Shown here: positions 1 through 64,000 of the stretch, one piece after another
How positions within the stretch are numbered: the stretch's first letter is position 1
Layout of the letters: each line of letters opens with the position of its first letter
Source of the DNA: a bacterium
GTDB taxonomy: Bacteria > Desulfobacterota > Deferrisomatia > Deferrisomatales > Deferrisomataceae
Length of the DNA stretch: 64,000 bases
Assembly (NCBI GenBank): GCA_027021615.1
Contig: JALUTY010000077.1
Coordinates: 1 to 64,000 of the forward strand
Direction of reading: 5' to 3'
The notes under the pieces: model-generated
Databases searched by the model: none
Told to the model about the DNA's origin: nothing
The model's input: the letters and a program-made list of their open reading frames with translations, nothing else
Translations under genes and position numbers: made by a program

Positions 1-942
1 TCCCCCCAACACCCCCAGCACCAAATCCTCCGACCGCGGCTGCCCCCAGCCCCCCACCACCCTCAACACGTTGCGCTCGTTCGGTACCAGCACGTTCCCG
101 TCCGACTCGAACGGCACCGCAGACACGGCGAGCCGGGCGGGCCTGCGGTTCCCGGTCACCGTGTTCCCGATCATCCGGGGGGCGTTCACCGGGTAGGTGA
201 AGTACACGCCCCAATTGCGGTTGTTCACGATCTCGTTGTTCTCCAGTCCCACCGCGGCCGAGTCCGAGCGCACGCCATTCTCGTTCCCCTCGACGCGCGA
301 ACGGCGCACCGTGGGTGCGCCGTTCTGGAAGTACAGGCCGTCGCCGTTGCTGGACTCCACCGCCACGTCCTCCACGACGGGGGAACTGTTGTACGCCTGG
401 ATGCCGTACCCCCCGCTCTGGGTCACCTCCACGAACCGGAGCGTCAGGTCCGTGGCATACAGGTACAGGCTACCCCCTCCCCAGCTTCCCCCGTACCGGA
501 TCTTCACGTGCTCGAACACGCTCTGGGACTCGATGATGTCGTGGAGCCACAGGCTGTGCCAGTCACCCGGTGCGCCGGAACTGGGACCGTCGCCGTTGGT
601 GTCGCCGCCGTACGCATCGTCCCGCCACGAGGTGAACACGATGGGCTCGCTGGCGTTGCCCTGGGCCTTGAGCACCCCTTGGTCCACGCGAAGACCGGCT
701 CCGGCCCGAAACTTGATGACGGTGCCCGGCTCAATGGCCAGGGTGATCCCCGGTTTTACGGTCACATACCGGGTGACGTCGTACACATTGGCCGCGGTCC
801 AGGTGGTGTCGGCCACGATGTCGGCAGACACCTCCACCACGCCGGCGCGCCCCACGCCGACCCAGCACAGCACAGCCAACGTCGCCACTATCGGAACCTG
901 CACCACCCGACGCAGCACCTTCCGCTTCCACACCGCACCCAT
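1..942 (-). CDS. Exported parallel beta-helix repeat protein, partial (3' end off window)
   Basis: The frame is open from an ATG at 942 to the left edge, giving 314 codons with no stop, so the C-terminus is missing. A GGAGAGG ribosome site lies just upstream of the ATG. The N-terminus is basic (KRKVLRR at residues 6-12), followed by a hydrophobic stretch to about residue 32, as in a signal peptide. From about residue 45 there are short repeated turns such as IEPGTVIKF (70-78), then Asn/Gly-rich rungs (for example NGDGLYF and GNTVTGN). This is the pattern of right-handed parallel beta-helix (NosD/CASH-like) surface or periplasmic proteins. The substrate is unknown. Polysaccharide binding or cleavage is common in such folds, but no catalytic residues can be named here. 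Confidence 0.75.
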   Translation of the reverse strand, partial: MGAVWKRKVLRRVVQVPIVATLAVLCWVGVGRAGVVEVSADIVADTTWTAANVYDVTRYVTVKPGITLAIEPGTVIKFRAGAGLRVDQGVLKAQGNASEPIVFTSWRDDAYGGDTNGDGPSSGAPGDWHSLWLHDIIESQSVFEHVKIRYGGSWGGGSLYLYATDLTLRFVEVTQSGGYGIQAYNSSPVVEDVAVESSNGDGLYFQNGAPTVRRSRVEGNENGVRSDSAAVGLENNEIVNNRNWGVYFTYPVNAPRMIGNTVTGNRRPARLAVSAVPFESDGNVLVPNERNVLRVVGGWGQPRSEDLVLGVLGG

Positions 943-1516
943 GGCACCTCTCCGTTGTCCCCCGGCCCCAGTGTGCTCATCTTCAAAAAAGCGAGCAGCG
1001 GCAAAGACCCCCTGCCGCTGCTTCTCCATTCTCATCCACAAAGACAAAAACGATTTTATCGATGGCTTGACGCCCCTCCCATGGCCCCTCGCCCTTTCTT
1101 GGGAGCTTTGCAACATCGGTGCCAGAAACCCGGTTCCAAAAATAGACCAAACTGCTCCAGATCTTCCTCACCCCAAGCGAAGCCTGGGAAATTGTTTTCC
1201 ACTTTTGAGCACCATTATGGGTTACCTTTCCTTCTCCATCGATTTTTACCACAACATTGTGACACAACGTTTTGCCAGGAAAATGTCGTGCACACGCCGG
1301 CCCGCCGAGGTCAGGCAACGGACGACACCTGGCTCTCTGATACCACGCTACATCTTTAGACCTACGGTTGAACGGACGCGCTTCCCTCTCGGCTCGAGGG
1401 GAGGCAAGGGACCACACCGAAGCCGATCCAGCCCGACCGTGACGCCGGGAGGCAGACCGGAACACCTCCTTTCGGACGCGACTCGGCACGAACGGGAGAA
1501 GGGGGAGACAAACGGG
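943..1516. other. Intergenic region without a convincing gene
   Basis: This 574-base gap lies upstream of the beta-helix gene and downstream of dctM, both on the minus strand. It is less GC-rich than its surroundings between about 960 and 1330. That suits a promoter region for the beta-helix gene, but I cannot point to a clear promoter. A 168-codon frame on the minus strand has no family resemblance and no ribosome site, so I do not call it. Confidence 0.5.
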
Positions 1517-2818
1517 TCAGTACATCAGCCGGGGCAGGAAGGTGATGATGCCGGGGAAGGCGATCAGGGAGAGGGTGCCCAGGACCAGGGCGATCAGGAA
1601 CGGCATCACCCCCCGGAAGATCGTCTGCAGGGGGATGTCCCGGGCCACACCGTTCACCACGTACACGTTGATGCCCACGGGCGGGGTGATCACCCCCATC
1701 TGACCCACCAGCACGATGATCACCCCGAACCAGATCAGATCATACCCCAGGTCCGTGACGATGGGGGCAAAGATCGGGATGGTGAGCATCACGAGCGCCA
1801 TGGCGTCGATGAAGCACCCCGCCACCAGGTAGATGCCCACGATCGCGGCCATGATCAGCCACCCCGGCAGGGGCAGCCCTCCCACCCACGAGGCGAGCTC
1901 GAAGGGCAGCCGGGTCACGGCCAGGAAGTGGCCGAAGATCGTGGCGCCCGCGATCAACAGGAGCACCATGCACGAGGTGCGAACGGTCTCGTACAGGGAC
2001 TTCACGATGCCGGGCCAGGAGATCTGGCGCCGAACCAGGGCCAGCACGAGGATCAGAAACGCCCCCACCGCCCCGGCCTCGGTAGGCGTGAAGAACCCCA
2101 GGAACAGCCCGCTCATCACCAGCACGAACACGAGCAGGGTCTCCCACAGCTCCAGCAGGGACAGGAGCCGCACCCTCCAGGGCAGGCGCTCGCCGGCCGG
2201 GGCATGGTCGGGATGGCGTCGGCAGTAGGCCCAGATGGCCGCGAGGAACCACAGGGTCATGTACAGGGCCGGCACCACCCCGGCCACGAACAGGGCCCCG
2301 ATGGACTGCTCGGTCAGGATGCCGTACACGATCAGGAGCACCGAGGGAGGCATGAGCATGCCCAGCCCGCCCCCGGCGGCCACGCTGCCCGCGGCCAACC
2401 CCGGGTCGTAACGGTAGCGGCGCATCTCGGGCAACCCCACCACGGCCATGGTGGCGGCTGTGGCCGGGCTTGACCCGCACACCGTGCCGAACGCGGTGCA
2501 GGCGGCCACGGTGGCCGCGGCCAGCCCTCCCCGGGCGCCCCCCAGCACCTTGTAGGCGCAGTCGTAGAGCCGGCGGCTGATGCCGGCGTTGTAGGCGATC
2601 TGCCCCATCAGGATGAACAGGGGGATCACGGTGAGCCCCTCGGACGTGAACACCCCCCAGATGTCGCGGGCGGTCAGGTTCAGGGCCGCGGCAGGGTTCA
2701 CCATGTACCCGAACCCCGCCACCCCGATCAGGGTCATCACGTAGGCCACCGGCATGCCCGTAAAGAAGCACGCCACCAGGACGAGGATCCCCGCCACCCC
2801 CACGGCCATGGGGCTCAC
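1517..2818 (-). CDS. dctM: TRAP transporter large permease subunit (DctM family)
   Basis: 433 residues, the usual size for DctM/SiaM large subunits. The protein is almost entirely hydrophobic, with about a dozen membrane segments. Family-typical stretches are the N-terminal GMPVAYVMTLIG (residues 20-31), the Gly/Ser-rich GTVCGSSPATAATMAVVGLP near residue 110-130, and PPSVLLIVYG near 157. It forms the cation-coupled transport channel with DctQ. The start is a GTG whose bases overlap the dctQ stop by four, implying translational coupling. It is the last gene of a dctP-dctQ-dctM set. The substrate is probably a carboxylate, but this is not readable from the sequence. Confidence 0.93.
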   Translation of the reverse strand: MSPMAVGVAGILVLVACFFTGMPVAYVMTLIGVAGFGYMVNPAAALNLTARDIWGVFTSEGLTVIPLFILMGQIAYNAGISRRLYDCAYKVLGGARGGLAAATVAACTAFGTVCGSSPATAATMAVVGLPEMRRYRYDPGLAAGSVAAGGGLGMLMPPSVLLIVYGILTEQSIGALFVAGVVPALYMTLWFLAAIWAYCRRHPDHAPAGERLPWRVRLLSLLELWETLLVFVLVMSGLFLGFFTPTEAGAVGAFLILVLALVRRQISWPGIVKSLYETVRTSCMVLLLIAGATIFGHFLAVTRLPFELASWVGGLPLPGWLIMAAIVGIYLVAGCFIDAMALVMLTIPIFAPIVTDLGYDLIWFGVIIVLVGQMGVITPPVGINVYVVNGVARDIPLQTIFRGVMPFLIALVLGTLSLIAFPGIITFLPRLMY

Positions 2819-3312
2819 GGCGTATCCCCCGGGGGCCGGCCGAGCACCTTCCGGGCGGAGGCGACCACGTCCAGCCCGTAGACGAGGGCGAACAGGAAGA
2901 AGGCCACGGCGATCAGGTAGATCACGGGGTAGGTGGGGATCCGCAGGGTCATCGAGACCTCACCGGCCCGCCGCATGGTGGTGCCGTACTCCCACATCTG
3001 CACCCCGATCACGAAAAACAGGGCGGTGCCCACGCTACCGGTGACCAGGTCCACTGTGGCCCGGGGCCGCTCCCCCAGCCGCATGACCACGAGCTCCACC
3101 CCCACGTGGGCCCGGGCCCGATGGGCGTGGGGCAGGGAGAACGCCAGGGCCACGGAGGCCAGCATCCCCGTGACCTCCACCGCGCCCAGCACGGGACGGC
3201 CGAGCGCCCGGCCCACCACGTCGGTGCAGGTAAGCAGCATCATCCCGGCCAGGCACGCCGCACTCAACGCGTTGGCCGTTGCCGTGACCTTCTGGACGAG
3301 GTCTCGTGCCAC
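2815..3312 (-). CDS. dctQ: TRAP transporter small permease subunit (DctQ family)
   Basis: About 165 residues with four predicted membrane helices, as expected for DctQ. The central LLTCTDVVGRALGRPVLGAVE resembles the conserved loop after helix 1 (D-V-x-x-R-x-x-x-x-P-x-x-G-x-x-E). I place the start at a GTG at 3312 because GGAGG lies eight bases before it; an in-frame GTG at 3366 would add 18 Arg/Pro-rich residues and has no ribosome site. The gene overlaps dctM by four bases. The 340-base gap separating it from dctP is mostly filled by a repeat element, so expression with dctP depends on read-through. Confidence 0.88.
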   Translation of the reverse strand: MARDLVQKVTATANALSAACLAGMMLLTCTDVVGRALGRPVLGAVEVTGMLASVALAFSLPHAHRARAHVGVELVVMRLGERPRATVDLVTGSVGTALFFVIGVQMWEYGTTMRRAGEVSMTLRIPTYPVIYLIAVAFFLFALVYGLDVVASARKVLGRPPGDTP

Positions 3313-3363
3313 GGGGATCGCCTCCGGTTCGGGGCTGTCGGGCGGGCGCCGCCGGGCGCCCAC

Positions 3364-3638
3364 CACTCATACCCAGTTGCGTTCAAAGCTATCGGCCCCC
3401 CGAACGGTGGGGTAAGGGACCTGGTGGAGCGCCGGGCGCGGCCCCTTCGCTCGCCGCGCAGTGCCTCCGGCGGCTGGACTGCGAAAGGGTGCGGATTCCA
3501 ACGGGTTGTCATGAAGCCAGCTCCCCCGCCCCGTGCCTGCGCGGCGAATCTCAATGCCTGGCTTCGCGCCCGGCCGGGGGCAGGTCCCTTGCCCTGCCCC
3601 CGGCTGGGTATCCTATGGATGGCAGCTTGGTATGAGTG
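3364..3638. repeat. Family III palindromic element, copy 1 (about 275 bp)
   Basis: The ends are inverted repeats: CACTCATACCCAGTTGC on the left and the complement of CACTCATACCAAGCTGC on the right. The interior (AAGGGACCTGGTGGAGC, GCCTGCGCGGCGAATCTCA) recurs at 35884-36155, and the left end recurs at 56682-56958. It carries no protein of its own. It sits between dctP and dctQ inside an otherwise compact operon. Size and ends suggest a non-autonomous, MITE-like element. Confidence 0.75.
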
Positions 3639-3652
3639 CCGGATAAGGGGGG

Positions 3653-4663
3653 TCACTGGTACTTCTTCAGCACGGTGCGCACGATCTCCACGGCCTTACG
3701 GCCCGGCAGCCCCCGGGCCTCTTTCTCCTTCACGTACTCCTCGATCACCGGCTTCACCGCCCTCTTCCACCGGGCCGCCTCGTCCGGCGAGAGCTCGACC
3801 AGATGGCCGCCCTGCTTCGCCCGGTAGTACTTCCTGCCCTCCTCGTCGATCTGGTCCCAGGCCGCGGCGGTCTTGGCGATCCACTCCTGGCTGACCTGAT
3901 CGATCACCCTCTTGGCCTCGTCGGACAGGGCGTTCCACTTCTCTTTGTTCATCACCACGAAGAAGCCCGAGGTGTAGGCCATGGAGTAGTTGAGGGTCGT
4001 GTACTTCACCACCTCACCCAGGCGCCAGCCCCGCAGGGCCTCCATGGGGAACAGGCCCCCGTCCACCACCCCCTTGGACAGGGCCTGGTAGGTCTCGGGC
4101 ATGGGCATGGCCACCGGGGTCCCCCCCAGGGCCTCCACGATCTTCGCGGCGAACCCGGTGGCCCGAAACTTAAGCCCCCGCAGGTCCTCCAGGCTGCGCA
4201 CCGCCTTGGACCGGCTGTTGAGCAGCCCGGGGCCGTGGGCGTGGAGGTACAGCACCTTCACGTCGTCCAGCTCCTTGGGCCGGAGCTGCCGGTACACCTC
4301 GTTGATCGCCTCGGTGGCGGCCTTGGCGTTGGGGTACCCGAACGGCAGGTCCACGGCCTCCATCACCGGGAACCGGCCCGGGGTGTACCCGAACAGGGAG
4401 AGGGCCACGTCCGAGATGCCGCTCACCACTCCGTCGTAAGCCTGCTTCCCCTTGGTGAGGGTTTGGCCCGGGAAGTACTGGAACGTCACCTCGCCGTTGG
4501 TACGCTTCTCGATCTCCTTGCACCAGGCCTCGGCCAGCTTGCTGTGGACGTGACTCGGGGGGAACAGGTTGCTGTAGGTCAGGGTGACCCCGGCCCAGCC
4601 GGCGACCGGGAACCAGAGGATCAGGGCCAGCGGGATCCAGACGGCTCGGAACCGGTTTCTCAT
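3653..4663 (-). CDS. dctP: TRAP transporter periplasmic solute-binding protein (DctP family)
   Basis: 336 residues with a signal peptide (MRNRFRAVWIPLALILWFPVAGWA). It shows the DctP/SiaP fold signatures: an early LFPPSHVHSKLAEAWCKEIEKRT segment, and LRGLKFRATG around residue 165, which carries the conserved Arg that binds substrate carboxylate. It captures the solute in the periplasm and hands it to DctQM. The ATG follows a strong AAGGAGGAG ribosome site. It is the first gene of the TRAP set. A family I repeat lies upstream and a family III repeat downstream, so its transcription unit is flanked by repeats on both sides. Confidence 0.94.
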   Translation of the reverse strand: MRNRFRAVWIPLALILWFPVAGWAGVTLTYSNLFPPSHVHSKLAEAWCKEIEKRTNGEVTFQYFPGQTLTKGKQAYDGVVSGISDVALSLFGYTPGRFPVMEAVDLPFGYPNAKAATEAINEVYRQLRPKELDDVKVLYLHAHGPGLLNSRSKAVRSLEDLRGLKFRATGFAAKIVEALGGTPVAMPMPETYQALSKGVVDGGLFPMEALRGWRLGEVVKYTTLNYSMAYTSGFFVVMNKEKWNALSDEAKRVIDQVSQEWIAKTAAAWDQIDEEGRKYYRAKQGGHLVELSPDEAARWKRAVKPVIEEYVKEKEARGLPGRKAVEIVRTVLKKYQ

Positions 4664-4717
4664 GACGCTCCTCCTTCCGGGTGGGTCGGCAGGCGGGGCT
4701 GCCGGGTGGACAACGGG

Positions 4718-4938
4718 CTAGTGTCATAGTTCGCAAGTTCGTGGATTCCCGAGGGGGTGGGGCTGGGGGCCCCTCCTTCGCTGAACGGCCTCGCAGGAGC
4801 CGCCTCGGCGCGTGAGAGCACGCGCCGCGGCCGCACCGCTCGCGCCGGGCGGCCCGAGCTGCTCGGCCGCCGCGCTTCGTCGGAGCCCCCAGCCCCACCG
4901 CCGGAATGGATATGCTTTTTTGTGGAACGGAACACTAG
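4718..4938 (-). repeat. Family I structured element, copy A (221 bp, inverted relative to the others)
   Basis: Bounded by CTAGTG at 4718 and CACTAG at 4938. Inside are the outer arms GGTGGGGCTGGGGGC / GCCCCCAGCCCCACC and a central hairpin of CGCGTG / CACGCG around a four-base loop. The core matches the copies at 10.9, 38.9 and 47.0 kb in reverse complement. This copy lacks about 14 bases next to the central hairpin that the others have. It occupies the gap between dctP and phoR. The remaining stretch 4939-5126 shows no gene or signal that I can name. Confidence 0.85.
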
Positions 4939-5126
4939 CTCCGAAAACACGGCAGTTTTGGAACACGATTATCCACGAGAGATGTCGTTCTCAGCGGACG
5001 AGGAGAGCGGTACCCCGGATAAAAGCCATACAAACAAACAGGGTTCTACATTATGCCCGGCGTCCAGGGGGACGTCAACGACGGGGGAGGGGAATTCTCA
5101 GGGGGATCGTTCCGGAGGGGGCGGGC

Positions 5127-6881
5127 TCAGGTGCGGCCCGGATGGCGGGGCAGCGTCACGGTGACCCAGGTGCCGTGACCGGGCCGGCTCTCGATGCGCA
5201 GCGTCCCGCCCAGGAGCTCGGTGAGGTGCTTGACAATGGCAAGCCCCAGGCCGGTGCCGCCCGTGGCCCGAGACCGAGCGGGGTCGACCCGGTAGAACCG
5301 CTCGGTCACCCGGGGGATCTCGTGGTCCGGAATGCCGATGCCGGTGTCCTCCACCCCAAAGGTCACGGTGTCGGCGTCGGCGGACACCTCGGCCCACACC
5401 CGGCCCCCCCGGGGCGTGTAGCGCACCCCGTTCTGGACCAGGTTCACCAGGATCGACTCGACCTTCTCGGTGTCCAGGTCCGCGGGGACCTCGGCCCCCG
5501 GCACCCGGGCCTCCAGGTTCACCCCGGCCTTCTCGGCCTCGGCCCGGAACATCTCCACGACCTGCCGCACCGGCTCCCGGGCGTCGAGGGGGGCGAGGCG
5601 AACCGGCGCCCCCCCGGCCTCGATCCGGGCCAGGTCCGACACGTCCCGCAGCAGCGCCTCCAGCCGGAGAGCGTTGCGATGGATCGCCTCGACGAACCGC
5701 AGGGCCGCTTCCGGGTCGGCCAGGGCGGTGTGACGCAGCGTCTCGGCCGCCCCCCGGATGGCCGTGAGAGGGGTCCGCAGCTCGTGGCCCAGGTTCGCCA
5801 CGAAGTCGGTGCGCATCCGCTCCAGCTCGTGCTGGCGGGTCACGTCGCGGAGCACCACCAGGGTGCCCGGCCGTCCGGTCTCGTCCGGGAACGGAACGAA
5901 CCGCACCAGCAGCCGGCAGGGAGGGTCCGGCCAGTCCACGGCCACCGGCTCTGCAGGGGTGTCGGGGTGTCGGCCCCATCGGTCCAGGGCCTCGAGCAGG
6001 TCCGGGTGGCGAAGGACCTCGGGACCGGTGTGGGCCGTGGGGTCGTCGCGGAGCCGGAGGATGTGCCGGGCGGCGGGGTTGGCCAGACGGACCCGGCCGT
6101 CCCCGCCCAGCACCAGCACCCCGTCGGGCAGGTGCTCCAGCAAGGCCTGGAGCCGCTCGTGCTCCCGCCGGATCTCGGCCAGGTCCTGGCGCAGGCCGTC
6201 CCGCAGTGCCAGGACCGCCCGTTCCAGGTCGGCCAGGTCGTCGGCGCCGTGGACCGCGAGCTCGGCGCCCAGGTCCCCCTCGGCCGCCCGGGCCGCGAAC
6301 CGCGTCAGGGCCCCGATCCGGCGGGTCAGCGACCGGGAGAACCACCAGGCCAGCACCAGGGCCGCGGCCACCCCTCCGAGCGCCGCCAGCGCAACCCGCC
6401 GGCGCATCTCGGCCCGCACGTTCGCGACCGAGGCCAGGCTTTGGGCCGCCCGAACCACCGGCACCCCCGGCACGGCCACGTACAGGAGCGGCTCCCCGAT
6501 CGAGGCGCTGCGGCGCCGGGCCACCCCGGGCCGGCCGGCCAGGGCCTCGCTCACCTCGGGCCGGTCGGCGTGGTTTTCCATGGTGGCGGGATCCCGGTGG
6601 CTGTCGGCCAGCACCCGACCGTCCACCGCGATCACGGTGAACCGCAGGCCGGTCCGGTCCGAGAGCTCCCGAACCCGTGCGCCCCGGGCCTGGGCCGGAG
6701 CGATCCGGAGGCCCTCGGCCGCGGCCCACGCCACCCGTTCCAGATCGCGGGCCACCCGCTCGGTCTCCCACCGGGCCAGAAACCGGTCGCCCAGGAGCCC
6801 GGCGGCCGCCACGAACACGGCCAACACCACCGCGGACTGGACGAACAGGCGGCCGGCGAGGGAGCGGGGCACGGTGCTCAT
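5127..6881 (-). CDS. phoR: Phosphate-regulon sensor histidine kinase
   Basis: 584 residues. Order of parts: an N-terminal membrane helix (about 13-32), a periplasmic sensor segment, a second helix (about 145-165), a HAMP-like linker, a PAS domain (LLEHLPDGVLVLGGDGRV), a HisKA dimerisation domain with the phospho-acceptor His in NLGHELRTPLT, and a HATPase domain with NLVQNGVRYTP, DTGIGIP and GTGLGLAIVKH. It autophosphorylates and passes the phosphate to PhoB. The ATG at 6881 overlaps the phoB stop by four bases. It is last in pstC-pstA-pstB-phoU-phoB-phoR, so PhoB and PhoR are made with the transporter they control. Confidence 0.95.
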   Translation of the reverse strand: MSTVPRSLAGRLFVQSAVVLAVFVAAAGLLGDRFLARWETERVARDLERVAWAAAEGLRIAPAQARGARVRELSDRTGLRFTVIAVDGRVLADSHRDPATMENHADRPEVSEALAGRPGVARRRSASIGEPLLYVAVPGVPVVRAAQSLASVANVRAEMRRRVALAALGGVAAALVLAWWFSRSLTRRIGALTRFAARAAEGDLGAELAVHGADDLADLERAVLALRDGLRQDLAEIRREHERLQALLEHLPDGVLVLGGDGRVRLANPAARHILRLRDDPTAHTGPEVLRHPDLLEALDRWGRHPDTPAEPVAVDWPDPPCRLLVRFVPFPDETGRPGTLVVLRDVTRQHELERMRTDFVANLGHELRTPLTAIRGAAETLRHTALADPEAALRFVEAIHRNALRLEALLRDVSDLARIEAGGAPVRLAPLDAREPVRQVVEMFRAEAEKAGVNLEARVPGAEVPADLDTEKVESILVNLVQNGVRYTPRGGRVWAEVSADADTVTFGVEDTGIGIPDHEIPRVTERFYRVDPARSRATGGTGLGLAIVKHLTELLGGTLRIESRPGHGTWVTVTLPRHPGRT

Positions 6882-7567
6882 CCCCTCGGGTTGAACCGGT
6901 ACCCGGCGCCCCGCACGGTCTCGATCCACCGGGGCTGGGTCGGGTCGGGCTCGAGCCGGGCCCGCAGGCGCCGCACGTGCACGTCCACCGTGCGGGGGTC
7001 CACCACCACGTCCGGATCCCAAGCGTGCCGGAGCAGGGCGTCCCGGGAGTACACCCGGTTCGGGTGGAAGGCCAGGAACTCCAGGAGCCGGTACTCCTGG
7101 GGCGCGAGCTCCACCTCCTGCCCGCCGAGCCACACCCGGCGGGCGCCCGGATCGATCTCCAGCTCGCCGTGCCGAATCGGCCGGGCCCCGGCCTCCTGGC
7201 TTGCCGCCCGCTTGAGCACGGCCCGGACCCGGGCCACCAATTCCCGGGGGCTGAACGGCTTGACCACGTAGTCGTCGGCCCCCAGCTCGAACCCGGCCAG
7301 GCGGTCGGGCTCGCCGCCGCGGGCCGTGAGCAGGATCACCGGCACCTCCCGGGTGGCGTCCCGGGAGCGCAGGATCCGGAGGACCTCGAACCCTTGCAGG
7401 TCGGGGAGCATGACGTCCAGCACCACCAGGTCCGGCCGGACCTCGGCCGCGGCCCGAAGGGCCTCGTGCCCCGTGAGGGCCCGGGCCGTCTCGAACCCTG
7501 CGGCCTCCAGGTTGTAGGCCACCAGGTCCACCAGGTCCTCTTCGTCGTCCACCACCAGGATGCGCAT
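6878..7567 (-). CDS. phoB: Phosphate-regulon response regulator PhoB
   Basis: 229 residues. The receiver domain (about 1-120) has the acidic pocket VVDDEED, the phospho-acceptor Asp in VVLDVMLPD (about residue 51), the Thr of LLTA and the Lys of VKPFSP. The C-terminal winged helix (about 130-228) has the OmpR/PhoB-type ending VRTVDVHVRRLRARLE and RGAGYRF. Phosphorylated PhoB binds direct repeats with an 11-bp period; two such arrays lie between pstC and pstS in this window. The gene lies 21 bases after phoU and overlaps phoR by four. Confidence 0.96.
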   Translation of the reverse strand: MRILVVDDEEDLVDLVAYNLEAAGFETARALTGHEALRAAAEVRPDLVVLDVMLPDLQGFEVLRILRSRDATREVPVILLTARGGEPDRLAGFELGADDYVVKPFSPRELVARVRAVLKRAASQEAGARPIRHGELEIDPGARRVWLGGQEVELAPQEYRLLEFLAFHPNRVYSRDALLRHAWDPDVVVDPRTVDVHVRRLRARLEPDPTQPRWIETVRGAGYRFNPRG

Positions 7568-7588
7568 GGGGGCGGCCTCCGCAGCAAG

Positions 7589-8278
7589 TCAGCAGAAGCG
7601 GGGGTCTTCCGGCACGTGGGTGTGCCGGATGTCCTTGCCCTTGACCAGGTAGATCACCATCTCCGAGATGTTGGTGGCGTGGTCGGCGATCCGCTCCAGG
7701 TACCGGGCGATCAGGATCAGCCCCAGGGCCCGGGAGATGTTGGCCGGGTTCTCCATCATGTAGGTCAGCAGCTCCCGGAAGATCTGGTCGTTCAGGCGGT
7801 CCACCACGTCGTCGCTCTCGCACACCGCCTTGGCGGCGGCGGCGTCGCGCTGCACATACGCGTCCAGGCTGCGCCGAACCATGTCGCGGGCGGCGTCCGC
7901 CATCCGGGGCAGGTCGATGAGGGGCTTGAGCGGCGGCTGATCCACCAGCTCCAGGACCCGCTCGCTCATGTTCACCGCCAGATCCCCGATCCGCTCCAGG
8001 TCGGTGGAGATCTTCAGCCCGGTGATGATCAGCCTGAGGTCCGTGGCCGCGGGCTGGCGCAGGGCCAGCAGCTCGATGCACCTCTCGTCGATCTCCACCT
8101 CGTACCGGTTGATCTCGTGGTCCCGGGCGATCACCCCCCGGGCCCGCTCGCCGTCCCGCTCCACCAGGGAGGCCATGGCGTCCTCAATGGCCTTCTCCAC
8201 CAGCGCACCCATGCGCAGGATCTGCTGCTGGAGCCGCTCCAGCTCCGACTCGAACGCTTTGCTCGTGTGGGGTTTCAT
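7589..8278 (-). CDS. phoU: Phosphate signalling complex protein PhoU
   Basis: 229 residues forming the duplicated three-helix PhoU fold. Metal-binding repeats are visible as DLERIGDLAVN (about residue 90) and YLERIADHATNI (about 200). PhoU links the Pst transporter to PhoR and keeps the kinase off when phosphate is plentiful. I choose the ATG at 8278 because CCGGAG lies upstream; an in-frame ATG at 8308 would overlap the pstB stop and add ten residues. It sits between pstB and phoB, as in many Pho loci. Confidence 0.95.
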   Translation of the reverse strand: MKPHTSKAFESELERLQQQILRMGALVEKAIEDAMASLVERDGERARGVIARDHEINRYEVEIDERCIELLALRQPAATDLRLIITGLKISTDLERIGDLAVNMSERVLELVDQPPLKPLIDLPRMADAARDMVRRSLDAYVQRDAAAAKAVCESDDVVDRLNDQIFRELLTYMMENPANISRALGLILIARYLERIADHATNISEMVIYLVKGKDIRHTHVPEDPRFC

Positions 8279-8304
8279 AATCCGACTCCGGAGGGTGGCC
8301 CGAA

Positions 8305-9066
<762 letters not shown>

Positions 9067-9085
9067 GGATGGTGCCTCTGCGGCG

Positions 9086-9946
9086 CTACCGGGCCGTCTC
9101 GAGCCGGCGGCGCATGCGGCTTCGCACGGCGAACGCCGTGAGGTTCAGGGTGAACACGAGCCCCACCAGCACCAGGGCCGTGCCGTAGGCGATGGGCCGG
9201 ACCTTCTCCAGGGAGTGGTGCTGGGTGGACAGGATGTAGAGGTGATAGGGCAGGGCCATGAACTGGTCCGAGAGGCTCGTGGGCGCGAACGGCAGGAAGA
9301 ACGCCACCCCGGTGAACAGGATCGGCGCGGTCTCGCCGGCGGCCCGGCTGAGCCCCAGGATCGCGCCCGTGAGGATGCCGGGGAGGGCCGGCGGCAGCAC
9401 CACCGTGCGCACGGCCTGCCACCGGGTGGCGCCCAGGGCCAGGGCGCCGTCCCGGTAGGCCCGGGGCACGCTCTTCAAAGCCTCCTCGCTGGCGGTGATG
9501 ATCCACGGCAGCGTCAGCAGCCCCAGGGTGAGCCCGGCCGACAGGAGGCTGGTGCCCAGCCCCAGCAGGTCCACGAACAGCACCACACCGAACAGCCCGT
9601 ACACGATGCTGGGGACACCCGAGAGGTTCCGGATGGCCAGCCGGATCCAACGGGTGGCCCGGTTGTCCGGTGCGTACTCCGTCAGATAGATGGCCGCTCC
9701 CACCCCCAGGGGCAGCGAGAAGACCACGGTGAGCAGGCTCACCAGGGCCGTGCCCGCGATGGCCGGGAAGATGCCCCCCTGGGTCATGCCCCTGCGGGGC
9801 CGGTCCGTGAGGAACTCCCACCCCATCACCTGCCAGCCCTGGCGGGCGATGTGCACCAGGAAGAGCACCAGTACGGCCACCACCAGCACCGTGCTCAGCA
9901 CCAGCCACGACCGGCCCAGGGCCGACCAGACGCGCTTCGCTCTCAC
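9086..9946 (-). CDS. pstA: Phosphate ABC transporter permease PstA
   Basis: 286 residues from a GTG at 9946, which has AGGAGG five bases upstream and overlaps the pstC stop by four. Six membrane segments can be traced. The cytoplasmic EAA-like loop [24 protein letters not shown] (about 170-195), which docks PstB, is well conserved. It forms the channel with PstC. The start is not an ATG, so the junction with pstC should be read as translational coupling. Confidence 0.95.
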
Positions 9947-10848
9947 CGGGCCCTCCTTCCCCGCCGGATGAACCAGTCGGCCACCCAGTTCACCACGAAT
10001 GAGATCACGAACAGGGCGAACCCCACCGCGAACAGGGCGAAGTAGTGGGCCGTGCCGTGGGGCACCTCGCCGAGCTCGATGGCGATGGTGGCCGTCATGG
10101 TGCGCACCGGCGACAGGAACCCCGAGGGGAACGCCGGCGCGTTTCCCGTGGCCATCAGCACGGTCATGGTCTCGCCGATGGCCCGGCCCATGGCGAGCAT
10201 CATCGCCGCCAGAATGCCGGGGGCCGCGGCGGGCAGGGTGACCTTGACCAGGGTCTCCCAGGGGTTGGCCCCCAGGGCCAGGCTGGCCAGACGGTGGTCC
10301 CGGGGCACCGCCCGCAGGGCGTCCTCGGACAGGCTCACCGCCGTGGGCAGGGCCATGACCGTGAGCAGCACGGCCCCGTTCAGGGCGGTGAGCCCGTTGG
10401 GCAGCCCGAACAGCCGCGCGATCGCCGGCCCCACCACCACGATGCCGATGAACCCCACCACCACGCTGGGAATCGCGGCCAGCATCTCCACGGCCGGCTT
10501 GAGTACCTCGCGAACCCGCGCGGGCGCGAACTCCGACAGGTACGCGGCCACCCCGATCCCCAGGGGCACGGTGAACGCCATCGCCCCGAGGGTGACCAGA
10601 AAGGTGGAGGCCACCATGGAGCCGATGCCGTACCTCGCCCCCTCCGGGCTCGTGGGGTCCCACCGGGCCGTGGTGAGGAACTCCCAGAGCGGGACCTCAC
10701 GGAAGGCCCGGGCGCCCTGCCACAGGAGCAGCACGAAGATCCCGGCCAGCACGAGGACCGAGGTGTACCCGCACAGGGCGAGGACCCCTTCCATCAGGCG
10801 TTCCCCCGCCCGGAAGCGGCGGCGGGTCACGGGTATCGAATCTCTCAT
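9943..10848 (-). CDS. pstC: Phosphate ABC transporter permease PstC
   Basis: 301 residues with six membrane helices; the first is at about 20-45. It has the EAA-type loop (ALRAVPRDHRLASLALGANPWETL) and PstC-typical stretches EMLAAIPSVVVGFIG and MGRAIGETMTVLM. It is the first gene of the minus-strand Pho operon and diverges from pstS, which is on the plus strand 614 bases away. That gap holds a family I repeat and two PhoB-type arrays. Splitting pstS from pstCAB in opposite directions lets one regulatory region drive both. Confidence 0.95.
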   Translation of the reverse strand: MRDSIPVTRRRFRAGERLMEGVLALCGYTSVLVLAGIFVLLLWQGARAFREVPLWEFLTTARWDPTSPEGARYGIGSMVASTFLVTLGAMAFTVPLGIGVAAYLSEFAPARVREVLKPAVEMLAAIPSVVVGFIGIVVVGPAIARLFGLPNGLTALNGAVLLTVMALPTAVSLSEDALRAVPRDHRLASLALGANPWETLVKVTLPAAAPGILAAMMLAMGRAIGETMTVLMATGNAPAFPSGFLSPVRTMTATIAIELGEVPHGTAHYFALFAVGFALFVISFVVNWVADWFIRRGRRAR

Positions 10849-10898
10849 GCGGATCTCGAAGGCTAGAAGGCTGAAAGGCTGAAAACCTCTTATGTCCC

Positions 10899-11136
10899 CG
10901 AGTGTTCCGTTTCGAAAAAAACGTCCGCGAGATGCGGCGGTGGGACTGGGGGCTCCGACGAAGCGCGACGGCCGAGCAGCCCGGGCCGCCCGGCGCCAGG
11001 GGAGCGGCCGCGGCGCGTGCTCTCACGCGCCGCAGCGGACCGCGCCGAGGCGGCCCCTGCGAGGCCGTTCAGCGAAGGAGGGGCCCCCAGCCCCACCCCT
11101 TGAGAACAACACGAAGTTTTCGAAACACGGCACTAA
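10899..11136 (+). repeat. Family I structured element, copy B
   Basis: Between GAGTGTTCCG (about 10900) and CGGCACTA (about 11134). The core begins GGTGGGACTGGGGGC and ends CCCCCAGCCCCACC. The central hairpin GCGGCGCGTG-CTCT-CACGCGCCGC has ten perfect pairs. It stands next to the pstC start, between pstC and the Pho repeats. The 140 bases that follow it (to about 11280) hold nothing I can name. Confidence 0.85.
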
Positions 11137-11280
11137 CAGTTGCACAGGTTCCCCGGAGCCCGGGAGGCCCCATGCCCTCCACGCAACGCTCGGGCCGACG
11201 TTTACGCGATGTCTGCGGCCGCCGAATCCGCAAGGGTATGGGGCTTGGTGAAACGCCGGGAGGGAGTGTACCGAAGGAAT

Positions 11281-11320
11281 GTTACGGGAAGGTTACGACC
11301 GTGTTGCGAAACGATGACAT
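11281..11320 (+). promoter_or_regulatory. Pho box array, plus orientation (11-bp direct repeats)
   Basis: Four units start at 11281, 11292, 11303 and 11314, exactly 11 bases apart: GTTACGG, GTTACGA, GTTGCGA, ATGACAT. An 11-bp period is the spacing of PhoB-family recognition units. The array is about 140 bases before the pstS start. The unit sequence differs from the E. coli CTGTCAT unit, except that the last unit ATGACAT is close to the inverted form. Confidence 0.65.
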
Positions 11321-11356
11321 CCCCGGCCCCCGGGGGATCCGAGGATCTTCACGAAC

Positions 11357-11385
11357 CCGTCATCGTCCCGTAACCCGGCCGTAAC
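11357..11385 (-). promoter_or_regulatory. Pho box array, minus orientation (11-bp direct repeats)
   Basis: On the minus strand three units read GTTACGG (11379-11385), GTTACGG (11368-11374) and ATGACGG (11357-11363), again exactly 11 bases apart. They face the opposite way to the array at 11281. The two arrays end with matching ATGAC-type units, so the pair forms a large inverted arrangement between the divergent pstC and pstS transcription units. Confidence 0.6.
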
Positions 11386-11461
11386 ATCGGCCGGGTACCA
11401 TGGCCCGCGTGGAAGGCGGACGAGAACCCAATCCGAACGAAGAGGAAAGGAGACGAGCCCC

Positions 11462-12349
11462 ATGCGCACCCTCACAGCCCTGCTCACCCTCACCGCCGTG
11501 GCCGTTACCGGCCCGGCCCTGGCCGGGCGCAAGATGGTCCAGGTCAAAGGATCCGACACCCTGGTGAACCTGGCCCAGGCCTGGGCCGAGGCGTTCCTGG
11601 ACGAGACCGGGCAGTTCGTGGCCGTGACCGGCGGCGGCTCCGGCACCGGCATCGCAGCCCTCATCGACGGCCGGGCCGACATCGCGGACGCCTCGCGTCG
11701 GATCAAGCCCAAGGAGATCGAGCTGGCCCGGAAAAACGGGGTGGAGCCCGTGGAGTTCGCCGTGGCGGTGGACGGCCTGTGCGTCATCGTGAGCGACCAG
11801 AACCCCATCGACGCCCTCACCGTGGATGAGGTGGGGCGGCTGTTCCGGGGGGAGCTCAAGAACTGGAAGGCCCTGGGCGGCCCCGACCGGCCGGTGACCC
11901 TGTACGGCCGGCAGTCCAACTCGGGCACCTACGTGTTCTTCCAGGAACACGTGCTGGGCAACCGGGACTACGCCCGGACCATGAACCGCATGAACGGAAA
12001 CGCCCAGATCCTGGAGGCCGTGGCCCGGGACGCCTCGGCGGTGGGTTACGTGGGCATCGGGTACGTGGTGGACGAGCACGGCAACGTCCGCAAGGGCATC
12101 AAGCCCCTCAAGATCAAGACCGCCTCGGGAGAAGCGTTGAGCCCCCTGAATCGGGAGGCGGTGAAGGCCGGCCGCTACCCCTTGGCCCGGGCCCTGTACC
12201 AGTACACCAACGGCACCCCCCGCGGCGTGGTGGCCGAGCTGTTGAGGTTCGAGCTGTCGGAGGCCGGCCAGAAGATCGCGGTGGAGCAAGGGTTCTACCC
12301 CGTAGGCGGCGAGCTCCTCAAAAAGAACCGGAAGGCCCTGGGCGAGTAG
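11462..12349 (+). CDS. pstS: Phosphate ABC transporter substrate-binding protein
   Basis: 295 residues with a signal peptide cut near residue 21 (PALAG). Phosphate-contacting motifs of the PstS-like family are present: KGSDTL (30-35), GGGSGTGIAAL (57-67), ADIADASR (72-79) and GRQSNSGTYVFF (148-159). It belongs to the SphX/PstS-like class that begins mature sequence with V-x-V-K-G-S-D-T. An AAAGGAGA ribosome site precedes the ATG. It is the plus-strand partner of pstCAB and is probably induced by PhoB through the repeats upstream. Confidence 0.95.
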   Translation: MRTLTALLTLTAVAVTGPALAGRKMVQVKGSDTLVNLAQAWAEAFLDETGQFVAVTGGGSGTGIAALIDGRADIADASRRIKPKEIELARKNGVEPVEFAVAVDGLCVIVSDQNPIDALTVDEVGRLFRGELKNWKALGGPDRPVTLYGRQSNSGTYVFFQEHVLGNRDYARTMNRMNGNAQILEAVARDASAVGYVGIGYVVDEHGNVRKGIKPLKIKTASGEALSPLNREAVKAGRYPLARALYQYTNGTPRGVVAELLRFELSEAGQKIAVEQGFYPVGGELLKKNRKALGE

Positions 12350-12382
12350 CCGGTTCCCGCCCACAACGGAGCCCTCGAACGA

Positions 12383-12407
12383 AGGCCCCGCCCCGGCGGG
12401 GCCTTTG
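12383..12407 (+). terminator. Rho-independent-type hairpin after pstS
   Basis: A ten-base perfect stem (AGGCCCCGCC / GGCGGGGCCT, 12383-12392 and 12395-12404) with a very short loop lies 34 bases after the pstS stop. The following T run is short (TTTG), so termination strength is uncertain. Confidence 0.6.
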
Positions 12408-12795
12408 CCGCTGCCGGTGCCCCAGCCCCGGGCGGCCGCCGTACTCCCTCCCGGGGCGGATGCGGGCCGCCCCCGGGAGGGGGCTCACGGCCACCTTGCC
12501 GTCACCGGCCCCGGCCCCCCCGGGCGACACCTTTGTGGCACGGCGCACGCTCGCCGAAGTGCCCCAGGCGGCCCGTTCGTGGGCTCGCATCCTGGCGTCT
12601 CTCCTTGAGCAGGTTGCCCAGCCCTCCCCGTGCACGGGCAACGGTCCGCCCCGGACGTCGTGGGACCGGCGGTTGATCAGGAGCGCCCCTCCCTGCTCGG
12701 GGGCAAGGGATCTGCCGGAGAGCCGGGGCCCGAGCTGGTCCGCCCCGGCGGGTGAAGAGGCCCCAGAGGGGGCGGGCCAGGGAGAGGGGGGAGGC
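12408..12795. other. Intergenic region with a repeat fragment
   Basis: No gene is supported here. Around 12688-12733 the sequence TCCCTGCTCGGGGGCAAGG followed by TCTGCCGGAGAGCCGGGG matches the left part of the family III element at 35884. It looks like a truncated relic. The rest shows only short GC-rich inverted repeats. Confidence 0.5.
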
Positions 12796-13254
12796 TCACT
12801 CGGCTCGGCGCAGTGCCACGAGCTGGGTGGGGTACCAACGGTGCTTCCGGTAGAACCGGAGAGCCGGAGCGTTGTTCCGGTCGGCCAAGAGCTGGAGGCG
12901 TAGCAAGCCCCTGGCTCGGGCCCACGCCTCGACCTGCGCAAGGAGCGCCGATCCGATTTTCTGTCCTCGGAAGGCCGCGTCGACCACGAGGTCCTCCACG
13001 AGCCCAACCTCTCCACCCTCGGCCGTGGACACGAGGGCCTGGACGCTCACCATGCCCACAGCCCGATTTTCCACCTCGGCCACGAACACCCGGACTCGGT
13101 CTGGCTCAGCGCCGAAGAGCATCGTGAGCCCGCGGGCCTGGCGCTCCGGATCTGGCTCGAAGTCGGCCTCCAGGCGAAAAAGCTGTTCAAGCAACCGACA
13201 CAGCCCGGGCACGTCGGACGACGTGGCCGGTCGGATGGCGAACGCTGCTCCCAT
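12796..13254 (-). CDS. GNAT-family N-acetyltransferase
   Basis: 152 residues from the ATG at 13254. It has the GNAT core: beta strands around VENRAVGMVSVQAL, the acetyl-CoA loop AAFRGQKIGSALLAQVEAWARARGL (the R/Q-x-x-G-x-A/G motif, about 100-125), and the C-terminal N-x-A-x-x-F-Y motif as NNAPALRFYRKH. The substrate cannot be told. The gene is 88 bases downstream of nifA on the same strand and could be read through with it, but nothing links it to nitrogen fixation. An upstream in-frame extension of 28 Arg-rich residues is possible but unlikely. Confidence 0.85.
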   Translation of the reverse strand: MGAAFAIRPATSSDVPGLCRLLEQLFRLEADFEPDPERQARGLTMLFGAEPDRVRVFVAEVENRAVGMVSVQALVSTAEGGEVGLVEDLVVDAAFRGQKIGSALLAQVEAWARARGLLRLQLLADRNNAPALRFYRKHRWYPTQLVALRRAE

Positions 13255-13342
13255 GCGACGGACTCCTTGGGGGCTTCGGCCCCGGGCCTCAACGGCCGCC
13301 TGGGGGTGGCGACGGCGGCGCCTGGACGCCGGCGTCACCCTT

Positions 13343-14902
13343 TCACCTTCGAGCCGCCGCGGAGCGAGATCGGTTGACCCGGACCCGCTCCACGAGCCCG
13401 TACTTCTGAATGCGGTACCCGAGCTGCCGGAGGGTGAGCCCCAGCTCCCTGGCGGCCCGGGACTGGATCCAGCGGTTCCTCTCCAGGGCCGCTACCACCT
13501 CCCTGCGCTCCATCTCCTCCAGGGGGGGCAGCTCCTCGGGGCGGCGTTCCTCGTGCAGGCCCGCCGCCACCACATGGGGAGGGAGGTGGTGGAGATCGAT
13601 CTCCCCTCCGTCGTTGAGGATCGCTAAGCGCTCCATCAGGTTCTCCATCTCCCGGACGTTTCCAGGCCAAGGGTACTCTAGGAACGCCCTCCGAGCCTTT
13701 CCGGTGAGGCGCAAAGGCTTCCCGTACTCCGCGGCGTACTTCGTGAGGAAGTGGTCCACCAGCAGCGGGATGTCTGCCGGCCGGGCCCGGAGGGGGGGAA
13801 CCACGATGGGAAACACGTTGAGGCGGTAAAAGAGGTCCTCCCGGAATGCTCCCTCGGCCACGGCCGTGGAGAGGTCGCGGTTGGTGGCGGCCACGATACG
13901 CACATCGACCTTGCGGGTTCGGGTGGCACCGAGCCGCTCGAACTCCTGGTCCTGGAGGAACCGCAGGAGCTTCGCTTGGAGGATGAGAGGCGTCTCGCCC
14001 ACCTCGTCCAAGAACAGGGTGCCCCCGTCGGCATCCTCCACCCGGCCGGGCTTCGCCCGATCGGCTCCGGTGAAAGCGCCCCTTTCGTACCCGAAGAGCT
14101 CGGCCTCGAGGAGGTTGTCCGGAATGGCCGCGCAGTTGAGCTTTACGAACGGGCCGTCGGCCCGGGGACTCATCTCGTGGAGAATGCGCGCGATCAGAGT
14201 CTTGCCGGTCCCCGACTCTCCGAGCAGAAGCACCGAGGCCCGGCTGGGGGCGACCTTGCGCACCAGCTCCTGGACCTCGGCCATGGCGCGGCTGCGGGAC
14301 ACCAGAAAAAACCCCCCGTATCTCTCGGAGAGCTCGGCCCGCATGGCCCGATTGAGACGCTCCAAGCGCCCGCGCTCGCGCTCGGCCGATCGGTTCAGGG
14401 CCACGAGCTGAGCAACCAGGGCCGCGACCACGGTCAGAAACTCCAGGTCACGCTGGAGGGAGACCTCGGGGCCGAACATCCGATCGGCGGTCATGACCCC
14501 GATGGATCGGCCCTGGAGAAGAATCGGAACCCCAAGGAATGCGACGCTGTCCTTCTCGATGTTTCGGGCGCCGGTCCGGTTGAGAAACAAGGGCTCCGAG
14601 CGAATGTCGGGCACCACCACAGGCACCCCACGGGAGAACACCTGCCCCGTGATCCCCTCTCCGGGTGCGTAAACCCCGCGCCCTTGGGCCGACGGGGTGA
14701 GCCCGTGGGCCGCCCGAATCACGAGACGGCCGGTCTCCTCGTCGTAGAGAACCAGGGTGCCCCGGGTCATGCCCAGGTGCTCGGAGAGGACGGCCAAGAT
14801 CAGACTCAACGTACGATCCAGGTCCAGGGCCCCTCCAATGAGGCGACAGATCTCCAGAAGCGCGTTCCATTCCAGTTCGCGGATGGAAGAGTTGCTCGAC
14901 AT
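13343..14902 (-). CDS. nifA: Sigma-54-dependent nitrogen-fixation activator NifA
   Basis: 519 residues. A GAF domain (about 20-165) is followed by an AAA+ domain (about 200-430) with Walker A LLGESGTGKT, the sigma-54-contacting loop GAFTGA, Walker B GTLFLDEVGE and the arginine-finger region FREDLFYRLNVFPI. A FIS-type helix-turn-helix ends the protein (NRWIQSRAARELGLTLRQLGYRIQKYGL). It activates nif promoters with RpoN. The linker after the AAA+ domain has no cysteine pair, so it is not the directly oxygen-sensitive rhizobial type. No nifL is in the window. It lies 179 bases downstream of glnB on the same strand, so PII may be made with, and act on, NifA. Confidence 0.92.
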   Translation of the reverse strand: MSSNSSIRELEWNALLEICRLIGGALDLDRTLSLILAVLSEHLGMTRGTLVLYDEETGRLVIRAAHGLTPSAQGRGVYAPGEGITGQVFSRGVPVVVPDIRSEPLFLNRTGARNIEKDSVAFLGVPILLQGRSIGVMTADRMFGPEVSLQRDLEFLTVVAALVAQLVALNRSAERERGRLERLNRAMRAELSERYGGFFLVSRSRAMAEVQELVRKVAPSRASVLLLGESGTGKTLIARILHEMSPRADGPFVKLNCAAIPDNLLEAELFGYERGAFTGADRAKPGRVEDADGGTLFLDEVGETPLILQAKLLRFLQDQEFERLGATRTRKVDVRIVAATNRDLSTAVAEGAFREDLFYRLNVFPIVVPPLRARPADIPLLVDHFLTKYAAEYGKPLRLTGKARRAFLEYPWPGNVREMENLMERLAILNDGGEIDLHHLPPHVVAAGLHEERRPEELPPLEEMERREVVAALERNRWIQSRAARELGLTLRQLGYRIQKYGLVERVRVNRSRSAAARR

Positions 14903-15081
14903 CTCTTCGACCTTCTCGCGTTCGTGGGTTCGTGGGATTGGTGCGGGGTGAGCGCTGCCGGGAGGGCCAAGCAGCCACCCGGGCTCGGCTGTCGGCTCAA
15001 CCGCGCACCAGGTTGCCTCCCCCGGATGTGGCGGCCAGGGGAGGAACAGCCTCCCCCGGCCAGTCCAGAGCACGCCCCACC

Positions 15082-15642
<561 letters not shown>

Positions 15643-15799
15643 TCAATTCCATTGCAAACAAAAAAGTTCCATACTGGTATTTTTAAGACAAAAATGTTTC
15701 ACTGAGGCTTCGAGGCCCCCCCCGCGGCTTCACCACGATCGTCGAAAATGTTTTTGATTTCTGGTGGTTGTTGGCACAGATCCTTACTCGGGAGGGGGT

Positions 15800-15815
15800 T
15801 GGCACGGCTTTGGCA
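15800..15815 (+). promoter_or_regulatory. Sigma-54 promoter of amtB
   Basis: TGGCACGGCTTTGGCA matches the consensus TGGCACG-N4-TTGCA with one change in the -12 half; both the GG and GC dinucleotides and their spacing are correct. It lies 60 bases before the amtB ATG, leaving a leader of roughly 50 bases. Transcription from here would be RpoN-dependent, activated by NifA or an NtrC-type protein. Confidence 0.75.
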
Positions 15816-15875
15816 AGGGGGCCGGGTGTCGCCGCCGCGACAGTCACCCCCAACCATGCAGAAGGAGACGGGACG

Positions 15876-17261
15876 ATGAAACACGCGATCCGAAGGCTTT
15901 CCGCCGCCGGGCTTCTCGCCCTCGCCCTCGCCGGCGGCGCCTGGGCGGCCGACAAGCCTCTCACCGCCGACACGGTCCAAACCCACCTCAATTACGTGTG
16001 GACCCTGGTGGCCGCCTTCCTTGTGTTCTTCATGCAGGCCGGGTTTGCCATGGTGGAGGCCGGCTTCACCCGGGCCAAAAACGTGTGCAATATCTTGATG
16101 AAGAACTTCATGGACTTCGGCATGGGGGCGCTTGCCTTCTTTTTCGTGGGCTTCGGCCTCATGTTCGGGCTGTCGAACGGCTGGATCGGCACCTCCGGCT
16201 TCATGCTCCGCGACTTCGCCGTGGACGGTGATCCCTGGGTTTACGCCTTCTTCATGTTCCAGGTCGTGTTCGCCGCCACCGCAGCCACCATCGTCTCGGG
16301 CGCCGTGGCGGAACGCATGAAGTTCAGCGTGTACCTCGTGTTCAGCGCCCTCATGACCGCCATCGTCTACCCGGTGTTCGGTAGCTGGGCCTGGGGCAGC
16401 CTGTACAAAGGCTCCGGGTGGCTCGAAGGGCTCGGGTTCATCGACTTCGCCGGTTCCACGGTGGTCCACTCCGTTGGCGGCTGGGCGGCCCTGGCCGGCG
16501 CCATCGTGGTGGGGCCGCGGATTGGCAAGTACAAGAACGGCAAGCCCCAGGCCATCCCCGGCCACTCTATTCCGCTGGCAGCCTTGGGCGTCCTGATCCT
16601 CTTTTTCGGCTGGTTCGGGTTCAACCCGGGATCCACCACCACCGGCGACACCTCCATCGCTTTGATCGCGGTGACCACCGCCCTGGCAGGGGCCGCCGGC
16701 CTCGTCTCGACCATCTACTACACCTGGGTCCGGTTCGGAAAACCCGACGTGGGCATGACCTTGAACGGCTGCCTGGCCGGGCTCGTGGGCATCACGGCCG
16801 GCTGCGCCAACGTCAGCCCGCTGTCGGCCATCGTCATCGGGCTGGTGGCCGGGGTTCTCGTGACCGAGTCGGTGGTGTTTTTTGACCGGGTGGGGGTGGA
16901 CGACCCCGTGGGCGCGGTGTCGGTGCACGGCGTGTGCGGCGCCTGGGGCACGCTGGCGGCGGGCCTGTTCAACTCGGCGGGGTTCTCCTGGGGAGTGGTG
17001 GGGGTGCAGGTCCTCGGGATCGTCGTGGCCTTCGTGTGGGCCTTCGGCTCCAGTTTCATGCTCTTCCAGATCCTAAAGGCGGTGATGGGGGTCCGCTTGA
17101 GCCCTGAGGAGGAGCTCACCGGCTGCGACCTCTCCGAGCACGGCCTGAGCGCCTACCCAGAGTTCCTGTTTCCCAGCGTGGTCAACCCGGAACCCTCGGG
17201 CGGCACCCCTGCAGCGAAGCGCACGCTCGCCACCGCCGAGATGGCCCCCTCCAAAACCTGA
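15876..17261 (+). CDS. amtB: Ammonium transporter AmtB
   Basis: 461 residues. A cleavable signal peptide (AGGAWAADK) precedes the Amt core. The core has about eleven membrane helices, with hallmark stretches YVWTLVAAFLVFFMQAGFAM, the first pore His in STVVHSVGGW and the second in GAVSVHGVCGAWGT. It conducts ammonium into the cell and binds PII trimers; under ammonium shock in diazotrophs this also sequesters PII and DraG at the membrane. The ATG at 15876 follows GAAGGAG. It leads a plus-strand set amtB-torF-draT-draG, so the shut-off enzymes may be co-expressed with the channel. Confidence 0.96.
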   Translation: MKHAIRRLSAAGLLALALAGGAWAADKPLTADTVQTHLNYVWTLVAAFLVFFMQAGFAMVEAGFTRAKNVCNILMKNFMDFGMGALAFFFVGFGLMFGLSNGWIGTSGFMLRDFAVDGDPWVYAFFMFQVVFAATAATIVSGAVAERMKFSVYLVFSALMTAIVYPVFGSWAWGSLYKGSGWLEGLGFIDFAGSTVVHSVGGWAALAGAIVVGPRIGKYKNGKPQAIPGHSIPLAALGVLILFFGWFGFNPGSTTTGDTSIALIAVTTALAGAAGLVSTIYYTWVRFGKPDVGMTLNGCLAGLVGITAGCANVSPLSAIVIGLVAGVLVTESVVFFDRVGVDDPVGAVSVHGVCGAWGTLAAGLFNSAGFSWGVVGVQVLGIVVAFVWAFGSSFMLFQILKAVMGVRLSPEEELTGCDLSEHGLSAYPEFLFPSVVNPEPSGGTPAAKRTLATAEMAPSKT

Positions 17262-17299
17262 TCCGGAACCCTCGCCGCGCCAGAAGGGATGAACGAACC

Positions 17300-18055
17300 A
17301 TGAAACGTCATGTCGCCTCTTTGTGTGCTGCCGTCCTGGCCGCCTCGGCCTCCCTGGCTTCGGCCCGGGACACCGGTTGGCTCTCCGACGAGAACTTCAC
17401 GGGGAACATTGCTTACACCTCGGATTACGTGTTCCGCGGCGTCTCCCAGACGAACTCCAGCTGGGCGGTCCAAGGCGGCATCGATTACGCCGCCCCGGCC
17501 GGCGTGTACGCGGGAACCTGGGCCTCCAACGTGAGCTTCGGGGGCGGCATCGAGATGGACTTCTACGGCGGCTTCGCCTCTGAGGTAGCCGGAGTGACCT
17601 ACGATCTCGGCGTGATCTACTACGCCTACCCCAAGTCCCACGACGACCCCGAACTCAACTTTGTCGAGGGGACCTTCAAGCTGGGCTACGAGCTGCCCCC
17701 CCTCGGCTCTGCCGTCCCCTCTCTCGGCATCACCTACGCGTACTCCCCGAACTTCTATGGGGAGGATGGGGCTGCCCACTACGTGGCTGGGGCCCTCGAC
17801 CTCAGCCTGCCCTGGGGTCTCTCGCTCTCGGGTGACGTGGGCTGGCAGAGGGTGGAGGGCGACAAGACCACCGGGGAAGGTCAAGGCCTTGAGGGTGACG
17901 ATGGGTTCGACTACGTGCACTACCGCCTGGGCGTCGCCAGCTCCTTCAAGGGCTTCGACCTCGACGTGAGCTACCACAACACCACCGAGGCCGACTTTCT
18001 CGGCTCCGACATCGCCGACGGCCGCCTCGTGTTCACGGTGTCCCGCTCCCTCTGA
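17300..18055 (+). CDS. TorF-family putative outer-membrane porin
   Basis: 251 residues with a signal peptide ending near ASLASA (residue 22). The mature part begins with the TorF/Gcw_chp signature NIAYTSDYVFRGVSQTN and continues as alternating beta strands rich in Tyr and Gly, ending with the aromatic-poor strand RLVFTVSRSL. It is predicted to be a small outer-membrane beta barrel. It starts 38 bases after amtB. Such proteins are recurrently seen next to ammonium transporters, and a role in letting ammonium or other small solutes through the outer membrane is an attractive but unproven inference. Confidence 0.85.
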   Translation: MKRHVASLCAAVLAASASLASARDTGWLSDENFTGNIAYTSDYVFRGVSQTNSSWAVQGGIDYAAPAGVYAGTWASNVSFGGGIEMDFYGGFASEVAGVTYDLGVIYYAYPKSHDDPELNFVEGTFKLGYELPPLGSAVPSLGITYAYSPNFYGEDGAAHYVAGALDLSLPWGLSLSGDVGWQRVEGDKTTGEGQGLEGDDGFDYVHYRLGVASSFKGFDLDVSYHNTTEADFLGSDIADGRLVFTVSRSL

Positions 18056-18069
18056 ACGGGTTTGGGTCT

Positions 18070-18100
18070 GGCCCCCGGCCCCTCCCGGCCGGGGGCCCTT
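18070..18100 (+). terminator. Strong hairpin between torF-like gene and draT
   Basis: An eleven-base perfect stem (GGCCCCCGGCC, 18070-18080, with GGCCGGGGGCC, 18087-18097) lies 14 bases after the stop of the TorF-like gene. Only CTTCT follows, so it may slow or partly stop transcription rather than end it. It would reduce draTG expression relative to amtB. Confidence 0.5.
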
Positions 18101-18112
18101 CTCGGCGCTCCC

Positions 18113-18913
18113 GTGCCCCCTCCGCTCTCCTCGTTCAACCTCTGCAACGTGCCGCCCCCGGTGCTCGCCTCGGTGGCGTTCCAACGCCACCCCCGGCCGG
18201 TCCACATCCAGGGGGTCCGCCGCACCCACCGCCGGCTGTTCGCGTGGCTCCGGCGCACCCGGGATCCCCAGGACCGGAGCCGCCGGTTCCAGGAGTACAT
18301 GGACGTGGCCTTCCGCCTCCACCAGTGGCGCGACGAGCCGGAAGGATCCGGACGCGCGAGCCTGCGGAACAGCTACTTCCGGTACCTGCGCGGATGGATG
18401 GCGGACTCAAGTTCCCGGGAGGCCGCCGTCCTGAAGGCCTGGGCCGAGAGCCGGTTCGGGCTCCCGCCCTGCCACCACGGGACCCCGATTCGGGGGCCCG
18501 ACGACCCGTCGTACCTGCACTACCGCACCGCGGCGGCCCGGAGCGAGGGGCGGACGAACGCCCTGCGCCTGCAGCTCGACCTCCTGTTCGAGTTCATCCA
18601 GGACGAGGTGCGGCGCCGGTACCCAGGTCCTCCGCGGGGCCTCACGCTGTACCGGGGTGTCCACGACCTCGACGAGCACGAAGTGACGGCGCGCCCGGCC
18701 CGTGACCGGGTCGTGGTGTGGCTCAACAACCTGGTGTCGTTCACCCGTGACCCGGAGCGGGCCTGGGAGTTCGGCACTCGGGTGTTGGAGGTGACCGTGC
18801 CCACGAGCAAGATCGTGTTCGACGCCCGCCTGCTGCACACGAGCCTGCTGGCAGGGGAAGAGGAGGTGCTGGCGCTGGGCGGTCAGGTGGAGGCAAAGGT
18901 GCGGTGGTGGTGA
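18113..18913 (+). CDS. draT: NAD+-dinitrogenase-reductase ADP-ribosyltransferase (DraT)
   Basis: About 266 residues from the GTG at 18113; the family is about 270-290. The N-terminal SFNLCNVPPPVLASVAFQ is the conserved opening of DraT. The R-S-E-type ADP-ribosyltransferase elements are visible as the Arg of LTLYRG (about 183), the Ser of LVSFTRDPERAWEFG (about 209) and the E-x-E of EEEVLALGG (about 252). It attaches ADP-ribose to an Arg of NifH when ammonium appears or energy falls; that Arg is present in this NifH (CAGRG). The start is uncertain, because no good ribosome site precedes it. It overlaps draG by ten bases. Confidence 0.85.
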   Translation: MPPPLSSFNLCNVPPPVLASVAFQRHPRPVHIQGVRRTHRRLFAWLRRTRDPQDRSRRFQEYMDVAFRLHQWRDEPEGSGRASLRNSYFRYLRGWMADSSSREAAVLKAWAESRFGLPPCHHGTPIRGPDDPSYLHYRTAAARSEGRTNALRLQLDLLFEFIQDEVRRRYPGPPRGLTLYRGVHDLDEHEVTARPARDRVVVWLNNLVSFTRDPERAWEFGTRVLEVTVPTSKIVFDARLLHTSLLAGEEEVLALGGQVEAKVRWW

Positions 18914-19785
18914 CGGCCGGGGTGCGCGACCGGGCCCGGGCGGCGATGCTCGGCTTTGGAGTGGGCGACGCCCTGGGGGCCACGACCGAGTTCATGACCC
19001 CTGTGGAGATCCGGCATCGGTACGGGGTACACCGGACCCTGAGGGGTGGAGGGTGGCTCAGGCTGCGGCCCGGTCAGGTTACCGACGACACCGGTATGCT
19101 CCTGGCCCTGGCCGAGGCCGTGGCGGAATCCGGGCGATGGGACCTCGAGGCGATCGCCCGGGGATTCGTGACCTGGCTCCGATCGCGGCCGGTGGACGTG
19201 GGCGCCACCTGCGCCCGGGGGATCCGGCGGTTCCTCGTGGAGGGCACCCTCCAGGCTCCCCCGGGGGAGTGGGATGCCGGAAACGGGGGCGCCATGCGGG
19301 CCCCGGCCGCCGGGATTGCTTCGCTGTCGAGCCCCCTTGCGGCAGGAGGCCGGGCCGTGCGCCAAGCTCGCATCACACACAACCACCCCCTCTCCGACGC
19401 GGCGTCGGCCGCGGTGGCTCTCATGGTGCGGGCGGCGGTGCTCGGACTCGGGTTTGAGGCAGTCGACCGGGTGGCCCGCGCTCTGGGCCGCAGGCACCCG
19501 GCGTTTCGGGCCACCGGCGTGCGGCCGGTGTCGAGCCCGTACGTGGCAGACACCCTCAGGACCGTGCTCTACTTCCTCCGGACGACCAGGTCGTTCGAGG
19601 AGTGTTTGGTGGGGGTGGTGAACCAGGGGGGCGACGCCGACACGGCGGGCGCCATCGCGGGCAGTCTCGGGGGTGGCCTCGGGGGCACGGCCGCGATCCC
19701 CCGGCCCTGGCTCCGCCGGCTCGACCCGCAGGTTCGCGACCGGTTGGAGGTGGCCGCGGAAAACCTGATCCGCCTCGGGGGGTAG
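18904..19785 (+). CDS. draG: ADP-ribosyl-dinitrogenase-reductase glycohydrolase (DraG)
   Basis: 293 residues. It has the dinuclear-metal signatures of the ADP-ribosylglycohydrolase family: GVGDALGATTEF (about 18-29), TDDTGM (about 60-65) and the C-terminal NQGGDADTAGAIAGSLGG (about 240-257). It removes ADP-ribose from NifH and restores nitrogenase activity. The start is one of three tandem GTG codons with GGAGG upstream, inside the end of draT. Its stop faces the nifK stop across a 196-base gap, so the draTG and nif operons converge. Confidence 0.93.
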   Translation: MVVTAGVRDRARAAMLGFGVGDALGATTEFMTPVEIRHRYGVHRTLRGGGWLRLRPGQVTDDTGMLLALAEAVAESGRWDLEAIARGFVTWLRSRPVDVGATCARGIRRFLVEGTLQAPPGEWDAGNGGAMRAPAAGIASLSSPLAAGGRAVRQARITHNHPLSDAASAAVALMVRAAVLGLGFEAVDRVARALGRRHPAFRATGVRPVSSPYVADTLRTVLYFLRTTRSFEECLVGVVNQGGDADTAGAIAGSLGGGLGGTAAIPRPWLRRLDPQVRDRLEVAAENLIRLGG

Positions 19786-19981
19786 GGAGGAACGGTTCGC
19801 CTGGGAACGGGCCATCCCGGCGAAGTGCCAGGAAGCCGGGTGGGGTGCCGGCGGCGTGGGGCCGAAGGACCAGGGCGTCGCCCCCCGGGCGGCCGGGAGC
19901 CGGAGCCTGAAGAGCCCCCGACCGTGGACCCGGGGAGCTGCACGCTCCACCATGCCCACCGACCGCTCCGCCGGCAGGGAG

Positions 19982-21358
19982 CTACAGGACCAGCTCGAAC
20001 GCGGTCTCGTCGGTCTCCCGGTCGGCCCGGTCGAGGAACGCGTCGAGGATCTTCTCGGCGAGCCGCATGGCGCCCCGGTACCCCACGGTGGGGAAAAATT
20101 GATGGCCCACCCGGTCGAGCACCGGAAACCCGTGGCGTACCAGAGGGGTCCTCTCGTCCCGGGCGATGTACTTGCAGTAGGTGTTGCCGATGATGAGGTC
20201 CACCGGCTCGTTCTTGATAAGCTGGTGGAAGTGAAACATGTCGGACGCCTGGGCCACGTTGCCCTCCACCCCGGCTTCCTCCAGGAGTCCTCGCACCCGT
20301 TCCTCGAACCGTTTGCCCGGGGTGCCTGTGACCACGTGCACGGGCTTCATGTCGAGGGTGAGGCAGAACTCTGTGAGCGCAATGACGGGATCGGGATCCC
20401 CGACCAGCGCCACCTTCTTGCCGTAGAAGTATTGGGACATATCGGCCAGCAGGTCCACAAGCCGGCCTCGCTCCCGGGTGACCGAGACCGTGGCCTCCAC
20501 TCCCCCGATGCGCCGCAGGGCGTCCACGAACCGGTCGGTGGCGAGAAGCCCGATGGGCGTGTCGAGCACCTCGAAGGAGACCTGGGCCTTTTTCTCCAGC
20601 GCCTCCGCGGCCGGGGCCGAGGCCCAGGCCCCGAGGGCCAGGGTGGCCAGGCTGCCGCCCACGGTCCGCAGGTCCTCCACCCGCACGCCCCCTTCCGGAT
20701 AGAACTCGTGGCGGCCGGTCATGGGAGCGGCGAGAACGCCCGAGGTGTCGGGGAACAGGAGGATCTCAACGCCCATCTCGGCCGCCAGACGCTTGAGCTC
20801 GGCCATGTCTGAGGGCTCCACGAACCCGGGAATCACATTGATGCGTTTGGTCGGGGCCGCGCCGGGCTCGGCAAAGTACTCCACCAGGGCTCTGGTCATG
20901 TTGGCGAACCCCGTGATGTGGGACCCTACGAAGCTCGGGGTGTTGGCGTGGATCACGGTCCTCCCCTCGGGGATCTTGCCCGCATCCGCCGCGTTCCTGA
21001 CGATCTGGGGGATGTCGTCGCCGATCACCTCCGAAAGGCAGGTGGTGTGCACGGCCACCACGTCGGGGTCGTAAAGTGCAAAAATGTTCTCGATGGCCTG
21101 GGTCAGGTTGGCCATGCCTCCGAACACCGAGGCTCCCTCGGTGAAGGAGCTCGTGGCCGCCATCACGGGCTCCTTGGTGTGCCGAGTGAGCATGCTGCGG
21201 TGGTAGGCGCAGCACCCCTGGGATCCGTGGCTGTGGGGCAGGCACCGGTGCACCCCGAGGGCGGCGTAGAGCGCTCCCACGGGCTGGCAGGTCTTGGCCG
21301 GGTTGACGGTCAGGGCAGATCGTTTGCGCAGTTCCTTGGGCGTGTGTCGCAGCAGCAT
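19982..21358 (-). CDS. nifK: Nitrogenase MoFe protein beta chain
   Basis: 458 residues, shorter at the N-terminus than the roughly 520-residue Azotobacter protein, as in the clostridial-type groups. The three P-cluster cysteines are in KTCQPVGA (about 23), SQGCCAYHR (about 48) and TTCLSEVIGDD (about 106). With NifD it forms the heterotetramer that reduces N2, holding the P-cluster at the interface. It lies 31 bases after nifD and is the last gene of the operon. Its distance from nifH, with five other genes and nifD between, is unusual. Confidence 0.97.
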   Translation of the reverse strand: MLLRHTPKELRKRSALTVNPAKTCQPVGALYAALGVHRCLPHSHGSQGCCAYHRSMLTRHTKEPVMAATSSFTEGASVFGGMANLTQAIENIFALYDPDVVAVHTTCLSEVIGDDIPQIVRNAADAGKIPEGRTVIHANTPSFVGSHITGFANMTRALVEYFAEPGAAPTKRINVIPGFVEPSDMAELKRLAAEMGVEILLFPDTSGVLAAPMTGRHEFYPEGGVRVEDLRTVGGSLATLALGAWASAPAAEALEKKAQVSFEVLDTPIGLLATDRFVDALRRIGGVEATVSVTRERGRLVDLLADMSQYFYGKKVALVGDPDPVIALTEFCLTLDMKPVHVVTGTPGKRFEERVRGLLEEAGVEGNVAQASDMFHFHQLIKNEPVDLIIGNTYCKYIARDERTPLVRHGFPVLDRVGHQFFPTVGYRGAMRLAEKILDAFLDRADRETDETAFELVL

Positions 21359-21389
21359 AAGTCACCTCGAGTGCCGGAAAGACGGGGGA

Positions 21390-23018
21390 TCAGGACGCCT
21401 GGCGCAGGGTCTCGGGCCGGGGATCTTGGGCCCAGGGCGGGGTCACGTGCCGCCAGATCCGGGTGCTCGCCATGCGGTCGATCTCACGGTAGAACCGGAC
21501 CGCCCCCCGGAACCCGGCGTAGGGGCCGTGGTAATCATAGTTGTGGAGCTGCTTCATCGGGATACCGTGCTTCTGGATCACGTACTTTTCCTTGATGCCG
21601 GCGCAGAACACGTCGGGCCGGTAGAGCTCGATCAGCCGTTCAGTCTCGTAGTGGGTGATGTCGTCGATGACGAGGCTTCCCTCCTCCATGTCGGCCATGA
21701 GCCCCTCGTACTCCCCGAGGTCTAGACCCTGGGCCCGCAGCGCCTCCAGCTCCTCAGGGGGCTTGCGGGGCCGGTACCGCTCGGGGTCGGGCTCCACGTC
21801 GAGCTCCTCGATGTTTCGGCTGTCCGCGTCGATCTTGATGAAGGGCAGCACTTTGCGGCCCTCGTAGTCGTCGCGGTGGCCGAACTCGTACCCCGCTGCC
21901 ACGGTGCGCATACCGATCTCCCGGAACAGTTCCTGATAGTGGTGGGCCCGCGAGCCGCCGACGAACAGCATGGCGGTTTTGCCCTCGGTTCGGGGTCGGA
22001 CCTCGTCGATGACCGCCCGCACCCGGGACATCTCGTCGGCGGTCACCTGCTCCACCCGTTCGACCAAGTCCGGGTCGCCGAAGTACTGGGCGATCTTGCG
22101 GAGCGACTTGGCCGTGGCCTCGGCACCGATGAAGTTCACCTTGATCCAGGGAATACCGTACTTCTCCTCCGTCATCTCGGCCATGTAGTTGATCGACCGG
22201 TGGCACATGACGGCGTTGAGGTCGGCGGTGTGGGCCCGGGCGAACTGGTCGTACGAGGCGTTGCCGCTGAACGTGGACACGAGCGTGATGCCGCAGAGCT
22301 CCAGGATCCGTTCGATCTCGAAGGCGTCGCCCCCGATGTTGTACTCGCCGAGCAGGTTGATCCGGAACTTCCCCCCGGGAGGCTCGTCGCGGGTGCCCAC
22401 CACGTGCTCGAAGATGCCGTTGTTGGCGATGTGGTGCCCGGCCGACTGGCTCACGCCCTTGTAGCCCTCGCAGCTGAAGGCGAACACGTTGATGCCGAGC
22501 TCCTCCTTCATGTCGCGGGCCACGGCGTGGATGTCGTCGCCGATCAGGCCCACCGGGCAGGTGGCCGCGATGGCGATGGCCTTGGGCCGGAAGATCTCGT
22601 AGGCCTCCCGGATGGCCTTCCGGAGCTTCTTCTCCCCCCCGAACACGATGTCGTTCTCCTGCATGTCGGTCATGAGGGCGTAAGGCATGTAGTTGGGGGC
22701 GTCCTCCGAGGGTGGCCGGGTCTGGTTCCGGCGGGTGAGCCAGCTGTAGAACCCGCATCCCACGGGGCCGTGGGTGATGGTGAGGATGTCCCGGACCGGG
22801 CCGAGGATCACCCCCTTGCACCCGGCGTAGGAGCAGCCCCGCTGGGTGATCACGCCCGGCGTCGTGCGGGTGTTCGAGAGGATGGGGGGGCGAAACCCCT
22901 CGGCGTCGGGGGGGGCGTTCACCACGATCTGCTTGGCGCGCTTACGGGCCGCTTTGGTCGGGTAGGCCTCGGTCAGGGCGCGTTTGGCGTCTTCGGGACG
23001 CAGGGTTTCGGTTGCCAT
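21390..23018 (-). CDS. nifD: Nitrogenase MoFe protein alpha chain
   Basis: 542 residues from the ATG at 23018, which has AAAGGAGG upstream; a longer open frame into nifX is not real. P-cluster cysteines are in QRGCSYAGCKG, HGPVGCGFYSW and AATCPVGLIGDD. The FeMo-cofactor ligands are Cys in AVMCHRSINYMAE and His in KQLHNYDYHGPY. An insertion of about 50 residues (beginning after GHRDDYEGRK and ending near YEGLMADM) marks it as the type known from Clostridium pasteurianum and related groups. No nifG-type delta subunit gene is present, so this is Mo-, not V- or Fe-nitrogenase. Confidence 0.97.
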   Translation of the reverse strand: MATETLRPEDAKRALTEAYPTKAARKRAKQIVVNAPPDAEGFRPPILSNTRTTPGVITQRGCSYAGCKGVILGPVRDILTITHGPVGCGFYSWLTRRNQTRPPSEDAPNYMPYALMTDMQENDIVFGGEKKLRKAIREAYEIFRPKAIAIAATCPVGLIGDDIHAVARDMKEELGINVFAFSCEGYKGVSQSAGHHIANNGIFEHVVGTRDEPPGGKFRINLLGEYNIGGDAFEIERILELCGITLVSTFSGNASYDQFARAHTADLNAVMCHRSINYMAEMTEEKYGIPWIKVNFIGAEATAKSLRKIAQYFGDPDLVERVEQVTADEMSRVRAVIDEVRPRTEGKTAMLFVGGSRAHHYQELFREIGMRTVAAGYEFGHRDDYEGRKVLPFIKIDADSRNIEELDVEPDPERYRPRKPPEELEALRAQGLDLGEYEGLMADMEEGSLVIDDITHYETERLIELYRPDVFCAGIKEKYVIQKHGIPMKQLHNYDYHGPYAGFRGAVRFYREIDRMASTRIWRHVTPPWAQDPRPETLRQAS

Positions 23019-23055
23019 GGTCGCCTCCTTTGCGGGGTTGGGGAAAGGCCGGGGG

Positions 23056-23364
23056 TCAGGGGGCCGCCGGAAGGGGGCCGGGCTGCGCCACCACTTCGAT
23101 GCCGAGGGCGGCCAGTTCGGCGGCCGGCCGCTCGCCGATCCGGGTGCAGTACACCCGCCGGCAGTCCTCGAGCGCCTCGGCGATGCCGGCGAACCGCCCC
23201 TCGTCAAAAGGGTGGCCGGGGTCGCCGGTGGAAAGCGGAGTCACCGGTCGGGCGGCCACGAACCGGGGGCCGCCGACCGCCAGGTCGTAGATCCAGAACC
23301 GGCGGGCCCGGCCGAAGTGCTCGTCCACGCTCTTGCCGTCGGTGGATGCGATCGCGATGCGCAT
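23056..23364 (-). CDS. NifX-like dinitrogenase iron-molybdenum cofactor binding protein
   Basis: 102 residues, a single NifX/NafY/NifB-C-type domain. It opens MRIAIASTDGKSVDEHFGRARRFWIYDL, where S-x-D-G-x-x-V-x-x-H-F-G-x-A is the cofactor-binding signature with the key His. Such proteins carry NifB-co or the NifEN-bound precursor during FeMo-co assembly. It lies between nifB and nifD, and nifB itself ends with a second, more diverged copy of this domain. I call it NifX-like without choosing between NifX and NafY. Confidence 0.88.
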   Translation of the reverse strand: MRIAIASTDGKSVDEHFGRARRFWIYDLAVGGPRFVAARPVTPLSTGDPGHPFDEGRFAGIAEALEDCRRVYCTRIGERPAAELAALGIEVVAQPGPLPAAP

Positions 23365-23405
23365 GGGTCACCTCCTGGGGTGGGGAGTGGAAAGGACGCT
23401 GGGGC

Positions 23406-24680
23406 TCAGCCGCACCCGGAGCCGTCGCCGCCGCAGCCGAGCCCGCGGGAGCAGCCGCCCCGGCGCCGGCGAAACCGCGCGGGATCCACGTCCGAGAACA
23501 CGGCGGAGAGCCCGAGCTCGATGAACCCGTCCATCTCGAGGGGTACGACCCCAGCTTCGGTGAGGATCGCCCGGGGGCCCTCCCCGACCCCGCTCACCAG
23601 CACCGCGCGGCAGTCACCGAGCCCCTCGGCAAGCCGTCGCCACCGGTCGGGTCCGCCCCCGGGCGGAGGGGCCGGCCGCTCCTCCACAAGCAGAAATCCG
23701 GCCCCTTCCCGGGCCCACACCTGGAACGAGCGGGCCTCGCCCAGGTGCTGGTTCACGAGCATGCCCTCCCGGGTGGCCACGGCCACGTGGGGTCGGTCGA
23801 TGCGAAGGGGCGGGGGCGCTCCGGCGGCCTCTTGGAGGAAGGGCGCGAACTCGCCGGAGCGGTCCTCCTCCAAGAGCCCCACGGCGTCGGCCCGGCACCG
23901 GCGGCAGTGGCGCATCTGGGGCAGGAACCGCTCGGCCTCGGCGCGCAGCTCCCGCAGGAACTCGGGCACCGGCTCGGATACGTCGGCCAGGGGGGTGCCC
24001 GCCGTGGGCACCAGCCCCATCACGTTCAGGGCGTCGGCGCCCCATCCGGCCACGGTGCGGGCCACGTCGACCACGTGGTGGTCGTTCACCCCGGGCACCA
24101 CGATGCAGTTGACCTTGACGAGGATCCCACGGGCCTTGAGGCCGGTTACGGCCAGGCGCTGGCGCTCGAGGAGGACGGCGGCCGCGTCGGGGCCCCGGTA
24201 GACCACCTTCCCGTCCCGGGCCCAGGCGTAGAGCGACGCTCCCACGGCCGGAGCCACAGCGTTCACCGTGACGGTCACGTGGGTCACCCCTAGCGCGGGA
24301 AGTTCGTCGAGCAGCGGCGGCAGCCCCAGCGCGTTGGTGGCGACGCACAGGAGCATCTCGGGGTAACGCTCCCGCACGAGCCGGAGCGTCGCCAGGGTCT
24401 CGTCGGGGTTGGCGAACGGGTCGCCCGGGCCGGCGATGCCCACCACAGAGATGCGGGGCTCCGCGGCCACGACCCGCTCCAGATACCCGACGGCCTGGTG
24501 GGGCGAGAGCACTGCGCTCGTGACCCCGGGCCGGCTCTCGTTCACGCAGTCGTACTGGCGGTTGCAGTAGACGCACCTCAGGTTGCACCGAGGCGCCACC
24601 GGAAGATGGACCCGGCCGCAGTGACCGTGGCTCTCCGCGTGGAAGCAGGGATGGCGGTTGAGATCGAGGGCGGGGTTCAT
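23406..24680 (-). CDS. nifB: FeMo-cofactor biosynthesis radical SAM protein NifB
   Basis: 424 residues. The N-terminus carries HPCF and the radical SAM motif RCNLRCVYCNRQYDCVNESRPG with C-x3-C-x2-C (about 32-39). Further cysteines for the K-clusters are in HCRRCRADAVG (about 260). A NifX-like domain follows (about 295-400, beginning HVAVATREGMLVNQHLGEA). The tail is Cys/Gly-rich (CSRGLGCGGDGSGCG). It fuses two 4Fe-4S clusters with a SAM-derived carbide to make NifB-co. It is 19 bases after nifN and 41 before nifX. Confidence 0.95.
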   Translation of the reverse strand: MNPALDLNRHPCFHAESHGHCGRVHLPVAPRCNLRCVYCNRQYDCVNESRPGVTSAVLSPHQAVGYLERVVAAEPRISVVGIAGPGDPFANPDETLATLRLVRERYPEMLLCVATNALGLPPLLDELPALGVTHVTVTVNAVAPAVGASLYAWARDGKVVYRGPDAAAVLLERQRLAVTGLKARGILVKVNCIVVPGVNDHHVVDVARTVAGWGADALNVMGLVPTAGTPLADVSEPVPEFLRELRAEAERFLPQMRHCRRCRADAVGLLEEDRSGEFAPFLQEAAGAPPPLRIDRPHVAVATREGMLVNQHLGEARSFQVWAREGAGFLLVEERPAPPPGGGPDRWRRLAEGLGDCRAVLVSGVGEGPRAILTEAGVVPLEMDGFIELGLSAVFSDVDPARFRRRRGGCSRGLGCGGDGSGCG

Positions 24681-24699
24681 GGGAGTCTCCTCTGGCGGT

Positions 24700-26073
24700 T
24701 TAGAGATAGCCGTAGCCCACGGCGGAGGCTTCTTGCTGCTGGGCGAGCAGGGCGTTCACGACACGGTCGAAGAGGTCCTGGGTGCCCGCGTACCCGAGGA
24801 CCCGCTGCCGGGCTGCCCCGAACCGGTCGTGGATGGGGAACCCCACCCGCACCAGGGGGATGCCCCAATCCCGAGCCAGGGGATACGCCTTGCTCGTGCC
24901 CACCACGAGGCCGAGCCCCAGGTCCCGCGTCTCCTCGGCGACCGTGTAGTAGTCCACCTCCTCCCGCACCGCCGGCGGCTCCCGGAGGAGTCCGGCCGTG
25001 GCGGCATCCACGGCACCCTCGAGGGATCCGGACCGATCCCCAGTGGCCACGTACGCGACATGGACCCCGATCTCGGCGAGAAACCCGGAGAGGCCTACGG
25101 CCAGGTCCTCGTCGGCCACCACGGCCGCACGGACCCCGGCCAGGTACTTATGGGCATCCACGTAGGCGTCCACGAGCCGGCCCCGCTGGGCACGGACCCA
25201 ACCCGGGGTAGGGCGGCCCGAGAGCTCCTCCAGCACCGCGAAGAACCGGTCGGATGCCCGAAGCCCCACGGGAAGGGGGAGGGGGAGGAGTTCCACCCCG
25301 AACCGATCGCGTAGCCAGGCGCCGGGGCCCGAGGCGTCGCCGGCCATGCAGCCCAACGCCACCGTGGCCCGGGCACGGCCCGCGGCCTGGAGCGCTTCGG
25401 GGGGGGTTCCGCCGGGAGGCACCGGGGTGTAGGCGTCCCAGATGGGCCCGTCCAGGGGGTCGGAGGGGTCGGGGATCACGGCCGCCTCGAGGCCGAAGGC
25501 GCGGACCACGTCCTTCAGGTGCCGGAGGTCGGCCGGGGAGGCCATGCCCGGCAGGAGGTTCAGGTGGGAACCGGCCGGCCCGGGACGGGCCAGGGCCTTG
25601 AGGAGCGCCCGCACCGCCCGCCGGAACCCCTCCGTGTGGGTACCCCCGAAGCTCGGGGTCCGAACCGTCACCACCCGGGGGAGGGTGACGCCGGGGTTCT
25701 TCCCGGCGAGTTCGGCTAGAAACGCCTCGACCAGGGGGCCCGGCTCCTCCCCGATCGTCTCGGTGAGGCAGGTGGTGGCCACCCCGATGACCCGGGGCCG
25801 CATGGCCGTGATCACGTTCCACAGCCCCTGGCGCAGGTTGGGGCCTCCCCCGAACACGGCCTGCCGCTCTCCCAGCGACGACGAGGCGATGGCCACGGGC
25901 TCCCGATAGTGGCTGATGAGGTACCGGCGCATATAGGTGGCGCAGCCCTGGGACCCGTGGAGGAACGGCACGGTGCCCTCGACGCCCTTGAAGGCAAGGC
26001 ACGCGCCCAAGGGCATGCATAGGTGGCAGGCGTTGGTGGTCGAAACGAAGGCGGGGGCGGCGCTCTCAGGCAT
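24700..26073 (-). CDS. nifN: Nitrogenase cofactor scaffold protein NifN
   Basis: 457 residues, homologous to NifK. The N-terminus has the NifN pattern NACHLCMPLGACLAFKGVEG, then LHGSQGCATYMRRYLISHY; TTCLTETIGEE follows. Together with NifE it forms the tetramer on which NifB-co matures with Mo and homocitrate. Start ATG at 26073 overlaps the nifE stop by eight bases, so NifE and NifN are translationally coupled in equal amounts. Confidence 0.95.
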   Translation of the reverse strand: MPESAAPAFVSTTNACHLCMPLGACLAFKGVEGTVPFLHGSQGCATYMRRYLISHYREPVAIASSSLGERQAVFGGGPNLRQGLWNVITAMRPRVIGVATTCLTETIGEEPGPLVEAFLAELAGKNPGVTLPRVVTVRTPSFGGTHTEGFRRAVRALLKALARPGPAGSHLNLLPGMASPADLRHLKDVVRAFGLEAAVIPDPSDPLDGPIWDAYTPVPPGGTPPEALQAAGRARATVALGCMAGDASGPGAWLRDRFGVELLPLPLPVGLRASDRFFAVLEELSGRPTPGWVRAQRGRLVDAYVDAHKYLAGVRAAVVADEDLAVGLSGFLAEIGVHVAYVATGDRSGSLEGAVDAATAGLLREPPAVREEVDYYTVAEETRDLGLGLVVGTSKAYPLARDWGIPLVRVGFPIHDRFGAARQRVLGYAGTQDLFDRVVNALLAQQQEASAVGYGYL

Positions 26074-27436
26074 GGCAGACCTCCCGGGAGCCGGCCCGGC
26101 GCGGGGCGAACCGCCACACCGGGCTCGTGACGGTGCGGTGGACCTCCTCGGCGAACCGGAGCATCCCCTCGAACCCGGCCAGGGGAAGCTTGCGTTCGTG
26201 GTTGTGGTCGCAGAACCCGATGCCGAGCTTGTAGGCGATGGGCCGCTCCTTGACCCCGCCCACGAGGAGATCCGCCCCCTGCTCCAGCAGGAGCGCGCTC
26301 AGCTCCAGGGGGTTCGTGTCGTCCACGATCACCGTGCCGGGATCGGTGATCTCGTGCAGTTCCCGGTAGTCTTCGGCGGTGCCGGTCTGGGAACCCACGA
26401 TCACCGTGCGCATGCCCAGAAGCCGGAACGCCTTGACGAGGGAGAAGGCCTTGAACGCGCCCCCGACGTAGATGGCTACCCGCCGGCCCTCCAGGTCGGC
26501 CCGGATCGACCGGAGGCGGGGCTCCAGGATGGAGAGTTCCTCGCGGACGAGCTCCCGAGCCCGGCCGGGCAGGCCCGGATCCCGGTCGGCGAAATGGTCG
26601 CCCACGGCGTAGAGGGCCTCGGCCATGTCGTCCACCCCGAAGTACGACACCCTCCGGAACGGCACGCCGTAGGCCTCCTCCATGCGGCGGGCCAGGGCCA
26701 GGGTGGCCCCCGAGCACTGCACCAGGTTGAGCGCCGCACCGTGGCACCGCGCGATGTGGGCGACGCGGCCGTCGCCGGTGAGGTTGGCCACCACCTCGAC
26801 CCCCATGCGCTCCAGGTAGCCCCGGACGATCCACAGCTCACCGGCCAGGTTGAAGTCCCCAAGGATGTTGACGCTCACCGGCGAGATCCCGTCGGTGGGC
26901 CCCGTGCCCACCAGGCGGAACAGGGCCTCGCAGGCCGCCGCATACCCGGCCCGTTTGGTGCCTTGGAACCCCTCGGACCGGACCGGGATCACCGGGATCC
27001 CCTGCTCGGCGGCGACCCGCTTGCACACGGCCCCCAGGTCGTCGCCGATCAGCCCCACCACGCAGGTGCTGTACACGAACGCCCCGGCCGGGCGGTGCCG
27101 CCCGATCAGCTCGGTGAGGGCCCGGTAGAGCTTCTCCTCGCCGCCGAAAATGACCTCGCGCTCCCTGAGATCGGTGCTGAAACTCAGGCGGTGGAGCTGG
27201 GGACCCGACGAGAGGGCCCCTCGGATGTCCCAGGTGTAGGCCGCGCACCCCACGGGCCCGTGGACCAGGTGGAGGGCGTCGGCCACCGGGTAGAGCACCA
27301 CCCGGGCCCCGCAGAACACGCAGGCCCGCTGGCTCACGGCGCCGGCGAGGCTCTCCCGGTTGCAGGCGAGGCGGAAGGTGCCGTCTCCCTTGCGGTGCAC
27401 CTGGTCGCGGCGGGCCTCGAAAGGCAGGGCGGTCAT
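26066..27436 (-). CDS. nifE: Nitrogenase cofactor scaffold protein NifE
   Basis: 456 residues from the ATG at 27436. It is NifD-like, with SQRACVFCGARVVLYPVADALHLVHGPVGCAAYTWDIRG near the N-terminus and VYSTCVVGLIGDDLGAVCKR later, the cysteines matching cluster ligands of NifE. It has no clostridial-type insertion. It is the fourth-largest piece of the assembly line: nifH, ferredoxin, nifE, nifN, nifB and nifX are read in that order, before the structural nifDK. Confidence 0.95.
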   Translation of the reverse strand: MTALPFEARRDQVHRKGDGTFRLACNRESLAGAVSQRACVFCGARVVLYPVADALHLVHGPVGCAAYTWDIRGALSSGPQLHRLSFSTDLREREVIFGGEEKLYRALTELIGRHRPAGAFVYSTCVVGLIGDDLGAVCKRVAAEQGIPVIPVRSEGFQGTKRAGYAAACEALFRLVGTGPTDGISPVSVNILGDFNLAGELWIVRGYLERMGVEVVANLTGDGRVAHIARCHGAALNLVQCSGATLALARRMEEAYGVPFRRVSYFGVDDMAEALYAVGDHFADRDPGLPGRARELVREELSILEPRLRSIRADLEGRRVAIYVGGAFKAFSLVKAFRLLGMRTVIVGSQTGTAEDYRELHEITDPGTVIVDDTNPLELSALLLEQGADLLVGGVKERPIAYKLGIGFCDHNHERKLPLAGFEGMLRFAEEVHRTVTSPVWRFAPRRAGSREVCHA

Positions 27437-27446
27437 GCGGAATCTC

Positions 27447-27752
27447 CTACGGTTCGTCGATGCGGTGCGCGCCGGTGGCGCGCCCCTCCTCGAGGGCGTC
27501 CAGGATCTCGTCGGCCGCCCCCTCGTCCACCCCGCCGTACCAGGCGCCGTGGGGGTACACGACCACCACGGGCCCCCGGTCGCAGGCCTTGAGACAGCCG
27601 GTCGTCGAGACCAAGGCATCGAGGCCCCGGTCGGCTACCTCGGCCTCGAGGTAGGCCACCAGGCCGCGGGAGCCCCTCTGGAGGCAGACCCCTTTGGCCT
27701 CGGTCCCGCGAAAGCTTCCGCACACGAGAAGGTGGTACTCCGGACGTCGCAT
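27447..27752 (-). CDS. Thioredoxin-like [2Fe-2S] ferredoxin in the nif operon
   Basis: 101 residues. Four cysteines (about 11, 23, 53 and 57) in the pattern C-x11-C, C-x3-C match thioredoxin-fold [2Fe-2S] ferredoxins: LLVCGSFRGTEAKGVC and STTGCLKACDRGP. Relatives occur in nif clusters of Aquifex and many anaerobic diazotrophs; the Azotobacter FeSII protein that protects nitrogenase from oxygen is a different fold. Position between nifH and nifE (19 and 10 bases away) suggests electron transfer to cofactor assembly or nitrogenase, but which is unproven. Confidence 0.85.
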   Translation of the reverse strand: MRRPEYHLLVCGSFRGTEAKGVCLQRGSRGLVAYLEAEVADRGLDALVSTTGCLKACDRGPVVVVYPHGAWYGGVDEGAADEILDALEEGRATGAHRIDEP

Positions 27753-27771
27753 GGGGCGTCTCCTTGGGGGC

Positions 27772-28878
<1,107 letters not shown>

Positions 28879-29003
28879 TCAGGCGGGAGGAATCGTGGCG
28901 AGGGAGCGGTTGGCCCACATGCGGTCCAGCAGGCCATGCCTATGGGTACGGTGCCCGAGTCCCCGAGGAGCAGGATCGGCACCCCGCCGCGCGGCGTCGG
29001 CGG

Positions 29004-29993
29004 CTATCCGGCCCGCTGCAGCCAGGCCAGCGCCTTTCGGCCCGAGTGTTTCCCCCGGACGATCTCGTGGCGCCGCCCGACGAGGCCGGGGGGAAAGGGC
29101 TCGTAGAGCCCCGGGGATTTCAAGAGCCCGTCCACGTGGATGCCCGACTCGTGGCGGAACGCGTCCCGCCCGACCACGGGTTTGCCCGGGGGAATGGGCC
29201 GCAACGCCCGTCGTGCCACGCCACGAGCAAGCTGGGGAAGGCGAGAGAGCCGTACGCCCGTGGGCGCCCCGAGGCAGCGCCACAGGGCCACGGCCACCTC
29301 CTCCAGGGCGGCGTTGCCCGCCCGCTCACCGAGCCCGAGCACCGTAACACTCAGCCAACCGGCGCCGGCTCGCGCCGCCGCCACGGCGTTGGCCGTTGCC
29401 ATACCGAGGTCGTTGTGGCCATGGAACTCCAGGGGCACGGAGACCGTGGTGGAGAGCCCCTTCACAAGCCCTTGGGCCCCGTCTGGGTCGAGCACCCCGA
29501 CCGTGTCGGCCACCCGGACCCGAAGCGCCCCCGCGCGCTCGGCGGCTCGGGCGGCCTCGGCAAGGAACCCCCGATCGGCCCGAGAGGCGTCTTCGAGGCC
29601 GAGCACGATCTCCATCCCCAGACGACGTGCGTGGCGCCCCAGCTCCCCGATCCGACGCAGCGCGGTGGGCCGGCTCCAGCCGAGTTTGGTACCGATCATG
29701 AGGTCGGACGCCGGCACGCACACCCCGGCTCGCCGCGCCCCCAAGGCGCGGGCAGCCTCGAGGTCACGCTTCCGGGCGCGGCACCACACAGAGACCGGAA
29801 CCGGGAGACCGAGCCGGAGCACCCGGCGGATCCCTTCGGCCTCGTCCCCCCCCATGGCCGCCGTGCCCGCCTCGATCTCGTCGACCCCTGCCTCGGCCAG
29901 GGCCCGCGCCAGTTCTTCCTTGACCTCTGGACGGAACGCCACCCCCGGGGTCTGCTCCCCGTCCCGGAGCGTCGTGTCGCACAGCCGGATCAC
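29004..29993 (-). CDS. nifV: Homocitrate synthase NifV
   Basis: 329 residues, the short form without the C-terminal regulatory domain of leucine/citramalate synthases. The catalytic barrel shows LCDTTLRDGEQTPGV (4-18), the metal-binding FHGHNDLGMATANAVAAARAG (about 190-210) and GLGERAGNAALEEV. FRHESGIHVDGLLK is the conserved subdomain that follows. It makes homocitrate from acetyl-CoA and 2-oxoglutarate for FeMo-co. It starts with GTG overlapping the modC stop by four bases, tying homocitrate synthesis to molybdate uptake. Confidence 0.93.
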   Translation of the reverse strand: MIRLCDTTLRDGEQTPGVAFRPEVKEELARALAEAGVDEIEAGTAAMGGDEAEGIRRVLRLGLPVPVSVWCRARKRDLEAARALGARRAGVCVPASDLMIGTKLGWSRPTALRRIGELGRHARRLGMEIVLGLEDASRADRGFLAEAARAAERAGALRVRVADTVGVLDPDGAQGLVKGLSTTVSVPLEFHGHNDLGMATANAVAAARAGAGWLSVTVLGLGERAGNAALEEVAVALWRCLGAPTGVRLSRLPQLARGVARRALRPIPPGKPVVGRDAFRHESGIHVDGLLKSPGLYEPFPPGLVGRRHEIVRGKHSGRKALAWLQRAG

Positions 29994-30727
29994 GGTGCCG
30001 CCTCCCGGCGCACGGCCGGGACCAGGTGCTCGGCTGCGAAACGCGCGACCCGTCGTTTCCGACAGATGCGCCGAAACGAGAGGACCTTCTCCACGGTCCC
30101 CTCCCGGAGCACCACCAGGTCGTCGGCCAGGGCCTCCACGTCGGCCGGATCGTGGGTCACGAGGATCGTGGGCACCCGTTCGGGGGCGACCGCCCCGGCC
30201 AGGGACTCTCTGGCCCGGCGACGCAGGGGCGGATCGAGGGCGGAAAACGGCTCGTCTAGAAGGAGGATCCGGGGCCTGGGTGCCAGGGCGCGGGCGATGG
30301 CGACCCGCTGGGCCTGACCGCCCGAAAGATTCTCGGGCCGCTCATGGGCGAGCGCCGAGAGTTCGAACGCGTCGAGAAGTTCCTCGACCCTACACCGGGC
30401 CTCGGCCGACCAGCGGGACCGGGGGCCCAGGGCGTAGCCCACGTTCTCGGCCACGCTCAGGTGAGGGAACAGGGCATAGCCCTGGAACACCATCCCCACC
30501 AGGGGCGGGGCCCTCCGGCTCCGGGCCGGGGCAAGGGGGGCTCCGTCGACGACCACCCGACACCGAGCACCGGTCTCCAGCCCGGCGATGCTACGCAGGA
30601 GCAGGGTCTTTCCGGAGCCCGAGGGGCCGAACACCGCTACGCGGGGCCCGTCGCACCGAAACGCGATGGCCGCCCGGAAAGTGCGCCGGCCGGACCGGCG
30701 TTCATACCAAACCTCCACGTCGATCAT
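29990..30727 (-). CDS. modC: Molybdate ABC transporter ATP-binding protein
   Basis: 245 residues: Walker A FGPSGSGKT (about 34-42), Q-loop VFQGYALFPHL, signature NLSGGQAQRVAIARALAP, Walker B ILLLDEPFSALD and switch VTHDPADV. The C-terminal Mop-type molybdate-sensing domain of longer ModC proteins (about 350 residues) is absent. It overlaps modA upstream and nifV downstream by four bases each. Neighbouring ModA and ModB make molybdate the likely substrate. Confidence 0.9.
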   Translation of the reverse strand: MIDVEVWYERRSGRRTFRAAIAFRCDGPRVAVFGPSGSGKTLLLRSIAGLETGARCRVVVDGAPLAPARSRRAPPLVGMVFQGYALFPHLSVAENVGYALGPRSRWSAEARCRVEELLDAFELSALAHERPENLSGGQAQRVAIARALAPRPRILLLDEPFSALDPPLRRRARESLAGAVAPERVPTILVTHDPADVEALADDLVVLREGTVEKVLSFRRICRKRRVARFAAEHLVPAVRREAAP

Positions 30728-31470
30728 GGCTCCTCCTCCCGGCAGGGGCCGAACCCCGCCTCGGCGAAAAGGGACCGGGCCACCGAGCCCCGGAGGAACG
30801 AGAGGAACCGGTATGCATCCCCCTCTCGGGGGCTTCCCGCCACCGCGCCGACCACGTATCGGGCCCCGAGGGAGCTTGCATCCACCACCCGGACCTCGGG
30901 GACGCCGGCACGGGCATCGGTGCGAAACACGATCGCAGCGTCCACCTCGCCCCGGCGGGCGTAGGCCAGGGCCTGGCGCGCGCTCGCCGCGAACACCGCC
31001 TTCGGGGCCACCGCCTGCCACAGTCCGAGCGCCTCCAGGTGCCGACGGGCGAGCCGGCCAGCCGGCACATGGGACGGGTCCCCCAGGGCCACCCCTTGGA
31101 CCACGGCGGTTCCCAGGTCTGCCCACGAGGACACAGACCGGGTTCCTCGGGGCACCACGAGGGAGATCCGGTTGGTTGCGACGCACGCGAGGGATCCGCG
31201 GATGAGAAGCCCCTCCCGAGCAAGGCGAAGGGCCTGGTCGGCATCCGCAAGCACCACGACATCGAGGGGGGCACCCGCGGTCACCTGCCGGCCGACCGTG
31301 CCGGAACTGGCGAAGCTCATGGCGGGCGGAGCATCACCGACGGCCGAGGCGAACTCTCGGCCCACCGTCGGGAGGACGTCGGTGAGGCTCGAGGCCGCCC
31401 CCACCGTCAGGGGAGTTGCCGCGGCCAGGCCCGGCGCGAGAAGGCACAGGAGTAGGAGCTCCGGCCTCAT
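30724..31470 (-). CDS. modA: Molybdate ABC transporter substrate-binding protein
   Basis: 248 residues with a signal peptide (LLLLCLLAPGLAAA). The mature start TVGAASSLTDVLPTVG and SFASSGTVGRQVTAGAPLDVVVLAD provide the Ser residues that bind the oxyanion in ModA. GEVDAAIVFRTDA is the conserved third loop. It captures molybdate in the periplasm. Four-base overlaps tie it to modB and modC. The gene order modB-modA-modC differs from the common modABC. Confidence 0.93.
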   Translation of the reverse strand: MRPELLLLCLLAPGLAAATPLTVGAASSLTDVLPTVGREFASAVGDAPPAMSFASSGTVGRQVTAGAPLDVVVLADADQALRLAREGLLIRGSLACVATNRISLVVPRGTRSVSSWADLGTAVVQGVALGDPSHVPAGRLARRHLEALGLWQAVAPKAVFAASARQALAYARRGEVDAAIVFRTDARAGVPEVRVVDASSLGARYVVGAVAGSPREGDAYRFLSFLRGSVARSLFAEAGFGPCREEEP

Positions 31471-32123
31471 CGCCCCCCCCGCGAGAGGACGGCGTCCGCG
31501 ACAACAAGTAAGACCCCTCCGGTCAGCGTGGCCACAGCCACGAGAAGGAGGGCCTCCTGGTCACGTCCGGCCTGCACGGCCTCGTACACGGCCATGGGGA
31601 ACGTCCGGGTGCGGCCCGGGAGGCTCCCGGCCACCATGAGCGTGGCCCCGAACTCCCCCAGGGCCCGGGCGAGGCCGAGGGCCGTGCCAGCCGCGATGGG
31701 TTTCCATGCCAGGGGCAGCAGCACCCGCACGAAGGCATGGGCCCGTGTGGGGCTGTAAAGCCGGGCCGCCTCCCGGAGTTCCACGGGAATCCCTTCCAGC
31801 CCGGCCCGGGCGGCACGGTACACCAGCGGGAAGGCCACGACCGCTCCGGCCACCACGGCAGCGGTGGGAGTGAACACGAGGCGGGTCCCCAGGAACTCCC
31901 AGAGCCAGCCCAGCGGGCCGAACCGGCCGAGGAGCACGAGGAGCCCGAATCCAATCGCGGTGGGCGGAAGTGCCAGGGGGAGGGTGAACGCCACGTCCCA
32001 CAGCCGGCGGCCGGCCGTGCGGCTGCCCACCCACGCGGCCGCCCCCACTGCCACTACGGCCGCCAGAGCCGTGGCCGCTGCCGCGATGCGCCACGATGTC
32101 CAGAGAAGTGCTCCAAGTTCCAT
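31467..32123 (-). CDS. modB: Molybdate ABC transporter permease
   Basis: 218 residues from the ATG at 32123 with about five membrane helices. ModB hallmarks are FTLPLALPPTAIGFGLLVLLGR (about 46-67) and the ABC-docking loop ELREAARLYSPTRAHAFVRVLLPLAW, followed by RALGEFGATLMVAGSLPGRTRTFPMAVY. It forms the membrane channel for molybdate. It is first in modB-modA-modC-nifV. Confidence 0.93.
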   Translation of the reverse strand: MELGALLWTSWRIAAAATALAAVVAVGAAAWVGSRTAGRRLWDVAFTLPLALPPTAIGFGLLVLLGRFGPLGWLWEFLGTRLVFTPTAAVVAGAVVAFPLVYRAARAGLEGIPVELREAARLYSPTRAHAFVRVLLPLAWKPIAAGTALGLARALGEFGATLMVAGSLPGRTRTFPMAVYEAVQAGRDQEALLLVAVATLTGGVLLVVADAVLSRGGR

Positions 32124-32252
32124 GGGAACGCGCAACCTCCGAGGAGGCCGGGATGGCCCCGACGGACGAAACGGACAGCAAGAGGTGGGCCGGGCAGAAA
32201 CAGCCCGGAATTCCTGGAGGTTACAGGCTGAGGGACGCGAAGAAGGGCCCAA

Positions 32253-32281
32253 AATGTAATTTATAGCCTAAAGCGAGACAA
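32253..32281 (-). promoter_or_regulatory. Candidate sigma-70-type promoter of modBAC-nifV
   Basis: The minus strand reads TTGTCT, 17 bases, then TACATT, about 130 bases before modB, within a locally AT-rich stretch. No sigma-54 site is seen here. A ModE operator or a molybdenum-cofactor riboswitch could lie in the leader, but I cannot recognise either. Confidence 0.3.
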
Positions 32282-32483
32282 TAATGTCCTATCAAGCGAT
32301 GACCCCTTGCCTCGCCGTCCCTCGGAGTGGGCCGTGGATCGGACGTAGGGCCGTCGGCGTGCGGCACACCCCCTCCGACAGTTATCCAGCCGCACACCGC
32401 CCCGAGGAGGAGGGGCCTACGGCCCCCCTCCCGGAGTGACGGGAAGGTCAGATCCTCCCGAATCGGAGCGGCTCCGGCACTCC

Positions 32484-33611
32484 TTACGCCGCCAGAGCCG
32501 AGGCGGTGCGCTCGGCAAGGGCCTGCCTTTTGCGGTACGCCTCGCGGCAGATCCGCATGTCCTCGAAGAACGCCTCCATCTCTTCCATGAGCATGGCCTG
32601 GGGGCCGTCGCACAGGGCCTTTTCCGGCCGAGGGTGGAAATCCACCAGCACCATGTTGGCCCCGGCGATCACCCCCTGGGCGGCGGCGTGCCAGATGTCG
32701 AGGATACGATCGGGAGCCGGCACCTTCTTGCCCACGGAGTGGGAGGGGTCGATGCACACCGGAAGCCGGGTCTGGCGCTTCACCACGGGGACCTGGGCGA
32801 AGTCCACCAGGTTCCGGTGGGGGTCGCCCAGGTTCGTCTTGACCCCCCGCAGGCAGAACACGATCCGGTGGTTTCCGTTGGTGGCCACGTACTCGCAGGC
32901 GTTCAGGCTCTCCTCCAGCGTGATGCCCATGCCCCGCTTGAACAGCACCGGAAACTCGTGCTGGCGGCCCACGTGCTTCAGCAGCTCGAAGTTCTGGGCG
33001 TTGCGGGTGCCGATCTGCACCATCACACCCGTGGGATGCCCCGCCTCGGCCAGTGCGTCGTGGATCTCCTCCAGATGGGCCTCGTGGGTCACCTCCATGG
33101 CGATGACCCGGATGCCGTACTTGCCGGCCAGCTCGAACACGTAGGGCAGGCACGCCCTGCCATGCCCCTGGAAGTCGTAGGGGGAGGTCCGGGGCTTATA
33201 GGCCCCCATCCGGGTGGTGGTGATCCCAAGGCGCGCCAGGGCCCGCATCATGGTCTCCACGTGCTCCCGGGTGTCCACGGCGCAAAGACCGGCGAACACG
33301 TGAAAGCTGTCCTGGGAGAAGGTCAGCCCCTGGTACTCGAACCCCACCTCGGGGGCCTGGCCGTCGTGGCGGCCGATGATCCGGTACTTGGAGCTCACCC
33401 GGATCACCTTCTGCACGAACGGGAGCTCCTCGAACACCTCGGTGGGCACCTGACGGGTGGGACCGAACACATAGACCTCGTGGAGGTCCTGGAGCGCGCC
33501 CCGCACCCGGTGGAACCGGAGCTCCAGGTGGGGGTACCGGGCCGCCACCGCCCGCAGGGCGGCTCGCTCCGAAGGGCCGGGCTGGGTGTCGGGTTTGAGC
33601 ACGACGATCAT
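32484..33611 (-). CDS. aroF: 3-deoxy-7-phosphoheptulonate (DAHP) synthase, AroF-type I beta
   Basis: 375 residues from the ATG at 33611 (AGGAGG upstream). An N-terminal ferredoxin-like regulatory extension (1-70) begins MIVVLKPDTQP. The KDO8PS/DAHPS-like barrel follows, with GGAYKPRTSPY-like MGAYKPRTSPYDFQG (about 133), QIGTRNAQNFELLK (about 200), LFKRGMG and CIDPSHSVGKK (about 285). It condenses PEP and erythrose 4-phosphate, the first step to aromatic amino acids. The extension suggests feedback control, and the leader carries a terminator-like hairpin. Confidence 0.94.
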   Translation of the reverse strand: MIVVLKPDTQPGPSERAALRAVAARYPHLELRFHRVRGALQDLHEVYVFGPTRQVPTEVFEELPFVQKVIRVSSKYRIIGRHDGQAPEVGFEYQGLTFSQDSFHVFAGLCAVDTREHVETMMRALARLGITTTRMGAYKPRTSPYDFQGHGRACLPYVFELAGKYGIRVIAMEVTHEAHLEEIHDALAEAGHPTGVMVQIGTRNAQNFELLKHVGRQHEFPVLFKRGMGITLEESLNACEYVATNGNHRIVFCLRGVKTNLGDPHRNLVDFAQVPVVKRQTRLPVCIDPSHSVGKKVPAPDRILDIWHAAAQGVIAGANMVLVDFHPRPEKALCDGPQAMLMEEMEAFFEDMRICREAYRKRQALAERTASALAA

Positions 33612-33631
33612 CGAACCTCCTCCTGACGAAA

Positions 33632-33664
33632 GGGGCCGTGGGCGGCTCCCCAACCCACGGCCCC
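33632..33664 (-). promoter_or_regulatory. Hairpin beside the aroF ribosome site
   Basis: An 11-base perfect inverted repeat, GGGGCCGTGGG (33632-33642) and CCCACGGCCCC (33654-33664), ends about 20 bases before the aroF ATG. In RNA it would sit directly in front of the AGGAGG ribosome site. Confidence 0.5.
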
Positions 33665-33711
33665 AAAAACAAAACGGCCACGGGCTGGCGCTTTGCCTGC
33701 CCGTGGCCGTT
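33665..33711 (-). terminator. Terminator-type hairpin in the aroF leader (possible attenuator)
   Basis: A 13-base perfect stem, AACGGCCACGGGC at 33673-33685 and its complement at 33699-33711, is followed on the minus strand by TTTTGTTTTT. This is a strong intrinsic terminator pointing at aroF, only 54 bases before its ATG. Because that gap is filled by another hairpin, aroF must be transcribed through this site, which suggests attenuation. It could instead be a backup terminator for gapA. Confidence 0.65.
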
Positions 33712-33902
33712 GGCTGTGCGGGATCTGAGTTCGTCGCGGACCGTCCCTACACCTCCGCCGCGCGGGCAGGCTTCCGAAACCAGAAGCCCCCAAAATAAAA
33801 GCAATAGGCGGCGGTAAAGTAGCGAACGGTCTGCACGGTGACCTCTCCAAACGAGCTATCTACCCTGATTCGTATACCCGAGACCCTGGCCCTTGTCCAG
33901 GA

Positions 33903-33942
33903 AAAAGTCTAGCGCCTATCAAGCTAGCGACAAAATAGGCGC
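33903..33942 (-). terminator. Hairpin after gapA
   Basis: GCGCCTAT (33912-33919) pairs with ATAGGCGC (33935-33942), followed on the minus strand by TAGACTTTTTCC. It is 40 bases after the gapA stop and is the likely gapA terminator. The sequence around it, GCGCCTATTTTG, also matches the end of the family III element at 36155, so it may be a relic of one. Confidence 0.5.
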
Positions 33943-33981
33943 GCTTCCCTTCCAACCAGCGTTGATATCTCCTCATCCAGG

Positions 33982-35013
33982 TTAGGCCAGCCCATCCATG
34001 GCGGCGACCTTCTCGAGCAGGTCCACCACCCGGCAGGCGTACCCCCACTCGTTGTCGTACCACGCCACCACCTTGGCCATGCGGTCCTTGCGCACGTGGG
34101 TGAGCAGGCTGTCGAAGATGGCCGAGTGGGGGTTGTTGATGATGTCCACCGACACGATCGGGTCGGTGCAGTACTCCATCACCCCCTTGAGCTCGCCCTC
34201 GCAGGCCGCCTTCATGGCCTCGTTGATCTCCTCGGCCGTGGCCTTCTTCTCCAGCATCACCGTCAGATCGATGACCGACCCGGTGGGCACCGGCACGCGG
34301 AACGCCAGCCCCTCGATCTTGCCGTCCAGATCCGGGATCACCCTGCCCAGGGCCTTGGCCGCGCCCGTGGAGGTGGGGATGATCGACAGCGTGGCCATGC
34401 GGGCCCGGCGGAAGTCCTTGTGGGGGTAGTCAAACAGGCGCTGATCGTTGGTGAACGCGTGCACCGTGGTGAGGTAGCCCTTCTTGATGCCGAAGTTCTC
34501 CAGGAGCACCTTGGCCACCGGCGCCGCGCAGTTGGTGGTGCACGACGAGTTGGAGATGATCGTGTGATCCGGCCGGAGGATGTGGTCGTTCACGCCCATG
34601 ACGATCGTGGCCTCCAAGGGGTCCTTGGACGGCACGGTCAGGATCACGCGCCGGGCTCCGGAGCGGATGTGGCCTTGGAGCTGGCCCACCTTTCGGAAGG
34701 CGCCCGTGGCCTCCACCACGTAGTCGATGCCGAACTCCTTCCACGGCAGGTCCAGGGGGTCGTCGCTCCGGCGACCCGGCCCGCTTAAGACCTGGATCGG
34801 CTTGCCGTCGATCACGATGGTGTCCTCGGTCCAAGAGACCTCGCCCGGGAACGCCCCGTGGATCGAGTCGAACTTGGTCACCAGCCCCAGGGCGTCGACA
34901 GGGGCCAGGTCGTGGATCACCACGAACTCGAGGTCTGCGTTCTTCTTCTTGGCCGCCCGAAGCACGAGCCGGCCGATGCGTCCGTAGCCGTTGATGGCGA
35001 TGCGCGCAGGCAT
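33982..35013 (-). CDS. gapA: Glyceraldehyde-3-phosphate dehydrogenase, type I
   Basis: 343 residues from the ATG at 35013 (AAGGAGG upstream). The Rossmann start is RIAINGYGRIGRLVLRAA. The active-site segment SNSSCTTNCAAPVAK carries the catalytic Cys (about 160), and the His partner is in TTVHAFTNDQRLFD. WYDNEWGYACRVVDLL ends the catalytic domain. It interconverts glyceraldehyde 3-phosphate and 1,3-bisphosphoglycerate in the cytoplasm. HDLAPVDALGLVTKFDSIHG early on lies where NAD/NADP preference is set, but I do not assign the cofactor. It stands alone, between aroF and a toxin-antitoxin-like pair. Confidence 0.96.
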   Translation of the reverse strand: MPARIAINGYGRIGRLVLRAAKKKNADLEFVVIHDLAPVDALGLVTKFDSIHGAFPGEVSWTEDTIVIDGKPIQVLSGPGRRSDDPLDLPWKEFGIDYVVEATGAFRKVGQLQGHIRSGARRVILTVPSKDPLEATIVMGVNDHILRPDHTIISNSSCTTNCAAPVAKVLLENFGIKKGYLTTVHAFTNDQRLFDYPHKDFRRARMATLSIIPTSTGAAKALGRVIPDLDGKIEGLAFRVPVPTGSVIDLTVMLEKKATAEEINEAMKAACEGELKGVMEYCTDPIVSVDIINNPHSAIFDSLLTHVRKDRMAKVVAWYDNEWGYACRVVDLLEKVAAMDGLA

Positions 35014-35091
35014 GGCTTTCCCTCCTTCATCTCGATCAGGGATCACAGCGGGTTGTCAGACTACTCCGGATCGGCGGCCCCGCAAGGAGAC

Positions 35092-35505
35092 TTAACCCGG
35101 CTTCCGGTCGATGCGGCTCTCCGCCCACTCCACCGCTTCCCGCGCCAGATCCACGGCTCGGCGCGCCGTGTCCCGGTCGTACACCCGCGCGGGGATCCCG
35201 GCGGGGAGCCCGTTGGGGTAGCGCGTGGGGATGTAGAACCCGTCGAGGACGCTCCAGCGCTTCACGGAGCCCCGGATCTCCGGATACCGGTCGGCCAGTT
35301 CGGAGCCCAACCGTTCCACCGAGTGCCCCAGAACGATCTCGGCCCCATCCGCATACCGCACGGCCTTCAGGGCCTTTTCCGCAACCTGCTGCGCAAGGAA
35401 GCAGGCGAGGTGCCAACCTCCCTCCCGGGCCAGATGGTCCGCCCACTTGAGGTCCTCCTGGGCCTGCTCCAGCCAGCGACGGCCTTCCTCAGTGCTGTCT
35501 CTCAT
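35092..35505 (-). CDS. HEPN-domain protein
   Basis: 137 residues, all-helical. HEPN features are [36 protein letters not shown] and [11 protein letters not shown]. It overlaps the preceding nucleotidyltransferase gene by 17 bases. HEPN/MNT pairs can act as toxin-antitoxin modules in which HEPN is an RNase that the MNT partner AMPylates. The compact R-x4-6-H catalytic motif of active HEPN RNases is not obvious here, so it may lack nuclease activity. Confidence 0.85.
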
Positions 35506-35842
35506 ACAGAACCCTCCCTGTTTCGAGGGCGCTTCTCAAAAACGGTTCCCCTCGCATCCGCTCGAACTCCTCGGGAGTGTAGACCAGGAGGTCCGAATCC
35601 ACCTCCAACCCCAACAGCGGCAGGAGCTTGGCTGCTCGCATGGGAAACGGCTCGTCGGTTCGCATGACCACGACGAGGTCCAGATCGGTGAACAGATCCC
35701 GACGACCCCGGGCCGCGGACCCGATCAGAATCACCCGCTCCACCTCTGGAAGACGCCCGAGCCGTTCCGCGACCCGGCTCACGGCACGGTCCAGTCGCTC
35801 GGCATATCGCCGTCGTTCGGCATCCAAAGAGGTCGGCATCAT
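35489..35842 (-). CDS. MNT-type nucleotidyltransferase domain protein
   Basis: 117 residues. The nucleotidyltransferase signature is [21 protein letters not shown] (G-S-x10-D-x-D) at about 39-59; a third acidic residue is plausible in [13 protein letters not shown]. It is the upstream partner of the HEPN gene. As a pair they resemble MntA/HepT antitoxin-toxin modules. In that model this protein would transfer AMP to HEPN. The start at 35842 is an ATG, and a second ATG follows it directly. Confidence 0.85.
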
Positions 35843-35883
35843 CGCTCCCGGATGGTTCGGTTTTTCCTATTACTCCGGTGGCT

Positions 35884-36155
35884 ATTAACCCGGCGGATAA
35901 ACAGGCGCTATCGCTCCCTGCTCGGAGGGGCAAGGGACCTGCCGGAGAGCCGGGCGCGGCCCCTTAGCTCGCCGCGCAGCGCCTCCGACGCTCGGATCGC
36001 GAAATGGTTCGGATTCCACCGAGTTGTCATGAAACCAGCTCTTCGGTCCCGTGCCTGCGCGGCGAATCTCATGCCCGGCTTCGCGCCCGGCCCCGGAGGC
36101 AGGTCCCTTGTCCCCCCCCTCCGAGGTGCCGCGCCTATTTTGCCGCCAGGTTAAT
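35884..36155. repeat. Family III palindromic element, copy 2 (about 272 bp)
   Basis: The ends are inverted: ATTAACCCGGCGG...ACAGGCGC on the left, and GCGCCTATTTTGCCGCC followed by AGGTTAAT on the right. Internal blocks CAAGGGACCTGCCGGAG, GTTGTCATGAAACCAGCTC and GCCTGCGCGGCGAATCTCA match the copy at 3364-3638. The terminal bases differ from that copy, so the core is shared but the ends diverge. It begins 41 bases upstream of the MNT gene start. Confidence 0.75.
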
Positions 36156-36170
36156 AAATAGACGCGCTCT

Positions 36171-36344
36171 GGGGCGTGGGGCCTGCTGGAGCGCCGGGCG
36201 TGGCCGTACCAGGGGGCAGAGTTCGGAAAACAGTGGGCAGAAAACCCCTTCCCCCGTGTGCTCCAACGCTCCACGAAGTTTTTGGATTCAGCCCGGACTT
36301 CTGCCTTCTGCCCCCTGATACCCGAATCGCAGGCCCCACGCCCC
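36171..36344. repeat. Long inverted repeat next to family III copy 2
   Basis: GGGGCGTGGGGCCTG (36171-36185) is perfectly repeated in inverse at 36330-36344. Outside it, ATAGACGCGC and GCGCGCCTCTAT are also inverted, and inside it GGCAGAGTTCGG pairs with CCGGACTTCTGCC. The 593-base gap 35843-36435 is therefore filled almost wholly by two adjacent palindromic elements. Confidence 0.6.
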
Positions 36345-36435
36345 TGCGACCACCTGCGCGCCTCTATCGTCGCCGGGTTCATAAGCTCCAGTAGAGTCGG
36401 GCCTCCTCCGGATGTCAACCGCCCTTGGAGTCGGC

Positions 36436-38802
36436 TCACCTCAGCCGCCAAGACCGGCCCTTGTGCTCCACCCGCACCGAGAAGCCCCGGTACGCCGGAA
36501 GAAACGTGAGGGACGGAGGCGCCCGGCGATGCCCCGAGGCGAGCCGCAGCACCACCTGACGCCGCCGGAAGTCGTAGAACGCCCGGTAGGTCCCGTCGCC
36601 CACCCGGACCTCCGCCGGGAAGTGCCCGTCCATCCACGCGGCCAGGGGCGGAGCAAGGCCGGCCGGGACGAGATCGTCCTCGGTGAGCAGGGCCAGGTCT
36701 TCGCCGGAATCGAACCCCAGGGCCGCCAGGCGGGCCGTGACCCACGCCTCGTCCTCTTCTGGAACGTCCTCCTCCGGGGCCCAGGGGGCGAGGTTCGGGG
36801 GGAGGAGCCCGGTCCGGGCCAGGGCGGTTGCCCGGCGGATCGCGGCCAGGCCGGCCCGGACCCGGGGCCAGAGCCCCGGGAACACCCGTTCCTCGACCAG
36901 GGCGCGTACCAGGGCCTCCCGGGCGAGGGCCCCCCGGGGCACCTCCTCTCGCCGGGCCAGCACCTGGCCGGCGTGAACGGTCTCGATCTCGCAGACGATT
37001 CGGTCCTCACCGACCCGAATCCGCCCCGCCCGCTCCTCCCCCACCCCGGCCTCCACCAGCCAGGCCGGGGGCACCGGCATGGCCGCCAAGACGACCAACT
37101 GGGTCTTCCGGTACCCCGTCCCGACCGCCCGCACCTCCAGGGCGGCCAGGCACCGGTGCTCGGACGGATCCACGGCGCTCTCCCGGGCCAGCAGGGCCTC
37201 CCCCAGCCCGTTGGCCCAGGCCACGGCCTTCTTGCGGCGGCGGGCCACGTGGGCCGCCCGGGGATCGGCCCGCAGCACGGCCAGGGCCAGGGCCTTGCGG
37301 TCCCGTGGCCCCCCGCGGCGGGGGCCGGGCCCGGGCAGGCCGAAGGCCTCGCGCAGCTCCCTCCGGATCGTTCGGGCCTCGGCCAGCACGTGGCCGTGCA
37401 CCGGATGCACCCCGGCCCGCCCCTCCCGAACGGCCCGGACCAGGCCGACCGCGTCGCACCCCTCCTCCCGGAGGGGATCGCCCCGGGACGGCCCGGCGAA
37501 CACGGGCCGGCCCACGGCCAGGGCGGCCACCAGGTCCACGGCGTCTTCGAGGCACCCCAGGCGCTCGGCCTCCACCAGGATCGCGCCCAGGGGCGCGTCG
37601 AGCGGCAGGCCGAACAGCCTCCGCCCCCGCTCCGTGATCCGGCCCTGGGCGTTCAGGGCGCCGAGGGCGGCCAGGCCCTGGCGGGCCGCGTCCAAAGCGT
37701 AGGACTTGGGCGGGTCGAGGAACGGCAGGTCCTCGGGGGCCTCGCCGCAGGCCTCGGCCGCCAGGACCAGGGGCTCCAGGGCCTCCCGGTGGATCTCGGG
37801 GGGCGTGGTCTCCGACAGGATCGCCTCGGGGCTCCACAGCCGGTAGCACACCCCCGGCGCGGTGCGGCCGGCCCGGCCGGCCCGCTGCTCGGCGCCGTCC
37901 CGGGCCACCGGAAGCAGGGTCAGGAACCCCCGGCCGTTGTGGTACCGGGTGCGGCGCACGAGCCCCGAGTCGATCACCACGCCCACCCCGGGGATCGTGA
38001 GCGAGGTCTCGGCCACGTTGGTGGCCAGGATCACCCGCCGCCGCTCGGCCGGCCGGAACACCCGGCCCTGCTCCTCCAAGGACAGGCCGCCGTGGAGGGG
38101 CAGCACCTCCAGGTCCCGCCGGTTCGCGAGAGCCCGGGCCGCCGACGCGATCTCGGCCTTGCCCGGCAGGAACACCAGCACGTCGCCCGGGTCGTTCCGG
38201 GCCTGATCGAGCGCCTCGACGACCCGCTCCTCCAGCCCCCGGACGTCGGGCAGGAACGCCCGGCCGGGCACGTGGTGCACGCGTACGGGGAACCGCCGCC
38301 CTTCGGCCCGGAGCACCCGCCCTCCCAGGTGCCGCCCCACCCGGTCCGCATCCAGGGTGGCCGACATGACCACCAAACGGTGCCGGCCCCTGCGCAGGAG
38401 CAGGGCGAGCAGCAGATCGAGGTCCAGGCTGCGCTCGTGGAACTCGTCGAGCACCACCACCCCGAACCCCTCCAGCGGCCCCGAGGCGAGCCACCGGAGC
38501 ACCACCCCGGGCGTGGCGAACACGATCCGGGTCTGCGGCCCGGCCCGGTTCTCGGCGCGCACCACGTACCCCACGCCCCGGCCGAGGGGGGTGCGCTCCA
38601 GCTTGGCCACCCGTTCCGCCAGGGCCCGGCACGCGACCCGGCGGGGCTCCACCACCAGCACCCGGCCGGCGGCCGCAGCCCACCGGGGCACCTGGGTGGA
38701 CTTGCCGGTGCCGGTGGGCGCCGAGATCACGACCCTTCCCCCGGCCAGGGCCGCTTTGAAGTCGCCTGCCAGGGTGTCGATGGGAAGCCGTTCGTTTTCC
38801 AT
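36436..38802 (-). CDS. hrpB: ATP-dependent RNA helicase HrpB-type (DEAH family)
   Basis: 788 residues from the ATG at 38802. Helicase motifs: Walker A ISAPTGTGKSTQVP (about 27-40), the DEAH-box variant DEFHERS (about 120), SATLD, and the C-terminal helicase part with TNVAETSLTIPGV and QRAGRAGRTAPGVCYRL. A helicase-associated domain and the HrpB C-terminal domain follow. The family processes RNA, but a specific substrate is known in few bacteria. A longer frame upstream runs into family I repeat copy C and is not coding. Confidence 0.93.
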   Translation of the reverse strand: MENERLPIDTLAGDFKAALAGGRVVISAPTGTGKSTQVPRWAAAAGRVLVVEPRRVACRALAERVAKLERTPLGRGVGYVVRAENRAGPQTRIVFATPGVVLRWLASGPLEGFGVVVLDEFHERSLDLDLLLALLLRRGRHRLVVMSATLDADRVGRHLGGRVLRAEGRRFPVRVHHVPGRAFLPDVRGLEERVVEALDQARNDPGDVLVFLPGKAEIASAARALANRRDLEVLPLHGGLSLEEQGRVFRPAERRRVILATNVAETSLTIPGVGVVIDSGLVRRTRYHNGRGFLTLLPVARDGAEQRAGRAGRTAPGVCYRLWSPEAILSETTPPEIHREALEPLVLAAEACGEAPEDLPFLDPPKSYALDAARQGLAALGALNAQGRITERGRRLFGLPLDAPLGAILVEAERLGCLEDAVDLVAALAVGRPVFAGPSRGDPLREEGCDAVGLVRAVREGRAGVHPVHGHVLAEARTIRRELREAFGLPGPGPRRGGPRDRKALALAVLRADPRAAHVARRRKKAVAWANGLGEALLARESAVDPSEHRCLAALEVRAVGTGYRKTQLVVLAAMPVPPAWLVEAGVGEERAGRIRVGEDRIVCEIETVHAGQVLARREEVPRGALAREALVRALVEERVFPGLWPRVRAGLAAIRRATALARTGLLPPNLAPWAPEEDVPEEDEAWVTARLAALGFDSGEDLALLTEDDLVPAGLAPPLAAWMDGHFPAEVRVGDGTYRAFYDFRRRQVVLRLASGHRRAPPSLTFLPAYRGFSVRVEHKGRSWRLR

Positions 38803-38861
38803 GGAACTTCCGTCGTTGGTCGTCAGTCGTTGGTCGTCGGTCTGGGGCCTTCGGTCCGCCG

Positions 38862-39091
38862 GTCTGTTACGCAAAAACGTACATCCATTCCGGGGAGGGG
38901 CTGGGGGCTCCGACGAAGCGCGACGACCGAGCAGCTCGGGCCGACCGGCGCCAGGGGAGCGGCCGCGGCGCGTGCTCTCACGCGCCGCAGCGGACCGCGC
39001 CGAGGCGGCCCCTGCGAGGCCGTTCAGCGAAGGAGGGGCCCCCAGCCCCACCCCCTCGGGGAATGCACGAATTTACGAACCACGCCACTAG
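38862..39091 (+). repeat. Family I structured element, copy C
   Basis: Core begins GGGGCTGGGGGCTCCG and ends CCCCCAGCCCCACCCC, with the central hairpin GCGGCGCGTG-CTCT-CACGCGCCGC identical to copy B. The right end is CACTAG at 39086-39091; the left end is eroded. It lies between the divergent hrpB and the small gene at 39230. The tract 38815-38865 just before it is low-complexity (TCGTTGGTCGTCGGTC). Confidence 0.85.
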
Positions 39092-39229
39092 TCCGCAGGG
39101 GCCTGAGGGGGCTTCCAGCCCGAAAGTCCTCCGCAACGTTGACTTTGGGCTCCGGGGAGTTTAGCAAGGAACCTCGGCCCGGTTCATGGGGGCCGCAGAC
39201 CGGAGACCGACGACCGGAGACCGACCCCT

Positions 39230-39475
39230 ATGGAGATCGTGCGGGGACGGCTATACAGGGTGGTGGTGGAGTACCCCTGGGGCCGGAAGGTCGAGGTCCT
39301 GACCCGGGAGGTGGTGCGCGAGGCCGACGGAACGGTGCGGTGGGCCGACGGCGGCGCGTGGGCCCGCCTCGACGTGGTGATCGGAGAGACCGCGGACCGG
39401 GTGACGGGCTGGCACGAGGGGCACACCGACGTCACGGTCCGGATCGAGCCCGCGGGACGGGAGGAGGAACGGTGA
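39230..39475 (+). CDS. Small conserved-looking protein of unknown function
   Basis: 81 residues (MEIVRGRLYRVVVEYPWGRK...), acidic-basic mixed, beta-rich, with no signal peptide or known motif. Its stop overlaps the GTG start of the aldo/keto reductase gene by three bases within GTGA, and GAGGAGG for that gene lies in its last codons. It is therefore likely a real gene translated in coupling with the reductase. I do not recognise a family. Confidence 0.6.
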   Translation: MEIVRGRLYRVVVEYPWGRKVEVLTREVVREADGTVRWADGGAWARLDVVIGETADRVTGWHEGHTDVTVRIEPAGREEER

Positions 39476-40590
39476 ACCATCGAATACTGGGACGAACCGG
39501 GCTACGGGTGTCGGCCCTGGGGCTGGGGTGCATGCGCCTGCCCACTGTGGGGGGCGACGAGACCCGGATCGACGAGCCCGCGGCCGGGGCGCTGGTGCGT
39601 CGCGCCCTGGAGCTGGGGGTGAACTACCTGGACACGGCCTACCCCTACCACGGCGGCGAGAGCGAGCGGTTCCTGGGCCGGGTCCTGGCAGGGGGCTTGC
39701 GGGACCGGGTGCTTCTGGCCGACAAGATGCCGCCTTGGTTCGTGAACGAGCCGGCCGACCTGGAGCGGATCTTCGGCGAGCAGTTGGACCGGCTCCGCAC
39801 CGACCGGATCGACCTGTACCTGCTCCACAGCCTGAACCGCCGGTTCTGGAAGCGGTTCCGGGAGCTCGGCGCGCTGGAGTTCCTGGAGCGCAAGCGCCGC
39901 GAGGGCCGGATCCGGTCCGTGGGGTTCTCGTTCCACGACCGGCTCCCCGTGTTCCACGAGATCGTGGACGCCTACGACTGGGACTTCTGCCAGGTGCAGT
40001 ACAACTACATGGACGAGGAGGTCCAGGCCGGCACCGAGGGGGTCCGGTACGCCGCCCGCAAGGGGCTCGGGGTCGTGGTGATGGAGCCCCTGCGCGGCGG
40101 CCGGCTGGCCCGGGCCGAGGGGCCGGGCTTGTCGGAGATCTGGCAGGGCACCGACCCCGCGGCCACGGCCCTGCGGTGGGTGTGGAGCCACCCCGAGGTT
40201 TCGGTGGTGTTGAGCGGCATGGGCCGGGTGGCCGAGCTCGTGGCCAACGCCCGGGCGGCCGACCGCTCGGCCGAACCGCTGGGGCCCGAGTTGGAGGGAC
40301 GGATCCGCCGGGCCCGGGAGTGGTACCGCCAGCGGGTGCGGGTGGCTTGCACCTACTGCCAGTACTGCCTCCCTTGCCCGGAAGGGGTGAACATCCCTCG
40401 CATCTTCGAGCTGGTAAACGACGCGAGCATGTTCGAGGACTGGAAGGCCGTGCGGCGGCGGTACCGGCGGTTCACCCCTGCGGACGAGCGTGCGGACAAC
40501 TGCGTGGCCTGCGGGGCGTGCGAGGAGGCCTGCCCCCAGGGCATCGCGATCATCGAGGAGCTCCGGAAGGCCCACCAAGACCTGGGGTGA
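39472..40590 (+). CDS. Aldo/keto reductase with C-terminal 4Fe-4S ferredoxin domain
   Basis: 372 residues from a GTG at 39472 (GAGGAGG upstream). An aldo/keto reductase barrel (about 1-285) opens NHRILGRTGLRVSALGLGCMRLP. It keeps the catalytic Asp/Tyr pair in FLDTAYPYH-like YLDTAYPYHGGESE and the Lys in VLLADKMPPW. The C-terminus has Cys-rich cluster motifs: CTYCQYCLPCPEGVNIPRIF and NCVACGACEEACPQGI. This fusion class is common in anaerobes and likely uses NAD(P)H with ferredoxin-linked electrons. The substrate is unknown. Confidence 0.9.
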   Translation: MNHRILGRTGLRVSALGLGCMRLPTVGGDETRIDEPAAGALVRRALELGVNYLDTAYPYHGGESERFLGRVLAGGLRDRVLLADKMPPWFVNEPADLERIFGEQLDRLRTDRIDLYLLHSLNRRFWKRFRELGALEFLERKRREGRIRSVGFSFHDRLPVFHEIVDAYDWDFCQVQYNYMDEEVQAGTEGVRYAARKGLGVVVMEPLRGGRLARAEGPGLSEIWQGTDPAATALRWVWSHPEVSVVLSGMGRVAELVANARAADRSAEPLGPELEGRIRRAREWYRQRVRVACTYCQYCLPCPEGVNIPRIFELVNDASMFEDWKAVRRRYRRFTPADERADNCVACGACEEACPQGIAIIEELRKAHQDLG

Positions 40591-40695
40591 GCCTCTCCGT
40601 CACCATGAAGGCAAAGGAGGCGAACGGGCGGGCGCGCTGTCTGAGTGAGCCGCTCTCACCCCTCCGGCACCGGCCGCCCCGGTGTCGGCCGGGCT

Positions 40696-42219
40696 TCAGG
40701 CGACCCGGAACTGGGAGGTGAGCTCTCGCATCTCCTCGGCTTGTGATGCCACGGTCTCGGCGGTGGCCGCGACCTCGGAGCTGGCCCCCATGGTCTGGGC
40801 CACACCCTTGGCGATCTCGTCCATGTTGACGGCCATCTCCCGGATGGTGGTCGAAAGCTGCTCGGTCGCCTCAGCGATCTGCCGGGCCTGGTCGGCGGCA
40901 TCGACCACCTTGCCTTCGATCTCCCGGATCGAGCGGCCGGCCTTCTCACCCAGGTCCTTGCTTCGGGAGACGGTGGACATCCCCTCGTCGATGGCGCCCA
41001 CCGCCCGCCGGCTCTCCTGCTGAATCCGGGTGATGGTGGCCTCGATCTCCTGGGTGGCCTTCACGGTTTTTCCGGCGAGTTCCCTCACCTCCGCAGCCAC
41101 CACCCCGAACCCTTTTCCGTGCTCACCTGCCCGGGCCGCCTCGATGGCCGCGTTCAGCGCCAGCAGGTTGGTCTGGGTTGCGATCTCTTGGATCACCTGG
41201 ACGATGTTGCCGATCTTCTCGGTTTCTCCGCCCAAAGCGCGCACGGTCGAGGCCGCGTGCTCCACCACCCGGGAGATCTCATTCATCGCCGCCACCGTCT
41301 CGGCGATCACCTCCCCCCCCTGAGTGGCGGAGCGCCGGGCTTCCTCCGTGGCCTCGTCCACGGCCCGGGCATTCCGGGCCACGTCTTGAACGGTGGTGCT
41401 CATCTCTTGGGCTCCGGCCGCCACCTCACGGGACTGGGCCGAGATCTCTTCGGTGCTGGAAGCGATGTGGCTCGTGGTGGCCGACAACTCCTCCGAGACG
41501 GAGGCCAACCCCTGGCTCGCGTCCGAGGCCTGGATCACCAGGGTCCGGAGGGTCTCGATCATGGCATTGGCCGAGGTGGCCACCGCGCCAATCTCGTCGT
41601 CACTCCCCACATCGAGGGTCACCGTGACGTCCCGCTCGGCCACCCGCTGCAGCCGCTCCGCCACGTACCGCAACGGGGTTGCCACCTTGGTGAGAAGAGT
41701 CCGCCACACCACCCCCACGGCTGCCAGAATGGAGAGGGTTACGATCGAGAGCGCCACCAGGAACCAGGTGACCTTGCCCCTGCTGAACCTCTCGGCCGCA
41801 AACACCGCCTCGTTCGTCAACCCGAAGTACCTCTCGCTGTCCTCCACGACTCGGCCCCAAAGGGAAGGGTCTGAGCGCGCCTTGAGGACGGCACGCCGGA
41901 GCCGTTTCCAGGCCTTTTGGACCGCCCTCATCCTCTCCCGGTACGCAGAGTCCGTGGCCGGGGGAAGCCTCAGATCCTCGTCCCCCTGGATTAGGCCGGC
42001 CACCAGGCGATCCAGCTTGGCCATGAGCTTGTCGTTGGGCCGGCCCGCCATTTCCAGCTTCACGAGGCGCTGGGTGGCTCCGCGCACGATCCCCGTGTGG
42101 TTCACCACCCGGCCGTCGTACTCCATGCTCCGCACCTGCAGTAGGGCTCCCAACGCCCCTACGACAACTGCCACAACGATCGCCCCCATCGACAGGCTCA
42201 TGCGGGTCGCGATGTTCAC
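40696..42219 (-). CDS. Methyl-accepting chemotaxis protein
   Basis: 507 residues from a GTG at 42219 (GAGAGG upstream). An N-terminal helix (about 10-28), then a short periplasmic part with a PilJ/NarX-like stretch [19 protein letters not shown], a second helix (about 155-175), a HAMP region, and the MCP signalling domain. The conserved hairpin is [37 protein letters not shown]. It senses an unknown ligand and controls CheA. No che genes are near. It is an orphan receptor gene facing the reductase gene tail to tail. Confidence 0.92.
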
Positions 42220-42475
42220 GGCCACACCTCTCTTTCGTGAATCTGGCTGCAGGACACCTTCACTTGGATCGCGGCCTTGTCCGGTGCCGTCCCCCGAACG
42301 GGCCCCGAACTCCCCCGCGGTCGGAAAAGCGAGCCTTAGGGCTCGCTCGACACCGCCCCCGGTGCCGCCCTTGAAGATTATCGACTTTCGCCGGAAAAAC
42401 TTTACGGCCACGTCTCCGCGGCTCGTCGGCCGGGCAAGTCGGAAGGCGACCCGCAACCCGCCCCTTGCGGACGGA

Positions 42476-43150
42476 TCACCTCAACAGGCGGACGATCGCG
42501 TCGTCGATGTCGGAGGGTGCCACGCCGGCGTCGTGGAACAAGGAGCCCCAGGTGGCCTTGCCCGCCCTCACCCTCTCCAGAACCCCCACCGGATCCTTCC
42601 CCGTGAGGCGGGCCAGCAGGCCAGCGGCCACAGTCTCGGCGTCCGAGGCGCCTGCGGCCCGAAGGGCAGCGATCCGCTCCCGCGGCACGCCCATTCGGGT
42701 CGCAAGGGTCTCGTCCACCACGGCCGGGGCCGGGTCCTTGCCGGCCGAAACCAACGCCCCCACCCTTCCCCCGATTCGGGTCGGGTCGTACCCCAGCCGC
42801 TCCAGCGCCCGGGCCCACGAGCCGGTGCGGCCACGGGCCGCGAGCAGGTCGTCGACCCGCAGCTTCGTGGCCGCAGCCAGGCCGTGGGCCGCCCAAAGGG
42901 TCTCGGGCGCGGTCCCGGTCATGAGCGAGCGCACCACGGTTCCCTTGGACACCCCGAACACGGCCGCCAGCAGGGAGTTACGAGAGGTGGCCAGCACGTA
43001 AGTGTCGGCCGCCGCTGGGCGGGCCGGATCGTAGCTCCGATCCCGGAAGCAGTGGCAACTCACCGTGGACGCAGCCCACGCAAAAGTGCTCCCCCCCAGC
43101 CCCAGCCCGATCACGGCCCCGACCAGGACGCTGCGAAACGAAACGGCCAT
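42476..43150 (-). CDS. Exported protein of unknown function with CHCF motif
   Basis: 224 residues. A signal peptide ([19 protein letters not shown]) is followed directly by [13 protein letters not shown], a close pair of cysteines near the mature N-terminus. The rest is Ala/Gly-rich and helical, with repeats of a pattern like [28 protein letters not shown] and [21 protein letters not shown] precedes the ATG. I cannot name a family. The CxC next to His could bind metal or form a disulfide; it is not a CxxCH haem site. Confidence 0.7.
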
Positions 43151-43641
43151 CGGATACCTCCTGCATTGAAACGGGCCAAACGGCCCGGTCGCGGTAACGG
43201 CCCCAGGTTACTCGACCTGCCGGCCCAGGGCCATGACCGGGGTCAAGGGTGGGGTCAGCTGGGAAGCTAGGAAGCTGGGAGGCTGGGAAGCTTAAGAACC
43301 TCCGTGATCTCCAAGCGTTTCAACCTGGCGACGCCTCTTTGGCGTCTACTCACGATCCGGGGGCATGAGTCCCAGGGGCCAGAATTCAGAAGTCGGTGGA
43401 CAGGGAGAAGGCTCTTCGCTGCCCGGCTCCGCAGGGGCCTGACGATATTTCCGAGGAACTTCGGGCCAGAGAGAACCTCTCATGGTTTTCTAATTCGCGA
43501 CTAATGCCTTCCTAAAGTTGAGATGACATCTTGAGGGGCCGGTTGTTTTTTCCACGGGGTTCTGCCATCGCCGGCATGGGGTTGCGGACCTGCCCATACC
43601 TCCTTTCCCGGGTTTGGTGTGGACATCTTGAGGAGGACGTC
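43151..43641. other. Divergent intergenic region with low-complexity tract
   Basis: This 491-base gap lies between the CHCF gene and the GldA-like gene and should hold both promoters. Around 43259-43300 is a tract of GGAAGCTAGGAAGCTGGGAG type that recurs in other gaps (10861, 47365, 56231, 62258). The fragment CGCAGGGGCCTGA (about 43430) also occurs at 39094. No gene or clear promoter is recognised. Confidence 0.5.
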
Positions 43642-44610
43642 ATGATCCAAGCCGAGAACCTCACCAAGTACTACGGGGATGTGCGCGCCTTGGACGGCGT
43701 GTCGTTCCATGTGGATCAGGGTGAGATCGTGGGGCTCCTGGGGCCGAACGGCGCCGGGAAGACCACGGCCATGAAGATTCTCACCTGCTTCATGCCCCCC
43801 ACCTCGGGAACCGCGCGGGTGGCCGGGCACGACATCTTCGAGGAGCCCCTCAAGGTCAAGCGCAACGTGGGCTACCTGCCCGAAGAGCCGCCCGTCTACC
43901 CGGAACTCACGGTACAGGAGTACCTGTCGTACGCCGGCCGGCTCAAGGGGCTCGGGGGCGTGGACCTGAAGCGGGCCATGGGCCTGGCCATGGAGAAGTG
44001 CGGCGTGGACCACGTGGCTCGGCGGCTGATCGGGAACCTGTCGAAGGGGTACCGCCAGCGGGTGGGCCTGGCTCAGGCCCTTTTGCACAACCCACCGGTC
44101 CTGATCCTGGACGAGCCCACGGTGGGGCTGGACCCGGTGCAGATCCTGGAGATCCGGACGCTCATCAAGGACCTGGCCCAGGAACACACGGTAATCCTCT
44201 CGACCCACATCATGCAGGAGGTGGAGGCGGTGTGCGGCCGGGTCATCATCATCAACGAGGGCCGGATCGTGGCGGTGGACACGGCCGACAACCTGCGCAC
44301 CCAGATGGGCACGAGCCGCAGGATCCTGATCCGGGTGGCCCGGCCCAGCCCGGACCTGGTGCAGAAGCTCATGGCTCTGGACGGGGTGCTGGACGTGGAG
44401 GCCGAGGACGACGGCCGGGTGCGCATCGAGAGCCAGCTCGACCGGGACACGCGTGAGGACGTGGCCCGGGTGGCGGTGGAGAGCGGCGTCGGCCTGCTTG
44501 AGCTCACCGGCGTGGCGGTGAGCCTGGAGGAGGTGTTCCTGAAACTCACCACTGAGGACGTGGATCACAACGTGGACACGGCCTTCGACGCCGCGGAGGG
44601 AACGGCATGA
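43642..44610 (+). CDS. ABC transporter ATP-binding protein (GldA-like)
   Basis: 322 residues from the ATG at 43642 (GAGGAGG upstream). Walker A LLGPNGAGKTT (about 35-45), signature LSKGYRQRVGLAQALLHNPPVLILDEPTVGLDP (about 133-165) and switch STHIMQEVE are intact. The K in LSKGYRQR and the DRI/ABC-2-export style place it with GldA-type ATPases. It energises the permease encoded next (four-base ATGA overlap). In Bacteroidetes GldA-F-G serves gliding; here, in a different phylum, the job is unknown. Confidence 0.92.
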   Translation: MIQAENLTKYYGDVRALDGVSFHVDQGEIVGLLGPNGAGKTTAMKILTCFMPPTSGTARVAGHDIFEEPLKVKRNVGYLPEEPPVYPELTVQEYLSYAGRLKGLGGVDLKRAMGLAMEKCGVDHVARRLIGNLSKGYRQRVGLAQALLHNPPVLILDEPTVGLDPVQILEIRTLIKDLAQEHTVILSTHIMQEVEAVCGRVIIINEGRIVAVDTADNLRTQMGTSRRILIRVARPSPDLVQKLMALDGVLDVEAEDDGRVRIESQLDRDTREDVARVAVESGVGLLELTGVAVSLEEVFLKLTTEDVDHNVDTAFDAAEGTA

Positions 44611-45371
44611 GCCGGGTACTGACGATCGCGGGTAAGGAACTCCGGACGTACCTGGTCTCGCCCATGGCCTGGGTGGTGGCCACGGTGTTCCTGGGGATCA
44701 GCGGGCTTCTGTTCTACAACATCATCACCTGGTACAGCATGCAGAGCTTCCAGCTCATGCGCATGCCCCAGATGGGCGGACACGTGAACATAAACCGGAT
44801 GGTGTTCCAGCCCACGTTCCAGAACATGGCCGTGACGCTCCTTCTCCTGGTGCCCATCGTGACGATGCGTTTGCTGGCCGAGGAGAAGAGGAATCGGACG
44901 GCCCAGCTCCTGTTCACATCGCCGGTGCGGCTGGGCGAGATCGTGGCCGGCAAGTTCTTGGCCGCTGTGGCCCTGCTGGGGGGCATGCTGCTCGTCACCG
45001 TGTACATGCCGCTCCTGGTCTGGGCTTACGGCACCATGGATTGGGGCCCGATCTTCTCGGGGTACCTCGGCATGCTGCTCCTGATCGGCGCGTTCGTGGC
45101 CATGGGTCTGTTCGCGTCGAGCCTGACCGAGAACCAGATCATCGCGGCGGTGCTCACCTTCGGCATCCTGCTGGTGTTCTGGCTCCTGGGCTGGGCGGCC
45201 GAGCTGGGCGGAGACTTCGCCAAGGTGTTCGAGCATCTGTCGATCATCACCCATCTCGAAGGGTTCCTGAAGGGGGTGGTCGAGGTAAAGGACGTGGTCT
45301 ACTACGTCTCGGTGGCGGCCTTCGGGCTGTTCCTGACCCACCGGGTTCTCGAGTCGAACCGCTGGAGGTGA
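44607..45371 (+). CDS. ABC-2 type permease (GldF-like)
   Basis: 254 residues with six predicted membrane helices: TIAGKELRTYLVSPMAWVVATVFL at the start, then LLLLVPIVTMRLLAEEKRNRTAQLLFTSPV, the ABC-2 signature where the helix pair meets the cytoplasmic loop. It partners the ATPase upstream. The next gene starts four bases after its stop. Confidence 0.9.
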   Translation: MSRVLTIAGKELRTYLVSPMAWVVATVFLGISGLLFYNIITWYSMQSFQLMRMPQMGGHVNINRMVFQPTFQNMAVTLLLLVPIVTMRLLAEEKRNRTAQLLFTSPVRLGEIVAGKFLAAVALLGGMLLVTVYMPLLVWAYGTMDWGPIFSGYLGMLLLIGAFVAMGLFASSLTENQIIAAVLTFGILLVFWLLGWAAELGGDFAKVFEHLSIITHLEGFLKGVVEVKDVVYYVSVAAFGLFLTHRVLESNRWR

Positions 45372-45374
45372 GCC

Positions 45375-46928
45375 ATGGCAACCGAGCTTCGCCCCCGGGC
45401 GACCATGAAGGTTTCGAGCAAAGTGGCAGGTATCGTCGGTGCGCTGTTCGTACTGGCGAGCCTGTTCGTGACCGAGTACTACCCCACCCAGAAGGCCCTG
45501 CTGTGGATCCTGGGCATGGTGGGCGGCGCAGCCCTCCTGTTCTTCTTCGTGGCCGAGCACCGCCTGCTGGTGCGGGCCCCGGGAACCCGGGCCGCCCGAC
45601 ACGGCGCCAACGCCGCAGCCATCACGCTGGCGTTCCTCGGCATTCTGGTGATCGTGAACGTGCTGTCGATCCGGCACAACGAGAAGTGGGACCTCACCGA
45701 GCAAAAGATCTACACCCTGTCGGACCAGACCCTGAAGGTGCTCAAGGACCTCGACAAGGACGTGACGGTCACCGCCTTCTTCTCGGACGGCTCCGAGGAG
45801 CGGGCCAAGATTAAGGACCTGCTGGACCGGTACGCGGACGAGACGCCCCGGCTCAAGGTCACCTATGTGGACCCGGACAGGAATCCGGGCCTGGCCCACC
45901 AGTACGGCATCCGCCAGTACGGCACCACGGTGTTCGAGGCCGGGGCCAACACCCACCGGATCACCGAGGTCAGCGAGGAGGCCCTCACGAACGCCCTGGT
46001 CAAGGTGACCCGCGAGGGAAAGAAGACGATCTACTTTCTCACGGGCCATGGCGAGCACTCCGTCGAGGACACCCAGCGCTCCGGCTACCTCGAGGCCAAG
46101 AAGGCCTTGGAGGACCAAGGGTTCGCGGTCAAACAGCTGCTCCTCCTGAAGGAGGGCCAGGTGCCCAAGGACTGCGACGTGCTGGTGGTGGCCGGTCCCA
46201 CCAAGCCGTTCCTTGACAAGGAGATCAAGGCGATCCGTACCTACCTGGACGGCGGCGGCAAGATGATGGTGCTGCTGGACCCTCAGGTGAAGACCGGCCT
46301 GGAGCCCCTTCTCGAGACCTGGGGCGCCGCGCTCCGGGACGACGTGGTCATCGACACCATGAGCCGGCTGTTCGGTGGCTCCTACACCACACCGATCGTG
46401 ACCGAGTACCCCCGTCACGAGATCACCCAGGACTTCCGGCTGGCCACGTTCCTGCCGATGGCCCGGAGCATCGACCGGGCCAAGAGCCTGCCCGAGGGGG
46501 TTCGGTTCCAACCGATCGCCCGGACCTCGAGCCAGGCCTGGGGCGAGACCGACCTATCGAACCCCAAGGCCTCGTTCGATCCGGCCCAGGACTACCGGGG
46601 CCCGCTCACCCTGGCCGCGCTGCTCGAGAAGACCCAGGGCAAGGGGGACGACAAAGCCGAGTCCCAGCTGCTCATCGTGGGCGACTCGGACTTCGCGGAC
46701 AACACCTACTTCAACTTCTCCGGCAACGGCGACCTGTTCCAGAACATGGTCAGCTACCTGGCCAAGGAGGAGGACCTGATCTCGATCCGGCCCAAGGACA
46801 CCAAGCCCCAGCCCCTGGTACTGAGCCGAGCCCAGGCGGCCACCCTATTTTACGCCAGCGTGGTGGTGGGCCCCGCGGTCCTGGTGCTGGCCGGTTTGGG
46901 GATCTGGTGGCGTCGTCGAAACCTGTAG
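45375..46928 (+). CDS. GldG-like ABC transporter auxiliary protein
   Basis: 517 residues. Two N-terminal membrane helices (about 17-36 and 40-60) and one near 75-95 precede a large extracytoplasmic domain with NEKWDLTEQKIYTLSDQTLKVLKDL (the GldG opening) and YFLTGHGEHSVEDTQRSGY. A final helix lies near residue 495-512. The domain is the ABC-transporter auxiliary type found with GldA/GldF. It probably assists substrate handling or polymer export at the membrane. Confidence 0.88.
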   Translation: MATELRPRATMKVSSKVAGIVGALFVLASLFVTEYYPTQKALLWILGMVGGAALLFFFVAEHRLLVRAPGTRAARHGANAAAITLAFLGILVIVNVLSIRHNEKWDLTEQKIYTLSDQTLKVLKDLDKDVTVTAFFSDGSEERAKIKDLLDRYADETPRLKVTYVDPDRNPGLAHQYGIRQYGTTVFEAGANTHRITEVSEEALTNALVKVTREGKKTIYFLTGHGEHSVEDTQRSGYLEAKKALEDQGFAVKQLLLLKEGQVPKDCDVLVVAGPTKPFLDKEIKAIRTYLDGGGKMMVLLDPQVKTGLEPLLETWGAALRDDVVIDTMSRLFGGSYTTPIVTEYPRHEITQDFRLATFLPMARSIDRAKSLPEGVRFQPIARTSSQAWGETDLSNPKASFDPAQDYRGPLTLAALLEKTQGKGDDKAESQLLIVGDSDFADNTYFNFSGNGDLFQNMVSYLAKEEDLISIRPKDTKPQPLVLSRAQAATLFYASVVVGPAVLVLAGLGIWWRRRNL

Positions 46929-46958
46929 TTCAGGGGACAGAAGACAGAAGCAGAAAAA

Positions 46959-47184
46959 CTAGTGTTCCGTCTCGCAGAAAAGTATGCGAATTGCGCCGGT
47001 GGGGCTGGGGGTTCTGACGAAGCGCGACGGCCGATCCGCCCGGCGCCAGGGGAGCGGCCGCGGCGCGTGCCCTCACGCGTCGGAGCGGACTGCGCCGAGG
47101 CGGCCCCTGCGAGGCCGTTCAGCGAAGGAGGGGCCCCAGCCCACCCCTTGGGAAAACCACGAGATCTCGGGAACGCTACATTAG
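46959..47184 (+). repeat. Family I structured element, copy D (226 bp)
   Basis: Bounded by CTAGTGTTCCG at 46959 and CATTAG at 47184. The core GGTGGGGCTGGGGGT... ends GGGGCCCCAGCCCACCCC, and the central hairpin has a CCCT loop with a few mismatched stem pairs, so it is more diverged. It abuts a family II element; the shared TTAG joins them. It lies within the Gld-like operon, between the GldG-like and DUF4340 genes. Confidence 0.85.
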
Positions 47185-47364
47185 CCCGCATGATTCATGG
47201 AGCCTTCTGCTGCAACCGCCGACTGCACGCCATCTCGGGGCGTGCTCGCGCCTCGGGGCTCGACGTACCGTCCCGTACGCCTGCGCCCCTCGTTGCTGCG
47301 TTTGCCCCGATCTGACGCACACTCGACGGTTTCGCGACGAACGCTCATGAACAATGCGGGCTAG
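47181..47364 (-). repeat. Family II palindromic element, copy 1 (about 184 bp)
   Basis: TTAGCCCGCATGATTCATG at the left and its near-inverse CATGAACAATGCGGGCTAG at the right. The interior matches 56252-56435 in reverse orientation. The following bases 47361-47400 are a CCTTCTAACTTTCCAGC-type low-complexity tract up to the DUF4340 gene. Confidence 0.85.
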
Positions 47365-47414
47365 CCTCCCAGCCTTCTAACTTTCCAGCTTTCCAGCCGT
47401 AAAGAGGATCCGCC

Positions 47415-48788
47415 ATGCGCTTCAAGAGCACCTGGATCGTGATCGGCATCTTCGCGGCCCTGGCCGCCTACCTCTACTTCGTGGACCAGCCCCGGTACGA
47501 GGCCAAGCAGGAGGCCGAGAAGAAGCAGGGGCTGCTGTTCCCGAACCTGAACACGGACAAGATCACCGAGCTGGTGATCGAGCGGGGCGGCAAGACCGCC
47601 CGGGTCAAGAAGGGCGAGGACGACAAGTGGTTTCTCGTCGAGCCGGTGGAGGACCGGGCCGACGACGGCCGGGTGCGCACCCTGCTGTCAGACCTCAAGA
47701 ACATGAAGGCCAAGAAAGAGGTGGCGCCGGCCGACGCCGACCTGGAACCGTTCGGTCTGAAGGAGCCCGAGGCCGTAGTCCGGACCCAGGGGGTCGAGAT
47801 GATCTTGGCCGTGGGCGCCAAGAATCCCGTGGGAGACGCCCGGTTCGTGCGGGTGGGCGACGGGCCGGTGCACGTGGTGCAGAACTACGCCCTGTCCGGG
47901 TTCCTCAAGGACGTCTCAGACCTGCGCAACAAGGACGTGCTGGAGTCGTTCTCCTGGACCCGGCTCGAGGGCGTGACCGTCCGACCGGCTGACGGGCCCG
48001 TGGTGCGCCTGGTCAAGAAGGACGAGCGCTGGTACCTGGAGGAGCCGTTCCAGGCCGAGGCCGACCCGGACGAGGCCGACAAGGTCACCGACAAGCTCCG
48101 GTGGGCCCGGATCAACCGGTTCCTGGACCCATCCGAGAAGGAAGCCGACGAGAAGCTGGCCAAGGGGATTCGGGTGGAGCTCAAGCAGGAGGGCCAGGCC
48201 GACCCGGTGGTGGTGGAGATGGCCGAGGTGGACGGCCAGGTCTGGGCCCGCACCAAAGGCCGGAACGCGCTGTTCACGATCAACAAGGACGTGTACCAGG
48301 CCTTCCGGGTAGACCCCGAGAAGCTGCGACGCACCAAGCCCGTGCTCACCAAGGTGTGGAAGGTGAAGAAGCTCGAGCTCGCCATCGACGGCGAGACCCT
48401 GCTCTACGAGAAGGACGCCGGCAAGTGGAAGCGCGGCGGGGCCGAGATCCAGGACGCCGAGCGCCAGAAGCTCGACGCCCTGCTGCGCGCCTTCGAGACC
48501 ACCCGGGCCGACGAGGTGATCGGATCTCCCGATGACGCCTCCCGATACGGCTTCGACCAGCCGGCCTACACCGCCACCCTGACCCATACCGGGGACAAGG
48601 TCCAGGAGCTGGTGGCCGCGGAGAAGGACGGGGCCGTGTACGCGCGGGCCGGGTCCGGCGGCCCGGTGTACAAGATGCCCAAGACCTACCTCGACGCGGC
48701 CCGCGCCCTGCTCGAGGCGGCCAAGGGCACCCGGGAAAAGGCGACCGCCCCAACCGAGAGCGCCTCGGAAGGGGGCGCGAAGGAGTGA
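47415..48788 (+). CDS. DUF4340-domain protein
   Basis: 457 residues. One N-terminal membrane helix (about 6-24: WIVIGIFAALAAYLYFVDQP) anchors a Lys/Glu-rich exterior made of repeated beta units (for example ITELVIERGGKTARVKKGEDDKWFLVEPVEDRADDGRV). That is the DUF4340 arrangement, often encoded after GldG-like proteins. Its function is unknown. It follows the repeat pair and ends before a strong terminator, so it is the last gene of the Gld-like operon. Confidence 0.85.
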   Translation: MRFKSTWIVIGIFAALAAYLYFVDQPRYEAKQEAEKKQGLLFPNLNTDKITELVIERGGKTARVKKGEDDKWFLVEPVEDRADDGRVRTLLSDLKNMKAKKEVAPADADLEPFGLKEPEAVVRTQGVEMILAVGAKNPVGDARFVRVGDGPVHVVQNYALSGFLKDVSDLRNKDVLESFSWTRLEGVTVRPADGPVVRLVKKDERWYLEEPFQAEADPDEADKVTDKLRWARINRFLDPSEKEADEKLAKGIRVELKQEGQADPVVVEMAEVDGQVWARTKGRNALFTINKDVYQAFRVDPEKLRRTKPVLTKVWKVKKLELAIDGETLLYEKDAGKWKRGGAEIQDAERQKLDALLRAFETTRADEVIGSPDDASRYGFDQPAYTATLTHTGDKVQELVAAEKDGAVYARAGSGGPVYKMPKTYLDAARALLEAAKGTREKATAPTESASEGGAKE

Positions 48789-48816
48789 CCCCGGGCTTCC
48801 CCCCCTCCCTCCTGAA

Positions 48817-48845
48817 GCCCGCCGCGCCCAGCGGCGGGCGTTTTT
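48817..48845 (+). terminator. Intrinsic terminator of the Gld-like operon
   Basis: A nine-base perfect stem GCCCGCCGC / GCGGCGGGC (48817-48825, 48831-48839) with a five-base loop is followed by GTTTTTC. It lies 28 bases after the DUF4340 stop. Confidence 0.85.
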
Positions 48846-48911
48846 CTTGGAAACGGCCGGCAACGAACCGGTACAATGGCGGACCGTTTTCGCCACCGAA
48901 GGAGCCGACGG

Positions 48912-51311
48912 ATGGTCAAGCCCCTGGCACCCGAGCAGCTTAGAAAACACGTCGATCCCGGGGAGTTCCCGTTCGAGACCACGGCCGAGCTGCCTCCCCG
49001 CCGCAGGCCCCTGGGGCAGGATCGGGCCGTGCGGGCGCTGGAGTTCGGCCTGGAGGTGGAAAGCCCCGGGTACAACATCTTCGTGCTGGGCCCGCCGGGC
49101 GCGGGCAAGAAGAGCACGGCCCTGGCTCTGGTGGAGGAGGTGGCTCGGTCGCGGCCGGCGCCCGGGGACTGGGTGTACGTCTACAACTTCGGGGACGAGG
49201 AGCGGCCCCGGGCCATCGAGCTGCCGGCCGGCATGGGCGAGGCGTTCCGGGCTGACATGGAGCGGCTGGTTCAGACCCTGCGGACCGAGATCCCAAAGGC
49301 CCTGGCCGGCGAGGGGTACGAGCGGGAGAAGAGCACCATCCTGAAGCGGGCCCAGGACCGCAAGGCCCAAGCGTTCCGCGAGCTGGAGGCCCTGGCCAAT
49401 GAGCGGGGGTTCCTGGTGCAGCGAAGCGCCGAGGGCCTTGCCCTGGTGTACACCCACGAAGGCTCTCCCGTGAGCCAGGAGGACTTCGAGAACCTGCCCG
49501 AGGAGGAGAAGGAGGCGGTTCGGGAGGCCCGGGGGGTGCTCCAGGCCAAGCTGCGGGAGACCATCGAGCGGGTCAAGGCGATCGACCGGGAGGCCAAGGC
49601 CGAGGTAGAGGCCCTGGAGAAGCGGGTGGCCCTGGGAGCGGTGGGCCAGGAGATCGAGGCCCTGGTGGAGAAGTACCAATCCCACCCCGGGGTGGTGGAC
49701 CACCTCAAGGCCGTGGAGGCCGACGTGGTGGAGAGCCTGGACGAGTTCCGATCGGGCAGCCAGGAGCCCCAGGGGCTGCCGTTTCCCTTCCGGATGCCAG
49801 GAGTCGAGGCTCGGGTGCGGCGCTACCAGGTCAACGTGCTGGTGAACAACCAGGGCCTGGAGCACGCACCGGTGGTGTACGAGTCGAACCCCACCTACCA
49901 CAACCTGGTGGGCCGCATTGAGCACCACGTTCAGCTCGGCGCGTTCGTGACCGACTTCACCCTGATCAAGCCCGGCGCGTTCCACCGGGCCAACGGCGGG
50001 TACCTGGTGCTCGACGTGCGCGACGTGCTGCTCAACCCCTTTGCCTACGACGCCCTCAAGCGGGTGCTCAAGGACCAGCAGATCCGCATGGAGGAGATCG
50101 GCGAGCAGTTCCGGCTGATCTCCACGACCACCCTGAAGCCCGAGCCGATCCCGGCCCGGCTCAAGGTGGTGCTGCTGGGCACCCCGTGGGTCTACTACCT
50201 GCTGCAGCGCTACGACGAGGACTTCCTCAAGCTGTTCAAGGTCAAGGGCGAGTTCAGCGAGGACATGGAGCTCAACGAGGACAACCGCATGGCCTACGCC
50301 TTCCTGGTGGCGAGCCATGGAGCCGAGGAAGGGCTGCTGCCGTTCCACCGGGACGCGGTGGCCCGGGTGGTGGAGCACGGTCTCCGGCTGGCCGAGCACC
50401 AGTCCCGCATGGCCACCCACTACCTGGAGATCACCGACCTGGTGCGCGAGGCCAACCACTGGGCCCGGAAGGGGGGTGCGGAAACGGTGCGGGCCGAGCA
50501 CGTGAACCAAGCGATCCAGGAGAAGGTGTACCGGTCCAACTACCTGGAGGAGTGGATCGGTCGGCTGATCGCCGAGGGCACCCTGATCGTGGAGACCGAG
50601 GGCATGGCTGTGGGCCAGGCGAACGGCCTGTCCGTGTACGACCTGGGGGACTACTCCTTTGGCAAGCCCTCCCGGGTGACGGCCAAGATCTTCCTGGGCA
50701 AGGAAGGCCTGGTGAACATCGAGCGCGAGAGCGAGCTGGGCGGCCGCATCCACAACAAGGGGGTGCTGATCCTCCAGGGATTCTTCGGGTCCCGGTACGC
50801 CCGGAGGTTCCCGATCTCGTTCGCGGCGAGCCTGTGCTTCGAGCAGTCCTACGGAGGGATCGAGGGGGACAGCGCCAGCTCTGCCGAGCTGTTCGCCCTG
50901 ATCTCGGCCCTGGCCGAGATCCCCCTGCGCCAGGATCTGGCGGTGACCGGGTCGGTCAGCCAGCAGGGCCAGATCCAGGCCGTGGGCGGGATCAACGAGA
51001 AGATCGAGGGGTTCTACCGGACCTGCAAGGTCAAGGGGCTCACCGGCACCCAAGGGGTGATCATTCCCAGGGCCAACGTGCCCCATCTGATGCTCGACCC
51101 CGAGGTGGTCGAGGCGGTGGATGCCGGCCGGTTCCACATCTACCCCGTCGAGAACGTGGACCAGGGCATGGAGCTGCTCACCGGGCTGCCGGCCGGCGAG
51201 CTCACGGCCTACGGCACCTACCCGGAGGGCACCGTGAACGGCAAGGTCATGCGCAAGCTCGAGCGCCTGGCCGCCCTGTGGCGCCGGATCCACAACGGCG
51301 AGGAGACGTGA
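48912..51311 (+). CDS. Lon-like ATP-dependent protease (LonB/AAA_32 type)
   Basis: 799 residues from the ATG at 48912 (AAGGAG upstream; an ATG 36 bases earlier lacks one). Walker A is LGPPGAGKKST (about 62-72). A long coiled-coil insert (about 170-240) splits the ATPase. The C-terminal protease domain has the catalytic Ser in EGDSASSAELFALISAL (about 654) and Lys in GGINEKIEGFY (about 697). Unlike classical Lon it has no N-terminal substrate domain. It degrades unknown proteins in the cytoplasm. Its stop overlaps the next gene start by four bases. Confidence 0.93.
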   Translation: MVKPLAPEQLRKHVDPGEFPFETTAELPPRRRPLGQDRAVRALEFGLEVESPGYNIFVLGPPGAGKKSTALALVEEVARSRPAPGDWVYVYNFGDEERPRAIELPAGMGEAFRADMERLVQTLRTEIPKALAGEGYEREKSTILKRAQDRKAQAFRELEALANERGFLVQRSAEGLALVYTHEGSPVSQEDFENLPEEEKEAVREARGVLQAKLRETIERVKAIDREAKAEVEALEKRVALGAVGQEIEALVEKYQSHPGVVDHLKAVEADVVESLDEFRSGSQEPQGLPFPFRMPGVEARVRRYQVNVLVNNQGLEHAPVVYESNPTYHNLVGRIEHHVQLGAFVTDFTLIKPGAFHRANGGYLVLDVRDVLLNPFAYDALKRVLKDQQIRMEEIGEQFRLISTTTLKPEPIPARLKVVLLGTPWVYYLLQRYDEDFLKLFKVKGEFSEDMELNEDNRMAYAFLVASHGAEEGLLPFHRDAVARVVEHGLRLAEHQSRMATHYLEITDLVREANHWARKGGAETVRAEHVNQAIQEKVYRSNYLEEWIGRLIAEGTLIVETEGMAVGQANGLSVYDLGDYSFGKPSRVTAKIFLGKEGLVNIERESELGGRIHNKGVLILQGFFGSRYARRFPISFAASLCFEQSYGGIEGDSASSAELFALISALAEIPLRQDLAVTGSVSQQGQIQAVGGINEKIEGFYRTCKVKGLTGTQGVIIPRANVPHLMLDPEVVEAVDAGRFHIYPVENVDQGMELLTGLPAGELTAYGTYPEGTVNGKVMRKLERLAALWRRIHNGEET

Positions 51312-52291
51312 CCCTCGTTCGGCGGCTGCTCGCCGCGGCCTTGGCCCTGGCCTGGGCCGCTTCGGCCCGGCCTGCACCGCTGCCCCGACCGTTCCCCGGC
51401 GTGAACCGCAGCCCCCTGGCCGGCCTGCACGCCCCCCTGCCCCCCCAGCCCTCCGATCTGCCGGCCGAGGGGCGCGTGCGCCTGCGCCTCACGATGGAGG
51501 CCGCGAGCCACTTCACCTGGGACGACCGCGGCGACGAGAAGGTCTGGTTCGATGGGGAGACCCAGGCTGTGCGCCTGGCCGCCGCCCGGGGCCTGGGCTG
51601 GGGCGAGGTGGGAGCGGAGATCCCGGTGGTGGCCCACAACGGGGGGGTGTTCGACGGGTTCATCGAGGGGTGGCACCGGTTTTTCCACCTCCCCCAGGGG
51701 GGACGGGACGAGGCTCCCCACGGGCTCCTGGAGTACCGGTACGAGGAGGGCGGCGGGGTCCAAAAGGAGCTGGACGGCCCGGCCTGGGGGCTGGGGGACG
51801 TGCGCGTGTGGGCGGGCCGGGAGATTCCGGCGCCGGCCGGGGCCGCCGGGGCGCTGCGGGGGTGGATCAGGCTGCCCACGGGCCGGTCGGACGGTCTGCT
51901 GGGCTCCGGATCGGTGCAGGGGGGCATCCGGATGGACCTGGCCGGACGGGTGAGCGTCCTCCGGGCCGGGTGGTACGCCGGCGCGGCCGCCTGGGCCGGC
52001 ACCCCCGGCCGGGTGGTTCCGGAGCGGCGCCGACCGTGGGGGATCGGCGGCACCCTGGGGGCGGAGTGGGCACCGGTGGACCGGATGGTGCTGCGGGTGC
52101 AGCTCGATGCGGCCACGCCGGCGTACCGGAGCCCGCTGGTGCCGATGGGAGCGGGGTCCCTCCAGCTCTGGACCGGGGGGTCGCTCCGGCTCACCCCGTC
52201 CGCGTGGCTCGACCTGGCCGTGGGTGAGGACGTGGCCGTGGGCACGGCCCCGGACGTCACCTTCCTGGCGTCGGTGCGGTGGGAGCCGTAG
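51308..52291 (+). CDS. Exported DUF3187-type protein
   Basis: 327 residues from a GTG at 51308 inside GTGA. A signal peptide (LLAAALALAWAASARPAP) is followed by NRSPLAGLHAPLP and a beta-rich barrel-like protein with many Gly and Trp residues, a pattern of the DUF3187 family. It is probably outer-membrane or periplasmic. Coupling with an intracellular Lon-like protease is odd. It ends overlapping the convergent radical SAM gene by 35 bases. Confidence 0.7.
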   Translation: MTLVRRLLAAALALAWAASARPAPLPRPFPGVNRSPLAGLHAPLPPQPSDLPAEGRVRLRLTMEAASHFTWDDRGDEKVWFDGETQAVRLAAARGLGWGEVGAEIPVVAHNGGVFDGFIEGWHRFFHLPQGGRDEAPHGLLEYRYEEGGGVQKELDGPAWGLGDVRVWAGREIPAPAGAAGALRGWIRLPTGRSDGLLGSGSVQGGIRMDLAGRVSVLRAGWYAGAAAWAGTPGRVVPERRRPWGIGGTLGAEWAPVDRMVLRVQLDAATPAYRSPLVPMGAGSLQLWTGGSLRLTPSAWLDLAVGEDVAVGTAPDVTFLASVRWEP

Positions 52292-53624
52292 CCGCGGCCA
52301 GGGCCTCCCGGGCCCAGGGGAGCTGGTCCACCAGGGGCCGGTCGAAGCACTCCCTGGGCCGGTTGAAGTAGCCGAGCTCCAACCGGGGAAACCGCTGTTT
52401 CAGGCGCCGGGCGAGCCCCAGTAGGCCGATCCCGTCGTCCCGACGCCGGAGGCGGGGGGGCAGGTGGTCCAGGTACAGGCGGGGATCCAGGGACAGGTTG
52501 CGCAGGTGGACCATGTGCAGCCCCGTCTCCTCGATCAGGCCCTCCAGGGCCTCCACCTCCTCGGGCAGGTCGGACACCCCGGGGAACACCAGCAGGTTCA
52601 GGGCCGTGTACAGGTCCGCATCCACCGCTGTCCCCACCGCCTCGCGCACCTGGCCGAACCGGAACCGGCGGGGCCGGTAGTAGGCGTGGTAGGTCTCGGC
52701 CACCGCCGAGTTCAGGCTGATCCGCACCGAGTCCAGCCCGGCCCGGGCCAGGGCCCGGAGGGCCTCGGGCCGGCTGCCGTTGGTGTTCAGGTGCACGGTG
52801 CCCCGGTCGGTGCGGTCCCGGAACGCCCGCACGGCCTCCTCGAGCCGGGGGGCCACGGTCAGGGGCTCGCCCTCGCAGCCTTGGCCGAAGCTCACGATGC
52901 CCCGGTCCACCCGCTCCAGGTGGGGCACGGCCACCTCCACCAACTCCTGCACCGAGGGCACGAACCGGATCCGCTCCTGGCTCGCGGGGCAGCAGTCGGC
53001 CGGCTGAAGGCTGATGCAGCCCACGCACCTCGCGTTGCACGACGGCGCCGTGGGGAGGGGGGCCTCCCACCGCTCCATGAACAGGTTCTTGGCCGCAAAG
53101 CAGTGGTACTCCAGGGCGCACCGGCCCAGGTGACGAAGCAGGCGGTTGCGTCCCTGGCTGCGGAGCCGGTCCTCGACCCGGGGGGCGATCTGCCGGTCGT
53201 CGTAATGGCGGGTCTCGGAGTGGGTCATGGGATCCACCCGGAACGCGGCCGCCACCATGCGGCCGTCCTTCCAGCCAACGGCCGCGTAGGCCCACAGGGG
53301 CAGGTACCGGTGGCACCCGTGCTCGGGAGCCTTTCCCCGGGGGTAGGCCACGGCCGGCAGCCGGGTGCGGGTATAGCCGGCTTGGAGCATGGCGGCCACG
53401 GCCCGGTACCGCCGGAGCACCCGGGGCCGACCTCGGTCCGGGTCCCAGCCCACAGCCTGGGTGCCGGGCAGGAAGAACACCTTGGTCCCCTCCGGCACCG
53501 GCACCAGCTCCTCGTCCGGCACCGCTCCCCACCGATCGCCGGACTGCCCCGCCAGCGCGAGCCCGGGCCACTCCAGGATCCGCCCTTCCTCGTCCGCCAC
53601 CAGAAGCCGCGCGCTATCATCCAT
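52257..53624 (-). CDS. Radical SAM protein
   Basis: 455 residues from the ATG at 53624 (an in-frame GTG 9 bases earlier is possible; neither has a ribosome site). The cluster motif is SCNARCVGCIS (C-x3-C-x2-C at about 191-198), placed after a 190-residue N-terminal domain rather than near the N-terminus. QGCEGEPLTVAPRLEEAVR and HLNTNGSRPEALRAL show the radical SAM barrel, and further cysteines lie in LQPADCCPAS. The substrate is unknown. Confidence 0.85.
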   Translation of the reverse strand: MDDSARLLVADEEGRILEWPGLALAGQSGDRWGAVPDEELVPVPEGTKVFFLPGTQAVGWDPDRGRPRVLRRYRAVAAMLQAGYTRTRLPAVAYPRGKAPEHGCHRYLPLWAYAAVGWKDGRMVAAAFRVDPMTHSETRHYDDRQIAPRVEDRLRSQGRNRLLRHLGRCALEYHCFAAKNLFMERWEAPLPTAPSCNARCVGCISLQPADCCPASQERIRFVPSVQELVEVAVPHLERVDRGIVSFGQGCEGEPLTVAPRLEEAVRAFRDRTDRGTVHLNTNGSRPEALRALARAGLDSVRISLNSAVAETYHAYYRPRRFRFGQVREAVGTAVDADLYTALNLLVFPGVSDLPEEVEALEGLIEETGLHMVHLRNLSLDPRLYLDHLPPRLRRRDDGIGLLGLARRLKQRFPRLELGYFNRPRECFDRPLVDQLPWAREALAAATAPTAPTPGR

Positions 53625-53689
53625 TTGGGTCACTTCGGTCGTTGGTCGAAAGTTCGCCCCGACATCGGAGCCGAGGGGGCAGGGGGCCT

Positions 53690-53768
53690 GGTGGAGCGCC
53701 CGCCCGCCTAACTGGCGGAGCCCCCCCAGAGATCCTAGTTTCTAGTCTCTAGTCTCTAGCCTCTAGCT
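53690..53768. repeat. Repeat fragment and CTAG-rich low-complexity tract
   Basis: GGGGCCTGGTGGAGCGCC-type sequence (53686-53706) and CGCCTAACTGGCGGAGCC match 62486-62520 and the family III core. It is followed by TCTAGTTTCTAGTCTCTAGT and further CTCTAG units. It separates the rhomboid gene from the radical SAM gene. Confidence 0.5.
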
Positions 53769-53781
53769 CCCGCCTCCCCCC

Positions 53782-54519
53782 TCACCAGTACTCGTCCACC
53801 CGTTCCCACGGCGAGCGCAGGGTGGGGCGGGAGCCCCGAGGCCGCCGGGGTTTGCCCCCTCCCAGCACGAACACCGTTGCGGCACCGGCCACGAACCCGC
53901 CCACGTGGGCCCACCAGGCGATCCCGCCCGCGCCGCCCGCCGCCACCGAAGCGGTGCCGCTCAGGAACTGGAGCAGGAACCACAGCCCCAGAAAGAAGTA
54001 CGCGGGAAGCTCCACAAAGGTGAAGAAGAAAAAGATGGGCAGCAGCGTAAGCACCCGGGCCGTGGGATAGAGCAGGAAGTAGGCTCCCATCACCCCGGCG
54101 ATGGCGCCCGAGGCCCCCACCGTGGGCACCGGGGAGCCCCAGTTGAAGACCAGGTGGAGCACGCCGGAGGCCAATCCGCAGAACACATAGAACACGGCGA
54201 ACCCCAGGTGGCCGAACCAGTCCTCCACGTTGTCGCCGAAGATCCACAGGGTCCACATGTTGCCGAGGATGTGGAGGAGCCCGCCGTGGATGAACATGGA
54301 GGTGAAAAAGGGCACCACCTGGGCCACGGGGCCGAAGTGAACCCGCACCGCCGGGTCTGAGTACCGAGCCGGCACCAAGCCAAAGTGCATGAAGAACCGC
54401 TGAAGCCCGGTGGGCCCGAGCCCCAGCTCGTAAAGGAACACCAGGGCGTTGACCGCGATGATGGCGTAGGTGACGTAGGGGGTGCGGCGGTGGGGGATCG
54501 TGTCCCGGATGGGGATCAC
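53782..54519 (-). CDS. Rhomboid-family intramembrane serine protease
   Basis: 245 residues with six or seven membrane helices. The catalytic Ser is in [14 protein letters not shown] (about 135-148), the catalytic His in [10 protein letters not shown] (about 208), and the structural [23 protein letters not shown] is conserved. It cuts membrane proteins within or near the bilayer. The GTG start overlaps the cimA stop by four bases. The C-terminal 30 residues are polar and Arg-rich, and probably cytoplasmic. Confidence 0.93.
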
Positions 54520-56123
54520 GGGTCACCTCCCAGCCCGGGGGCCTGCACGAGCCGCCCGGCCTCCTCCTCGCGCATCAGCTTGAACTCGATCGAGTCCACC
54601 AGGGCCTGCCACGACGCCTGGATGATGTTCTCACTGACCCCCACGGTGCCCCAGGTGTCGGTGCCGTCGGTGGACTCGATCAGCACCCGCACCTTGGACT
54701 CGGTACCGCCGCCCGAGGTGAGCACCCGGACCTTGAAATCCACCAGCCGCACGGTACGGATCACGGGATAGAACTTCTCCAGAGCCTTCCGCAGGGCCGC
54801 GTCCAGGGCGTTGACCGGGCCGTTGCCCAGGGCCGCCGTGTGCTCGGCCACCCCGTCCACCCGGACCAGAATGGTGGCCTCGGCGATCGGCTCCTCGTCC
54901 TCCCGTCGCTTCTCGTCGATCACCCGGAACCCCACCAGGTCGAAGAACTTCCGGTGGCGGCCCATGGTCTTCTTCAAGAGCACCTCGAAGCTGGCCTCGG
55001 CCCCCTCGTACTGGTAGCCCGCAGCCTCCAGGTTCTTGATCCGATCGAGCACCCGCCGGGCCAGCTCACTGCCCTCCTCCAGAGGGATCCCCAGCTCCTG
55101 GGCCTTGGACAGCACGTTGGATCGGCCCGAAAGGTCCGAGACCAGAACCCGCTGCACGTTGCCCACCAGGGACGGATCGATGTGCTCGTAGGTCAGAGGA
55201 TTGCGCCGCACCGCGGAGACGTGCACCCCACCCTTGTGGGCGAACGCGCTGTCACCCACGAACGGCTGGTGTTTGTTGTGCTGGAGGTTGGCCAGCTCGT
55301 TCACGAACCGAGACACCTGCCGGAGGTTGCGCAGCCGGTCCATGGACACGCACGATCGGCCCATCTTGAGCACCAGGTTGGGGATGATGGAGATCAGGTT
55401 GGCGTTGCCGCACCGCTCCCCGAACCCGTTCACCGTGCCCTGGACGTGGCTCACCCCGGCGGTCACGGCCATAAGGCTGTTGGCCACGGCCAGCTCCCCG
55501 TCGTTGTGGCAGTGGATACCCAGCACCGTATCGGCGAACCGGGCCCGCACCTCGTCCACGATTCGGCCCACCTCCCAAGGCATGGACCCGCCGTTGGTGT
55601 CGCACAGCACCACCACGTCGGCGCCCCCCCTCACGGCCGCCTCAAGGGTATCCAGGGCGTAGGAGGGGTTGGCCTTGTACCCGTCGAAGAAGTGCTCCGC
55701 GTCGTACACGACCTCGCGGCCCTGAGACTTCAGGTAGGCCACCGAGCCTTCGATCAGCTCCAGGTTCTCCTCCAAGGAGATCCGCAGCGCCTCGTCCACG
55801 TGCAGGTCCCAGGACTTGCCGAACACCGTGACCACCGGGGTCTCGGCCTCCAGAAGGGCCTGGATGTTCACGTCGTCTTCTGGGGCTACTCCGGGCCGGC
55901 GGGTGCTTCCAAAGGCCGTGAGCTTGGCGTTACACAGCCGGAGCCGCCGGGCCTCGCGGAAGAACTGGATGTCCCTGGGGTTCGACCCGGGCCACCCGCC
56001 CTCGACGTAGTGGATGCCCAGCTCGTCGAGCTTCTCGGCGATGCGCAGCTTGTCCTCCACCGTGAGCGAGATATCCTCGGCCTGGGTCCCGTCGCGAAGA
56101 GTGGTATCGTAGATCCGGATCAT
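54516..56123 (-). CDS. cimA: (R)-citramalate synthase
   Basis: 535 residues, the length of CimA. The barrel carries [32 protein letters not shown] (about 4-36), [30 protein letters not shown] and the metal-binding [19 protein letters not shown]. The long C-terminal part holds the isoleucine-sensing LeuA-dimer domain (about 400-520). It makes citramalate from pyruvate and acetyl-CoA, entering the threonine-independent route to isoleucine. It follows lysC in the same strand, separated by repeats. Confidence 0.95.
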
Positions 56124-56251
56124 GCTCGTCCTTGCTGGGAGCCTCGGCTGGAAGGCGAATGACTTCGGTCGTCGGTCTTCGGTCTTCGGTCCATGGTCGT
56201 GGGCCGGGCTTTGGGCCCCCTGGGGGGCTCAAAGGCTAGAAAGCTGGAAAG

Positions 56252-56435
56252 CTAGCCCGCATTATTCATGAGCGTTCGTCGCGAAACCGTCGAGTGTGCG
56301 TCAGATCGGGGCAAGCGCAGCGCCGAGGGGCGCAGGCGTACTGGACGGTACGTCGAGCCCCGAGGCGCGAGCACGCCCCGAGATGGCGTGCAATCGGCGG
56401 TTGCAGCAGAAGGCTTCATGAATAATGCGGGCTAG
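56252..56435 (+). repeat. Family II palindromic element, copy 2 (184 bp)
   Basis: The ends are CTAGCCCGCATTATTCATGA and its exact inverse, a 20-base perfect terminal inverted repeat. The interior matches copy 1 at 47181-47364 in inverse orientation and contains smaller inverted pieces. Flanking tracts 56231-56250 and 56436-56470 are AAGCTGGAAAGCT- and AAAGGCGAAGAACC-type low complexity. Confidence 0.9.
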
Positions 56436-56681
56436 AAGGCCAAAAGGCGAAGAACCTCTTTTTCTCCATGGTGGTTGCCGGCCCCCCAGAGGGGCAAAGG
56501 GCCCCCGGGCTTTGACCGCCGGGTCGGAAGCCAGTTGGAAGTAGACAGGGAACGGATCCCGTCCTCTGACTTCTGTCACCTGAATTCTGGCAAAGGGCGG
56601 AACCGTCGTCCCCGGATACGCGTGCGGGCGGATACGCGATCCGCCCGCTCCGAGCCGTTCCTTCCGCCCCGCGGAATCATA

Positions 56682-56958
56682 CCAACTTGAGTTCAACGCT
56701 ATCGGACCCCTGAACGGTGGGGCAAGGGGCTTGGTGGAGCGCCGGGCGTGGCTCCTCCAGTCGCTGCATTCGGCACTCAGCCGATGCCTGCTTCACGATG
56801 ATCCCGAGAGTGCCTTGTCAGGGTTCGCTGTTCCAACGCCCAAGGAGCACCAGGGCTGAGTGCCGAATGCAGCGTACGTCGGATGCTGCACTCACGCACG
56901 GCCGGAATCAGGCCTCTTGCCCCGGTCCCCGGATCATCTCTGTTTGAACGCAACTTGG
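56682..56958. repeat. Family III palindromic element, copy 3 (about 277 bp)
   Basis: CCAACTTGAGTTCAA at the left and the inverse of CCAAGTTGCGTTCAA at the right match in 13 of 15 bases. The left segment CATACCAACTTGAGTTCAA is close to the left end of copy 1. Inside, GCTGCATTCGGCACTCAGCC and GGCTGAGTGCCGAATGCAGC are an inner inverted pair. The element stops two bases before the lysC stop codon. Confidence 0.75.
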
Positions 56959-56960
56959 AT

Positions 56961-58196
56961 TCAGGCGTTCGCGCCGTTCTCCTGGTCGAGCCCGAACGCG
57001 CTGTGGAGCACCCGCACTGCGAGCTCGGTGTACTTCTCCTCAATCACGCACGACACCTTGATCTCGGAGGTGGAGATCATCAGCACGTTGATGCCCTCTC
57101 GGGACAGAGCCTCGAACATCTGGGCCGCCACCCCGGCGTGGCTGCGCATGCCCACACCCACGATGGACACCTTGGCGATGCCCGGATCCGCCTCCACATG
57201 GGTGGCCCCCAGCTCCTCGGCCACCGGCTCGATCACGGTCAGGGCCCGTTTGAGGTCGGCTTTGGGCACGGTGAAGGTCATGGAGGCCCGGTCCCCCTCC
57301 CCCACGTCCTGGACGATCATGTCCACCACGATGTTGCGCTCGGCCAAGGCCCCGAAGATCTTGGCCGCGATGCCCGGCCGGTCGGGGACCCCCCGCACGC
57401 TCACCTTGGCCTCGTTGCGGTCATAGGCAACCCCGGCCACCACCACCTGCTCCATCTCTTCGCTCTCCTCCACCACCCAGGTGCCCTCGTCGTCCGAGAA
57501 CGAGGAGCGTACGTGAATCGGCACCCCGTACTTTTTTGCGAACTCCACCGAGCGGATCTGGAGCACCTTGGCGCCCACGCTCGCCAGCTCCAACATCTCG
57601 TCGTAGGAGATCCGCCTGAGCTTACGGGCCCGCTCGCACACGTTGGGGTCGGTGGTGTACACCCCGTCCACGTCGGTGTAAATCTCGCAGGCGTCGGCCC
57701 CCAGGGCCGCGGCCACGGCCACGGCGCTGGTGTCCGAGCCGCCGCGGCCCAGGGTGGTGATGCTGCCGGTGGCCGGGTCCACCCCCTGAAACCCGGCGAC
57801 CACCACCACCTTGCCCTGGGCCAGGGCGGTCTGCAACCCCTCGGTCTCCACCTGGGAGATCCGAGCCTTGGTGTGGGACGCGTCCGTGAGCACCCGGCAC
57901 TGGAACCCGGTCATGGACACGGCCGACACGCCCATGGCGTTCAGCGCGATCGCCAGCAGGGCGATGGTGACCTGCTCGCCCGTGGCCAGCAGCACGTCCA
58001 ACTCCCGCTCGTCGGGCAGCTCGGCCAGGTCGTGGGCCATCTGAAGCAGCCGGTCGGTGGTTCCCGCCATGGCCGAGACCACCACGACCACGTCGTGCCC
58101 TTCCTGCCGGTACCGCGCTACCCGCCGGGCCACGTTGCGGATGCGGTCGAGGTCCCCGACCGAGGTGCCGCCGTACTTCTGGACCACCAGCGCCAT
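56961..58196 (-). CDS. lysC: Aspartate kinase
   Basis: 411 residues. It opens [22 protein letters not shown], the aspartokinase start with the catalytic Lys, and has [34 protein letters not shown]. Two ACT domains make the C-terminal regulatory part (about 265-410). It phosphorylates aspartate, feeding lysine, threonine and methionine synthesis, and is normally inhibited by lysine and/or threonine. It ends next to family III copy 3. It lies four bases after lpd. Confidence 0.96.
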
Positions 58197-58200
58197 GGGC

Positions 58201-59604
58201 CTACTCCCGGCGACGCCGCGCCATACGGTGGATCGACAGACCCATGGTGTCCTCACTGGCCTCCAGGACCACCTCGCTGATCGTGGGATGCACGTGAATC
58301 GTGGTCACGATATCGCCCGGTGAGGCCTCCATGCGCATGGCCACGGCCACCTCGCCCACGATGTCCGAGGCGTGGGCCCCTACGACCGTGGCCCCCAGGA
58401 TCCGGCCCGTGTCCTCGTGGGACAGGATCTTGATGAACCCCTCGGGCTCACCCATACACAGGGCCTTGCCGCTGGCACCGAAGGAGAACCGCCCCACCTT
58501 GTAGGGCACGCCCTTCTCCTTGAGCTCGGCTTCCTTGACCCCCACCGAGGCCACCTCGGGCCGGGTGAACACCGCGTAGGGCACGATGGAGTAGTCCATC
58601 CAGTACCTCTTGCCCAGGCTGTTGTGCATGGCCACCAGGGCCTCGCTCGTGGCCACGTGGGCCAGCTGGTACTGACCGACCACGTCGCCCACCGCGTACA
58701 CCCCGGGCACCGAGGTCTCCATCTCGTCGTTCACCACGATCCGGCCCCGATCGTCCACCTCGACCCCTAGGTCCTCCAGGCCGATCCCGGCGCTGGCCGG
58801 GATCCGGCCCACCGCCACCACGACGTAGTCGCCGAGCACCGGGTCCCCGTCCTCCAGGGCCACGGCCACCTCCTGGGCCCGGATCTCGGCGGCGGCCACT
58901 CTCACGCCCGTACGGATCTCCACGCCGAGGGACTCCAGGCTCCGGCGGACCGTGCGGGACGCCTCCTTCTCCTCGGTAGCCAGGATCCGGTCCAGGGCCT
59001 CCAGAACGGTGACCTGGCTTCCGAACGCTGCGAAGACATAGGCGAGCTCACAGCCGATCACCCCCCCTCCCACGATCACCAGCCGCCGGGGCAACGCCTC
59101 CAGGTCCCACACGGCGTCGGTGGTGAGAACCCGGTTCCCGTCGGGGGTCAGGCCGGGAAGCCCGGCTGGCCGGGACCCGGTGGCCACGATCACGTTTCGG
59201 GCCCGCACCACCCGGCTCGATCCGTCGGGCGAGCGCACCTGGATCGCGTCGGGCGCGGTCAGGGTTCCCCGGCCCTGGATCACGTCCACCCCGTAGCCAT
59301 GGAGGAGCTTCTGAACCCCGCCGACCAGGGTGCCCACCACCCGGTTCTTCCGAGCCACACACGCGCCCATGTCGAACCCCTCCAGGGAGGCGCGCACCCC
59401 GAACTCGGCCCCGTTACGCACGGCCAGCACGCGGGCCGCGCTCTCACAAAACGCTTTGGAAGGGATGCACCCCCGGTTCAGGCAGGTGCCGCCCAGGCTC
59501 GCCTCCTCCACCACGCACACCTTGGCCCCGAGCTGCCCCCCACGAATCGCGGCCACATACCCGCCCGGGCCACCTCCGAGCACCGCCACATCATAGCTCT
59601 CCAT
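58201..59604 (-). CDS. lpd: Dihydrolipoyl dehydrogenase
   Basis: 467 residues from the ATG at 59604 (GGAGG upstream). FAD-binding [17 protein letters not shown], the redox-active disulfide [13 protein letters not shown] (about 40-52), NAD-binding [15 protein letters not shown] and the catalytic His/Glu pair in [13 protein letters not shown] are all present. It reoxidises lipoamide in 2-oxoacid dehydrogenase or glycine-cleavage complexes. It overlaps tsaE by 14 bases and lies next to lysC; its partner complex is not in the window. Confidence 0.95.
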
Positions 59605-60106
59605 CGACAACCTCCCTCCGCAGAAGCGCCGCCGCCCGGGCCGAGACCTCCCGGAGCACGGCCGTACTCGATGCCCCGGAAGCCGAGAGCTCCAGGGTGC
59701 GTTCCGTTTCCCCCGGTGCCTGCCACCACAGACGGATCAAGAGCCGATCTTCCGGAAATTCCGTGAGAAAAAGATCAGGCCATTCTACCACGCACACGTC
59801 GGCCCCATACAACACCTCGTCGAGCCCCGCGGCCGCCAGGTCCTCGGCCCGCTCCAGGCGGTACAGGTCCAGGTGGTGGAGGCGCAGCCGGCCCTCGTAC
59901 ACGTTGTGCAGGGTGAAGGTGGGGCTCGTGACCCGCTCCCACCTCGGACACCCGAGCCCCCGGGCGATCCCCTTGGTCAGAACGGTCTTGCCGGTACCGA
60001 GCTCCCCGGACAGCCCCACCACCAGCCCCGGCCCGGCCGCCAGGCCAATCGCCTCGCCCAGCTGGAGGGTGTCGTCGGGCCTCTGGGACCAGAACTCGGC
60101 CTTCAT
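59591..60106 (-). CDS. tsaE: tRNA threonylcarbamoyladenosine biosynthesis ATPase TsaE
   Basis: 171 residues. Walker A is GELGTGKTVLTKGIARGLG (about 34-52), followed by SPTFTLHNVYEGRLRLHHLDLYRL and the conserved W in VVEWPDLF. It is needed with TsaD and TsaB for the t6A modification of ANN-reading tRNAs. It overlaps the CBS gene upstream and lpd downstream. Confidence 0.95.
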   Translation of the reverse strand: MKAEFWSQRPDDTLQLGEAIGLAAGPGLVVGLSGELGTGKTVLTKGIARGLGCPRWERVTSPTFTLHNVYEGRLRLHHLDLYRLERAEDLAAAGLDEVLYGADVCVVEWPDLFLTEFPEDRLLIRLWWQAPGETERTLELSASGASSTAVLREVSARAAALLRREVVDGEL

Positions 60107-60558
60107 CCTCCGCCCATGGCCCGGATCACATCCACCTTGCCGATCACACCCACCACATTGCCCTCGTCCCCCAGCACCGGCAGGGTGTGGATATGGCGCT
60201 CCGCCATGATCTGGGCCACCTCCTCCACGGGGGTGTCCTCGCGGACCGTGACCGGGTCGCGTGTCATGATCTCCTCCACCGTGGTGGCCGCCATGCGACG
60301 GAGCTCCTCCTCGAGCCTTCGGGAGCTGCCCAGGAAGATGACCGCGTCGAACAGGGCGATGGTGGTGGGGATGTGAAGGCGCTGGTTCTGATGGATCAGA
60401 TCGCTCTCGGTCACCACGCCCCGGAGCGCTCCGTCGGCATCCACCACCGGGAAGCCGCTCACCCGGGTCTCGGTGAACAGCCGGGCCAGATCCTTGAGGG
60501 ACGTTTGGGGGGTCACCGTCCGGACCTCCCGGGTCATGATGTCATGGGCTCGTCTCAT
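60103..60558 (-). CDS. Two-CBS-domain protein
   Basis: 151 residues from the ATG at 60558. Two CBS motifs are visible: AHDIMTREVRTVTPQTSLKDLARLFTETRVSGFPVVDADGALRGVVTESDL and EEIMTRDPVTVREDTPVEEVAQIMAERHIHTLPVLGDEGNVVGVIGKVDV. Such stand-alone pairs bind adenosine nucleotides and regulate partner proteins. Its partner is unknown. It overlaps tsaE by four bases. Confidence 0.9.
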   Translation of the reverse strand: MRRAHDIMTREVRTVTPQTSLKDLARLFTETRVSGFPVVDADGALRGVVTESDLIHQNQRLHIPTTIALFDAVIFLGSSRRLEEELRRMAATTVEEIMTRDPVTVREDTPVEEVAQIMAERHIHTLPVLGDEGNVVGVIGKVDVIRAMGGG

Positions 60559-60605
60559 GGGGATCTCCGTGTTGGAAAAATCGGCAGATGGAGCTGGGGG
60601 TCGCC

Positions 60606-62207
60606 TCACCTGACGCGCGACCCGATGTCGGTCGTGCCCATGGCTGGGAAGAACCGGTCGTCGGGCAATGGCTCCGTCGGGTCCCCCGCCAGGGTGGCCA
60701 TGGCCTCCGGTAGCCGTGAGGCCAGGTCCCCGGCCAGGCGCCCCTCCGTGCCGAAGGCCGCGGCCAGGTCCCCGGCCACCGCGTGCACCCAAGCTCCCAG
60801 CCGGGCCGCAGCGAAGGGGGCCAGCCCCCGGGCCAGGAGAGCCCCCACCACGCCGGCGAGCACGTCCCCTGTTCCGGCCGTGGCCATGCCGGGGTTGCCG
60901 GCCGGCACCAGCCAGACGCGCTCACCTGGGGCCGTGACCAGGGTGGCCGCACCCTTGAGCACCACGACGGAGCCGGTACGTCGGCTCAGGTCCTGAACGG
61001 CCTCCACCCGATCGGCCTGGATCTCGGCCGTGGTGGTGCCCAGCAGCCGAGCCGCCTCCCCCGGGTGGGGGGTCAGCACCCGTGCGGGTCCCAGCTCCGG
61101 AACCCCTTCGGCCGCCAGCAGATTCAAGGCGTCCGCATCCAGGACCACGGGCCGGTCCGTAGCGGCCAGCAGCGCCCGAAGCAGAGCCGAGGCACCGGAA
61201 GACGTGCCCATGCCGGGCCCCATCACCCAAGCGTCCGGTCGGCCCGCCGATACGGACGACCACGCGTCCTCCGGCCACACCCGCCCGTGTCCCACCGGAT
61301 GGGTCATCACCTCCAGGGGGAGCCGGGCCTCGATCCCGAGCCCCCCCGGTGCGGCCACCGTGGCCAACCCCGCACCGACCCGCAGCGCCCCCAGGGCAGC
61401 CAATCCCGGTGCCCCGGTCTTGCCCACACTCCCCCCGACGACCCACACGTGGCCCATACGCCCCTTGTGGGCATCCGGGGGCCGCCGGAGCCTTCCGGCC
61501 AGGTCCCGGGCCTCCAGGACCACCAACCCGGCCCCGACCCGGTCCACGCCGTTCGGGGGAATCCCGATGTCCACCACCACCAGTTCCCCCCGGAGGGCCG
61601 CGCCAGGGAACAGGAAGTGCCCCCGCTTCGGCCAGGCGAACGTGACCGTGGCCGAGGCCTGCACCGCAACCCCTTGCACGGCTCCCGTGTCCGAATCGAC
61701 CCCCGACGGGATGTCCACGCTCACCACCGGTGCCGGCGCCTCGTTCATCCATGCCGCGGCCCGGGCCGCCATCCCCTGCACCTCGGCCCGCAGCCCGGTA
61801 CCCAGCACCGCATCCACCACCAGGGCGGCCTCCCCCACGGTTCGGGCGGCATCGGCCTCGCCCCCCTCCGCCACCTCGATCAGGCACCCCCCGGAGCCCA
61901 GGAGCGCCTTGAGGTGCACGGCCGCATCGCCCCCGACCCGATCCCGGCTCCCCAGCAGCAACGTGGTAACGTCCACGCCTTGGTTTCCGAGGCATCGGGC
62001 CACCACAAACCCGTCGCCCCCGTTGTTGCCCCGGCCGCACACCACGGCCACCGGCCCCTGGCGCAGACGTGGGGCGAATCGTTGCCACAGGGCCCGCACC
62101 ACCCCGCGGCCTGCGGTATCCATGAGAACCGGCCCGGGCACCCCCACCTCCCGGATCGTCCACGTATCGAGGGACCGCATCTCCTCGGCCGTAAGGAGTT
62201 CGATCAT
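60606..62207 (-). CDS. nnr: Bifunctional NAD(P)H-hydrate epimerase / ADP-dependent dehydratase
   Basis: 533 residues. An N-terminal YjeF epimerase domain (about 1-215) begins LLTAEEMRSLDTWTI and has VVCGRGNNGGDGFVVARCL. The C-terminal ribokinase-like dehydratase domain (about 235-525) has HKGRMGHVWVVGGSVGKTGAPGLA, VMGPGMGTSSGA and NPGMATAGTGDVLAGVVGALL. It repairs hydrated NAD(P)H. It belongs to the conserved acpS-nnr-tsaE neighbourhood. Confidence 0.96.
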   Translation of the reverse strand: MIELLTAEEMRSLDTWTIREVGVPGPVLMDTAGRGVVRALWQRFAPRLRQGPVAVVCGRGNNGGDGFVVARCLGNQGVDVTTLLLGSRDRVGGDAAVHLKALLGSGGCLIEVAEGGEADAARTVGEAALVVDAVLGTGLRAEVQGMAARAAAWMNEAPAPVVSVDIPSGVDSDTGAVQGVAVQASATVTFAWPKRGHFLFPGAALRGELVVVDIGIPPNGVDRVGAGLVVLEARDLAGRLRRPPDAHKGRMGHVWVVGGSVGKTGAPGLAALGALRVGAGLATVAAPGGLGIEARLPLEVMTHPVGHGRVWPEDAWSSVSAGRPDAWVMGPGMGTSSGASALLRALLAATDRPVVLDADALNLLAAEGVPELGPARVLTPHPGEAARLLGTTTAEIQADRVEAVQDLSRRTGSVVVLKGAATLVTAPGERVWLVPAGNPGMATAGTGDVLAGVVGALLARGLAPFAAARLGAWVHAVAGDLAAAFGTEGRLAGDLASRLPEAMATLAGDPTEPLPDDRFFPAMGTTDIGSRVR

Positions 62208-62317
62208 GTCGGCCTCCGGTCGTCGGCCTAGGGCCTTCGGCCCGTTGGTGAGCGGCTCAAAGGCTAGAAGGCTAGAACGCTGGGAGGCTGGAAGGCTTTT
62301 TGTTGAGCCTTCGGCCC

Positions 62318-62459
62318 AAGTCGCGACGTGGACGTTGCTCCCACAGGGGCCCCTCTCCCGCTGCTCGGGTCCCCGTCGTGTGGGAGCGGCCTCCGGCCGC
62401 GACAAAGTCCCAGCCTGACCTTCCGGCCCGGAATCGCGACCAGGAGGTCGCTCCTACAC
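62318..62459. repeat. Three-unit REP-like array
   Basis: Three similar palindromic units in alternating orientation: 62318-62344 (minus: GTGGGAGCAAC...GTCGCGACTT), 62378-62406 (plus: GTGTGGGAGCGGCC...GGCCGCGAC) and 62431-62459 (minus: GTGTAGGAGCGACC...GGTCGCGATT). The shared form is GTG-x-AGGAGCG-xx-CC then xGxCGCGA, as in REP/BIME sequences of many Proteobacteria. The AAGGCTAGAAGGCTAGAACG tract at 62258-62300 precedes it. These fill the 352-base gap between nnr and acpS. Confidence 0.75.
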
Positions 62460-62559
62460 GGGACGCGCCCAAGAGAGCATGGGACCTGGTGGAGCGCTTG
62501 CCCGCCTAACGGGCCGAGGCCCTCCAAGATTCTAGTCTCAGTTTCCGCCCCGTCGGCAC

Positions 62560-62970
62560 TCACGCACGGGCGGAACCAGGCCCCATGTCCGCCTCCTCCC
62601 CCTCGAGCACCGCGAACGCCAGGGCCAGACCCGCATCGTGGGTCAGGCTCAGGTGCACCCACCGCACCCCCAGCGCCAACGCCCGCTGGTGCGCCGCGCC
62701 GTGGAGCCTCGCGGCCGGAGGACCTCCTCGGCCCCCCAGCACCTCCACGTCGGTCCACCGGGCTCCCCAGGCCCATCCCGTGCCCAGGGCCTTGAGCACC
62801 GCCTCCTTAGCCGCAAACCGGGCTGCCAGGGACTCGGCCGGCAGGATCCCCCCGGCCCCCCAAGCCTCGGCCGGGGTAAACACCCTTCGGAGGAACCGCT
62901 CGCCGTGGCGCTCCAGCGCCCGGGCGATCCGGGAGACCTCCACCAGATCGGAGCCCACGCCCCGGATCAC
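62560..62970 (-). CDS. acpS: Holo-[acyl-carrier-protein] synthase
   Basis: 136 residues from a GTG at 62970 that overlaps the pdxJ stop by four. [32 protein letters not shown] (about 4-35) and [17 protein letters not shown] (about 48-64) are the AcpS signatures with the Mg-binding Asp and Glu; [19 protein letters not shown] ends the fold. It adds phosphopantetheine to acyl carrier protein. The last residues (MGPGSARA) are encoded by sequence that resembles family III repeat DNA. Confidence 0.94.
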
Positions 62971-63698
62971 CGTCGGGCCGCCTCCTCGGCCAGGATCTCC
63001 TTCATCTCGGCCACGGCCGCCTTGAGCCCCACAAAGATGGCCCGGCCCACGATGGCGTGGCCGATGTTGAGCTCCTCCACCTCCGGGATTCGGGCCACGG
63101 GCCGTACGTTGCGCACGTTGAGGCCGTGGCCCGCATGCACGGCCAGGCCCCCCTCGGCGGCCAGGGCCGCTGCCCGCCGGAGCCGCTCGAGCTCCTGCCG
63201 TGCCGCGGGCGTCCCCCAGGCCTCACAGAAGGCACCGGTGTGGAGCTCCACGGCCCGGGCCCCGGCTCGGAAGGCCGCCTCCACCTGCCCGGGGTCCGGG
63301 TCGATGAACAGGCTCACCCGGATCCCGGCCGCTGCCAGGGCCTCGACGGCCCGACCCACGGCCTTCGGCTGGCCGGCCACGTCCAGCCCCCCCTCGGTCG
63401 TGAGCTCCTCCCGCCGCTCCGGCACCAGGGTGGCCGAGTGGGGCCGCCGGTCGGCGGCGATGGCAACCATCTCGTCGGTGACCGCCATCTCCAGGTTCAC
63501 GGGCACGCTGGCCGTGGCCAGCACCCGGTCCAGGTCGTGGTCCTGGATGTGCCGCCGGTCCTCGCGCAGGTGCAGGGTGATCTGGTCGGCTCCCCCCAGC
63601 TCGGCCAGCACCACGGCCCACACCGGGTCCGGCTCCCGGATGCGACGGGCCTGGCGCACGGTGGCCACGTGGTCGATGTTCACCCCCAGCCGGATCAT
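62967..63698 (-). CDS. pdxJ: Pyridoxine 5'-phosphate synthase
   Basis: 243 residues. PdxJ hallmarks are [23 protein letters not shown] (2-24), [21 protein letters not shown] (about 36-56), [27 protein letters not shown] and [12 protein letters not shown] (about 192). It makes pyridoxine phosphate from 1-deoxyxylulose 5-phosphate and aminoacetone phosphate. It overlaps glmM and acpS by four bases each. Confidence 0.97.
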
Positions 63699-64000
63699 GC
63701 CGCCTCCTCCTGCCCGATCTCCCGGTGCACGGCCTCGCAGATCTCGTCCGCCAGGGCGCGGATGCGGCCCTCGTCGTCCCCCTCCACCATCACCCGAAGC
63801 TTGGGCTCGGTGCCCGAGTACCGAACCAGTACCCGGCCGTCCCGTCCCAGCTCCTCCTTTGCGGCCTCGATCGCCCGGCGTACGGCCGACAGCTCGTCCA
63901 CCGGACGTTTCTCCCTCACCCGCACGTTCTTCAACACCTGGGGCACGGCCTCCATCACCCGGGCCAGCTCGGACAGGGGCCGGCCCGTGCCCACCACCAC
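63695..64000 (-). CDS. glmM: Phosphoglucosamine mutase, C-terminal part (5' end off window)
   Basis: The last 101 codons are inside the window. They match the C-terminal domain of GlmM with [14 protein letters not shown] and the phosphate-binding [15 protein letters not shown]. It converts glucosamine 6-phosphate to glucosamine 1-phosphate for cell-wall sugar nucleotides. It leads the glmM-pdxJ-acpS run. Confidence 0.93.

Follow-up and report, generated by a model that had tools for sequence, protein, structure and literature searches.

In the window, the 64,000-nucleotide stretch of DNA analysed here, 370 nt of the minus strand separate the stop codon of gapA (33982) from the ATG of an aroF-like gene (33611). 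The aroF open reading frame (ORF; 33611-32484, locus L004) scored over the PF00793 cut-off in a Pfam profile search, and its best match to the NCBIfam DAHP synthase models TIGR01361/PRK08673 had an E-value of 1.2e-76, below those models' curated cut-offs. Three further PF00793 matches are found in the window's genome; L003, which adjoins a gene with a CTP synthase-like end, may, we presume, be a KDO-8-P synthase. The features of the interval, with the basis of each assignment in brackets, are as follows.

33871-33899, minus strand: promoter-like element, TGGACA (33899-33894), 17-nt spacer and TATACG (33876-33871) (sequence; putative promoter)
33842-33848, minus strand: Shine-Dalgarno sequence of the leader ORF, GGAGAGG (sequence)
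33747-33836, minus strand: leader peptide ORF MQTVRYFTAAYCFYFGGFWFRKPARAAEV, GTG start, TAG stop, 29 codons (sequence, shuffles, order loci)
33783-33788, minus strand: strand 1, GGCTTC, leader codons 17-18 (sequence, folding)
33769-33774, minus strand: GAAGCC, partner of strand 1, overlapping strand 2 (sequence, folding)
33763-33771, minus strand: strand 2, GCCTGCCCG, within the leader ORF, pairs with strand 3 (pairing with double changes)
33695-33703, minus strand: strand 3, CGGGCAGGC, partner of strand 2 (antiterminator) or, partly and with a 5′ extension, of strand 4 (covariation)
33673-33711, minus strand: intrinsic terminator stem-loop, strands 3 and 4 (folding, covariation)
33665-33674, minus strand: T-run of the terminator, TTTTGTTTTT (sequence)
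33632-33664, minus strand: 11-bp hairpin ahead of the aroF ribosome site, outside the conserved switch (window and L006, not L008-L012)
33616-33623, minus strand: Shine-Dalgarno sequence of aroF, GGAGGAGG (sequence)
32484-33611, minus strand: aroF-like DAHP synthase (TIGR01361/PRK08673 type), the putatively regulated gene (profile matches)

The initial annotation had described the GGCTTC/GAAGCC pair, the terminator stem, its T-run and the 11-bp hairpin, and its coordinates proved right when re-read on the minus strand; the separate hairpin that it placed after gapA (33903-33942) is likewise readable in the sequence. This terminator-like hairpin is missing from the sister genome (L006), where the gapA-aroF gap is 304 nt vs. 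370, and it is therefore not a conserved part. The terminator arms, ACGGCCACGGGC (33710-33699) and GCCCGTGGCCGT (33685-33674), form 12 bp, or 13 counting one outer A-U pair, and the arms of the 11-bp hairpin are GGGGCCGTGGG (33664-33654) and CCCACGGCCCC (33642-33632). Strands 2 and 3 are complementary over 9 bp, strand 3 consisting of the inner terminator 5′ arm and its loop. A simple terminator scan of the window, which permits only loops of 3-8, listed nothing. The consensus promoter scan of the window did not list the TGGACA-17-TATACG element; at the equivalent position, L006, L010 and L008 carry TGGACA or TAGACG and, after a spacer of 17 nt, TATACG/TATACA, and L011 and L012 have TATATA at the place of the window's TATACG.

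An aromatic leader ORF upstream of aroF

Phe, Tyr or Trp occupies nine of the 15 codons from codon 6 to codon 20 of the leader MQTVRYFTAAYCFYFGGFWFRKPARAAEV. Its score, seven aromatic residues in 12, was reached by none of 200 dinucleotide shuffles of the 260-nt upstream region. We looked for comparable leaders, defined as an ORF with at least six F/Y/W in 12 residues no more than 260 nt upstream, at 79 AroF-relative loci. Duplicate contigs (L014, L015, L017) and loci with less than 200 nt upstream (L007, L021, L059, L062) were left out, and 72 were scored. Such an ORF was present at 19 of the 72 loci vs. 29 of 3042 background tiles. All seven loci of the order with enough upstream sequence (the window itself as L005, L006, L008, L009, L010, L011 and L012) scored 6-8, and all seven have the leader, strands 2-4 and the T-run, the ribosome site of the L009 leader being weak. 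L007 stands outside this count, its contig ending 64 nt upstream of the gene. Conservation of the aroF leader in relatives had been named beforehand as a check, with lack of conservation as a refuting outcome; within the order, the leader is kept (7/7 loci).

At the scored loci among L013-L066, which come from delta- and gammaproteobacteria, Rhodothermales and other groups and have 54-70% identity, no ORF has as many as six aromatic residues in 12; the leader is thus not a feature of the protein family as such. The remaining 12 of the 19 positive loci are distant DAHP synthases with aromatic leaders of their own, from Clostridia, Victivallales, Obscuribacterales and one MAG titled Proteobacteria (L079). 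Some of these distant leaders were matched weakly by R1, a covariance model that we built from the seven order leaders (five at E 0.04-0.27). Two aromatic leader ORFs stand in tandem ahead of DAHP synthase in L073 (an Obscuribacterales MAG) and L079, and a terminator-like hairpin and its T-run come after each ORF, an arrangement of tandem attenuators. An NCBIfam search of four leader peptides returned no family.

Elsewhere in the window's genome, neither pheA nor the other PF00793 genes (L084, L001-L003) have a convincing aromatic leader in the scanned flank. Upstream of trpE we observed a Trp leader, MAQVTTIRTTGWWWWPVNRG (L085:508-571, plus strand), and then a long hairpin, with about 800 nt lacking clear genes between that hairpin and trpE. 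By eye, similar translated stretches (EIRRAGTG... SVGGAAR.AK) occur at about 35900-36150 of the window and at L085:712-1023, both intergenic, which suggests a dispersed repeat family of this genome.

Two mutually exclusive helices

The antiterminator (2:3) shares the 5′ arm of the terminator and hence is mutually exclusive with the 3:4 helix. Across the seven order sequences (alignment A1), 96.8% of cells were paired in 2:3, with three of nine pairs changed on both sides, and slid registers paired 38.1% at most; in 3:4, 96.3% were paired and two of 12 pairs were double-changed. The covariation score was matched by 0 of 500 shuffles for 2:3 and by six of 500 for 3:4. However, the number of double-changed pairs was equalled in 79 of 500 (2:3) and 44 of 500 (3:4) shuffles, which is not significant, and the seven order sequences alone therefore do not settle the covariation. 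One change is carried through all three strands: CCCG / CGGG / CCCG in the window vs. CCAG / CTGG / CAG in L011 and L012.

A larger alignment (A4) held 51 cores from the phylum, being 56 matches less L138, L142, L143, L145 and a reverse match in L009. Here 96.5% of cells were paired in 2:3, with double changes at six of nine pairs (19 cells), and 95.0% in 3:4, with double changes at five of nine pairs (a number equalled by 39 of 500 shuffles) in 45 cells. For both helices, none of 500 shuffles was as high in covariation score or in double-change cells. The A4 result for 2:3 is biased toward that helix because the sequences were found by a model holding it; the 3:4 helix lies outside the model.

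Folding and a proposed switch

The 255-nt leader folds at -134.6 kcal/mol (z -6.0), and none of 200 shuffles folded as well. The predicted stems are the terminator (-32.7 kcal/mol), the 1:2 hairpin (-15.0 kcal/mol) and the second hairpin at 33632-33664 (-29.9 kcal/mol). We also folded the leader with a ribosome in place, using only the RNA beyond the ribosome's 3′ edge and assuming a 16-nt reach past the P site. Before strand 4 is made, the probability of 2:3 was 0.04 without a ribosome and 0.96-0.99 with the A site at codons 13-18. Codons 13-15 are Phe, Tyr and Phe, and codon 18 is Phe. With the assumed footprint, ribosomes at codon 19 or later cover strand 2, and the geometry allows a ribosome at the stop codon to mask it. 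Over 133 loci, in a search that allowed stops up to 75 nt past the strand 2 start, the leader stop ends 12-46 nt after that start, 128 of them within 9-33. Counter to the classic model, where 1:2 should compete better, a ribosome at codons 1-12 gave P(2:3) of 0.69-0.99 and P(1:2) of 0.16-0.89. At full-length equilibrium the terminator prevails at every ribosome position tried (P 1.00), and antitermination must therefore be kinetic.

The interval thus holds a short ORF with a start, a ribosome site and a stop, conserved codons for the products of the pathway, and an intrinsic terminator between leader and gene. Judged from these sequence features and from the folding model, the element upstream of aroF is very probably (about 0.9) a ribosome-mediated transcription attenuator. 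The initial annotation's aromatic attenuator is well supported; its description as an unrecognised kind does not stand, the element being recognisable once the leader peptide is seen, which had been overlooked together with its Shine-Dalgarno sequence and the strand 2/3 pairing.

We infer the promoter, the translation of the leader, the amino acid sensed and the direction of the response, as distinct from the parts, conservation and covariation reported above. In the switch that we propose, the transcript would start near 33864, with immediate translation of the leader peptide. With charged Phe- and Tyr-tRNA (perhaps also Trp-tRNA) in good supply, the ribosome would reach the stop at 33749-33747 and cover strand 2, leaving strands 3 and 4 to pair, and the terminator would free RNA polymerase ahead of aroF. 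When Phe- or Tyr-tRNA is short, the ribosome would stall at about codons 13-18, over strand 1, with strand 2 left free; strands 2 and 3 could then pair before strand 4 is made, and aroF would be transcribed. If the leader were not translated, the 1:2 hairpin would form and transcription would terminate.

A core shared across the phylum

A covariance search of aroF leaders in relatives had been proposed earlier, and R1 does find aromatic leaders beyond the seven of the order. At E <= 0.01, R1 matched 54 of 395 genomes of the phylum, where about four would be expected by chance on rough E-values. Although R1 is blind to the gene, a Phe/Tyr leader was present in 42 of the 48 loci fetched (among the matches listed, the seven source loci apart). 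The exceptions include L128 and L140, F-rich PaaK leaders that fell short of threshold or class, L138, a Leu leader before leuA, and L145, where the core is present and an aromatic leader absent. Two other matches, L142 and L143, look false, with neither leader nor core.

We then used the 51 sequences for a second covariance model, R2, of strands 2-3-4 without the leader codons. R2 matched 198 of 395 phylum genomes at E <= 1e-3. At E <= 1e-4 it matched five of 249 genomes in a control phylum (that of a gammaproteobacterial locus) vs. 65 of 148 in a redraw of the window's phylum. Two control-phylum matches, L296 and L299, precede 2-isopropylmalate synthase genes, and the L296 leader is Leu-rich; the core is thus not confined to the window's phylum. 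Among 20 genomes with AroF relatives, two matched R2 at E <= 0.01: a Myxococcales MAG, with no clear leader seen at the locus, and a Binatia MAG, which lies within the window's phylum and where a Leu-rich leader, MRIKNVFRSLPVLGLLAELLLRCPPGASAGT, stands ahead of a gene that by eye resembles leuA. The Trp leader before trpE (L085) is a weak R2 match (E 0.016).

The consensus of the core is GUCUGCCC / GGCCRUGGGCAGAC / GCCCAYGGCC-U. The start of strand 2 falls in any of the three leader frames (67, 26 and 40 of 133 loci), and in every frame GTCTGCCC is the commonest octamer; the SAR/SAH, VCP and LP ends of the peptides therefore mirror strand 2. By sequence comparison, it is the RNA, not the peptide, that is conserved in this region. 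Tandem R2 cores, with an aromatic reading frame at each by eye, were seen in L216 (G023:C66:332-413 and 515-592). L211 and L214 pair the core with an Ile-rich leader, MKKILSGIIIRIAIIMGILG, which is His-rich in another frame.

Leader codons and downstream genes

Besides the 48 R1 loci we fetched 98 further R2 loci (the matches listed, at E <= 1.3e-6, plus the window genome's second match, at E 7.7e-6), giving 146 loci among the matches listed. The best leader was Phe/Tyr at 112 of these, Trp at 12, Leu at three, Ala at two and of another class at five, with none at 12. The nearest gene, again among the matches listed, encoded DAHP synthase (63), ADH synthase (23), PaaK (12), ABC binding proteins (8), shikimate kinase (6), IorA (4), TrpD (4), LeuA (4), aminotransferases (4), TrpE (3), oxidoreductase gamma (1) or another product (14). 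Gene class is that of the nearest tblastn match; the best match within 1.46 kb differs at one locus, L265 (TrpD; nearest TrpE). One representative of most gene classes was tested with Pfam and NCBIfam, and PaaK of L197 and IorA of L224 fell below the NCBIfam cut-offs.

Among the matches listed, the leader class fitted the expected amino acid at 121 of the 122 loci with both classes, which none of 20000 permutations reached, the expectation for PaaK, IorA, the oxidoreductase, the binding proteins and the aminotransferases having been set after the leaders were seen. When the count is limited to genes of textbook biosynthesis (DAHP and ADH synthase, shikimate kinase, TrpE, TrpD and LeuA), 96 of 97 agreed among the matches listed. 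The one locus that disagrees is L235, where a Trp leader precedes a DAHP synthase gene, a combination that makes sense in its own right. The 122 do not include 24 loci at which the leader or the gene had no usable class, among them a LeuA locus (L246) whose leader scored as Ile. Phe/Tyr leaders are thus paired with DAHP synthase, ADH synthase, shikimate kinase and PaaK, Trp leaders with trpE, trpD and iorA, and Leu leaders with leuA.

Phe-rich leaders with the core stand before PaaK-type ligases in L100, L102, L107, L128, L131, L134, L140, L197, L256 and L263; the ligase is followed by a protein with an ACT-domain pair in L147 and by Liv-type ABC-transporter genes in L150. PaaK under Phe leaders and IorA under Trp leaders suggest arylacetate salvage under amino-acid control. 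Aromatic leaders also precede genes like that for ADH synthase, the first step of an alternative shikimate route, in L115, L116, L203, L229 and others, an identity taken from TIGR01949 for L229 and from tblastn for the other loci.

The window genome's second R2 match (L190, G000 contig C2:67900-69950) precedes an aminotransferase gene, and its leader holds DAAAAAAWLC. The sister genome's aminotransferase matches NF005334. A PRK06855-type aminotransferase gene is present in six of 12 genomes of the order, and at five of the six loci (L190, L191, L293-L295) the gene is preceded by an ORF for an Ala-rich leader (6-7 Ala in 10) and, past that ORF, by a terminator-like repeat; at the sixth, the contig provides 197 nt of upstream sequence. 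From sequence, the aminotransferase leader is possibly an alanine attenuator, a specificity of which we know no other case. The evidence is weaker than for the aromatic leaders because Ala runs are cheaper than Phe runs in GC-rich DNA.

Discussion

Strong multi-hairpin folding and a terminator ahead of a biosynthetic gene would also be expected of a riboswitch or T-box, in which the RNA itself, with no leader peptide, would bind a metabolite or a tRNA and so sense an aromatic compound. Yet neither the window nor 20 related loci gave an Rfam family at its gathering threshold, 17 more loci gave two tRNAs only, and the amino-acid leader families of Rfam release 15 gave no match at the gathering score in the window or its relatives. 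Nine Rfam matches in the window at E up to 5 were considered as riboswitch or T-box candidates and rejected, each being below its gathering score; the best, ar14 (E 1.3e-4), which overlies the terminator on the opposite strand, scored 33.1 bits vs. a gathering score of 58.8 and was taken as a chance similarity of GC-rich hairpins. Moreover, conservation is centred on the aromatic codons and strands 2-4, while the linker from leader stop to strand 3 varies in length and sequence, and the leader codons track the gene at 121 of 122 classified loci (among the matches listed). We consider direct sensing of this kind very unlikely. We give still less credence to a plain gapA terminator or an unrelated short transcript that carries an aromatic ORF by chance: the interval does lie behind gapA, but the leader recurs in 7/7 order loci, its score in the window was reached by 0/200 shuffles, the two alternative helices covary, and the same anatomy stands ahead of other aromatic genes.

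The initial annotation proposed an attenuator of both transcription and translation. The transcriptional part is well supported. The translational part would have the hairpin at 33632-33664 sequester or guard the aroF ribosome site, and the hairpin is a strong one (11 bp, -29.9 kcal/mol) ending 8 nt before the aroF Shine-Dalgarno sequence. However, it excludes that sequence, and among the order loci compared it is found in the window and the sister genome L006 and absent from L008-L012. Because the hairpin is not conserved, we hold a translational role to be improbable. The hairpin may still make the mRNA more stable. Near its ribosome site, close to the start codon, L007 carries another inverted repeat, and some hairpin near the aroF start may therefore matter.

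The E. coli trp and pheA attenuators have four strands, with a 1:2 hairpin, a 2:3 antiterminator, a 3:4 terminator and a leader peptide over strand 1. The transcription attenuator that we favour for the window has the same four-strand layout, whereas here the leader ORF contains the whole of strand 2. The two E. coli leader attenuators are named in the available text of PMC11802643. In Corynebacterium glutamicum, a leader peptide with Phe-Tyr-Phe (aroR) lies upstream of the DAHP synthase gene aroF (Neshat et al. 2014, as cited in PMC4046766 and PMC11802643, available text), and according to a review the attenuation responds to limitation of Phe and not of Tyr (same sources). The two systems are alike in ribosome-mediated attenuation of DAHP synthase, in different phyla, a likeness of description. 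The uORFC-13-1 motif, found upstream of aroF in Acholeplasma and environmental sequences, has a uORF with at least one Phe codon and a terminator directly downstream, and Phe-dependent control of aroF has been proposed for it (PMC8632094, available text); a uORF and a terminator before aroF are found here too, again a likeness of description. In trp attenuators of Actinobacteria and proteobacteria, complementary triples are conserved over long distances (PMC1262725, available text, citing Vitreschak et al. 2004). There, as here, strands 2, 3 and 4 share a short motif, whereas here, in a single phylum, leaders for different amino acids have one core in common. Control of aroF by a leader peptide has been published for C. 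glutamicum and suggested for Acholeplasma, and complementary triples have been published too; the mechanism proposed for the window's element is therefore of a known kind.

The newer part is the shared core with exchangeable leaders. The literature searched, including the available text of PMC4046766, PMC11802643, PMC8632094, PMC2965389 and PMC1262725, holds nothing on this leader, nor did we find there a core common to several amino-acid specificities, which is weak evidence of absence. We lean, at slightly better than even odds, toward a modular attenuator, widespread in the phylum, in which one core serves as the on/off switch and the leader peptide sets the amino acid sensed (Phe/Tyr, Trp, Leu and, in this genome and order, Ala), with targets beyond textbook biosynthesis that include PaaK-type ligases and ABC transporters (Phe/Tyr) and indolepyruvate oxidoreductase (Trp).

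If this is true, the arylacetate genes under these leaders would serve amino-acid synthesis or salvage. On the attenuator reading, charged Phe- and Tyr-tRNA would control aroF in this lineage, and the leader ORF points to a small gene that the initial annotation had overlooked. A search for the core that is blind to the gene would allow the regulatory amino acid to be read from leader codons across the phylum, and it suggests that the PaaK, IorA, aminotransferase and transporter genes, whose direction is otherwise unclear, act in synthesis and not in breakdown. It also raises the question of whether the core was copied between operons or is held by constraint.
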